A DNA stretch of 36,940 bases from Alistipes sp. Lineage in GTDB: Bacteria > Bacteroidota > Bacteroidia > Bacteroidales > Rikenellaceae. The stretch's first letter is position 1; the number at the start of each line of letters is the position of its first letter. The stretch lies in the NCBI GenBank assembly GCA_017463615.1, contig JAFTOU010000002.1:1-36940 (forward strand), written 5' to 3'. Made by a program: the position numbers and the translations under genes. The notes beneath the pieces are model-generated. The model was not told the origin of the DNA and made no database searches. It saw only the letters and a program-made list of their open reading frames with translations. Of this stretch, positions 1 to 36,940 are shown piece by piece.

Positions 1-211
<211 letters not shown>

Positions 212-364
212 AAAAAATTATAATGTATCGTTAGAGTCCTGACTACTTCTTTTTCCTTAAAGGAAATTGACAGATAAATACTACACTTTCTCTCAATTTA
301 TAACCAGTAAATCAAAGAACCGTTTTCAAAAATTTCCTTCCCGTTTTAGGATGGAAAGCGGTTG
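212..364 (-). other. 16S rRNA leader with boxA-like sequence
   Basis: This is the transcribed leader between promoter P2 and the 16S gene. On the minus strand it holds GTTCTTTGAT at 320-311, resembling the boxA antitermination signal of rRNA leaders, and a hairpin-forming TTTCCTTTAAGGAAA at about 267-253 that could take part in precursor processing. The function is inferred from position. Confidence 0.4.
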
Positions 365-396
365 CAAAGGTAAAGCATATTTTTGAAACCACCAAA
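365..396 (-). promoter_or_regulatory. rRNA promoter P2 (Bacteroidetes consensus)
   Basis: Minus strand: TTTG (396-393), 20-base spacer, TACCTTTG (372-365). This is an exact match to the Bacteroidetes primary sigma pattern TTTG-N19-21-TAnnTTTG. Transcription would start near 358 and read into the 16S gene. Confidence 0.85.
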
Positions 397-501
397 TGTT
401 TTTGAAACTTTTTTTGAAAAACTTTTCAACATTTTATTCACACGATGTTGAAAACCTTTTTCAGAACCGTTGCAACCAGTGTTATTTCCTGATTGCGGGT
501 G

Positions 502-533
502 CAAAGATAGAGACAAAAAATTTACTGTGCAAA
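502..533 (-). promoter_or_regulatory. rRNA promoter P1 (Bacteroidetes consensus)
   Basis: Minus strand: TTTG (533-530), 20-base spacer, TATCTTTG (509-502). It lies 137 bases upstream of P2 with the same spacing, giving a tandem P1-P2 arrangement as in many rRNA operons. The sequence upstream and between is rich in A and T tracts, which could act as UP elements. Confidence 0.85.
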
Positions 534-682
534 TGTTTTGCAAACTTTTTTGCGTATTTTTTGAAAAAATTTTAATATTTCTTAAAAATGGGCGTTTATA
601 CCTATGTATATAATATATATAAGGGGCGATTGACTTTTCAGGGGTATTGCGACGGAAAAGGGTGTATGTAAGAAATTTTTAC

Positions 683-690
683 TATCTTTG
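683..690 (+). promoter_or_regulatory. Possible -7 box driving lspA
   Basis: TATCTTTG fits TAnnTTTG on the plus strand, 11 bases before the palindromic element that fills the gap to lspA. No TTTG is found at the right distance upstream, so this is a weaker call than the others. The rest of 534-682 holds only AT-rich sequence with a TATATATA-type tract near 605-622. Confidence 0.4.
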
Positions 691-700
691 TACCAAACAA

Positions 701-903
701 AACTAAAGGTAGGTTCTATAAATTAGGGCGAGTTGATTTTTGAGTATATTTTGAGCAGGTTTCTCAGCTCTTTTGAAGGCGCAATAGCCTATTACAACTG
801 AGAAAAGGTGAGAAAGATGTCAAAATAGACCAAAAAGCAACCGCAATAGAATCTACTCAAAAGCGAAAATAATATTTACTAATTTATAGAACATACCTTA
901 GTT
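701..903. repeat. 200-bp near-palindromic (MITE-like) element before lspA
   Basis: The ends are inverted repeats. The left arm at 701-726 contains GGTTCTATAAATTAG, and the right arm at 879-903 contains CTAATTTATAGAAC. Over about 25 positions they differ by one substitution and one indel. The complementarity continues inward: TTTTTGAGTATATT on the left pairs with AATCTACTCAAAA on the right, and TTTCTCAG pairs with CTGAGAAA around a loop near 790. The whole stretch can therefore fold as one long imperfect hairpin. No protein is encoded. The right end stops exactly at the lspA ATG. It could be a non-autonomous transposon remnant or a structured 5' leader. Confidence 0.75.
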
Positions 904-1509
904 ATGAATTGGAAAAAGATATCTTTAATATTTGCGGTGTTAATAATTGCCGACCAATTGTTGAAAATTTGGATCAAGACCCACATGCACCTTGACGAGG
1001 CGATAGTGGTATTCCCCGACTGGTTTCAGCTTCGCTTTGTGGAGAACAACGGCGCAGCCTTCGGTATGCAGATTGCAAGTGGCGGAGGTTTTGACTGGGG
1101 AAAGTTGCTGCTCAGCCTCTTTCGTGTAGGTCTGGTGGGTGCGATGTTCTACTACATCAACTACCTGCTCAAGCAGAAGGCGCCGACGGGAGTTATTGTC
1201 GGATTGGTGCTCATCGCTGCCGGTGCAATAGGTAATATTATTGACAGCGCCTTCTACGGACTTATCTTCTCAGCCTCAACACCTGCGACGGTGGCGGAGT
1301 TTGGTGGCAGCTATGCCCCATTTATGATGGGTCGCGTGGTGGATATGTTCTACTTCCCGCTCTTCCAGTGGAACAGCTGTCCGAGCTGGCTGAGCTTCCT
1401 GGTAGATTCGCGCAACTACTTCTTCGGTGCGATATTCAACCTTGCCGATGCATATATATCGGTGGCGGTGGTCTACCTGCTGATATTCCAGTACAAGTTC
1501 TTCAAGTAG
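904..1509 (+). CDS. lspA: Lipoprotein signal peptidase (signal peptidase II)
   Basis: This inner-membrane aspartyl protease cleaves the signal peptide of diacylglyceryl-modified prolipoproteins. Family landmarks are in order: ADQLLKIWIK in the first membrane helix (residues 16-25), ENNGAAFG (47-54), GAIGNIID, GRVVDMF with catalytic Asp147, and FNLADAYI with catalytic Asp182. At 201 residues it is longer than the enterobacterial enzyme (about 165), as is usual in Bacteroidetes, owing to inserts between helices. The ATG directly follows the inverted-repeat element, so no separate ribosome binding site is visible. Its product would process all the lipoproteins in this window. A terminator follows at 1528. 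Confidence 0.96.
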   Translation: MNWKKISLIFAVLIIADQLLKIWIKTHMHLDEAIVVFPDWFQLRFVENNGAAFGMQIASGGGFDWGKLLLSLFRVGLVGAMFYYINYLLKQKAPTGVIVGLVLIAAGAIGNIIDSAFYGLIFSASTPATVAEFGGSYAPFMMGRVVDMFYFPLFQWNSCPSWLSFLVDSRNYFFGAIFNLADAYISVAVVYLLIFQYKFFK

Positions 1510-1527
1510 GGCAAGATATTGTGTTAC

Positions 1528-1562
1528 AAAGACATCTCTGCGGAGGTGTCTTTATTTTTTTA
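1528..1562 (+). terminator. Intrinsic terminator after lspA
   Basis: The stem AAAGACATCTC / GAGGTGTCTTT with loop TGCG (one T-G wobble) is followed by a T-rich run. It lies 18 bases after the lspA stop. Confidence 0.85.
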
Positions 1563-1572
1563 TGCCTAAACC

Positions 1573-1603
1573 TTTGAAATGTTCTGAAAAATTATTAACT
1601 TTG
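1573..1603 (+). promoter_or_regulatory. Promoter of the peptide-lipoprotein unit
   Basis: TTTG (1573-1576), 19-base spacer, TAACTTTG (1596-1603). This consensus Bacteroidetes promoter would start transcription near 1610, about 50 bases before the small ORF at 1661. Confidence 0.8.
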
Positions 1604-1660
1604 AGCAAATATTGCATTATATTTATTTAATAATTTTAATATTTACCTAAAACTCTATCT

Positions 1661-1792
1661 ATGAAAAGAACTAATCTTGGTGTATACACTACACCGCAGC
1701 TCCGAGAGCTGAATGTTCGCTGCGAGGCAGGTTTCGCCACCAGCGTAGGCATTGACGGCGTCACCCCTGAGGATGGCGTATGGGACGAGTAA
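1661..1792 (+). CDS. Unrecognised 43-residue peptide encoded upstream of a surface lipoprotein
   Basis: ATG at 1661, stop TAA at 1790-1792. The peptide begins MKRTNLGVYTTPQLRELNV and ends GVTPEDGVWDE. It has no signal peptide and no membrane segment. The N-terminal half is basic with a Tyr-Thr-Thr-Pro turn, the middle has EAGFATS, and the C-terminal tail is acidic with a single Trp. A consensus promoter lies about 50 bases upstream, and the next gene starts 23 bases after the stop, so the two are probably co-transcribed. From memory, Bacteroidales genomes hold many 40-55-residue hypothetical proteins of this plan (Tyr-x-x-Pro near the start, Glu-Gly-Phe and Ser in the middle, acidic Trp-containing tail) near surface-protein genes, with no function I know of. 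It could be a peptide signal, a modified-peptide precursor or a leader ORF. The codons look like those of neighbouring genes. Confidence 0.7.
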   Translation: MKRTNLGVYTTPQLRELNVRCEAGFATSVGIDGVTPEDGVWDE

Positions 1793-1815
1793 TAACCAAT
1801 AAACAGACTAAAATT

Positions 1816-4530
1816 ATGAAGAAGATTTATGCTATTTTCGGTCTGGCATTGGCTATGCTGACCGCAGGTTGCGCAAAGGATGCAACCGAGGATGTCGCTG
1901 TAGGCGGCAAAGTTGTTCTGGGCGTAGGTATCGTGGATACCCGTACCGCTCTGGGCGAGCTTAATGGTGCGAAGTATGATGTTGTATGGTCTGAGAATGA
2001 CGCTGTAGCTGTAAACGGCGTGGCTTCTGAGGCTTTGGCTGCAGCTGCTGCAGGCAAGACAACCGCAGAGTTTACTGTAAGTGGCGTTAGCGCTCCTTAC
2101 TCAGTGCTCTACCCTGCTAATATTCTGGGCGCTGATGGTAACATCACCGTTGCTACTGAGCAGAGCTACACCGCTGGCTCATTTGCAAGTGGCTCGGCTG
2201 TGCTGGTGGGCTACTCTAACACTGAGAATGTGATGCTGCACAACCTCTACAGCTTCGTGAAGATTACTATCAACAAGGGCGGCGATGAGACCCTGAAGTC
2301 TGTAACCCTGATTGCTAAGGGCGGCGAGGCTATCTCTGGTACTTTCGCTGTAGACTATCAGAACGCAACTATCAGCCCACTGGCTGGTAAGGACCTTATC
2401 CGCGTATCTGCTGCTGAGGGTATCCCTTATGTAGACGGCAAGGCTGAGGTTATCATTGCTGTTCCTGCTGGCGAGTACGCTCAGGGCTTCGGTCTGAAGA
2501 TTGTTGATAACGCCGGTAAGGCTATGGAGAAGAGCGCATACACCGCTACAGGCCTCACTGCTCCTGCAGGTGTGCTGCTCAATATGCCAGCTATCACCTA
2601 CGCAGGTGCTGAGCAGAGCGTGGTGACTATCAACAACGCAGCAGAGCTTCAGGCTGTAATGGCTCAGGCTACTGCCGAGTTCACTGGCACTGTTGTTCTG
2701 GGTGCAGATATTGATATGACTGGTGTTACTATCACTCCAGTGGCTGAGTTCAACGGTACTCTTGACGGTCAGGGCTACGCTCTGAAGAACTGGACATCTT
2801 CTGAGGGTCTGTTTACTATGAACAACGGTACTATCAAGAACCTCGTTATTGACGAGTCTTGCGTGCTGACCCTTCCAGTAATCACTGAGGCGGCTATGAT
2901 TGGCTTCGTTACCGACCAGAACACAGGTCTTGTATACGGTTGTGTAAACAATGCAGACATCAACCTCACCCTTGAGGCGGATCTTGCCTTCCAGTATAAG
3001 GTGGGTGCTATCGTTGGTTACTCTTCAGAGGCTGGTAAGGTATCTAACTGTATCAACAATGGCGATATTACCATCTACTTCCCTGCAATTACTGCAGCTT
3101 CTGACTATATCGGTGGTGTTGTTGGTAACACATCTATGAGCGATGCTGCAAATGTAGCCGTTGAGAACTGTATCAACAATGGCGACATCACCTTGACCGT
3201 TCAGGGCGGTGGTAAGAATGTCTATATCGGTGGTATTAGCGGTGCTTGCAACAACAAGGGAGTTATTAACGACTGTATCAACAATGGCGCTGTAACTTAC
3301 AACTTCATCGGTGGTGGTGGCGGTGCTTACCCTAACCAGGGTGGTATTGTAGGCTACACAGCTTGTACAATCAACTACTGTAAGAACTATGGCGATGTAA
3401 CATTCTATACTGAGGGTGAGTCTGTAACTCGTCCAGCAGTAGCAGGTATCGCAGGTTATGTATCTAAGACCGTTAAGGGTTGTGAGAACTACGGTAAGAT
3501 TAAGGCTGAGGGTGTAAAGTTTGCAAAGGCTAACTCTGCAGATGCATCTGGTGCTGGTGGTGAGCAGTGGCCTGTATTCGGTGGTTGCTTCGGCTGCGTA
3601 GGTAGTGTTGCAAAGAATGGCACTGCTGATATTGAGGATTGTAACAACTACGGCGAGGTGCTGGTTATCAACCCTAATGGTAGCTGCCGCTTCGGTGCTG
3701 CAGGTGTTGTTGGTGAGCCTTGCGGTAATGTTAAGAACTGCCACAACTATGCTAAGGTTGATGTTACTGGTGGTTCTCAGGCATACCTCGGAGGTGTTGT
3801 AGGTTTCCACTATACAGCAAATGAGAAGGTTATGGAGAATTGTACAAACGAGGGCGAGATTATCCTTCGTGAGGGTACTTACTACTATGCAGCAGCAAGC
3901 AAGGATATCTCAGAAGCTGCTTACCAGTATGTTGGTGGTATTGTAGGTTCTTACAATTCGTATACTAATTTCAAGGCTATCAACTGTGTAAATAAGGGTG
4001 CTGTTAAGTCTGACTGCCGTCTACCAGTTCTGATTGGTGGTGTATATGGTAGCCTGCGTGGTACTGCAGAGAACTGCGTAAACTACGGCAAGGTTACAAG
4101 CAACGGCAACTATGGCGATATCTCAGGTAAGCCAACAGCAGTTACAGGTTTCGCTGGCTTCGGTGGCGGTAGCTCTGTAAATTGCGCTAACTATGGCGAT
4201 GTAGAGGTTACAAATGCAACTGGCGTTTGCGTAGCTACAGCGATGTTGGGTAATGTAGGTAACACTGAGCAGAGCCACACTGGCGCTACTCTGAAGTGTA
4301 ATGTTGCCTCTAACCTCACCACTGCGCTTATCGCTGCATCGCAGGTTAATAATGCAAAGACTACTACCTTTGGTACTGCAGAGTCTCCAATCTCTATTGA
4401 GGGCGTAACTCTCAATGGTACAGCTGTTACAGCCGAGAGCCTTGCAACTACTCCTATCGTAGGCGTTACCGAGGAGGCAAATGTTGCAAACCTTGTCTAC
4501 GCCGTTGGTACAACTATCGTGGTTAAGTAA
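1816..4530 (+). CDS. Large surface lipoprotein: fimbrillin-like N-terminus plus beta-helix (GLUG-type) repeats
   Basis: The 904-residue product starts MKKIYAIFG at 1816. An upstream in-frame ATG at 1780 lies inside the small peptide gene and is rejected. The signal peptide ends in a lipobox (LTAGC, Cys19). A Thr-Arg pair follows at 42-43, where fimbrillin-type lipoproteins are cut. Residues about 30-270 form an all-beta domain resembling that of fimbrillins and of the lipoprotein at 16495-19044 (VWSENDAVAV here, VWTESDKVSV there). From about residue 290, and most clearly from about 375 to 830, units of 30-45 residues repeat the pattern C-x-N-x-G-D-I then Y-x-GG-I-x-G, as in GLUG and other right-handed beta-helix proteins of adhesins and IgA-protease-like surface proteins. 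It is probably an exposed adhesin or glycan-binding protein; no catalytic motif is visible. It is the second gene of a two-gene unit. Confidence 0.85.
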   Translation: MKKIYAIFGLALAMLTAGCAKDATEDVAVGGKVVLGVGIVDTRTALGELNGAKYDVVWSENDAVAVNGVASEALAAAAAGKTTAEFTVSGVSAPYSVLYPANILGADGNITVATEQSYTAGSFASGSAVLVGYSNTENVMLHNLYSFVKITINKGGDETLKSVTLIAKGGEAISGTFAVDYQNATISPLAGKDLIRVSAAEGIPYVDGKAEVIIAVPAGEYAQGFGLKIVDNAGKAMEKSAYTATGLTAPAGVLLNMPAITYAGAEQSVVTINNAAELQAVMAQATAEFTGTVVLGADIDMTGVTITPVAEFNGTLDGQGYALKNWTSSEGLFTMNNGTIKNLVIDESCVLTLPVITEAAMIGFVTDQNTGLVYGCVNNADINLTLEADLAFQYKVGAIVGYSSEAGKVSNCINNGDITIYFPAITAASDYIGGVVGNTSMSDAANVAVENCINNGDITLTVQGGGKNVYIGGISGACNNKGVINDCINNGAVTYNFIGGGGGAYPNQGGIVGYTACTINYCKNYGDVTFYTEGESVTRPAVAGIAGYVSKTVKGCENYGKIKAEGVKFAKANSADASGAGGEQWPVFGGCFGCVGSVAKNGTADIEDCNNYGEVLVINPNGSCRFGAAGVVGEPCGNVKNCHNYAKVDVTGGSQAYLGGVVGFHYTANEKVMENCTNEGEIILREGTYYYAAASKDISEAAYQYVGGIVGSYNSYTNFKAINCVNKGAVKSDCRLPVLIGGVYGSLRGTAENCVNYGKVTSNGNYGDISGKPTAVTGFAGFGGGSSVNCANYGDVEVTNATGVCVATAMLGNVGNTEQSHTGATLKCNVASNLTTALIAASQVNNAKTTTFGTAESPISIEGVTLNGTAVTAESLATTPIVGVTEEANVANLVYAVGTTIVVK

Positions 4531-4550
4531 CAACAACGACACCCAATAAA

Positions 4551-4577
4551 AAAGCACCCTGCGGGGTGCTTTTTTTT
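4551..4577 (+). terminator. Intrinsic terminator of the peptide-lipoprotein unit
   Basis: Stem GCACCC / GGGTGC with loop TGCG (4554-4569), flanked by an A run before and eight T after. The T run merges into the first heptamer of the repeat array that follows. Confidence 0.92.
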
Positions 4578-4650
4578 GCTGTTGGCTATTGGCTATTAGC
4601 CATTGGCCATTGGCCATTAGCTTTTCAGAGGTGTCGCTGCGCGACAGTGT
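4575..4650 (+). repeat. Heptamer array plus short hairpin (composite repeat, copy 1)
   Basis: From 4582 there are six 7-base units: TTGGCTA, TTGGCTA, TTAGCCA, TTGGCCA, TTGGCCA, TTAGCTT, with a degenerate unit TTTGCTG before them. Next come TTCAGAGG and the hairpin TGTCGC-TGC-GCGACA (4632-4646). The same array-hairpin unit recurs near 8058, 14326, 21407, 25668 and 29126. Confidence 0.85.
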
Positions 4651-4696
4651 AAGGGGCACTACTTTCAGATATACTGATACTGATACCGACTCGGAG

Positions 4697-4802
4697 TAAG
4701 CCATATTTTGTTGGCTCGTCTACGACGACCCTTCCTCCTCGCGGCTCGGCATAGTCTGCAAGCAGCCTCTGCTCTCGCTCCGCAGCGTCGGTTGTCAGAG
4801 TG
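4697..4802 (+). repeat. 106-bp direct repeat, copy A
   Basis: It begins TAAGCCATATTTTG and ends GGTTGTCAGAGTG. It reads as identical over 106 bases to 4899-5004. The preceding bases (GATACCGACTCGGAG versus GACACCGACTCAGAT) are also related. No gene is evident. The unit contains CGTCTACGACG, a small palindrome. Confidence 0.9.
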
Positions 4803-4898
4803 GCACCTCCTCGGAGTAAAAAAAGAAATCTAATTTTAGGTGTGGATTTACAACGCTCGGCAAAAAAATCAACCGCAGACACTGACACCGACTCAGAT

Positions 4899-5004
4899 TA
4901 AGCCATATTTTGTTGGCTCGTCTACGACGACCCTTCCTCCTCGCGGCTCGGCATAGTCTGCAAGCAGCCTCTGCTCTCGCTCCGCAGCGTCGGTTGTCAG
5001 AGTG
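4899..5004 (+). repeat. 106-bp direct repeat, copy B
   Basis: Identical to copy A, 202 bases downstream. Between the copies, 4847-4866 carries TTTACAACGCTCGGCAAAAA, which recurs with one difference at 8168-8187 in another composite repeat. Together 4531-5118 is a 588-base stretch with no protein gene. Confidence 0.9.
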
Positions 5005-5025
5005 TGTCAGATACGGTGCATCGTG

Positions 5026-5072
5026 AAAAAGAGCAGTCGCGGATAGTACTAAAGCGTACAGCCGCGACTGCT
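5026..5072 (-). terminator. Terminator hairpin with conserved GTACTAAAGCGTAC loop (after EF-G paralogue)
   Basis: An 11-bp perfect stem AGCAGTCGCGG (5032-5042) / CCGCGACTGCT (5062-5072) encloses a 19-base loop, ATAGTACTAAAGCGTACAG. Read leftward, the stem is followed by C and a T run (5030-5026), so it can terminate the leftward gene ending at 5119. The same loop core occurs at 8203-8216 and 14413-14426 on different stems. Confidence 0.8.
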
Positions 5073-5073
5073 A

Positions 5074-5117
5074 TTTAAGGGATGTGCCGTAGGTGGCACG
5101 CTATCACAACAAAATGG
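5074..5117 (+). repeat. 44-base repeat shared with 27139-27183
   Basis: Both copies share TTTAAGGGATG, GCCGTA and CTATCACrACAAAAT in the same order with small differences between. Here it lies directly against the stop codon of the leftward gene at 5119, and contains the small hairpin GTGCC-GTAGGT-GGCAC. Confidence 0.65.
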
Positions 5118-5118
5118 T

Positions 5119-7272
5119 TTACTCCTCGTCGGTATCAGTATAAGCCTTCAACAACTTATCCTGCACATCCGATGGAACCTGCTCGTATGCCTCAAAGCGC
5201 ATGGTGTAGGTAGCAGCGCCGGAGGTGAGGGATGAGAGGGTGGTTGAGTAGCGATAGAGCTCAGCCAGAGGCACGCGAGCCTGGAGGCGGTCAAAGCCCT
5301 TATCGTGGTCCATACCCATAATCATTGCGCGGCGGTTCTGCAGATCACTCATAACAGAGCCCATATACTCTGATGGTGTGAGCACCTCTACGCTATAGAT
5401 AGGCTCCATAATCTTCGGACCTGCGTTGCGGAATGCCTCCTTGAAGGCGTTACGAGCAGCGAGCTTAAATGAGAGCTCATTTGAATCTACTGGGTGCATC
5501 TTACCATCATAAACAATCACGCGGATATCACGAGCGTAAGAACCTGTGAGTGGGCCCTCGTCCATCTTCTCCATAATACCCTTAAGGATAGCTGGCATAA
5601 AGCGAGCATCAATAGCACCACCAACGATAGAGTTGTAGTACTGCAGCTTACCGCCCCAAGGAAGGTCATACTCCTCCTTACCCTTGATATTCACGGTAAC
5701 CTCCTTGCCGCCAGACTTATACTTTGAAGGCTCGCCGATACCCTCGTAGTAAGGCTCAATAACGATATGTACCTCACCAAACTGACCTGCACCACCAGAC
5801 TGCTTCTTGTGGCGGTAGTCTGCCATAGCGACCTTAGTAATAGTCTCACGGTATGGGATACGAGGAGCGAAGAACTCCATCTCCACCTTACTATCTGCAA
5901 GGATGCGAGCACGCAGGATATTGAGGTGGTGCTCACCCTGACCCTGGATAATGGTCTGCTTAAGCTCCTTAGAGTACTCTACAAGGATAGTTGGGTCCTC
6001 AAAGCGAGCGTCCAGAAGCAACTTGCCGAGTTTCTCCTCGTTAGCCTGATCCTTAGCCTTAACAGCAGCGCGGTAGCGTGGCTCAGGGAATACGATAGGC
6101 TCAACAGCAACAGGTGCACTTGGAGCTGCGAGGGTGTCGTTTGTACGAGTGCCCTTCAGCTTCACGGTGCAACCGATATCACCAGCCTCAAGCTGGGTAA
6201 CCTTGATACGGTTCTTACCTGCAACAGCGAAGAGCTGAGAGAGCTTCTCCTTATTGCCAGTGCGAGAGTTTACAAGCTCCATACCCTCGGTTACAGTACC
6301 ACGAACTACGCGGAAGTAGTTGATCTCGCCGATGTGGTGCTCCATCTGGCTCTTGAATACGAACAGAGCCACTGGTGCGGTCTCGTCTGCAGGCATAGCC
6401 TCGCCCTCAACGGTGAGGAAGTCTGGTGCCTTAGTAGGACCTGGAGCAACATTGATGATGAACTCCATCAGACGCTTAGTACCGATGTCGCGCTTACCGC
6501 TGGTAACGAAGATAGGCATAACCTTACGGTTAGCAACACCGAGCTTCAGACCTGAGCGGATATCGTCCTGAGTAAGGGTACCCTTGTCAAAGTAGAGCTC
6601 CATAAGAGCGTCGTCATACTCTGCAGCGGTCTCTACCAGCTCCTGATTGAGAGCCTTTGCACGCTCCATCTCAGACTCTGGAATCTCAAGCTCCTCGCGA
6701 GTACCGTTCTCGTCAGTGAAGCGATACATCTTCATCATCAGAACATCCACGAAAGAGTTGAAGCCTACGCCCTGGTTTACAGGATACTGAACAACTACAG
6801 GCTTTACGATAGAGTCAGCCTTGATGCTCTCCAGTGTAGACTCGTAGTTAGCCTTGTCGGCATCCAGCTGGTTGATAACACCGATAAGTGGCTTATTGAG
6901 GATGCTTGCATAGCGAGCCTGAATCTCGTTACCTACCTCCCAGCCGGTCTGAGCATTTACAAGCATAACGCCCACATCACCCACCTTGAAGGCAGAGAAG
7001 AGGTTGCCGCAGAAGTCGTCAGAACCTGGACAGTCAATAATATTGAGCTTGCGACCCATAAACTCAGTAAAGAGTGTAGTCGCGTAGATAGAGCGCTTGT
7101 ACTCATGCTCAATGTCGGTGTTATCCGACAGAGTGTTGTTGTTTTCAATACTACCCCTACGGTCAATAACCTTACCTTCGTAAGCCATAGCCTCTGCAAG
7201 GGTAGTCTTACCCGAGCCTGGAGCACCTATCAGAACGATGTTCTTAATCTCTTTTGGTGAATAGTTTTTCAT
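5119..7272 (-). CDS. fusA2: Elongation factor G paralogue with degenerate GTPase motifs (EF-G2 type)
   Basis: The 717 residues have the EF-G domain order, including domain IV RETITKVAMADYRHKKQSGG and the domain V region MGSVMSDLQNRRAMIMGM. The P-loop is intact (GAPGSGKT, 16-23). Elsewhere the GTPase signature departs from EF-G: switch I lacks RGITI (here KRSIYA, 59-64), the DTPGH motif is DCPGS (80-84) so the catalytic His is Ser84, and NKMD is NQLD (134-137). A second EF-G of this kind is known in gut Bacteroides and has been reported to support translocation without GTP hydrolysis; equivalence here is an inference. A TetM-type ribosome-protection protein is less likely. The gene is alone, with a 113-base leader in which I see no clear promoter, and ends at a hairpin terminator. 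Confidence 0.85.
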   Translation of the reverse strand: MKNYSPKEIKNIVLIGAPGSGKTTLAEAMAYEGKVIDRRGSIENNNTLSDNTDIEHEYKRSIYATTLFTEFMGRKLNIIDCPGSDDFCGNLFSAFKVGDVGVMLVNAQTGWEVGNEIQARYASILNKPLIGVINQLDADKANYESTLESIKADSIVKPVVVQYPVNQGVGFNSFVDVLMMKMYRFTDENGTREELEIPESEMERAKALNQELVETAAEYDDALMELYFDKGTLTQDDIRSGLKLGVANRKVMPIFVTSGKRDIGTKRLMEFIINVAPGPTKAPDFLTVEGEAMPADETAPVALFVFKSQMEHHIGEINYFRVVRGTVTEGMELVNSRTGNKEKLSQLFAVAGKNRIKVTQLEAGDIGCTVKLKGTRTNDTLAAPSAPVAVEPIVFPEPRYRAAVKAKDQANEEKLGKLLLDARFEDPTILVEYSKELKQTIIQGQGEHHLNILRARILADSKVEMEFFAPRIPYRETITKVAMADYRHKKQSGGAGQFGEVHIVIEPYYEGIGEPSKYKSGGKEVTVNIKGKEEYDLPWGGKLQYYNSIVGGAIDARFMPAILKGIMEKMDEGPLTGSYARDIRVIVYDGKMHPVDSNELSFKLAARNAFKEAFRNAGPKIMEPIYSVEVLTPSEYMGSVMSDLQNRRAMIMGMDHDKGFDRLQARVPLAELYRYSTTLSSLTSGAATYTMRFEAYEQVPSDVQDKLLKAYTDTDEE

Positions 7273-7385
7273 TTTAGTTCTATAATTTTAAGGTTTTTAC
7301 TAACTTTTAGTTCAAAGTCCGTTTTCAGTCTATAAAATTAAGCACTTTTTTTTGAACCGCCAAGCGTTTTACAAAAAATCTGCAT

Positions 7386-8054
7386 CTACTTAGCAACTTT
7401 CACCATTTTTATATTGTTTACGCTATACTTTGGATTGAATCTGCATACATCTACATCGCCCACAATTCCCGCCACGCGACCACGACGGGTATACTGCCAT
7501 ATGGTGTACATTCCCTTGCCGTCAATTACGGGTCGCTTGCCGCCATAACGACCCAAGTAGAGGTGATAGCGGTTGTACTTGGGCGCTAAATATTTGTTGT
7601 AGAATACCTGCGAACTGTATATCATCGGCAGACAGCCATACTCCTTTTTGAATAGAGCTATCAGCTCGTCTAACCGCGCCTGAATGGCAGCCTTGGAGCG
7701 GGAGTCGGTAACCTCAATGTCAATCATCGGAATAAGGTCCATCTTCCGCCCTGCCACGGTGCGCTTGAAGTGGGCAAACTGTTCCTGCGCGCTGCTGGTC
7801 ATTCGGAAAAAGTGGTATACACCCACGGGAATACCCGCTGCACGAGCACCCTTGTAGTTGCGCACAAAGTATGGGTCGGTGTATGTCGCCCCCTCCGTCG
7901 CCTTGATGTATACGAACTTCATCCCCGCGCCCTTGACCTTCTGCCAGTTGATGCTCTTCTGGTAGCGCGAGACATCTATGCCCTTGCCCTGTGCAACGGC
8001 AAAAGATGTCACAAAGATGCTTAGTATTGTAAAAAGTATTATTCTGGTTTTCAT
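7386..8054 (-). CDS. Secreted GH25 lysozyme (N,O-diacetylmuramidase)
   Basis: The 222 residues have an N-terminal signal peptide (to about residue 21, FAVAQ) and one glycoside hydrolase family 25 domain. Motifs visible: GIDVSRYQ (Asp27), FVYIKATEG, GVYHFFR (78-84), IPMIDIEV with the Asp112-x-Glu114 pair, IWQYT, and GDVDVCRFN. The enzyme cuts the MurNAc-GlcNAc bond of peptidoglycan in the periplasm or outside the cell. The frame is open upstream to 8267, but that part reads through the repeat element, so ATG 8052-8054 is chosen; it is followed at once by a signal peptide. Heptamer units of the repeat end three bases before the ATG, so no normal 5' region remains. Confidence 0.9.
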   Translation of the reverse strand: MKTRIILFTILSIFVTSFAVAQGKGIDVSRYQKSINWQKVKGAGMKFVYIKATEGATYTDPYFVRNYKGARAAGIPVGVYHFFRMTSSAQEQFAHFKRTVAGRKMDLIPMIDIEVTDSRSKAAIQARLDELIALFKKEYGCLPMIYSSQVFYNKYLAPKYNRYHLYLGRYGGKRPVIDGKGMYTIWQYTRRGRVAGIVGDVDVCRFNPKYSVNNIKMVKVAK

Positions 8055-8057
8055 TTT

Positions 8058-8275
8058 TTGGCTGTTAGCTGTTGGCTTTTCTAAGGTATCGCCAAGGCGA
8101 TGATGTTTATGGATTGAAATACCACTGACGCCCCTCACTGCACCAATTTTAGCGTGATAAGGCGGTAGATACAACGCTCGGCAAAAATACCCGCGATGGG
8201 TTGTACTAAAGCGTACTACCCATTGCGGGTACTTTTTGTTAGCGGAAGTAGGTATCCGCCTTATCACGCTAAAAT
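8058..8275 (+). repeat. Composite repeat, copy 2 (array, hairpin, terminator core, inverted end)
   Basis: Heptamers TTGGCTG, TTAGCTG, TTGGCTT (8058-8078) are followed by the hairpin ATCGCC-AA-GGCGAT (8088-8101) and GATGTTTATGG. The terminator core lies at 8188-8231. A perfect 20-bp inverted repeat (8146-8165 and 8256-8275, ATTTTAGCGTGATAAGGCGG) encloses that core. Its right arm contains the stop and last codons of the gene ending at 8269, so an inverted copy of a gene end sits about 90 bases downstream of it. This fills the 214-base gap between two leftward genes. Confidence 0.85.
8183..8236 (-). terminator. Terminator hairpin with conserved GTACTAAAGCGTAC loop (after DUF3098 gene)
   Basis: The 14-bp stem 8188-8201 / 8218-8231 (TACCCGCGATGGGT against ACCCATTGCGGGTA, one G-T wobble) has loop TGTACTAAAGCGTACT. 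A and T runs flank it on both sides, so it can work in either direction; it lies downstream of the leftward yfhO-ftsX-DUF3098 unit. Confidence 0.8.
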
Positions 8276-8517
8276 CGCTTGAGGATGGCGTATATTTCGA
8301 AGGTAAAGCCAGCGACGACTATGATTGGGGCTAAGGTGATGCGACGGAAGGAGAAGATGTTTTCGTTGAACTGCTCGGGGGTGGAGGCATCGCCACCAGA
8401 CATAAGGATGAAGCCCAGCAGGATAATGACTGCGCCGAGGAGGATGAGGGCGTAGTTTTTGAGTGTTAGGGGCATCTTATCGTCGTTCTCGTTTTTCAGA
8501 TTCTTAAACCACTTCAT
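8269..8517 (-). CDS. Small membrane protein, DUF3098 family
   Basis: An 82-residue protein with two membrane helices (about 22-40 and 61-78) and between them FNENIFSFRRITLAPIIVV, typical of DUF3098. The family is of unknown function and in Bacteroidetes is usually found next to ftsX, often followed by uppP. Here it starts one base after the ftsX stop, and the following uppP is absent because a repeat and terminator come next. The position next to ftsX suggests a link with the cell envelope or division machinery, but that is inference. Confidence 0.75.
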   Translation of the reverse strand: MKWFKNLKNENDDKMPLTLKNYALILLGAVIILLGFILMSGGDASTPEQFNENIFSFRRITLAPIIVVAGFTFEIYAILKRF

Positions 8518-8518
8518 T

Positions 8519-9409
8519 TTAGTACAAATGTATATTATTAGACCTCATATTTACAAATTTATTTACCGCAAAGAGGGTAAAGAGCACCGAGACCACCACG
8601 CCAGCGATGACCATAGCGGCGGTAGTTATGGCGACAATCTCCACCTGCTCAAGCAGGGCGAGCTGCGGCAGGGTGTGGTCCAGGCCGAAGAGCGCGCCGA
8701 CAAAGAGCAGCGTAGCGAAAATACCTGCGACAAGGCCCTGCAGGGCACTACGGCTAAGGAAAGGTTTTATGATAAACCAGCGTGTAGCGCCAACGAGCTT
8801 CATCGTATTTATAGCCTCGCGGCGGCTATAGATAGTCAGTCGGAGGGTGTTATTGAGTAGCACCACAGAGATTACGACCATAGCGCCACCGAAGAGAATC
8901 AGCAGCAGTTGCATAGTATCCAGCACCGAGTGCACCTGCTCCAGAGTACTCTGAGGGTAGGATATATTGGTCACCTCCGCCATAGCTCGGGTTTTATCCA
9001 CGAAAGTTGCCAGGGCGAGCGAGTCGGCAGCAGCGGCAGAGAGGGTCACATCAAAGCTATCGGGGAGCGGATTTGTGCCCAGCACCTCCTTGATATCCAC
9101 ATCAAAGGCGCGGCGGAACTGCTCGTCGGCGAGCTTATCCTCCTTAGAGACAAAGGCGATATTGGCGACGATGCTATCGGCAGCAATAGCGCTGCTAAGG
9201 CTATCACGCTCAGACTCCGAGAGGCCATCCTTAAGCTCCACGAGCATAACAACGCCCTCGCGAACACCCTCCGCCGAGCGGAAGATGTTGTGCATGGCGT
9301 AGCCTATGCTGCCCAAGATAAAGAGCACCAGCGCAATGCTAACCGTAGAGACGGTGTAGGAACGCAATATTTTTCTGCTTGTTGAACTATTTTTCATCTT
9401 TCTGAACAT
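8519..9409 (-). CDS. ftsX: Cell division protein FtsX (ABC-type permease component)
   Basis: 296 residues with the FtsX plan: one membrane helix near the N-terminus (about 22-42), a periplasmic domain (about 45-165), then three helices in the C-terminal FtsX/MacB-type domain. LNNTLRLTIYSRREAINTMK and LVGATRWFIIKPF in the cytoplasmic loop are family hallmarks. With FtsE, FtsX regulates peptidoglycan hydrolases at the septum; ftsE is not in this window. The start overlaps the end of yfhO by 23 bases; a second ATG at 9397 is equally possible and also overlaps. DUF3098 follows at once, so yfhO-ftsX-DUF3098 is probably one transcript. Confidence 0.93.
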   Translation of the reverse strand: MFRKMKNSSTSRKILRSYTVSTVSIALVLFILGSIGYAMHNIFRSAEGVREGVVMLVELKDGLSESERDSLSSAIAADSIVANIAFVSKEDKLADEQFRRAFDVDIKEVLGTNPLPDSFDVTLSAAAADSLALATFVDKTRAMAEVTNISYPQSTLEQVHSVLDTMQLLLILFGGAMVVISVVLLNNTLRLTIYSRREAINTMKLVGATRWFIIKPFLSRSALQGLVAGIFATLLFVGALFGLDHTLPQLALLEQVEIVAITTAAMVIAGVVVSVLFTLFAVNKFVNMRSNNIHLY

Positions 9410-11891
9410 TTTTTCTTCTATACCACACAGCCCCAGCGAGTGAGAGCAGCAGGAGCAGCGAGCTTACTGCCGTAACAGCCTCTGTAGCAGTCCAATATGG
9501 CGCACGGAAACTCCACTCTACCGTATGCTCGCCCGCAGGCAGGCTCATACCGCGCAGGATATAATCCACACGAATGGCATCGGCAGGGACGCCATCAACG
9601 GTGACGCTCCAACCCTTATCATAAAATATCTCGGAGAATACGGCAAAGACCTCCTCCTCGGCAGTGTAGTGGTACTTCAGGCGGTTTGGTGCATACTCCA
9701 CAAGGGCAATATCTCCCGCCGTAGAGTAGGCGGTCTGCTCCGGCACATCGCGCTCGGCAACCACAGCGGTAGAGGCAAGGTCTACAATACCCAGAGCCTC
9801 AATCTCCTCATCAGCACCACGAACACCGAGCACAGAGTCCACAAACCACGCTGCCCCCAATGCGCTATCACGCAGGACAACCTCACCCTCTGAGGAGATG
9901 ATATACTTGGTGTTGAGCATATCAAGGATACCCTCGTGCGGAAGCTCTACAGGCAGGTAGTAGTCTATAATATCCTGATAACGAGAGAGTTTCGCGCCAT
10001 GATAACCACCCACAGAGCGGTGGAACATAGATGTTGTTGCATCGTTGAACGGCGAGACGGAGAGGTTGAACACGCGGTAGCCCAGCTCCTTATCCGCCAT
10101 AATCTGCTTATCCGCCTCGGTGGCTGTAATCTGCGTCTTGCGCGGAGCGACAAAGTCGTCGTGACTGAGGTATCTAAACGCCACAGGGACCATATCGGCA
10201 ATAACCAAAGTCGCAAGCAGGGCGATAGCGTAGCTCTTGCCCAACTTACCATAGACCACCAGCGCCACAACTGCCACGGCAAGCAGCACGAAGATAAGTG
10301 AGCGGAGCGAGTCGGCACTCATCATCTGCTCGCGCTCCTGAGCGATAGCTCCCGCCACAGACCAGCCAATCTCGTCGTGCAGACCCTGCTTAACCAAATC
10401 CTCAGCGCCTCCGTTGTTGAAAATCTGCTCAAAGCGGCTGCTGATACGCATAGCTGTACGCTCCTCGCCAAACTCAAAGATATTTTTGCCAAAGATGCTG
10501 AATATCAGCAGTATGCCTGCTGTAACACCTCCACTCCAGAGCAGAGCCTTGTGCAGTCGCTCTCTGTTCTGCTCCCTGAAGAGCTGCCACAGAGCGAAGG
10601 CTGCGAGCAGAGGCACGCTCCACTGCAGCACCACAAGTGCCATAGAGACGGTGCGGAACTTATTGTACATCGGCAGTATGTCGTAGCACAGCTTTGTAAA
10701 CCACATAGCGTTGCTACCCCAACTGAGCAGCAGCGCAAAGAGGCTCACAGCGACAATCCACCAACGATTTCTATTGCTACAGAGCATAATACCCAGCAGG
10801 GCGAGGAATACCGCCACAGCGCCCAGATATGTAGGGCCCGCTGTATAAGGCTGTGTGCCCCAGTAGGTTGTATCGGTAAGGTATGGCACCACATACTGCT
10901 TCGGCAGACCGATAAAGTCAAAGTAGTCCCATTCCTTGAGCACGCTATTGAGCGGAGCTGTGCGCTCCTCGGAGAAGCCGTCAAAGCCACTCTCGCCACC
11001 CATAAAATCGGGAACTATCATCGTCCAGCTCTCAGTTATGCCGTAGCTCCACGCCGTAGCGTAGTCCAAGTCCAGGCCATCGCTCTGACCCTCAACAGCC
11101 GCCACAGCCTCGCTACCTCCGCGGATAGTATCCTTGCTGTGCTGCATGGTGTAGAAGAGCGACGAGAAGTTAGCACCCACAGAGAGCATCGCCGCAGCCG
11201 CAAGTACCGCCGTGCGCTTACCAAACGAGGCGAGCGCCTTATCCTTGATGGCGAAAATCAGGTCGTTCACCCACAGGGCAAGGGCTGCAAGCAGGAAGTA
11301 GTAGGTTATCTGCGGATGGTTTGCGCCAATCTCCAGGGCAGCAAAAAGTGCCGCCAGAGCGCCTCCTAAAGCCATATTGCCACGCAGGGTCATATATATC
11401 GCACCCATCATTGCTGGGGCGTATGCTGCCGCCCACATCTTGGTGATATGTCCCGCACCGATGATTAGGAAAAAGTAGGTAGACAGTCCGTATGCCAATC
11501 CCGCCACGATGCCTATCCACGGGCTGAGCCCCATCATCACCACCATAAGCCACATAGAGAGCATGGCGAAGAAGATGAGCACTATAGGTTCGCCCATAAG
11601 GTTCATAACCTTGTCCGTCACGCCCTTGATAAACTGCGCGGGGTAGCGTATATTTATAAGGTATGCCGGCATACCGCCAAACATCGCGCCCGTCCACTGA
11701 GGGTCCTCGCCCGTAGCGGCACGGTGTGCGCGGATGTCGCTACTCATACCGTCAAACTGCTGGATGTCGTGCATAGCAATCTTGCGACCCTCAAACTGCG
11801 GGGCGAAACATACGGCACAAACAGCAAAAAAGGTCACCACGGCAACAATCGTTGGCGTAGCGGCAGATAGTATATTCTTCCAGTTTATCAT
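9387..11891 (-). CDS. YfhO family membrane protein
   Basis: 834 residues, strongly hydrophobic. There is an N-terminal membrane helix (about 12-32), a periplasmic loop with GMSSDIRAHR and WTGAMFGGMPAY, then about a dozen more helices and a soluble, beta-rich domain (about 590-800) ending before a last helix and a basic tail. This matches the Bacteroidetes YfhO family, polytopic proteins related in architecture to GT-C glycosyltransferases. In Firmicutes, YfhO has been linked to glycosylation of lipoteichoic acid; the substrate here is unknown. It is the first gene of a leftward unit with ftsX. A possible -7 box TATTTTTG lies at 11920-11913 on the minus strand, without a well-placed -33 box. 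Confidence 0.85.
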   Translation of the reverse strand: MINWKNILSAATPTIVAVVTFFAVCAVCFAPQFEGRKIAMHDIQQFDGMSSDIRAHRAATGEDPQWTGAMFGGMPAYLINIRYPAQFIKGVTDKVMNLMGEPIVLIFFAMLSMWLMVVMMGLSPWIGIVAGLAYGLSTYFFLIIGAGHITKMWAAAYAPAMMGAIYMTLRGNMALGGALAALFAALEIGANHPQITYYFLLAALALWVNDLIFAIKDKALASFGKRTAVLAAAAMLSVGANFSSLFYTMQHSKDTIRGGSEAVAAVEGQSDGLDLDYATAWSYGITESWTMIVPDFMGGESGFDGFSEERTAPLNSVLKEWDYFDFIGLPKQYVVPYLTDTTYWGTQPYTAGPTYLGAVAVFLALLGIMLCSNRNRWWIVAVSLFALLLSWGSNAMWFTKLCYDILPMYNKFRTVSMALVVLQWSVPLLAAFALWQLFREQNRERLHKALLWSGGVTAGILLIFSIFGKNIFEFGEERTAMRISSRFEQIFNNGGAEDLVKQGLHDEIGWSVAGAIAQEREQMMSADSLRSLIFVLLAVAVVALVVYGKLGKSYAIALLATLVIADMVPVAFRYLSHDDFVAPRKTQITATEADKQIMADKELGYRVFNLSVSPFNDATTSMFHRSVGGYHGAKLSRYQDIIDYYLPVELPHEGILDMLNTKYIISSEGEVVLRDSALGAAWFVDSVLGVRGADEEIEALGIVDLASTAVVAERDVPEQTAYSTAGDIALVEYAPNRLKYHYTAEEEVFAVFSEIFYDKGWSVTVDGVPADAIRVDYILRGMSLPAGEHTVEWSFRAPYWTATEAVTAVSSLLLLLSLAGAVWYRRKNVQKDEK

Positions 11892-11963
11892 ATCTTTTCT
11901 CTACAAACCACACAAAAATACAAAAAAACATTCATATTTCGGGTCTCTGTCGCAAAAATTGCT

Positions 11964-11971
11964 TATCTTTG
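11964..11971 (+). promoter_or_regulatory. -7 box of the polyprenyl synthase gene
   Basis: TATCTTTG fits TAnnTTTG, 43 bases before the ATG at 12014. The -33 region is only a weak match (TTTC at 11937). It lies in the 122-base divergent gap with yfhO. Confidence 0.55.
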
Positions 11972-12013
11972 CTAAAATATAAGACTGTTTGTACTATTTT
12001 TAGAACATACTGC

Positions 12014-13000
12014 ATGGTAACACTTGATGATATTCGCCGACCTATAGCCGATAGAATTGAGGAGTTTGAGGCATTTGTCCGCTCGTCCTTCTGCGAGCAG
12101 GAGGGAACATTACTTGCCGATATGGTGGACTATATCCTCAACTCGCGCGGCAAGGGTCTGCGCCCTACCCTTACGATGCTCTGCGCCGCTGCCACATCAC
12201 AATCGGGCAGCTTCGGAAAGCGCACGATGCTTGCAGCAATGCTTATAGAGATGATTCACACCGCCTCGCTGGTGCACGACGATGTTATTGACGAGTCCAA
12301 CCTGCGTCGCGGCAAGGCCTCGGTGAATGCCCGCTGGCAGTCACGCAACGCCGTTATTGTGGGCGACTATATCCTTGCACGAAATATGGATATAGGTCTG
12401 CGTAGCGGACAGTACGACCTGCTAACACACATCATCGGCAATATGGCTGTGCTCTGCGAGGGCGAGATTTTGCAGTCCGACCACGCCGGCAAGTTAGATA
12501 TCTCCAAGCAGGACTACTTTGACATCATCTACAAGAAGACCGCCTCGCTCTTTGCCTCTTGCGCCTCGGCAGGTGCTATGTCTGTAGGTGCTCCGCGCAG
12601 GACTATTGAGAGCATGCACCGCTTTGGCGAGATGGTGGGTATGGCGTTCCAGATTGTAGACGATATTTTGGACTACACGCCAAATAACAACACCGGCAAG
12701 CCCGCCGCTAACGACCTTCAGGAGCGAAAGATTACCCTGCCGCTGCTGGAGACTATGGAGCGCGTAACGCCCGAGGTGCGTAGCCAGATACTCTCTGCCG
12801 TAGAGCGCTCGGCAACAGATAGCTCGGCGGTGGAGTTTATCCACAAGCAGGTGGCAGAGAATGGTGGCGTGGAGGCTGCTCGCGAGGTGCTGCAGCGATT
12901 TTTGCAGCGTGCCCTCTCGGAGCTCTCATGCCTTGAGCAGACACCTTACCGCCAGGCGATGATTGACCTGTGCACATTCGTGGCGGAACGAGATAGATAG
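12014..13000 (+). CDS. ispB: Polyprenyl diphosphate synthase (octaprenyl/heptaprenyl type)
   Basis: A 328-residue all-alpha prenyltransferase that condenses isopentenyl diphosphate units onto an allylic diphosphate, here probably making the menaquinone side chain. Both aspartate-rich motifs are present: DDVID at 89-93 followed by RRG, and DDILD at 216-220. GKGLRP (46-51) binds the IPP diphosphate. An in-frame ATG at 11969 lies on the promoter -7 box, so ATG 12014 (MVTLDDIRRP) is chosen. The following transporter gene starts 24 bases after the stop and could be co-transcribed. Chain length cannot be read from the sequence with certainty, so the symbol is tentative. Confidence 0.9.
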   Translation: MVTLDDIRRPIADRIEEFEAFVRSSFCEQEGTLLADMVDYILNSRGKGLRPTLTMLCAAATSQSGSFGKRTMLAAMLIEMIHTASLVHDDVIDESNLRRGKASVNARWQSRNAVIVGDYILARNMDIGLRSGQYDLLTHIIGNMAVLCEGEILQSDHAGKLDISKQDYFDIIYKKTASLFASCASAGAMSVGAPRRTIESMHRFGEMVGMAFQIVDDILDYTPNNNTGKPAANDLQERKITLPLLETMERVTPEVRSQILSAVERSATDSSAVEFIHKQVAENGGVEAAREVLQRFLQRALSELSCLEQTPYRQAMIDLCTFVAERDR

Positions 13001-13024
13001 TAATTAACCTAAAATCATACAATT

Positions 13025-14293
13025 ATGACAAAGAAAAACGGAAATGTTTTTGCGATTGGAGTGATGTTCTTACTCTTCTTTATGATCGCATTTGTAACCA
13101 ACTTCGCAGGCTCTATGGGCGTTATTGTGAAGAACCAGTTTGGCGCATCCAATGCAATGGCTCAGCTGGGCACATTGGCAAACTTTATCGCCTATGCTTG
13201 TATGGGTATCCCTGGCGGACTTATCCTCAAGCGCAAGGGCTATAAGTTCACCTCGCTGCTCGCTGCTGCAGTAGGTTTTGCAGGTGTTGGTATCCAGTTC
13301 GCATCGGGCTATGTTGAGTCCTTTGCTGTGTATGTGCTGGGTGCTTTTGTGGCAGGTTTCTCTATGTGTCTGCTCAACCTTGTTGTAAACCCTATGCTCA
13401 ACACCCTCGGTGGTGGTGGTAACCGCGGAAACCAGCTCATCCAGCTCGGTGGCTCTTGCAACTCTATCGGTGGTACTCTGGCGCCTATATTCCTCGGCTA
13501 TATGATTGGCGGTCAGGCTGCAACTGCAAGCGTTGGCGACGCTGCCCCTGCAATGATTGCCGCTATGGCTATCTTCGCGCTGGCATTTGTTATCATCGCA
13601 CTCTCTGCAATCCCAGAGCCTCACATGGAGACCGCTGAGGAGAAGGCTGCTCGTAAGGCTGGCAAGGTGGCTAAGGACCCACACGGCCCAATGTCTTTCC
13701 GCCACTTCGTTCTGGGCGCTATCGCAATCTTCTTCTATGTAGGCGTTGAGGTGGGTATTCCAAATACCGCAAACCTCTATATGTCAGGCCTTGAGGGCGT
13801 AGGCCCTGCTGTTGCAGGTACTCTGGTGGGCTTCTACTGGTTCCTGATGATGTGCGGCCGTCTTATCGGTGGCGCTATCGGCGGTAAGGTATCGTCTAAG
13901 AGTATGCTCACTACCGTATGTACCGTTGCTCTGGCATTCGTGCTGCTGCTGATGTATATCCCTGAGTCTGTGACCGTTACAATTCCTGTTATCAACGCAC
14001 AGGTACCTGTAAGCATGGTATTTATGTTCCTCTGCGGTCTGTGTACATCGGTTATGTGGGGTGCAATCTTCAACCTCGCAGCTGAGGGACTGGGCAAGTA
14101 TACCCCAGTTGCATCAGGTATCTTTATGACCCTCGTTTGCGGTGGCGGTATCCTCCCATTCATCCAGGGCTGGGTTGCAGATAAGGTTGGCTTCATCGGC
14201 AGCTACTGGGTAATCATCGCCGGCCTGCTCTATATGCTCTACTACGCACTCGTCGGCTCAAAGAATGTAAATACGGACATTGATGTTGAGTAA
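13025..14293 (+). CDS. MFS sugar:H+ symporter, FHS family (fucose/glucose/galactose type)
   Basis: 422 residues with about twelve membrane helices and the layout of the fucose-galactose-glucose:H+ symporter (FHS) family: NFAGSMGVIVKNQFG in the first segment, PGGLILKRKGYK in the first cytoplasmic loop, and NPMLNTLGG with QLGGSCNSIGG in helices 4-5. The second half begins about residue 230 (GAIAIFFYVGVEVG). The substrate is probably a hexose or deoxyhexose. There is no kinase or catabolic gene next to it, although convergent deoC and galE lie just downstream. Codon use is strongly biased, suggesting good expression. Confidence 0.88.
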   Translation: MTKKNGNVFAIGVMFLLFFMIAFVTNFAGSMGVIVKNQFGASNAMAQLGTLANFIAYACMGIPGGLILKRKGYKFTSLLAAAVGFAGVGIQFASGYVESFAVYVLGAFVAGFSMCLLNLVVNPMLNTLGGGGNRGNQLIQLGGSCNSIGGTLAPIFLGYMIGGQAATASVGDAAPAMIAAMAIFALAFVIIALSAIPEPHMETAEEKAARKAGKVAKDPHGPMSFRHFVLGAIAIFFYVGVEVGIPNTANLYMSGLEGVGPAVAGTLVGFYWFLMMCGRLIGGAIGGKVSSKSMLTTVCTVALAFVLLLMYIPESVTVTIPVINAQVPVSMVFMFLCGLCTSVMWGAIFNLAAEGLGKYTPVASGIFMTLVCGGGILPFIQGWVADKVGFIGSYWVIIAGLLYMLYYALVGSKNVNTDIDVE

Positions 14294-14294
14294 A

Positions 14295-14323
14295 TAAAAA
14301 AGCACCCCGCAGGGTGCTTTTTT
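14295..14323 (+). terminator. Intrinsic terminator after the sugar transporter
   Basis: Stem GCACCC / GGGTGC with loop CGCA (14302-14317), an A run before and a T run after. The stem is the same as in the terminator at 4554, and it too is directly followed by a heptamer array. Confidence 0.92.
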
Positions 14324-14325
14324 AT

Positions 14326-14390
14326 TTAACCATTGGCCGTTAGCCGTTGGCCATTGGCCTTATAGCGGTATCGCTGCGCGATAGAGTTTA
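14326..14390 (+). repeat. Composite repeat, copy 3 (array and short hairpin)
   Basis: Units TTAACCA, TTGGCCG, TTAGCCG, TTGGCCA, TTGGCCT (14326-14360) are followed by GGTATCGC-TGC-GCGATAGAG, a hairpin with arms ATCGC / GCGAT, and GTTTA. The terminator core comes next at 14401. Confidence 0.85.
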
Positions 14391-14394
14391 GCGC

Positions 14395-14444
14395 AAAAAA
14401 GTAGCATCGGATAGTACTAAAGCGTACAGCCGATGCTACTTTTT
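14395..14444. terminator. Bidirectional terminator with conserved GTACTAAAGCGTAC loop
   Basis: The perfect 10-bp stem GTAGCATCGG (14401-14410) / CCGATGCTAC (14430-14439) encloses exactly the same 19-base loop as at 5043-5061, although the stems share no sequence beyond the closing GG/CC. Six A precede and five T follow, so it can stop transcription of both the rightward transporter and the leftward deoC. Confidence 0.85.
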
Positions 14445-14502
14445 AATGAATATGCAGCTAATGCCGTATTTTCACGGTAAATGTGCCGCTATTACGCGAA
14501 AA

Positions 14503-15381
14503 TTAGAAGTGGGAAACAGCAGTACCAAGAATTCCGCTCAACAAGTTGTTTGCAGCAGACGAAGCTCCGATACGGAAGAGGTCGGTGGTGAGCCACTCGG
14601 CGCCCAGAATCTGCTCTACGATGGTGTAGTAGAGGGCTGCGTCTTGTGGGGTTTTGACGCCACCAGCCGCCTTGAAGCCGACCTTACGGCCCGTTTTAGC
14701 GTAGAAGTCCTTGATAGCCTGGCACATAACCACAGCAGCCTCAGGGGTTGCAGCGACATCAATCTTACCGGTAGAGGTCTTGATAAAGTCTGCGCCGGCA
14801 GCCATAGAGAGCAGCGAAGCGCGACGGATAAGCTCCGGAGTCTTCAGAGCGCCTGTCTCAAGGATAACCTTCAGGACAACATCCGAATCCATCTCAGAGC
14901 GAATCATCTCCACCTCAGCAGCTGCCTCGTCGTATGCGCCCGTAAGCATCTTGCCCACATTGAGGACGATATCCACCTCGTCAGCACCATTCTCCACAGC
15001 CATAGCCACCTCAAGCATCTTAACCTCCAGGAAGGTCTGCGACGAAGGGAAGCCGCCACCCACGCTGGTAATACGCATAGGTGTGCCGTCAATAGCAAGG
15101 CCCACGGTCTCCACAAACGATGGGTAGACGCAGATAGAGGCCACATTTGGGATATCCGGATACTTCTGAGCGAAGGTTACGGTGCGCTGCGCAAACTCGG
15201 TAACCGACTCCACAGAGTCGTTGCAGGTAAGCGTAGTAAGGTCCACGGCAGAGAGGCAGAACTTATATACCTCCGCATTCTCGTTCTTTGTGGCTGCAGC
15301 CTTTGCCTCTGCCACCACCTGTGCCACCTGCTCTGCGCTCATCGCCGCAGCGTAATCGTTAAGGATGTTGCTATACTCCAT
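14503..15381 (-). CDS. deoC: Deoxyribose-phosphate aldolase
   Basis: 292 residues, class I aldolase with a TIM barrel. It splits 2-deoxy-D-ribose 5-phosphate into glyceraldehyde 3-phosphate and acetaldehyde in deoxynucleoside catabolism. The active-site residues are in place: Asp137 in NGADEVDIVLNVG, Schiff-base Lys201 in FIKTSTGK, and Lys237 in GFKAAGG. It is closer to the longer E. coli-like form than to the 220-residue form. It follows galE by 12 bases on the same strand and is probably co-transcribed with it. ATG at 15381 is the only good start. Confidence 0.96.
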   Translation of the reverse strand: MEYSNILNDYAAAMSAEQVAQVVAEAKAAATKNENAEVYKFCLSAVDLTTLTCNDSVESVTEFAQRTVTFAQKYPDIPNVASICVYPSFVETVGLAIDGTPMRITSVGGGFPSSQTFLEVKMLEVAMAVENGADEVDIVLNVGKMLTGAYDEAAAEVEMIRSEMDSDVVLKVILETGALKTPELIRRASLLSMAAGADFIKTSTGKIDVAATPEAAVVMCQAIKDFYAKTGRKVGFKAAGGVKTPQDAALYYTIVEQILGAEWLTTDLFRIGASSAANNLLSGILGTAVSHF

Positions 15382-15393
15382 AGTTTTATAGTG

Positions 15394-16422
15394 TTATTTT
15401 ATATTTCTCACACGCTTCTCCCACTCCCAAGCGGACTTAAGTGTCTCGTCCAACGAGCGCTCGGCGTGCCAGCCAAGCTCGTTATTTGCCAGGGTGGTAT
15501 CTGCCCATACGGCAACCACATCGCCCGCACGGCGAGGGGCAACCTTATAGTTGAGCTTCAGGTTATTCACACGCTCAAAGGTATTCACCAGCTCAAAGAC
15601 CGACACTGCACGACCCGTGCCGACATTGAAAATCTCGTAGCGCTCCTTGTTCTTATCCTCCACCATACGGTCAATAGCCGCCACATGAGCCTTAGCAAGG
15701 TCCACGATGTCGATATAGTCTCTCAGGCAGCTACCGTCCGGAGTTGGGTAGTCGTCACCGAAGATAGAGAGGCACTCGCGCACACCCGCAGCAGTCTGGG
15801 TGATATAAGGGACAAGGTTCTGCGGCACACCACGCGGAAGCTCGCCAATAAGAGCCGACGGATGTGCACCGATAGGGTTAAAGTAGCGCAGGGCGATACC
15901 CTTCAGCTGAGGGTATGCAGCCACAGAGTCGCGCAGAATATCCTCGCACATCTGCTTAGTATTTCCATAGGCACTGGTTGCTGGCTTGCGCTCCGTAGCC
16001 TCCGTTACCGGAAGCTCATCCGCCTCGCCATAGACCGTTGCCGAGGATGAGAAGACGATATTATGCTTGCCCGAGGCGAGCATCAGCTCCACGATATTGA
16101 TAAACGAGAGCAGGTTGTTGTGGTAGTACTTCATCGGGTCAGCAACAGACTCACCAACAGCCTTGAAGGCGGCAAAGTGGATTACAGAGTCAAAGTCGTA
16201 CTTAGCAAACAGCTCTGCAAAGGCCTCGCGGTCGCAACAATCCACATTGACAAAAGGGACATCTACGCCCGTAATGGCACGCACACCCTCCACACCCGAC
16301 ATATCGGAGTTAGAGAGATTGTCGGCAATAACCACATCGTATCCCGCCGCTATAAGCTCCACAGCCGTATGCGAGCCGATATATCCAGCTCCGCCCGACA
16401 CAAGTACTGATTTTTTATTCAT
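15394..16422 (-). CDS. galE: UDP-glucose 4-epimerase
   Basis: 342 residues of the extended short-chain dehydrogenase family, interconverting UDP-glucose and UDP-galactose (possibly also the N-acetyl forms). The NAD-binding GGAGYIGS lies at 10-17, FSSSATVYG with Ser126 at 124-132, and the YxxxK pair is Tyr152-Lys156 (SAYGNTK). The C-terminal half has NPIGAHPSALIGE and NVGTGRAVSVFE as in GalE. The frame extends upstream to 16473, but the upstream Met lies over the promoter, so ATG 16420-16422 (MNKKSVLV) is chosen. The product can feed LPS and capsule synthesis. Confidence 0.96.
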   Translation of the reverse strand: MNKKSVLVSGGAGYIGSHTAVELIAAGYDVVIADNLSNSDMSGVEGVRAITGVDVPFVNVDCCDREAFAELFAKYDFDSVIHFAAFKAVGESVADPMKYYHNNLLSFINIVELMLASGKHNIVFSSSATVYGEADELPVTEATERKPATSAYGNTKQMCEDILRDSVAAYPQLKGIALRYFNPIGAHPSALIGELPRGVPQNLVPYITQTAAGVRECLSIFGDDYPTPDGSCLRDYIDIVDLAKAHVAAIDRMVEDKNKERYEIFNVGTGRAVSVFELVNTFERVNNLKLNYKVAPRRAGDVVAVWADTTLANNELGWHAERSLDETLKSAWEWEKRVRNIK

Positions 16423-16449
16423 TTTTTGCAAATTTTTGGTAGTTCGGTA

Positions 16450-16457
16450 CAAATATA
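16450..16457 (-). promoter_or_regulatory. -7 box of galE-deoC
   Basis: TATATTTG on the minus strand fits TAnnTTTG and lies 28 bases before the galE ATG. The -33 region is only a partial match (TATTG). It sits in the gap after the upstream lipoprotein gene. Confidence 0.55.
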
Positions 16458-16494
16458 CAAAAAATTTCTTCACAATATCACCCCTGCCACACTC

Positions 16495-19044
16495 TTAGTC
16501 GCTATAACTAACGATATAATCTGCATAACTGCTCCAGTAGGCTGCTGTTTTATAGCTGTCAAGATAGAGTGCGCCGACATAAATCTTACGGTCGGCAGCA
16601 TTGCCATCAAATGCCTTCCACCCATAATACACACCTGCCGTTGGAGGGGTCTCTGGCTGGCAATAGACCTCCTTGAGCGCATAGCAGGAACGGAATGCGC
16701 TGGCGCCTATTGCTGTCACAAGCCTTGGGATAGTAACCTTTGCAAGGCTCGTGCAAGAGCTAAAGGCATACATATCAATAGTTGTCAGGCCACCGCCAAG
16801 GGTCAGCTCCTCAAGAGCTTCACATTCAGTAAAGGCATATTGCTTAATGTGGGTCACAGGGTCAAGCTCTACACTCTTGAGTTTACGGCACTTTCCAAAT
16901 GCGTAGTCGCCAATCTGCCCTACCTTTGGACCTGCCACAACGCGCTCCAAACTACAGCCATAGAATGCGTATGGCGAGACATCTGTAGGCAGAACAAGCT
17001 CTGTCAGCTGAATTCCTGCCACATGGATATTTGTCGCTCCATTGAGCGGGTTGGACTTATCGTCTGCAAACGATATTTTGCTCCACACCTCCAAATCAAC
17101 GATACGAACATCAGTAATACCTCCTGCACTAAAGGCATCCTCGCCAATACTCTCCACTCTACAGCCAATAGTTATATCATCCAGATAGTTGCAACCCGAA
17201 AATGCCGAGTTACCAATTGTTGTAACCCTATTAGGAATAACAATATTTGTAATTCCACTACCTGCAAACGCCTTGTCGCCAATTGTTGTCGCATCATCTG
17301 GGATAGTCACCGTCTTAAGGCTCTTACACTCAAAGAACACGCTACCTCCAATAACCTTAACATAGTTCGGAATTGTATACTCCGTAAGGCCCGCAGGAGC
17401 AAAAGCGCACAGCTGGTCGTCTATAACCACACAACGCTTATCAGCAGAGGCAAACTCGCCATTAAACTCCCTTAGCTTAGTACAGCCATAGAAGGCCTTT
17501 GCGCCGATGCTCTGAACGCGGTCGCAAAGTGTAACGCTCTCCAGTGCCGTACACTCCGAGAATACTCCCTCGCCTATGGTTGTAACCCTAAGCGGGATAA
17601 AGATACTCTGCAGACGGACATTCTTGTAGAATGCGTAGGGCTCAATAGTAGTAATATGAGAGCCCAACTGCACATCTGTAAGTCGGTAGCAGCAATCAAA
17701 GGCGTGCATCTCAATAGTTGTAACGGTATCTGGGATATATACGCTTGTCAGCTTAAAACACTCGGAGAACATTGTCCTAGTAATTTTCTGAATGCCATCC
17801 CTTATAATAACCTGCTCCAATGAGGTGCAGGTGCTAAATATACCATAGCCAAGTTCTGTGACATTTTTAGGGATAGAGAACTTCACAAGCGCCTCGCAGC
17901 CACTAAATGCGCTATCGCCAATCTTTGTCACAGACTCCGGAACGGCAATCCTCACCAGCCTCTTAGAGTAGGAGAATGCGCTATCTCCTACCCGGGTAAC
18001 TATATCGTCAAACTTTATAACGCCCTTGCCATTCTCGTATGTATTAGAGAGTATCTTAGCGCCAAAGTCGTCGTTATCTGGCTCTATTATCTGCTCATCA
18101 GAGGATATGTACCATATCTCCGTTTGCGGCACATACTTTGGAGCTATCAAATCTCCTCCCTCCTCATCGTCGCCAGTACCATCATCATTACCACTATCGT
18201 CGCCCTCGCCACCGTCATCATCGCCAGCGTCGCTATTACCACCTCCCAAATCAATGGCTACGGGGTATATAAGATGTACTGGCAACTTTATTTCCTGCTT
18301 TAGCTCCTGCTCCGCAGAGGTATCATCGCTATATACAGCCGTAACACTCACGCCCTGCTCAAGGGTCTGTGAAGCTATTGCAACATAGAAGTCCGTAGGC
18401 TCGGCTGAGAGCTGAACGCCATCGCCCAAATCAAGCGTAACCTCGCGCTCACCAGAGACAAATGAAACAGAGTAGTCCAGATAGTTTACGGCAATTTGAC
18501 CGGCAAGAATCTCGTCGTTATTACCATTGACAACTATCTTTGTCACCCTCTTATCGCCCGTAATCTGCAGGTGGAGCACTCCACAGAGGTTTTTCAGAGT
18601 AAACTCATCCTCCACACCCGAGGCAATCATTAGGCGATAGAGCTCCGTATTGTTCTGCAGTGGCGGGATGGTTGCATAGACAACCTCCTCTACTGCCGAG
18701 AGGGTATACTCATCGCTATATGGATAGAGGACGACCCTAAGGTCAAGCTCCTCTCCATCTATCGGTATCTGCTCGGCAAAAGCACCTACACGCTCGCCTG
18801 TCTGACCCAAAAATGCCCAGCAGGAGTTTCCGCTATTGTTGTAGAATACCGAGACCTTATCAGACTCCGTCCAGACCATCTGTCCCTCGTCGTCCACCTC
18901 AACGCGGGTATCGGAGAGCTGCTCAAATGAGAGGTATATCTCCTTGTCCTGGTCAGGGTTCATTATCTCATCCCATATTGAGCCTATTAACTCACAAGAG
19001 GTCGTAAAAAACGAAACAATGGCTACAAAAATAAACTTTTTCAT
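16495..19044 (-). CDS. BspA-like leucine-rich-repeat surface lipoprotein
   Basis: 849 residues. The signal peptide ends at TTSC (Cys17) and a Thr-Arg pair follows at 46-47. Residues about 30-265 form a beta-rich fimbrillin-like domain similar to that of the lipoprotein at 1816. Residues about 267-297 are an Asp/Gly-rich linker, and from about 340 to 810 there are some twenty units of the LRR_5 (BspA/Treponema pallidum) type, with the pattern I-G-x-x-A-F-x-x-C-x-x-L followed by V-x-I-P. BspA proteins bind host matrix proteins and other bacteria; binding here is inferred. The C-terminus (YSSYADYIVSYSD) closes the repeats and has no sorting domain. ATG 19044 (MKKFIFVA) gives a clean signal peptide, so the upstream ATG at 19068, which lies on the promoter, is rejected. 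Confidence 0.9.
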   Translation of the reverse strand: MKKFIFVAIVSFFTTSCELIGSIWDEIMNPDQDKEIYLSFEQLSDTRVEVDDEGQMVWTESDKVSVFYNNSGNSCWAFLGQTGERVGAFAEQIPIDGEELDLRVVLYPYSDEYTLSAVEEVVYATIPPLQNNTELYRLMIASGVEDEFTLKNLCGVLHLQITGDKRVTKIVVNGNNDEILAGQIAVNYLDYSVSFVSGEREVTLDLGDGVQLSAEPTDFYVAIASQTLEQGVSVTAVYSDDTSAEQELKQEIKLPVHLIYPVAIDLGGGNSDAGDDDGGEGDDSGNDDGTGDDEEGGDLIAPKYVPQTEIWYISSDEQIIEPDNDDFGAKILSNTYENGKGVIKFDDIVTRVGDSAFSYSKRLVRIAVPESVTKIGDSAFSGCEALVKFSIPKNVTELGYGIFSTCTSLEQVIIRDGIQKITRTMFSECFKLTSVYIPDTVTTIEMHAFDCCYRLTDVQLGSHITTIEPYAFYKNVRLQSIFIPLRVTTIGEGVFSECTALESVTLCDRVQSIGAKAFYGCTKLREFNGEFASADKRCVVIDDQLCAFAPAGLTEYTIPNYVKVIGGSVFFECKSLKTVTIPDDATTIGDKAFAGSGITNIVIPNRVTTIGNSAFSGCNYLDDITIGCRVESIGEDAFSAGGITDVRIVDLEVWSKISFADDKSNPLNGATNIHVAGIQLTELVLPTDVSPYAFYGCSLERVVAGPKVGQIGDYAFGKCRKLKSVELDPVTHIKQYAFTECEALEELTLGGGLTTIDMYAFSSCTSLAKVTIPRLVTAIGASAFRSCYALKEVYCQPETPPTAGVYYGWKAFDGNAADRKIYVGALYLDSYKTAAYWSSYADYIVSYSD

Positions 19045-19067
19045 ACCTATATATAATTTTCTATACA

Positions 19068-19097
19068 CAAAGTTAGCAACAATTTGCGTTTTACAAA
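19068..19097 (-). promoter_or_regulatory. Promoter of the BspA-like gene
   Basis: Minus strand: TTTG (19097-19094), 18-base spacer, TAACTTTG (19075-19068), about 24 bases before the ATG at 19044. Confidence 0.7.
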
Positions 19098-19098
19098 A

Positions 19099-19129
19099 TT
19101 GTATTATACAAAAAAAGTCAATATATTTG
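19099..19129 (+). promoter_or_regulatory. Promoter of the ABC exporter genes
   Basis: TTG (19099-19101), 20-base spacer, TATATTTG (19122-19129), 27 bases before the ATG at 19156. It is back to back with the leftward promoter at 19068-19097. Confidence 0.7.
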
Positions 19130-19155
19130 CAATATAAATCTAATTGTTAGTAGTT

Positions 19156-20079
19156 ATGAGCAATATTATCTCCGCTGAGCACATTACCAAGCGTTTTACG
19201 AACCATACGGCGCTGGATGATGTGTCGGTTGCTATTCCAGAGGGGTCGGTCTATGGGTTGCTCGGTCCGAATGGAGCTGGAAAGACTACCCTAATTCGCG
19301 TAATCAATCGCATAACTATTCCTGACCAGGGAAGTGTGCTGTTTGACGGCAAGCCTATCTCGCAGCAGGATATATACCGCATCGGCTATCTGCCCGAGGA
19401 GCGCGGTCTGTACAAGAAGATGAAGGTGGGCGAGCAGGCGCTCTTCCTTGCCCGTCTGAAGGGTCTGTCGCGTCACGAGGCGTTGGTGCGCCTCAAACAG
19501 TGGTTTATCCGCTTCGGCATTGAGGATTGGTGGGACAAGAAGGTGGAGGACCTGTCAAAGGGTATGGCGCAGAAGATACAGTTTATCGTAACGGTGCTGC
19601 ACCAGCCTAAACTGTTGATTTTTGACGAGCCATTCTCGGGCTTTGACCCTATAAACGCCAACCTGCTCAAGCAGGAGATTCTGCGACTCAAGGAGGAGGG
19701 TGCAACGGTAATCTTCTCTACCCACAATATGGCGAGCGTGGAGGAGATTTGCGACCATATCACACTGATAAACAAGGCCAAGAACATCCTCTCAGGCCGC
19801 GTGGAGGATATTCGCCGCAGCCACGGAAACAATATCTTTGACATCCAGTTCCGCGGCGAGGAGGACTCTTTCCGCCAGAGCACTACCGCTGCCGAGCTAT
19901 TAGAGTACAACCACGACCCGATAACGGGGCTCTCAACTGCCAAGATTCACATTGCCGCAGACAGCGATGTGCGCAATATTATCGCCGCAGTAAATCAGGC
20001 TGTGGAGCTGCGTAGCTTTACAGAGATTATCCCAAGTATGAACGATATATTTATCCGCACCGTAGCGGAGTGTAAATAG
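19156..20079 (+). CDS. ABC transporter ATP-binding protein (NatA/CcmA type)
   Basis: 307 residues. Walker A GPNGAGKTT, signature LSKGMAQKIQF, Walker B LLIFDEPFSGFDP and the switch His in FSTHNM are all intact. The last 80 residues form the short C-terminal domain seen in NatA-like ATPases (DUF4162). It powers the membrane protein encoded 14 bases downstream. A TTG at 19144 is in frame, but ATG 19156 (MSNIISAEHI) matches the family start. The exported substrate cannot be read from the sequence; ions, drugs and peptides are all possible. Confidence 0.92.
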   Translation: MSNIISAEHITKRFTNHTALDDVSVAIPEGSVYGLLGPNGAGKTTLIRVINRITIPDQGSVLFDGKPISQQDIYRIGYLPEERGLYKKMKVGEQALFLARLKGLSRHEALVRLKQWFIRFGIEDWWDKKVEDLSKGMAQKIQFIVTVLHQPKLLIFDEPFSGFDPINANLLKQEILRLKEEGATVIFSTHNMASVEEICDHITLINKAKNILSGRVEDIRRSHGNNIFDIQFRGEEDSFRQSTTAAELLEYNHDPITGLSTAKIHIAADSDVRNIIAAVNQAVELRSFTEIIPSMNDIFIRTVAECK

Positions 20080-20093
20080 TTAAAATATTGGTT

Positions 20094-21410
20094 ATGAGAA
20101 ATATAGGTCTAATAGTTATGCGCGAGTTCAAGGAGCGCGTATACAAGAAGTCGTTTATCATCACCACCCTGCTTATGCCGCTGCTCTTTGCCCTGATAAG
20201 CGTAGCGCCAACACTTATAATGTTCTACTCCAAGGGCGAGACAAAGCAGATTTCGGTCATTGACAACAGTGGCATTATCGCCGAGCGTCTTGAGAGCAAC
20301 GAGGAGGTGGAGTTTATAATCATCCCAAATGGCGACCTGCAGCAGGAGCTTAAGAACACCCTTGACAAGGAGGAGTTCGGCGTGCTCTATATCGGCGAGG
20401 ATATTGTCACCAACACGAATAATATCCAGCTCTATACAAACACATCCTCCTCTATGACCATTGAGGAGTCTATCGCGGGCCAAGTGGAGGATATTATTGA
20501 GCAGGTGCGACTCAAGGAGTACAATATTGAGAACCTGCGCGAGATACTGGACAAGGTGGAGGTGAATATATCCCTTACCACCTACCGCAACGACAAGGAG
20601 GATAGCGCCGCATCATCATCCGCAGCCTCCAGCCTCGTGGGTATTATTCTGGGCTTTGTGCTCTACTTCTTCCTCGTAATCTACGGCTCTATCGTTATGC
20701 AGAGCATTATTGAAGAAAAGAGCTCACGCATCCTTGAGGTGCTGGTATCTACCGTGCGACCTTTTGATATGATGATGGGCAAAATTCTGGGCGTTGCCGC
20801 CGTTGCCGCTACTCAGATTGTTATCTGGGGCGTGCTAATTATCGGCATAAGCGCACTTGTCGTGCCGGCAATTATGCCTGAGGATGTACTATCTGGCGTG
20901 GAGGCCGTAAAGGCAGGTGCAGATATCTCTGCCCTCTCGGCAGATGTGGATGCAGATATGATTACCGCACTGGCGTCTGTTACGGATACGGGATATATCA
21001 CGCAGATTATCGTTCTGCTGCTCCTCTTTATGGTCGGAGGCTTCCTGCTCTATGCCGCTATGTACGCCGCCGTTGGTGCCAGCGTGGATAACGCACAGGA
21101 TGCACAGCAGCTCACAACACCTATCACTATACCTATCATCTTCGGATTTATCATCCTTACGATGGTTATGAACGACCCAAATAGCCCGCTAATCTTCTGG
21201 TGCTCAATGATACCGTTCACATCCCCTATCGTTATGATGGGTCGCATCCCAAGCGGCATCCCTACGTGGGAGATTGTAACCTCTCTGGCAGTGCTCTACG
21301 CCACATTCGTGGCTATGGTCTACCTCGCAGGTAAAATCTATAAGGTCGGAATCTTTATGCACGGCAAAAAACCAACCTTCAAAGACCTCTACCAGTGGCT
21401 GAAGTATTAG
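20094..21410 (+). CDS. ABC-2 type permease (NatB type)
   Basis: 438 residues. One membrane helix near residues 20-42 is followed by a large extracytoplasmic domain (about 45-175), then five or six helices, including the region EEKSSRILEVLVSTVRPF typical of ABC-2/NatB permeases. It partners the ATPase encoded just upstream. ATG 20094 (MRNIGLIVMREFKER) is chosen over a TTG at 20088. The stop codon lies inside the first heptamer (TTAGCCG) of repeat copy 4, so the repeat touches the coding end. Confidence 0.9.
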   Translation: MRNIGLIVMREFKERVYKKSFIITTLLMPLLFALISVAPTLIMFYSKGETKQISVIDNSGIIAERLESNEEVEFIIIPNGDLQQELKNTLDKEEFGVLYIGEDIVTNTNNIQLYTNTSSSMTIEESIAGQVEDIIEQVRLKEYNIENLREILDKVEVNISLTTYRNDKEDSAASSSAASSLVGIILGFVLYFFLVIYGSIVMQSIIEEKSSRILEVLVSTVRPFDMMMGKILGVAAVAATQIVIWGVLIIGISALVVPAIMPEDVLSGVEAVKAGADISALSADVDADMITALASVTDTGYITQIIVLLLLFMVGGFLLYAAMYAAVGASVDNAQDAQQLTTPITIPIIFGFIILTMVMNDPNSPLIFWCSMIPFTSPIVMMGRIPSGIPTWEIVTSLAVLYATFVAMVYLAGKIYKVGIFMHGKKPTFKDLYQWLKY

Positions 21411-21599
21411 CCGTTAGCTGTTGGCCATTGGCTATTGGCTTTTCAGCGGTGTCGCTACGCGACGAGAGTTGATTTCTACTCGGATTTAGGAATAACCATC
21501 GCAGATGGTACAAGAAAAAAGAGAGTCACGCGCCAAGTTTACTTGAGCAAAGTGATTCTCTCTTTTTTATTGTAATAGCCGTAGGCTATCCTAAATCCG
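21407..21599 (+). repeat. Composite repeat, copy 4
   Basis: Units TTAGCCG, TTAGCTG, TTGGCCA, TTGGCTA, TTGGCTT (21407-21441) are followed by GGTGTCGC-TAC-GCGACGAGAG. Then come the outer inverted pair CGGATTTAGG (21481-21490) / CCTAAATCCG (21590-21599), the mini-hairpins ACCATC-GCA-GATGGT (21495-21509) and ATAGCC-GTA-GGCTAT (21575-21589), and the terminator core. The remaining 21600-21687 has only small hairpins such as GCAAAAC-GAA-GTTTTGC. Confidence 0.85.
21515..21568. terminator. Bidirectional terminator between permease and rnc
   Basis: Stem AGAGAGTCAC (21520-21529) / GTGATTCTCT (21552-21561, one wobble), flanked by an A run before and a T run after. It occupies the same place as the GTACTAAAGCGTAC hairpins in other copies, but the loop here is different. 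Confidence 0.82.
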
Positions 21600-21687
21600 C
21601 AACGCGCGAAAGCAAAACGAAGTTTTGCATAAAGTCTTTTGGGTCACTTTTCTTCAGAAAAGGGACGGTACACGCTTACTGCGTAGC

Positions 21688-22479
21688 CTAAGCCTTTGCC
21701 TCCAGGCGGTCGAGTTTATCGAGCAGGCGGGCGCAGATTTCGTCGTTCATCTCTTGTGCCACGGACTGTGCTGCGGCCTGTTCTGCCTCTTTTTTAGATT
21801 CACCGAGGCCGTGTCCGACCTCAAGGTTATCAATCATCACGACGCTACGGAACGAATGTGCGCCTGCGGAGTTTGCTTTGCCCACGCCTTTAGTTTTGAA
21901 GATTATTGAGTGGTGGTGTTTCTGTCCCCACTCAATCAGGCGGCTCTTAAAGTCGGTCTCCTCCTCATCCACCTGCTCTAAGGAGAGTGCTGTGGCGTAT
22001 ATACTATTGATTAGCAGGCGGTTTACGAAGTCGTAGCCCTGGTCAAGGTATATTGCGCCCATCATAGCCTCAAAGGCATCGCCGAAGATATGCTTCTGGC
22101 TGGAGGATACGGAGTGGTTGCATATTACGCACTGGTCCAGTCCGAGTTTTTTGGCTATGCCGTTTAGGGACTGTCGTGATACGATTTTAGAGCGCAACTG
22201 CGTCAGGCGACCCTCGTCGTACTCGGGGTATTCAATAAAGAGGTAGTCGGAGGTTACGCTCTCAATAACTGCATCGCCGAGGAACTCCAGTCGCTCGTTG
22301 TTTATAGGGTGACCATCTATAATAATTGACGCTGATTTGTGAATCAGCGCCAGTTTATAGAGTTCTATATTGTTTGGAATAAAACCGAAGATATCATCAA
22401 CCATTCGGTAGTACTCCTTATCTTGCCCGAAGTTTCTCTTTATCGGGCGGAGTATAAAATCAAGCACAGTATATATCAA
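21688..22479 (-). CDS. rnc: Ribonuclease III
   Basis: 263 residues. This double-strand-specific endoribonuclease processes rRNA precursors and structured mRNAs. The RNase III signature NNERLEFLGDAVIE lies at 60-73, and the second metal-binding motif GDAFEAMMGAIYLDQGY at 133-149 supplies Asp134 and Glu137. A double-stranded-RNA-binding domain follows from about 172, with GVGKANSAGAHSFRSVV and a C-terminal helix SKKEAEQAAAQSVA. It is the last gene of acpP-fabF-rnc, a common Bacteroidetes order, and starts 35 bases after the fabF stop. Confidence 0.96.
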   Translation of the reverse strand: MIYTVLDFILRPIKRNFGQDKEYYRMVDDIFGFIPNNIELYKLALIHKSASIIIDGHPINNERLEFLGDAVIESVTSDYLFIEYPEYDEGRLTQLRSKIVSRQSLNGIAKKLGLDQCVICNHSVSSSQKHIFGDAFEAMMGAIYLDQGYDFVNRLLINSIYATALSLEQVDEEETDFKSRLIEWGQKHHHSIIFKTKGVGKANSAGAHSFRSVVMIDNLEVGHGLGESKKEAEQAAAQSVAQEMNDEICARLLDKLDRLEAKA

Positions 22480-22514
22480 TTTTGGTAGTTGTGTCTATAC
22501 TATGCAGACATCAA

Positions 22515-23762
22515 CTACAGTTTACGGAGGATGACGGTGGAGTTATGACCACCGAAGCCGAAGGTGTTGCTCATCGCCACCTTAACCTCGCGCTTCTGCG
22601 CAGTTCCGATGGTCAGGTTGAGCTTAGGGTCAATGGCTGGGTCTACCTCCTCCACATTGATTGTTGGAGGGACGATACCCTTTGTTATAGCGAATACACA
22701 CGCCAGTGCCTCTACCGCAGCAGTAGCACCGAGCAGGTGACCAGTCATAGACTTTGTAGATGATATATTCATCTTGTAGGCATCCTCACCGAACAAGTCC
22801 TGTACGGCGCTCAGCTCAGCCAAGTCGCCCAGTGGAGTACTTGTTCCGTGGGTGTTCAGATAGTCCACCTCAGAGGTAGATATGCCGGCATCCTCAAGAG
22901 CCAGTCGCATAGAGAGCTTCGCGCCCTTACCCTCTGGGTGTGGAGCGGTCATGTGGTAAGCATCGGCAGACATACCACAGCCAGCAACCTCGCAGTATAT
23001 CTTTGCGCCACGAGCCACAGCGTGCTCGTACTCCTCAAAGATAAGTGCGCCGGCGCCCTCAGCAATCACAAAGCCATCGCGGTCCTTATCAAATGGACGA
23101 GAGGCGTGCTTAGGGTCGTCGTTACGAGTAGAGAGTGCCCTCATTGACGAGAAACCGCCAACAGCAGGGACGATAATCGGAGCCTCCGAACCACCTGTAA
23201 CAATCATATCGGCCTTACCCCAGCGGATGAGGTTGAAGGCGTCTAACATTGCGTGGTTAGAGGAGGCGCAGGCAGAAGTTACGCTGTAGTTAGGACCCAT
23301 AAATCCATACTTTAGCGAGATATGACCTGCCGCCAGGTCCGAAATCATCTTAGGTACAAAGAATGGGCTGAAGCGAGGTGTACCATTGCCACCTGCCCAG
23401 CCCATAACCTCATCATAGAAAGTCTGCATACCACCTACGCCAGAAGCCCAAACAACGCCTACGCGCTCAAGGTCTATCTTCTCAAGGTCTATAGCCGCAT
23501 CCTCAACAGCCTCGGTTGCAGCAACCAAGGCAAACTGTGAATAGCGATCATACTTGCGAAGCTCCTTGCGATCAAAAACCGCTGCAGGGTCAAAATTCTT
23601 AACCTCGCAGGCGATACGCGATGGGAATTTGGTAGCGTCAAAAGCTGTGATGGTGTCGGCACCACTCACTCCGTTCTCCAAATTATGGAAATACTCCTCA
23701 ATATTGTTTCCGATAGGATTTATGGTACCTATACCAGTAATAACAACTCTCTTACTCTCCAT
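22515..23762 (-). CDS. fabF: 3-oxoacyl-ACP synthase II
   Basis: 415 residues, the elongating condensing enzyme of type II fatty acid synthesis. The catalytic triad is visible: Cys165 in SVTSACASSNHA, His305 in NTHGTSTPLGD and His342 in STKSMTGHLLGA. NTFGFGGHNS near the C-terminus is the family gating loop. A GTG at 23768 is in frame, but ATG 23762 (MESKRVVITGIG) fits the family start. It lies 50 bases downstream of acpP, its substrate carrier. Confidence 0.97.
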   Translation of the reverse strand: MESKRVVITGIGTINPIGNNIEEYFHNLENGVSGADTITAFDATKFPSRIACEVKNFDPAAVFDRKELRKYDRYSQFALVAATEAVEDAAIDLEKIDLERVGVVWASGVGGMQTFYDEVMGWAGGNGTPRFSPFFVPKMISDLAAGHISLKYGFMGPNYSVTSACASSNHAMLDAFNLIRWGKADMIVTGGSEAPIIVPAVGGFSSMRALSTRNDDPKHASRPFDKDRDGFVIAEGAGALIFEEYEHAVARGAKIYCEVAGCGMSADAYHMTAPHPEGKGAKLSMRLALEDAGISTSEVDYLNTHGTSTPLGDLAELSAVQDLFGEDAYKMNISSTKSMTGHLLGATAAVEALACVFAITKGIVPPTINVEEVDPAIDPKLNLTIGTAQKREVKVAMSNTFGFGGHNSTVILRKL

Positions 23763-23812
23763 ACTCACACACAGACTGTCTATTACTTAAAATTCAAATT
23801 TAATGCGGGCGA

Positions 23813-24058
23813 TTACTTAAGCTCGTCCTTGTGCTCCTCAAGATAGTTGAGAACATCGCCTACGGTCTGCATAGACTCAGCAACCTCCTGTGGAATCTCA
23901 ACACCAAACTCGTTCTCGAAATCCATCATCAACTCTACGCTGTCGAGTGAATCTGCGCCGAGGTGACCGGTAAATGAAGCCTCTGGTACTACCTCTGACT
24001 CCTTAACGCCGAGCTTGTTTACGATAGTCTTAACGACTCTCTCCTGAATGTTTGACAT
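23813..24058 (-). CDS. acpP: Acyl carrier protein
   Basis: 81 residues, acidic and helical. Ser37 in [10 protein letters not shown] is the site of 4'-phosphopantetheine attachment. It carries acyl chains for fatty acid and lipid A synthesis. It is the first gene of the leftward acpP-fabF-rnc unit, with a leader of about 115 bases from the -7 box at 24178-24185. Confidence 0.98.
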
Positions 24059-24177
24059 AACTTTCTCTTTTTAGTTAAACAATTAAAATATCTTGCTTGT
24101 AAACTCTCACTATTTCTACCACCTTTCGGTTACGAAAAATCGTAGCAATATGTTATAGTTTGCTAAGCAAATCGGTG

Positions 24178-24205
24178 CAAAGATAACACTTTTTTATTAT
24201 CTTTG
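24178..24205. promoter_or_regulatory. Divergent -7 boxes for acpP and pepE
   Basis: CAAAGATA (24178-24185) and TATCTTTG (24198-24205) are perfect mirror images separated by 12 bases. Each fits TAnnTTTG, the first leftward for acpP and the second rightward for pepE. Neither has a clear TTTG at -33, and each would place its -33 region on the other's -7 box. Confidence 0.55.
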
Positions 24206-24288
24206 GCATAAAATAGGGAAAAAATTAACATCAGGGTGGCGGGCAAATGCCCAAAACTCGCTAATAATCAGTATTTTATATGGAAAAT

Positions 24289-24990
24289 ATGAACCTTTTG
24301 CTTATCTCCAACTCCACCAACGCCGGAGAGGAGTATCTCAAGTACCCAATTGCCAACATTGCAGAGCATCTGCAGGGCGTTACAGAGGTGATTTTCGTCC
24401 CTTATGCCGCCGTAACCTTCTCCTATGCCGAGTATGAGCGCAAGGTGCAGAGCCGCTTTGATGAGATTGGTATCAAAGTACGCTCTATCCACCGCGAGAA
24501 AAACCCCGCAAAGGCTATCCGCGAAGCCCAGGCTATCTGCGTGGGTGGCGGTAACACCTTCGCCCTGACACGCAAGATGCAGCAGCAGGGACTTATGTCG
24601 GCTATCCTTCGCAAGGTTAAGAGCGGCACCCCTTATGTCGGCTGGAGCGCAGGTAGCAATGTCTGCTGCCCTACCATCTGCACCACAAATGATATGCCTA
24701 TCGTAGAGCCAGAGTCTTTCAAGGCTATCGGCGCTGTGAAGTTCCAAATCAACCCACACTACCTTGACGCCAACCCAGAGGGCCACGCAGGCGAGACCCG
24801 CGAGCAGCGTATCGAGGAGTATATCGAGGCCAACCCACGCCGCTATGTGGTCGGTCTGCGCGAGGGTTGCATGCTCCGCCTCAAGGGTGGCAAGCTGGAG
24901 CTTATCGGCTCTCGCCCTATGCGCATCTTCAAGCGCGGCCAAGCAGCCTACGAACTCCACAGCGGCGACGACCTGAGCTTCTTGTTGTAA
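24289..24990 (+). CDS. pepE: Peptidase E (aspartyl dipeptidase, family S51)
   Basis: 233 residues from ATG 24289. This cytoplasmic serine peptidase cuts dipeptides with N-terminal Asp. From this start Ser120 (GWSAGSNV), Asp135 (TNDMPI) and His157 (QINPHY) fall at the numbers known for the Salmonella enzyme, which supports it over the in-frame ATG at 24280 (three residues longer). VGGGNTF near residue 88 is also family-typical. It is a single gene; the 314 bases after it hold inverted repeats. Confidence 0.94.
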   Translation: MNLLLISNSTNAGEEYLKYPIANIAEHLQGVTEVIFVPYAAVTFSYAEYERKVQSRFDEIGIKVRSIHREKNPAKAIREAQAICVGGGNTFALTRKMQQQGLMSAILRKVKSGTPYVGWSAGSNVCCPTICTTNDMPIVEPESFKAIGAVKFQINPHYLDANPEGHAGETREQRIEEYIEANPRRYVVGLREGCMLRLKGGKLELIGSRPMRIFKRGQAAYELHSGDDLSFLL

Positions 24991-25047
24991 AATAGACTTC
25001 GCTGTACTGCGTTAGCAAGGCACCGTCCTCTATTCTCGCACCTCGGA

Positions 25048-25108
25048 GCAGATATGGCCAGATTTCTCTGACCATATCTGCGACCAAGTCCCCCTTTGTC
25101 AAAGGGGG
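25048..25108. repeat. Two inverted repeats downstream of pepE
   Basis: GCAGATATGG...CCATATCTGC (25048-25081) has 14-bp arms with one mismatch. CCCCCTTTGTCAAAGGGGG (25090-25108) is a near-perfect palindrome followed by ATTTAGGGGG; from memory, this G/C-block palindrome is a dispersed intergenic repeat in unrelated bacteria. Neither has a T run, so they are weak terminator candidates. Confidence 0.6.
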
Positions 25109-25162
25109 ATTTAGGGGGAATGTAAATATTTTTGTAAAAATTAGGAGGGCAGCCCTAACCCT

Positions 25163-25270
25163 CAACTTTCAGAGCCTCCACAGGAGGTGTTGCTGCCGAT
25201 AATATGACTGCAAGTCTACTTGCAAGGCAGAATTATCTGTAGCAACAACAGCAACACTGTCTGAAAGTTG
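25163..25270. repeat. 108-bp imperfect hairpin upstream of yraN
   Basis: The outer arms CAACTTTCAGA (25163-25173) and TCTGAAAGTTG (25260-25270) are exact complements. Inside, TGTTGCTGCCGATAAT pairs imperfectly with ATTATCTGTAGCAACA, and CTGCAAG with CTTGCA around loop TCTA. It lies in the 314-base gap 24991-25304, which has no gene. Confidence 0.7.
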
Positions 25271-25304
25271 ATGCAGCACGAACCATCTTATTATATATAT
25301 AGGT

Positions 25305-25661
25305 ATGATTGACAAGCAGGAACGCGGAGCGGCGGGAGAGGCTTTTACCGTAGATTGGCTGCGGGCAAATGGCTTCTATATCGTTGAGCGCAACTGGCGG
25401 TATGAACACTATGAGGTGGATATTATCGCCACGCGCCGCGGCGTGATGCACTTCGTGGAGGTTAAAACGCGTGCCTTGGGCTCTATAGAGAGTGCCTTTG
25501 AGGCCATCAACACCACCAAGCGCACCGCTCTGCTTCACGCTATGCGCGCCTACACCCGCCGCACCCGCTGGGCAAGCGATGTGCAGGTAGACCTCGCCGC
25601 CGTAGAGGCTTGCATGGACGGAACATTCATCATGCACTACAAGGAGGGGGTGATGCTGTAG
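25305..25661 (+). CDS. yraN: YraN family (UPF0102) endonuclease-like protein
   Basis: 118 residues of the UPF0102/YraN family. The restriction-endonuclease-like core is visible: GAAGEAFTVDWLRANGF (8-24), VERNWRYEHYEVDIIA and HFVEVKTRAL, giving the Glu, Asp and Glu-x-Lys residues of a PD-(D/E)xK nuclease. Its role in the cell is not well defined. The gene is bounded by an inverted repeat upstream and composite repeat copy 5 downstream, and is probably transcribed alone or from pepE. Confidence 0.9.
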   Translation: MIDKQERGAAGEAFTVDWLRANGFYIVERNWRYEHYEVDIIATRRGVMHFVEVKTRALGSIESAFEAINTTKRTALLHAMRAYTRRTRWASDVQVDLAAVEACMDGTFIMHYKEGVML

Positions 25662-25667
25662 GACGGA

Positions 25668-25864
25668 TAGCTGTTAGCTGTTAGCTGTTAGCTGTTAGCC
25701 ATTGGCCATTTGCTTTTTAGAGGTGTCGGCAAGCCGACGGTGTTTATAGGGTGCGGAAAACAACCAACAGTGCCAACTGCGTTCATAAACACTATCGCGC
25801 AGCGATACCTTGATATAGCCAATGGCTAATGGCTAAAGGCTAATGGCCAAAAGCTAATAGCCAG
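25668..25864. repeat. Composite repeat, copy 5: full-length with arrays at both ends
   Basis: The left array (25668-25715) has TAGCTG, three TTAGCTG, TTAGCCA, TTGGCCA, TTTGCTT. The right array (25816-25864) is the reverse complement type: TAGCCAA, two TGGCTAA, AGGCTAA, TGGCCAA, AAGCTAA, TAGCCAG. Inside them the arms AGGTGTCGG-CAAG-CCGACGGTGTTTAT and ATAAACACTATCGC-GCA-GCGATACCT are mutual inverted copies whose own hairpins differ. The 40-base centre has no strong hairpin. This is the clearest view of the whole unit. Confidence 0.88.
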
Positions 25865-25865
25865 T

Positions 25866-25896
25866 TTTGCATTATTGAAAAATATAATTATCTTTG
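25866..25896 (+). promoter_or_regulatory. Promoter of waaA/kdtA
   Basis: TTTG (25866-25869), 19-base spacer, TATCTTTG (25889-25896). The -33 box starts two bases after the last heptamer of repeat copy 5. Confidence 0.82.
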
Positions 25897-25904
25897 CATT
25901 TTGT

Positions 25905-27143
25905 ATGAGGTGCCTCTACAACATAGCAATGAAATGTTACGGAGCTGCGGTTGCCTGTGCGGCGTTATGGAACGGCAAGGCGAGGCTCTGGAGGAGTGGT
26001 CGCAAGGACCTTTTCGAGCGAATGCGTCAGAGCATTGACCCGACGGCACCTACTATCTGGGTACATGTAGCCTCGTTAGGCGAGTTTGAGCAGGGGCGAC
26101 CTATCATTGAGCGCATCAAGGCCGAGAGGCCTGAGTACAAGATTCTCCTTACATTCTTCTCCCCTTCGGGATATGAGATTCGCAAGAACTACGAGGGGGC
26201 AGACTACATCTTCTACCTACCGCTTGACACCGAGGCAAATGCGAAGCAGTTTCTTGACATCGTAAAGCCGCAGATGGCTATCTTTGTCAAGTATGAGTAC
26301 TGGCTAAATATGCTCTCGGAGCTGCGTGCGCGCTCTATTCGCACCTTTGTTGTCTCGGCAATCTTCCGCCAAAATTCGGTATTCTTCCGCAGCTATGGCG
26401 AGATGTGGCGCACAGCCTTAGATACCTTTGAGACCATCTTTGTGCAGGACGAGAACTCTAAGAAGTTGCTCTGCAACCTTGGTTGCGACAATGTAATCAT
26501 CGCGGGCGATACACGCTTTGACCGCGTGGCGCAGATTGCCGCTGCGGCGAAGAAGATTGACATCGTTGAGCAGTTTAAGGGCAGTAGCCGCCTCTTTGTC
26601 GCGGGCTCTACTTGGGGCGAGGACGAGGAGCTGCTGCTACAGCTTGCAAACGACAACCCGCAGATAAAGTTCATCATCGCTCCGCACGAGATGGAGCAGA
26701 GCCGTATGGCAAAGATTATCTCGCAGGCTAAGCACGGCGCTGTGAAGTATACTCAGTATAACAAAAATTCCGCTGATAATCAGATACTTATCCTTGATAC
26801 TATGGGTATGCTCTCGTCGGTCTACGGCTATGCAGAGTTTTCGTATATCGGCGGTGGCTTCGGCGTGGGTATTCACAACACCCTTGAGGCGGCAACCTTC
26901 GGCCTGCCTATCGCCTTTGGCCCTAACTACCACAAGTTCAAGGAGGCGCGCGATATGATTACCCTCGGCGCCGCAACAAGCATTTCGGACTACGACCAGA
27001 TCAAGGCGTGGTTTACCCCACTGCGCGACGACGAGCAGCACCTGACCACCGTGAGCCAAATATCCAAGGAGTACACCTCCAAGCACCAGGGCGCAACAGA
27101 CATCTTCTTCAAGACAGTATTTAGGCCGCGGTTGATTTTTTAA
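25905..27143 (+). CDS. waaA: 3-deoxy-D-manno-octulosonic acid (Kdo) transferase
   Basis: 412 residues. It transfers Kdo from CMP-Kdo to lipid A precursor at the inner membrane. A hydrophobic N-terminal helix is followed by WVHVASLGEFEQGRP, where Glu60 matches the catalytic base of WaaA. The GT-B fold's second half shows VAGSTWGEDEELL, HEMEQSR, and the nucleotide-sugar region GGGFGVGIHNTLEAATFGLP and GPNYHKFKEA. ATG 25905 (MRCLYNIAMKCYG) keeps the membrane helix and falls after the -7 box; the frame upstream overlaps the promoter. The distance from promoter to ATG is only 8 bases, so the mRNA may be almost leaderless unless ATG 25930 is used. Confidence 0.93.
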   Translation: MRCLYNIAMKCYGAAVACAALWNGKARLWRSGRKDLFERMRQSIDPTAPTIWVHVASLGEFEQGRPIIERIKAERPEYKILLTFFSPSGYEIRKNYEGADYIFYLPLDTEANAKQFLDIVKPQMAIFVKYEYWLNMLSELRARSIRTFVVSAIFRQNSVFFRSYGEMWRTALDTFETIFVQDENSKKLLCNLGCDNVIIAGDTRFDRVAQIAAAAKKIDIVEQFKGSSRLFVAGSTWGEDEELLLQLANDNPQIKFIIAPHEMEQSRMAKIISQAKHGAVKYTQYNKNSADNQILILDTMGMLSSVYGYAEFSYIGGGFGVGIHNTLEAATFGLPIAFGPNYHKFKEARDMITLGAATSISDYDQIKAWFTPLRDDEQHLTTVSQISKEYTSKHQGATDIFFKTVFRPRLIF

Positions 27144-27183
27144 GGGATGAGCCGTAAATGCGTCACTATCACGACAAAATTTT
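27139..27183 (+). repeat. 45-base repeat shared with 5074-5117
   Basis: TTTTAAGGGATGAGCCGTAAATG and CACTATCACGACAAAAT match 5074-5117 apart from a few changes. It begins on the waaA stop codon and runs into the -33 box of the next promoter, so it fills most of the gap. Confidence 0.65.
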
Positions 27184-27212
27184 GTTTTTTTCGCAGAGAA
27201 TATATAACTTTG
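27181..27212 (+). promoter_or_regulatory. Promoter of the FAD oxidoreductase gene
   Basis: TTTG (27181-27184), 20-base spacer, TAACTTTG (27205-27212). An exact consensus match, 31 bases before the ATG at 27243. Confidence 0.85.
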
Positions 27213-27242
27213 TCATAGAATATTTTACCAAAAACCTTTTAT

Positions 27243-29120
27243 ATGAAATCTATCTCAAAAATTATTGCGGCAATACTGGTTTGTATTATGCCGCTAACAG
27301 CGTGCCGTCAGCAGTCAAAGAGCAACGATGGCTCGCAGATGCTTACCGAGCAGAACTCTGAGGTGAAGACCGATGTTGAGCTCTCTGCCGATGTTGTTGT
27401 CTGCGGTGGCGGTCTGGCTGGTGTATGTGCTGCAGTATCGGCAGCGCGTCACGGTGCAAAAGTTATCCTTGTGCAGGATCGCCCTATGCTGGGTGGCAAT
27501 GCGTCAAGTGAGATGCGTATGGGTATTGTCGGCGTGAAGACCGATGACCATCAGGAGACAGGTATCCTGGAGGAGATGCAGCTGCGCAACTTCTACTACA
27601 ACCCTCTGCAGCGTTACACCATGTGGGACGACGCTATCTACACAACTGTGGTCTCTGAGCCTAACATCAAGCTGCTGCTCAACACCTCTGTGAATGATGT
27701 TGTGATGAAGGGTGAGCGTATCGCTGCTGTCAAGGCTTGGAACATCAACGCCTACACCAACTACACCATCGCTGGTAAGCTCTTCCTTGACTGTACCGGT
27801 GACGGTATTCTCCGCCTCTCGGGTGCTAAGTTCCGCCGCGGTCGTGAGCTGCCGGCTGAGTTCAACGAGTACTGCCAGGCTGAGGGTGGCGACGCTAAGA
27901 CTATGGGTAACTCTATCCTGCTTCAGCTGCGCAAGACCGACAAGGATGTTCCTTTCAAGGCTCCAGAGTGGGCTTACCACTTCACTGACGACGACTTCAA
28001 CTACGACACTCCGAAGTCTACTATCCCTGGCCTGAAGTTCAACTACAAGCGTATCAACCACCCACACGACAATAACTTCTGGTGGTGCGAGTTCGGTGGT
28101 AACTTTGACACTATCGCCGATGCAAACGATATTCAGTTTGAGCTTAAGAAGATTGTCTACGGTATCTGGGAGTATATGAAGAACCACCCAGATGGCCGCG
28201 GTAAGGGCTACGAGCTTGACTGGGTAGGCTCTCTGCCTGGTAAGCGCGAGAGCACCCGCTTCGTGGGTCCACATATCCTCACTCAGCACGATGTGCTCAA
28301 TGGCGGTCACTTCCCAGATGTTGTCGCTTATGGCGGCTGGACGCTGGATGACCACCACCCAGATGCATTCCACAGAAAGGGCCGTATCTCTGTAGAGTAT
28401 AAAGTACCTCAGGGCTTCGGTATCCCATTCGGCTGCCTCTACTCTGTGAATGTCCCTAACCTGATGTTCGCGGGTCGTGATATCTCGGCTACACACATGG
28501 GTCTGTCGGCTACACGCGTTATGGCTACTTGCGCACTGCTCGGTCAGGCTGCAGGTACTGGCGCTGCAGTGGCTATTGAGAAGGGCATTGACCCTGCTCA
28601 GGTACATAAGGAGCATATCGCACTGGTGCAGGCTATGCTTGAGGATGACGATGTTATGCTCCCTTATCGCTGGCGTAAGGTCTCTGAGCTTACCGCTGCC
28701 GCTAAGGTCGCTGAGGATGTTGAGATTCTGCGTAACGGTATTGACCGTAAGTGGGAGGGCAACGATAACGGCGTTTGGGTAGCTCCAAATGAGAATACTA
28801 TCACTTATAGCTGGGAGAACCCTGTAACCGTTAGCGGTAGCCGTATCATCTTTGACTCCGACCTTAAGGTGCGTAGCAAGCGTATGCGTAAGCTGGAGGC
28901 TACTACCGAGCGCGTGGAGATTCCTAAGATGATGGCTAAGGGCTTCAAGGTTGAGGCTCTGGTGGACGGCGAGTGGAAGACCCTCTATGAGGACGACGAC
29001 AACTACCTCCGCCTGCGTAAGGTCGCTTTTGAGCCTGTTCAGACTACTCAGCTCCGCCTGGTCGTTACCGAGACTTGGGGCGCGAAGGAAGCTCACATCT
29101 TCGCTTTCGACGCACTGTAA
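27243..29120 (+). CDS. Lipoprotein FAD-dependent oxidoreductase
   Basis: 625 residues. The signal peptide ends in a lipobox (LTAC, Cys21), so the enzyme is exported and lipid-anchored. An FAD-binding Rossmann motif CGGGLAGVCAAVSAARHG lies at 54-71, followed by LGGNASSEMR as in the FAD_oxidored family often annotated 'xanthan lyase-like'. SATRVMATCALLGQAAGTGAA near residue 425 is the C-terminal FAD contact of the family. Residues about 490-625 form a separate beta-rich domain (SGSRIIFDSDL, LRLVVTETWG) resembling a discoidin/carbohydrate-binding module. The substrate is unknown; relatives sit in polysaccharide utilisation loci, but none is seen here. Codon use is strongly biased towards C-ending and GGT codons, suggesting high expression. 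Confidence 0.85.
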   Translation: MKSISKIIAAILVCIMPLTACRQQSKSNDGSQMLTEQNSEVKTDVELSADVVVCGGGLAGVCAAVSAARHGAKVILVQDRPMLGGNASSEMRMGIVGVKTDDHQETGILEEMQLRNFYYNPLQRYTMWDDAIYTTVVSEPNIKLLLNTSVNDVVMKGERIAAVKAWNINAYTNYTIAGKLFLDCTGDGILRLSGAKFRRGRELPAEFNEYCQAEGGDAKTMGNSILLQLRKTDKDVPFKAPEWAYHFTDDDFNYDTPKSTIPGLKFNYKRINHPHDNNFWWCEFGGNFDTIADANDIQFELKKIVYGIWEYMKNHPDGRGKGYELDWVGSLPGKRESTRFVGPHILTQHDVLNGGHFPDVVAYGGWTLDDHHPDAFHRKGRISVEYKVPQGFGIPFGCLYSVNVPNLMFAGRDISATHMGLSATRVMATCALLGQAAGTGAAVAIEKGIDPAQVHKEHIALVQAMLEDDDVMLPYRWRKVSELTAAAKVAEDVEILRNGIDRKWEGNDNGVWVAPNENTITYSWENPVTVSGSRIIFDSDLKVRSKRMRKLEATTERVEIPKMMAKGFKVEALVDGEWKTLYEDDDNYLRLRKVAFEPVQTTQLRLVVTETWGAKEAHIFAFDAL

Positions 29121-29125
29121 TTTTA

Positions 29126-29260
29126 TTGGCTTTTGGCTATTAGCCATTAGCTATTGGCTTAAGGGTTATCTACGGCTCCCACCGCAGATAACCCTTTTTT
29201 TAGAGTATAAAAATCATCCGCTTAGCGGATACCTCTGAAAAGCCAATGGCCAATAGTGAA
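29126..29260. repeat. Composite repeat, copy 6, with arrays at both ends
   Basis: Left array TTGGCTT, TTGGCTA, TTAGCCA, TTAGCTA, TTGGCTT (29126-29160); right array in reverse orientation AAGCCAA, TGGCCAA, TAGTGAA (29240-29260). Next to the right array is the hairpin ATCCGC-TTA-GCGGAT with flanking ACCTCTGAAAA, the inverted form of TTTTCAGAGGT seen in copy 1. The core is the terminator at 29161. Confidence 0.87.
29161..29201 (+). terminator. Intrinsic terminator after the FAD oxidoreductase
   Basis: Stem AAGGGTTATCTACGG (29161-29175) / CCGCAGATAACCCTT (29182-29196, one mismatch) with loop CTCCCA, then a T run. It forms the centre of repeat copy 6. Confidence 0.88.
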
Positions 29261-29265
29261 AAAAT

Positions 29266-29297
29266 TTTGGCGGTATCCAAAATTTTTTCTACCTTTG
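29266..29297 (+). promoter_or_regulatory. Promoter of rplS
   Basis: TTTG (29266-29269), 20-base spacer, TACCTTTG (29290-29297). This exact consensus starts six bases after repeat copy 6 ends. Confidence 0.85.
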
Positions 29298-29303
29298 CGC
29301 CTG

Positions 29304-29440
29304 CGTATCAACCTCTTATAATGGGTGGGCGGCAAAATGGGCGACGCAAATCGCTCGGGATTATTGGGCAGTGACCCCTCTATGGTATGCCAAACACAGC
29401 GATAATGTTGAGCGGAAACTATTAAATTTTTGTTGCAACA
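29304..29440 (+). promoter_or_regulatory. Long rplS leader, possible autoregulatory RNA
   Basis: The 5' untranslated region of rplS is about 137 bases, much longer than other leaders here, and G-rich (GGGTGGGCGGC, GGGCGACGC, GGGCAGTGACCCC). L19 leaders that control rplS are known in some bacteria; a match here is inference from length and composition. Confidence 0.4.
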
Positions 29441-29818
29441 ATGAACAAGGATTCGTTGATTAAGCTCGTGAACGAGCAGATGTGGGAGAAGACCGATGCG
29501 GATATCCCACAGTTTAATGCCGGTGATACTATCACCGTAACTTACCGTATTGTAGAGGGTAGCAAGGAGCGTCTCCAGAGCTTCCGCGGTGTTGTTATCC
29601 AGATTAAGGGTACAGGCAAGACCAAGATGTTCACCATCCGTAAGATCTCTAACGGCGTGGGCGTTGAGCGTATCTTCCCACTCTACTCACCACACCTTGA
29701 TAAGATCGAGGTAAACAAGCGAGGTGTAGTTCGCCGCGCTCGTATCTACTACTTCCGCGATCTTACCGGTAAGAAGGCTCGTATCAAGGAGCGTCGCGTT
29801 GCAAAGACCGAGGCATAA
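29441..29818 (+). CDS. rplS: 50S ribosomal protein L19
   Basis: 125 residues. L19 lies at the 30S-50S interface of the ribosome. FNAGDTITVTYRIVEGSKER, QSFRGVVIQIKG, TIRKISNGVGVERIFPLYSP and KVNKRGVVRRARIYYFRDLTGKKARIKE-type sequences are the conserved core. The length is slightly above the usual 115-120, with a short charged tail. It is a single gene with its own promoter, long leader and terminator. Confidence 0.98.
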   Translation: MNKDSLIKLVNEQMWEKTDADIPQFNAGDTITVTYRIVEGSKERLQSFRGVVIQIKGTGKTKMFTIRKISNGVGVERIFPLYSPHLDKIEVNKRGVVRRARIYYFRDLTGKKARIKERRVAKTEA

Positions 29819-29841
29819 ACCCCGGCCCTGCAAACAAAAGC

Positions 29842-29872
29842 GAAGGTTGCCCATCGGGCAACCTTCTTTTTT
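29842..29872 (+). terminator. Intrinsic terminator after rplS
   Basis: Perfect 11-bp stem GAAGGTTGCCC (29842-29852) / GGGCAACCTTC (29856-29866) with loop ATC and six T. The convergent fimbrial gene ends two bases further on, so it may also protect that transcript. Confidence 0.93.
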
Positions 29873-29873
29873 G

Positions 29874-32714
29874 CTATTCGGTAGTAGTTGTCGGCGGCGC
29901 AACTCGCACGCAACGCACGCGCGCCTTGGATGTACGCAACTTACTAGCAGGCTTTCTTGTAATCAAGTCCGACTTATCAAATGTTCTTGTTTGTGAACCT
30001 CCAAAAGAAGTTGAATAACTATAAGATACTGATGTCTGCGTTTTAAGTAATTCCTCCAAATTATATGATCTAATATCGTTAGTTGAGTACAGGTGTTTAA
30101 CCATATAATAGCCCTCAACCGAACTAGATTCCTCATGATAAGTAGTATCGTAAACCACTCTAGTTGCGCGAGCACGCCACACATCATCTGTATAATAATC
30201 ATAATCAGCTGAAATTCTGAACATCAAGCTTACATTGTAGTGTAAGAGATTTTTATTGTATGATGGTTGCGAGGACCAGTAGTACTGATCCTGAAAATCC
30301 TTAAATCTAGCATAGGTTTTCTTTGTTAAATTATCAGGATCCAAATAATCACTTGTTACAATATCCTCAATCTCATCCACCGCAGGTAGATACCAATTGT
30401 AGTTATCAACATCAAATGTACCATCCTGATTCTGAAATACCACCTGACCATTTGCTGTACGCTTATTTTTATTGTAGCAGTACTCTATTGCCGAACTAGG
30501 TTGTTCGGTTAGATTTAGCACATCAATAGGATCTTTCTTGGCTGCATCTGGGATATTATATCCATAGCCATTTGTAATATTGATAATCTCACTACAAAAA
30601 TCATGACCAGCATACTCGTGTAGATTGCTTTCAGTGGTCATAACGGTAGAATCATGCTTTTTAATATAGAAATCGTAGTATGAATTAAGGCTGTTGATAA
30701 AATAGTTCATAAATCCATCAATCACATCTGAAAAGAAATTATCTCCAGAATTAACAACGACAGAAAAGTGTCCATCACCGTCAGCGTTATCAGCATAAGA
30801 GAGCTGAATACCATCCAGTCCCCATTCCATACCTTCATACTCGGTAGAACCGTAGTTATCGTCGGCGTCAAAGTTGTGGAGATACTCCTCCTCGTACTCA
30901 ATATAGTAGGTGCGAGTACCGTTAGTAACCTTAAAGAGCTTGCGCTGGTTGATGGCGTAGTTTACAACTGGGAAGGCGGAGTCGGTAGTAGCAGTGAAGG
31001 TTGAGCCGGCGAGGTTACCGTATGTTACGCGGATAATACCTGCGCGTACATCGTCGCCCACCTCGGTACACTCGTCCACATATATCCAAACGCACTCGTC
31101 TGCCTCGCTGATAGGGACAACAACGCTGGTGCTCCCTGTCAATGGATAGTTAGTTGCTACTGTACCGTCAATCAAATCATTGGTAAAATAGCGGCGCTTG
31201 CCGTATGATGGGCTATTGCTATCGGTAATATAGAACGACTCTCCATTAGAGTTTTTACGGTTATTTGCTGTTTCCAGAGTACCATCGCCAAAGCTACGCT
31301 CAAGGCGCATCCAGTCTGTGGTCTCTGGGTTTACGACCTCAACCTTTACGGCGTTGATGTCGCCGACATTCCCCACTTCACTCTTGCGGATACGCAGTGG
31401 GCGCACCTCAAAGTGGGAGTCAAGCAGGGTCTCGCGACGCAGCGAGATAATAGCCGGCTGAGTACGCTCTACATTCACGCGGTGGTCAATAGCGATACCC
31501 GTAGCATTGTCCGACATATCGTTTGAGGACTGAATACCGCGGATAGTTACATAGTTGTTGTACTCGCTATTGCGCACGATATTAAAGTTTGAGTAGTTAT
31601 CCTCGCCCAGGTAGATAGTATAGTCTACATCCCAGTAGTGGTTCTGGTGGTCGCGGAATGTACCAGAGATTACGATATTGGTAGCCTTCTGTGTATCGCC
31701 CAGCAGCTTACCCTTATAGCGCTGTGCGTACTTCTTATCCTCCTCACGAATTTTGCTATAGCCCGCTACCTCTGCGCCATTTGTACCAAATGGATATTTA
31801 TACTCCTCGGCAGAGGTCGCAGGGGTCAGCAGTCGCTCTGGAAGGTAGAACGAGAAGTTGATAGTATTTGCCGCCGACGCAACCATATTACCGCTAACAG
31901 GCAGGTTGTAACCGCCGTCCAGCACCGCTGTATCGCTATTTGTCGCATTGGTAAAATCAACAGTAGAAGGGACATTGTTTATAGTATAACCCTCCATAGC
32001 AAACTGAGGCGAGTAGTTACCCTCTATCTGCTGGTCAGGGGTAACCTTGATTTGGAAGTTCACCTTGGCAAACATCGCCTTCATAGGGATAGTAAGCAGG
32101 TTCTGGGTCTTAGCCTCGTCCCATGTACCATCCTCTTTGCGCTGCGCAGTGGTAGGCGCAATAAGGTGGTTATCTGCATCGGTTGGCGAGAGGATAAATC
32201 GCTGGTCGTCCCTATCAAAGGTGGTAGAGAATGTATCACCCAGCGAGCCCATCATAGGAAAACCGTTCTCTGGGATATTGAGGTTTGTTACATCATAGTA
32301 TGCCGCCATCATATCCTCCAGCGTAGAGCCCTGACCGAAATCCTCCATACCCGGCATATTCACGAAGACATACATTACATACGGCGTGTTGTATGTATAG
32401 TTCGTACCGCGCTCAATGGTAAAGAGCAGCTCCTGCTGGTTGGCAGAGTACTGGTAGTATACGCAGTTGCCCGCAAGACCCGAGCCGTCACCATTAACTG
32501 GGAAGATAGCCAGCGCCATAGAGGTCAGCGTTGCCTCGGCCTCGTTCTTCACGCCGCGGGTAGCAACCTCCTTATCCTCAAAGCGGGTCATACGACCAAT
32601 AACGGTGACCTTATCGCCACAGCTGCCGCTAATAGTACGGTCTACATCATCAACAGTACAAGCAGTGGCTACAATCAGCGCCACAAATGCTGCAATATAT
32701 CGTGTGTATCTCAT
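29874..32714 (-). CDS. Large fimbrillin-family lipoprotein, probable fimbrial tip or adhesin
   Basis: 946 residues; signal peptide to VATAC (Cys19), Thr-Arg at 52-53. The first 400 residues resemble fimbrillin-type proteins with the DUF4906-like pattern YTIYLGEDNYSNFNIVRN followed by EYNNYVTI. The C-terminal third contains WYLPAVDEIEDIV and YYWSSQPS with RATRVVYD, a layout seen in surface adhesin or lectin-like domains. Its large size, two-part architecture and last position in the cluster fit a tip protein as in Bacteroidales type V fimbriae, rather than a stalk subunit. It follows the preceding gene by 13 bases. Confidence 0.75.
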   Translation of the reverse strand: MRYTRYIAAFVALIVATACTVDDVDRTISGSCGDKVTVIGRMTRFEDKEVATRGVKNEAEATLTSMALAIFPVNGDGSGLAGNCVYYQYSANQQELLFTIERGTNYTYNTPYVMYVFVNMPGMEDFGQGSTLEDMMAAYYDVTNLNIPENGFPMMGSLGDTFSTTFDRDDQRFILSPTDADNHLIAPTTAQRKEDGTWDEAKTQNLLTIPMKAMFAKVNFQIKVTPDQQIEGNYSPQFAMEGYTINNVPSTVDFTNATNSDTAVLDGGYNLPVSGNMVASAANTINFSFYLPERLLTPATSAEEYKYPFGTNGAEVAGYSKIREEDKKYAQRYKGKLLGDTQKATNIVISGTFRDHQNHYWDVDYTIYLGEDNYSNFNIVRNSEYNNYVTIRGIQSSNDMSDNATGIAIDHRVNVERTQPAIISLRRETLLDSHFEVRPLRIRKSEVGNVGDINAVKVEVVNPETTDWMRLERSFGDGTLETANNRKNSNGESFYITDSNSPSYGKRRYFTNDLIDGTVATNYPLTGSTSVVVPISEADECVWIYVDECTEVGDDVRAGIIRVTYGNLAGSTFTATTDSAFPVVNYAINQRKLFKVTNGTRTYYIEYEEEYLHNFDADDNYGSTEYEGMEWGLDGIQLSYADNADGDGHFSVVVNSGDNFFSDVIDGFMNYFINSLNSYYDFYIKKHDSTVMTTESNLHEYAGHDFCSEIINITNGYGYNIPDAAKKDPIDVLNLTEQPSSAIEYCYNKNKRTANGQVVFQNQDGTFDVDNYNWYLPAVDEIEDIVTSDYLDPDNLTKKTYARFKDFQDQYYWSSQPSYNKNLLHYNVSLMFRISADYDYYTDDVWRARATRVVYDTTYHEESSSVEGYYMVKHLYSTNDIRSYNLEELLKTQTSVSYSYSTSFGGSQTRTFDKSDLITRKPASKLRTSKARVRCVRVAPPTTTTE

Positions 32715-32727
32715 ATCTTAATACTTT

Positions 32728-33918
32728 TTACTCAAATTCGTAATCAACATCCTTCTTTGTATCCCACTCGTCCGCAGCAACGATATTTACCGATACAGCA
32801 TCCGAGGTAAAGGTCAGCTCAATATAGTAACGACGACCCTCAATCAACTTTTTGTCAAAGTCAATATCCAACGCTGGTGTGAATGTGTAGTATGTCAACG
32901 CATTTGGTTCGGTTGGCAACTCGGTCCAAGTGTAGTAGGTCTCGTTATTCTCACCGAAATTGATTCGCTGATAGAGAGTTTTGCCGTCATCGTCCACATA
33001 CTTCTTGCGGTAGTACAAAGTAACCACGCCACTAAGCAACTCCTCCTGCGGGATAAACATCAGCGACGAGGCATTCTCGCCCGTAGCATGGGTTACAAGG
33101 CGGATAGCGCGGTCAGAGGCTGTATTTGGCATGACATCAAATGTGTCTGGCGCCCATTCAGACGCACCTACTATCTCGTAGTTAAGGCTCGCCTTTGTCT
33201 GCGCATTTGGATACTCTGTAGGCTTTGTATGGTCAAGATATATCTTTGCTACCGTGTTTACAATATTCGTCACAGAGACATAAAGTCCAGTAATCTCAAT
33301 AGTTACAAGTTTATCATCTGTAGATGTGTCGTTGTCGTGGTCCAGAGTGTAGTAGTTACGCGCACCAACATCCACGGCGCAAAGGCGGTGGCGGAAGTGC
33401 ATCTGTACCGAAGCCGAAGATGCCACGCCCGTATCAATATAGTCAGCGGTCATAACATCAATATGAACTCGCGGATCAGCATCCTGCGGGAAGGTGTACA
33501 CAATATACGGCTCGCCCTCCTTTACTGTACCATTGTCAAAAAGTGTGATATTTGTGCTATTTGACGGGTAGTAGCCAAAGAATGAGTACTTATTACCCGA
33601 CCACTGCTGGATAGTCTCATAAGTGTAGATGCCCGCATTATAAGTTACCAACTCAGGGGTAGTGTCAAACACATTTGGCGTAGCCAGTACCTTTGCGGTC
33701 TCCCAGTCACCACGATACTGGTAGCCCAGCACATTGAAGTTATCCTCCAGCACATTACCCTCTACAAGCGCACCGCGAGTATAGACATCCGACTCAAAGT
33801 GGATATACTTCTTGTTTGGGTCAAGCTGAATATCACCACCTGTAAACTGGTTATCCTTGTCGCAACTTACAGCCGCTGCAACAAACATAATTGCTAATAT
33901 TTTGCTAAAAATCTTCAT
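32728..33918 (-). CDS. Fimbrillin-family lipoprotein
   Basis: 396 residues; lipobox AVSC (Cys19), Thr-Arg at 47-48. Typical fimbrillin features: WSGNKYSFFGYYPS, then MHFRHRLCAVDV where the domain's core strand pairs, SLMFIPQE and the closing strand VSVNIVAADEW. Such proteins are exported as lipoproteins, cut after Arg and joined by strand exchange. It could be an accessory or anchor subunit because it is longer than the two stalk-like proteins upstream. The start lies eight bases after the previous stop. Confidence 0.8.
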   Translation of the reverse strand: MKIFSKILAIMFVAAAVSCDKDNQFTGGDIQLDPNKKYIHFESDVYTRGALVEGNVLEDNFNVLGYQYRGDWETAKVLATPNVFDTTPELVTYNAGIYTYETIQQWSGNKYSFFGYYPSNSTNITLFDNGTVKEGEPYIVYTFPQDADPRVHIDVMTADYIDTGVASSASVQMHFRHRLCAVDVGARNYYTLDHDNDTSTDDKLVTIEITGLYVSVTNIVNTVAKIYLDHTKPTEYPNAQTKASLNYEIVGASEWAPDTFDVMPNTASDRAIRLVTHATGENASSLMFIPQEELLSGVVTLYYRKKYVDDDGKTLYQRINFGENNETYYTWTELPTEPNALTYYTFTPALDIDFDKKLIEGRRYYIELTFTSDAVSVNIVAADEWDTKKDVDYEFE

Positions 33919-33926
33919 CTTTCTCG

Positions 33927-34940
33927 CTATTTAATAATAATAGTACCACCAGTCTGCGGAGCACCCCACGACTCAATTGTAGGGGCAAGGAACTTAATTT
34001 CGTTAGACTCTGCAATTGCAAGTTTGTACGCAATAGACTTGTTAGACTGCCAAAGGTCTGCAGAAGCAGGGATAAATACATCTACCGACTTCGCATCGCC
34101 ATAATCACTATCGTCTTTATTTACATCGTAGTAATACTCAACCGTTACTCGCACTGCGCTTGCTGTAATCTCTTGCGGAATTAGCAGCAGACCATCGCCA
34201 AAGACGGTAAGGGTTATACTCTTATCCTCGGCATCTAGGTCACGAAGGCGAACTGGGGTTGTGTAGCTCTTCTCAAAGTTGATATTTGTCGCATCAGTAA
34301 AGTCCCAACCTCTGTAAACGGTATCTCCATAAGGCATTGCGAAGAGAGTACCACTACCCTTGATACCTGTAACGGTGACCTTAGAGACATAGTAGTCAAA
34401 ATCGGGAGTCTTGTCAAAGTCCTGCTCAATCTTGAGGTTTACCTTGCACATCAGGTGCTCAAAGGTCAAAGGCACAGTGGTAGCATAGCCTTCTACTGTT
34501 GTGTCCGTCACATTTGTCGCCACCAACGGGTCATAATCTGCAGCCGCAGGGGTCGTCACCGCCATAGTGTAGCCGGTGTAATTAACGCCATCCTGAACAA
34601 TATCATGCTGCGTAACTGGCGAATTATCCTCGCTGTATGGCCACACGGCAAGGAAATAGAACTTGCAGTTCTCAACCCAGTAGCGGGTGTTGTCGTAGGT
34701 CCACAAGCCGCCATCCATATAAACCTTCTCGTTGGTGAGAATTGCCGCCGAGTTGTTCGCTGTGCTGCTCGTAGTCGCCCACACGCCGAAGCCGTTCGTT
34801 TGGAGGTCGGTCAGGCCTGCGCGGGTGGCAACATTATTAAAGCTAATTGCGGTGGGGGTGAGGTCGTTTTCCGAGACCACATCCTCCCGATTACACGCGA
34901 AGAGCCCCAAAAGCGCCGCCGCAATAAAAATTCTCTTCAT
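33927..34940 (-). CDS. Fimbrillin-family lipoprotein
   Basis: 337 residues; lipobox LFAC (Cys16), Thr-Arg at 39-40 (NNVATRAGL). NGFGVWATTSS, YWVENCKFYFLAVWP, LTFEHLMCKVNLKIEQ, LLLIPQEI and the closing EIKFLAPTIESW correspond to the Mfa1-like fimbrillin domain (PF13149 type). It is the third gene of the cluster and is separated from the two stalk-like genes by a hairpin at 34969-34994, so it may be expressed at a lower level. Confidence 0.85.
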   Translation of the reverse strand: MKRIFIAAALLGLFACNREDVVSENDLTPTAISFNNVATRAGLTDLQTNGFGVWATTSSTANNSAAILTNEKVYMDGGLWTYDNTRYWVENCKFYFLAVWPYSEDNSPVTQHDIVQDGVNYTGYTMAVTTPAAADYDPLVATNVTDTTVEGYATTVPLTFEHLMCKVNLKIEQDFDKTPDFDYYVSKVTVTGIKGSGTLFAMPYGDTVYRGWDFTDATNINFEKSYTTPVRLRDLDAEDKSITLTVFGDGLLLIPQEITASAVRVTVEYYYDVNKDDSDYGDAKSVDVFIPASADLWQSNKSIAYKLAIAESNEIKFLAPTIESWGAPQTGGTIIIK

Positions 34941-34968
34941 AGTTTTCTCTTTTTTATGTTATTCGTGA

Positions 34969-34994
34969 CCATAAGGGCGATCAAACCCTTATGG
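34969..34994 (-). terminator. Intra-operon hairpin, possible partial terminator or processing site
   Basis: Perfect 9-bp stem CCATAAGGG / CCCTTATGG with an eight-base loop, ten bases after the stop of the second fimbrillin gene (leftward). The T run is absent, so it is more likely an mRNA-stabilising or attenuating hairpin than a full terminator. Confidence 0.6.
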
Positions 34995-35003
34995 CCTATG
35001 GGG

Positions 35004-35909
35004 TTACTGGATGGTTGTATCGTCTGCAGAAGTCCAAGTAGGGTCATTCTCTACATTGAACTTAATCTCCTCGCCAACCTTAGGTGTAACTACAAAGTTG
35101 TAGCTGTTGCCCGCAGCAAGGGTGATGTCAGCCTTTGAGTAAGCCTTAGTAGCGATCTTAGTACCGTCGCAGAGGATATCAACATTGAACGATACTGACA
35201 CAGTACCAGGGATAACAAGCAGAGCAGTACCACAGTCCTTAGATGCAGTGCTGTTATCAACAGTGATAGCATCAATAGAGTAGTTGCCAGCTGTTGTCTG
35301 AGTCCAAGCTACAGGGCTTGCGGTAACATCGCAAGTACCACCAGTAGTACCAGCGATAGTGATACCATTAACCTCAAAAGAGTAGCCCTCTGCTTCCTGC
35401 GAACCATTCTCAACAGTGAAATTAACCAACGACAAGAGGTGGTTGAAAGTGAACGCTACAAGAGGGTTGTCAGACTCAAGACCCACATATTTTGCCGACT
35501 TCGCATAAACAAGGTCGGTCTGATCTGCAGTATAAGTCACAGTCTTAGGCAACTTGTCATCACCAAGAGCAACATTATCAGCATTTGCAAGAGCTGCGAA
35601 ATAATACTCAGCGTCCTTTACCCAGTACTGCTTCTGAGAGGTACAAGTCCAAACGCTATTTGCGCCAACTGCACCTGAAACAGAGTCATCAGCATAGATA
35701 GCAACAAGACCAGCACCGCCATTCACAGTACCCCAAACCTGGAAAGAGGTAAAATCAGCTGTGCCGCTGTATGATGGGTCTGTTGCACGGGTTGCGTTCT
35801 CAACAAATACATCGCCGAAGCCGATAGCCTCGCGGTTAAGCTCCACAACCTCATTCTTTGCACAAGATGCTGCTGCAAGAGCAAGCATTGCAATAAAAAT
35901 TTTCTTCAT
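35004..35909 (-). CDS. Fimbrillin-family lipoprotein, probable structural subunit
   Basis: 301 residues; lipobox AASC (Cys16), then AKNEVVELNREAI and Thr-Arg at 40-41 (VENATRATD). The first 45 residues are almost the same as in the next gene upstream, so the pair probably arose by duplication. Other fimbrillin elements: YWVKDAEYYFAALANADN, FTFNHLLSLVNFTVENGS, LLVIPGTVS and C-terminal EIKFNVENDPTW. High use of preferred codons fits an abundant stalk subunit. It starts 14 bases after the upstream gene. Confidence 0.85.
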   Translation of the reverse strand: MKKIFIAMLALAAASCAKNEVVELNREAIGFGDVFVENATRATDPSYSGTADFTSFQVWGTVNGGAGLVAIYADDSVSGAVGANSVWTCTSQKQYWVKDAEYYFAALANADNVALGDDKLPKTVTYTADQTDLVYAKSAKYVGLESDNPLVAFTFNHLLSLVNFTVENGSQEAEGYSFEVNGITIAGTTGGTCDVTASPVAWTQTTAGNYSIDAITVDNSTASKDCGTALLVIPGTVSVSFNVDILCDGTKIATKAYSKADITLAAGNSYNFVVTPKVGEEIKFNVENDPTWTSADDTTIQ

Positions 35910-35923
35910 AGTTCAAGAATAGT

Positions 35924-36880
35924 TTACAATACAGTAACAGGTGTTGTACCAGCCCAAGCAGGATCGGTAGTAACAGTAAACTGGATAAGCTCGCCAACAG
36001 AGAGGCTAATACCGAAATTGTAGACACAGCCTTTCAAAAGGTCCTGAGAAACAGGAATAGTCTCGTTCTTAGTGCTAAGGAGAACATCCTCAGCGTCACC
36101 ATTGTCATTCCAAAGCTCTACAGTGAAAGTAACATCAAAGTCTCCAGTTGTAGGCACAAGCAACTGCTGAGTAGCATTTGTCTTACCATCTGCATCAGAC
36201 TTGCGAACATTCTCAATATTACCGAACTCTACATCCTGAGCAGTAGTGCCAGCCCAAGTACCATCATCCTTACCATCTGCGTTTGCATCTGCATAAGCGA
36301 TAGTGTAAGTACCAGTAGCAAAGTTATTAACCGTGATTTTCTTAACGCTGTAGTAGTAACCACCCTCAGTATTAGACTTTACTGTAAAGAATGCCTTTGC
36401 AAGGAGGTGCTCAAAAATGAAGTTTACCTTGTCATTCTCTGATGCCTTACCAAGATAATCAAGTTTCTGTGCATAAAGCATATCCTTGAAGTGCATATCT
36501 GTATCAGCTACAGTAGTAAGTGTCGTTGGCATACCGGTTGCAGGAGCGACAGTAGCATCAACAACAGCAGCAAAGTCATAAGTTGCACCAGCAATCCAGT
36601 ACTGCTGATTGCCAGTACAAGACCAAACATCATTACCAACCTCGCCAGTAACATTATCACCATTATAGATAGTAATAGTGCCTTTAGTACCTGTTACAGC
36701 GCCATACACATTAAAAGCCTCAAGATCCACTGCACCGTAAGTCTTGTCCTCTGCACGAGTTGAGTTCTCAACGAAGGCGTCGCCGAAGGAGATAGCCTCG
36801 CGGTTGAGCTCTACGACCTCGTTCTTGGCGCATGAGGCAAACAGAAGTGCCGCAAGTGCAAAAAATAGAGTCTTTTTCAT
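35924..36880 (-). CDS. Fimbrillin-family lipoprotein, probable structural subunit
   Basis: 318 residues; lipobox FASC (Cys17), then AKNEVVELNREAI and Thr-Arg at 41-42 (VENSTRAED). YWIAGATYDFAAVVDATV, FIFEHLLAKAFFTVKSN, QLLVPTTGDFDV and C-terminal LIQFTVTTDPAW mark the fimbrillin fold. In the family, cleavage after Arg frees an acceptor groove that is filled by a strand of the next subunit. It is the most upstream gene of the cluster in this window. No consensus promoter is visible in the 60 bases before it, so transcription may begin further right or depend on another sigma factor. Confidence 0.85.
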   Translation of the reverse strand: MKKTLFFALAALLFASCAKNEVVELNREAISFGDAFVENSTRAEDKTYGAVDLEAFNVYGAVTGTKGTITIYNGDNVTGEVGNDVWSCTGNQQYWIAGATYDFAAVVDATVAPATGMPTTLTTVADTDMHFKDMLYAQKLDYLGKASENDKVNFIFEHLLAKAFFTVKSNTEGGYYYSVKKITVNNFATGTYTIAYADANADGKDDGTWAGTTAQDVEFGNIENVRKSDADGKTNATQQLLVPTTGDFDVTFTVELWNDNGDAEDVLLSTKNETIPVSQDLLKGCVYNFGISLSVGELIQFTVTTDPAWAGTTPVTVL

Positions 36881-36921
36881 CTTTTTTATCGTTTTTTAAT
36901 TCTTTATTAGCAAATTCCCGC

Positions 36922-36940
36922 AAGTTCTTGATAAGAACTT
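36922..36940. repeat. Perfect inverted repeat upstream of the fimbrillin cluster
   Basis: AAGTTCTT-GAT-AAGAACTT, 8-bp arms, 42 bases before the first fimbrillin ATG and ending at the window edge. It could be an operator, or part of a larger structure outside the window. Confidence 0.55.

Follow-up and report, generated by a model that had tools for sequence, protein, structure and literature searches.

The sequence GTACTAAAGCGTAC is the tip of a nested hairpin of ~130 nt, of which ~141 copies were found in the genome of an uncultured Alistipes-like gut bacterium (Alistipes sp., GCA_017463615.1). Each copy typically abuts the 3′ end of a gene, and relative to that gene the copies share a single orientation. 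We see about an even chance that these hairpins constitute a genus-specific family of ~130-nt extragenic palindromes that is REP-like, lies outside the described REP classes, and has spread as mobile hairpins.

This analysis started from a 36,940-nucleotide stretch of contig JAFTOU010000002.1 (hereafter called the window), in which three terminator-like hairpins with unrelated stems and a shared loop had been predicted. All three hairpins are present where expected with the claimed stems, each carries an exact loop core (Table 1), and the full 19-base loop ATAGTACTAAAGCGTACAG is common to copies 1 and 3. An exact fourth copy of the core is absent from the window. The original interpretation is partly supported, and it missed the outer arms, the contact with gene ends, and the replication polarity described below. 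Copy 2 is a complete nested hairpin of ~124 nt (positions 8148-8271; DNA fold z = -10.3), and copy 1 has outer arms that resemble those of copy 2, one of them interrupted. The window matches only 16S rRNA at Rfam gathering scores, and relaxed thresholds yielded only weak matches below gathering, with no family for the elements. A plus-strand ORF at position 14446 overlaps the minus-strand aldolase gene, and use of the element as a gene-end marker favors the aldolase.

Table 1. Elements and neighboring genes in the window.
Feature	Position	Strand	Details
16S rRNA gene, 5′ part	1..211	-	Model positions 1-202, 3′ cut off; runs off the window
Copy 1 left outer arm, split	4907-4915 and 4993 onward		~77 bp of a different repeat between; by reading of the sequence
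Element copy 1, collar type B	4979..5119	+	R1 match, 64.1 bits
Copy 1 inner hairpin	5032-5072	+	Core 5046-5059
EF-G gene	5119..7272	-	Stop codon 5119-5121, at 3-4 nt from the copy 1 right edge
Element copy 2, type A	8137..8279	+	146.2 bits
Copy 2 inner hairpin	8188-8231	+	Core 8203-8216
DUF3098 gene	8269..8517	-	Stop codon 8269-8271, within copy 2 outer stem
Element copy 3	14397..14444	+	37.9 bits, at model positions 50-98; lacks left outer arm
Copy 3 inner hairpin	14401-14439	+	Core 14414-14427
Copy 3 right arm, type B, degenerate	within 14445..14502	+	Read against element A2
Second-element remnant CCGCTATTACGCGAAAA	14486-14502	+	Adjoins next stop codon; read against A2
DeoC/LacD-family aldolase gene	14503..15381	-	Stop codon 14503-14505, directly after remnant

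The three copies in the window are not the only ones. The 2.38-Mb genome contains 51 exact copies of GTACTAAAGCGTAC compared to none for the reversed pattern, with ~0.02 expected by chance, and when up to 2 mismatches are permitted there are 104 copies versus 5 for the control. Three of the ~141 elements are cut by contig ends and were excluded from the counts of gene ends, tips and A- or T-runs, strand folds, and boxes or tetramers (n = 138). The 141 may include as many as three assembly duplicates at contig ends, and copy 3 of the window and a few weaker copies fall outside both sets. Related elements occur in 79 of 151 genomes of the same genus (this genome included) and in none of 294 sampled genomes of the same class outside the genus. 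Some copies are in tandem (locus L077), including three consecutive copies at locus L167, and short element remnants read from extracted loci adjoin stop codons elsewhere.

The stems change, but selection preserves the nested hairpin and its GTAC-hexaloop-GTAC tip. Other genomic copies of the loop have complementary flanks and differing stems (this comparison passed over copies that shared a flanking key), and therefore the original prediction's own test for refutation, loops that lack complementary flanks, came out negative. Two-sided changes were observed for 28 of the 45 pairs in the nested hairpin, and the covariance check that had been proposed gave 388 two-sided cells versus 104.6 (sd 9.5) in shuffles. 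Furthermore, 96.7% of predicted pairs can form, compared to 30.9-51.0% when the pairing is slid. The GTAC ends of the loop can pair as anticipated: they read GTAC/GTAC in 131 of 138 copies and ATAC/GTAT in 6, the latter a two-sided change, where both counts are favored by a scoring bonus given to xTAC stems. The unpaired tip is a hexaloop with many variants, the most common of which is TAAAGC (50/138). The tip is among the best-conserved portions of the element, but the loop is not invariant as had been proposed, and there are at least two collar types.

Contact with the adjacent gene is precise at the level of single bases. A stop codon lies between -12 and +6 nt of the element edge in 103 of 138 copies, and exactly at 0 in 47, whereas none of 56 ORF ends falls within this range on the mirror side. 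In one case, the copy abuts a tRNA gene at its 3′ end.

Of the two strands, the template strand of the touching gene folds better. The plus-strand fold was more stable for 137 of 138 copies, and for 62 of 65 and 26 of 26 in two other counts. When copies are separated by the strand of the left neighbor, the preference holds for 70 of 70 and 61 of 61, and for 6 of 7 where this strand was undetermined. Since the effect is equal for both orientations of the left gene, we rejected the idea that it arises by read-through when that gene is convergent. At pairs that are mostly Watson-Crick, G-U outnumbers A-C on the plus strand by 130:28 and 59:10, counted at pairs that had been predicted on that strand. 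Part of the asymmetry is compositional, in that shuffled controls account for -3.3 of -11.9 kcal/mol.

Element orientation is also nearly uniform within each contig, with a ratio of 131:5 in this genome and 117:5 in four other species (contigs with at least 2 matches, 150 of 445 matches listed). A strand bias of genes is ruled out as the cause, because the genes themselves are split 140:116. Likewise, null draws for the four other species, made with p = 0.55 or 0.65, never produced a minority of 5 or fewer in 20,000 tries. Of 15 stretches, 12 show negative GC skew on the element strand; in each of the other three, where skew is positive, most genes are on the same strand. The minus-strand location of the 16S rRNA gene supports the view that minus is the leading strand in the window. 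From GC skew and this one rRNA gene, we tentatively assign the folding strand to the leading-strand template; the assignment is weak because skew also follows gene direction and because it is positive over the initial 4 kb of the window.

The EF-G locus provides a view of element turnover. From 30 loci retrieved, L181 (without the gene end) and L183 (not EF-G proper) were excluded, and a touching element was present in 18 of the 28 loci examined, and 16 of these 18 were used for the identity comparison. In a sister species whose EF-G is 96.7% identical, the element is 93% identical to another copy in the genome studied here and 65% identical to the EF-G copy in the window, although the similarity of this copy to others is lowered by its interrupted arm. 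Differing element types therefore occupy one orthologous site in related species, and this swap disfavors an origin of the stem differences by vertical drift alone. The expectation for orthologous loci was that stems change while loops stay; the site is kept and the stems do change, but the loops and collars change too. This pattern fits the suggested copying mechanism, or replacement, of whole elements and speaks against an enzyme that exchanges stems around a fixed loop. Relatives display element-free gene ends, but without a conserved far flank. Because this leaves no empty/filled pair in which both flanks are conserved, insertion is something that we infer.

No obvious mobilizer was found. 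A Y1 transposase (PF01797, RAYT-type) was detected in none of 52 genomes of the same genus, including this one, while controls were positive in 5 of 14. The REP/RAYT hypothesis was rejected given the absence of this enzyme from the genome and its 51 relatives. A single RVT_1 reverse transcriptase gene is present in the genome, on a contig (C49) that has no element match, which makes it an unlikely source.

If the hairpins are indeed mobile, copies might spread via a folded single-stranded form, either DNA or RNA, and a putative enzyme would read the shape and the tip rather than the stem sequence. The folding strand would be on the leading-strand template, as suggested by GC skew and the rRNA gene, and copies with this strand on the lagging-strand template might be unstable and lost, or never made. 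Placement precisely at gene ends could reflect targeting or, alternatively, erosion that stopped at the final base needed for function. Once in place, many copies may simply terminate transcripts of the touching gene, often in both directions. We advance only tentatively, as a possibility that we consider less likely than not, that this is an undescribed class of strand-specific mobile hairpins, so far limited to one Alistipes-like genus. Members would move as a folded single strand recognized by its shape and GTAC-hexaloop-GTAC tip, be placed exactly at functional gene 3′ ends, be tolerated only with the folding strand on the leading-strand template, and depend on a putative enzyme other than a Y1 transposase.

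The most serious competing explanation, which we nevertheless consider unlikely, is that each element is a host-maintained intrinsic and mostly bidirectional terminator of the touching gene, shaped by compensatory evolution with some recombinational spread. The stable inner hairpins fit this proposal, copies are mostly directly downstream of a gene, and an A-run to the left of the inner stem (a U-run in the direction of the gene) is present in 114 of 138 copies, a T-run on the opposite side in 87, and both in 86. These terminator-like runs would equally follow from plain host selection. However, "terminator" is not supported as a complete description, as was originally implied, because 24 of 138 copies have no A-run of at least 4 to the left of the inner stem and 51 have no opposite T-run; T-runs are also missing from several copies in other species. 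A terminator also leaves unexplained the restriction to genes on one strand, the outer collar and arms, the type swaps at EF-G, and the contact within 0-6 nt, given that in element-free relatives these genes have hairpin terminators that begin further downstream (judged by eye). That three such terminators are similar merely by chance was already refuted by the number of exact copies relative to the control and by the covariation, and we assign it a negligible probability.

Two other proposals address the polarity more directly. Elements might be structured RNAs transcribed from the plus strand, antisense to the touching gene, that for example block head-on antisense transcription into leading-strand genes. 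This idea is consistent with the more stable plus-strand fold and the excess of G-U pairs, and it would give polarity because head-on transcription matters only for leading-strand genes. We regard it as quite improbable because a left neighbor that points away leaves the strand effect unchanged, about half of the copies have no evident source of read-through, conservation of the U-run is better in the direction of the gene than in the plus direction, and no Rfam family for such an RNA is present in the window. Integron-like attC sites or decayed cassettes, which are structure-recognized recombination sites after genes, have a similar geometry: the bottom strand folds, in chromosomal integrons it is on the leading-strand template, and structure is conserved above sequence. 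The uniform orientation and strand stability observed here fit that polarity, with the leading strand tentatively assigned from skew and a single rRNA gene. However, a search of both strands within 45 nt of the ends found RYYYAAC/GTTRRRY boxes in 0 of 138 copies (shuffles averaged 0.21 with both), and the copies follow dispersed genes such as EF-G, outside cassette arrays. This origin seems very improbable to us.

If the mobile-hairpin reading is confirmed, the elements would unite structure-conserved repeats with free stem sequence, a replication polarity that is nearly absolute, and contact with gene ends at base resolution, a trio that is rarely joined. They could then offer a natural test system for hairpin survival on leading versus lagging templates, and possibly represent a novel means by which the 3′ ends of genes are marked or invaded in uncultured bacteria of the gut. 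The element could also serve genome annotation as a gene-end marker.

We found no prior description of the element among the listed titles and abstract openings of the openly licensed PMC literature searched. Bidirectional intrinsic terminators consist of an A-run, a GC-rich hairpin, and a T-run, and many copies share this arrangement, but the conserved tip, the outer collar and arms, and the replication polarity are not features of intrinsic terminators. The attC site of an integron closely follows the stop codon of its cassette gene. According to PMC3733652, REP, BIME, and REPIN sequences of the GTAG and CGTC families are extragenic palindromes in high copy number that occur mostly downstream of coding regions. 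A family can contain different stems and loops, and the same account of CGTC repeats reports no associated transposase gene. The element is similarly high in copy number, extragenic, and downstream of genes, and it carries a CGTC tetramer near its outer end in 96 of 138 copies and GTAG further in (72/138). However, REP sequences are 20-40 bp with an unpaired terminal GTAG or CGTC tag, whereas the element spans ~124-130 nt, has nested stems and a conserved tip, and carries its CGTC in or beside the paired outer stem. Also unlike REP, it has a single orientation relative to gene and replication, contacts gene ends, and has no Y1/RAYT gene. The ends of IS200/IS605 elements form strand-specific secondary structures, their excision and insertion are tied to the replication fork, and they insert into the lagging-strand template via a Y1 transposase, according to portions of PMC6006769. 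The strand-specific structure and the link to replication are points of similarity to our element, and the insertion into the lagging-strand template by a Y1 transposase is a point of difference. Finally, as outlined in parts of PMC11023631 and PMC5371416, the bottom strand of attC sites folds and is on the leading-strand template in chromosomal integrons. Although the element lacks R-boxes and no cassette array was seen, it is like attC in having a folded bottom strand, a tentatively assigned placement on the leading-strand template, a site beside a gene, and conservation of structure over sequence.

The original prediction described three terminator hairpins with unrelated stems and a shared loop. 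All three were found at the predicted positions with the stems as written, and their 14-base core is exact in each case. A search of the source genome (2.38 Mb in 67 contigs) yielded 51 exact occurrences of this core versus none for a reversed control, and 104 places versus 5 when up to two mismatches were allowed. A covariance model (R1) built from 65 type A copies of the element, taken from this and related genomes, gave at least 146 matches in the source genome. At least 141 of these are non-redundant among the 150 candidates scored; copy 3 of the window lies outside those candidates, so there are further copies, and up to three contig-end copies among the 141 may be assembly duplicates.

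The element appears to be confined to close relatives within the sample examined. Within the genus, 79 of 151 genomes, among them the source genome, had R1 matches (E ≤ 0.001), and the 294 genomes sampled from the rest of the class had none; kinship is listed for 20 of the latter, nine from the same order and none from the same family. A 23-base version of the core matched 63 stretches in the GTDB collection. Every one belongs to a MAG record that bears the title Alistipes sp., uncultured Alistipes sp. or Rikenellaceae bacterium, and cattle, yak, sheep, goat and deer account for many of them. No Rfam family was found for the element. The sequences come from draft assemblies, probably MAGs, in which some copies sit at the end of a contig. 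Five contigs of the source genome (C28, C35, C52, C53 and C65) end inside or just beside a copy, with the core at base 107, 12, 25, 107 and 12, respectively, and the assembly seems to have been broken by these repeats. A contig without R1 matches carries a reverse transcriptase gene (472 aa).

Locations of element copies and associated features
Feature	Location	Remark
Copy 1, core	window 5046	at the end of the EF-G gene
Copy 2, core	window 8203	at the end of the DUF3098 gene, whose stop codon is inside the outer stem
Copy 3, core	window 14414	at the end of the DeoC/LacD-family aldolase gene, reached through an element remnant
Second GC-rich repeat	window 4916-4992	flanked by a short AAC/GTT duplication; repeat also at L016, L037, L060 and L159
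Plus-strand ORF	window 14446-16050	
Minus-strand ORFs	window 14503-15381 and 15394-16473	match aldolase and epimerase/dehydratase families
Element after tRNA-Arg gene	L073 (5909-6110)	
Hybrid copy	L035 (G000:C57:111086-111226)	type A left arm, type B right arm
Reverse transcriptase gene	L184 (G000:C49) 1162-2580	

The core forms the tip of a nested hairpin. Outward from this tip, the + strand (the better-folding strand of the element) presents a hexaloop, then the paired GTAC/GTAC and a small bulge. Next come the inner stem, which varies, an A-run facing a T-run, a collar and finally the outer stem, also variable, of the form TTTNNYGT/ACRNNAAA. There are two main collar types, A (ACGCTCGGC/GTTAGCGG) and B (GCATCGTG/AAGGGATGTGC). 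The proposed pairing of GTAC with GTAC is present in 131 of 138 copies, with ATAC/GTAT in six, as counted by a script that favoured xTAC stems. The loop had also been claimed to be invariant, but the hexaloop is TAAAGC in only 50 of 138 copies; the initial set of copies had been gathered with an exact pattern that itself selected for the loop. Of the 138 copies, 114 have the A-run to the left of the inner stem, 87 the T-run to its right, and 86 both. RNAalifold predicted 45 pairs for type A, 28 with two-sided changes; two-sided cells numbered 388 versus 104.6 (sd 9.5) in shuffles, and pairing fell from 96.7% to 30.9-51.0% once partners were slid. For type B it predicted 41 pairs, 23 with two-sided changes. 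Selection thus maintains pairing in the stems. The inner stems of the hybrid copy L035 are mismatched; this copy either arose by crossing over inside the core or is an artefact of assembly. In several elements, the left outer arm contains, is replaced by or borders on a second GC-rich repeat (GGCTCGTCTACGACGACCCTTCC... / ...GAGCCRCCTAAAGGCGGCTC).

Folding is more stable for the + strand than for the minus strand in 62/65 and 26/26 aligned copies and in 137/138 copies from the source genome. For these 138 copies, the mean difference is -11.9 kcal/mol under standard parameters that ignore cellular factors. Composition explains part of this asymmetry, since mononucleotide-shuffled controls (n = 60) still give -3.3. 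At mostly Watson-Crick pairs, G-U exceeds A-C by 130:28 and 59:10, although prediction of these pairs on the + strand biases the count towards G-U. The selected molecule is therefore probably the + single strand, as RNA or DNA. It is not obviously a read-through transcript: the + fold is better both with a left neighbour directed at the element (61/61) and with one directed away from it (70/70), and in 6/7 copies where no left gene was seen.

Gene-end contact was assessed for the 138 sufficiently complete copies, with genes called as longest ORFs. A minus-strand ORF of at least 80 aa ends near the right edge of 127 copies. The stop codon falls within -12 to +6 nt of the outer stem in 103 (at -12 to -1, inside the stem, in 31 of them), within 0 to 6 in 72, and at exactly 0 in 47. 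On the mirror side, none of the 56 copies with an ORF end has it within -12 to +6; the distances are 16 to 159 nt, besides four at -20. Among the off-range copies, several form the second unit of a tandem array or have a short piece of a different element between them and the stop codon. The plus-strand ORF beside copy 3 is probably not a gene, because it has no Pfam match while the opposite-strand ORFs match known families.

For two genes, orthologues that carry the element and orthologues that lack it encode proteins ending at an identical or equivalent residue, which makes the stop codon native in both. At L073, ~2 nt separate the 3' end of a tRNA-Arg gene from the start of an element that is oriented as are copies after protein genes; this single case suggests that the border is set by the functional 3' end rather than by translation. 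The contact could reflect either targeting or erosion up to the last needed base.

A matching element is present at the EF-G end in 18 of 28 relatives' loci examined (one weakly, E = 1.6e-5), always at the gene end, with a short intervening remnant at L158. One relative with 96.7% EF-G identity carries a type A element that is 93% identical to a different copy of the source genome and 65% identical to the source genome's own EF-G copy. At 16 of the 18 loci, the latter ranks only 54th to 135th of 138 in similarity, a rank worsened by its interrupted arm. Judging from these sequences, the element is exchanged at this site. Some copies are also inherited, because two species whose EF-G is 97% identical to that of the window carry mutually identical elements. 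Tandem pairs and triples (L077, L167) and remnants stacked beside stop codons suggest that elements arrived at one site more than once; the relatives' loci yielded no clean empty site. Long palindromes touch the EF-G stop codon in three other genomes (L161, L162 and L163 in G048, G046 and G056), their tip being ATAC-hexaloop-GTAT-like and their outer arms different (e.g., AATCGTTCTGATTG...). They are probably distant branches of the superfamily to which the element belongs, and R1 detects only L163, weakly.

On contigs with at least two copies, orientation is split 131:5 in the source genome; genes in 15 of its stretches (317 kb) are split 140 opposite versus 116 same. Four other species gave 124, 116, 66 and 139 reported R1 matches, with a split of 117:5 on contigs with at least two among the 150 matches listed. 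Of the source genome's five minority copies, four also touch a stop codon. In the other species, three of five have an ORF of >400 aa ending close to the match edge, one has an ORF end 50 nt away, and one lacks a convincing ORF. We took minus as the leading strand because GC skew of the + strand is negative in 12 of the 15 stretches and the window's 16S gene lies on minus. The touched genes would therefore be leading-strand genes and the + strand the leading-strand template, an assignment from skew and one 16S gene that is weak in detail: skew also tracks gene direction, the three positive-skew stretches hold mostly same-strand genes, and over the window's first 4 kb the skew is contrary, that is, positive.

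The likeliest reading is a family of REP-like repeats whose copies spread in the form of a folded single strand with a putative enzyme and are tolerated at gene ends. The folded strand would be handled by that enzyme, and many copies, through their A- and T-runs, could serve as transcript ends. As far as the consulted accounts of REPs go, the element is not a described REP, given its wrong size and the presence of a Y1 transposase in 0 of 52 genomes. Identity with integron attC sites was likewise rejected by sequence, with an R-box in 0 of 138 copies. In chromosomal integrons, attC sites are reported to keep their recombining bottom strand on the leading-strand template (PMC11023631, PMC5371416), and the polarity of the element resembles this placement.
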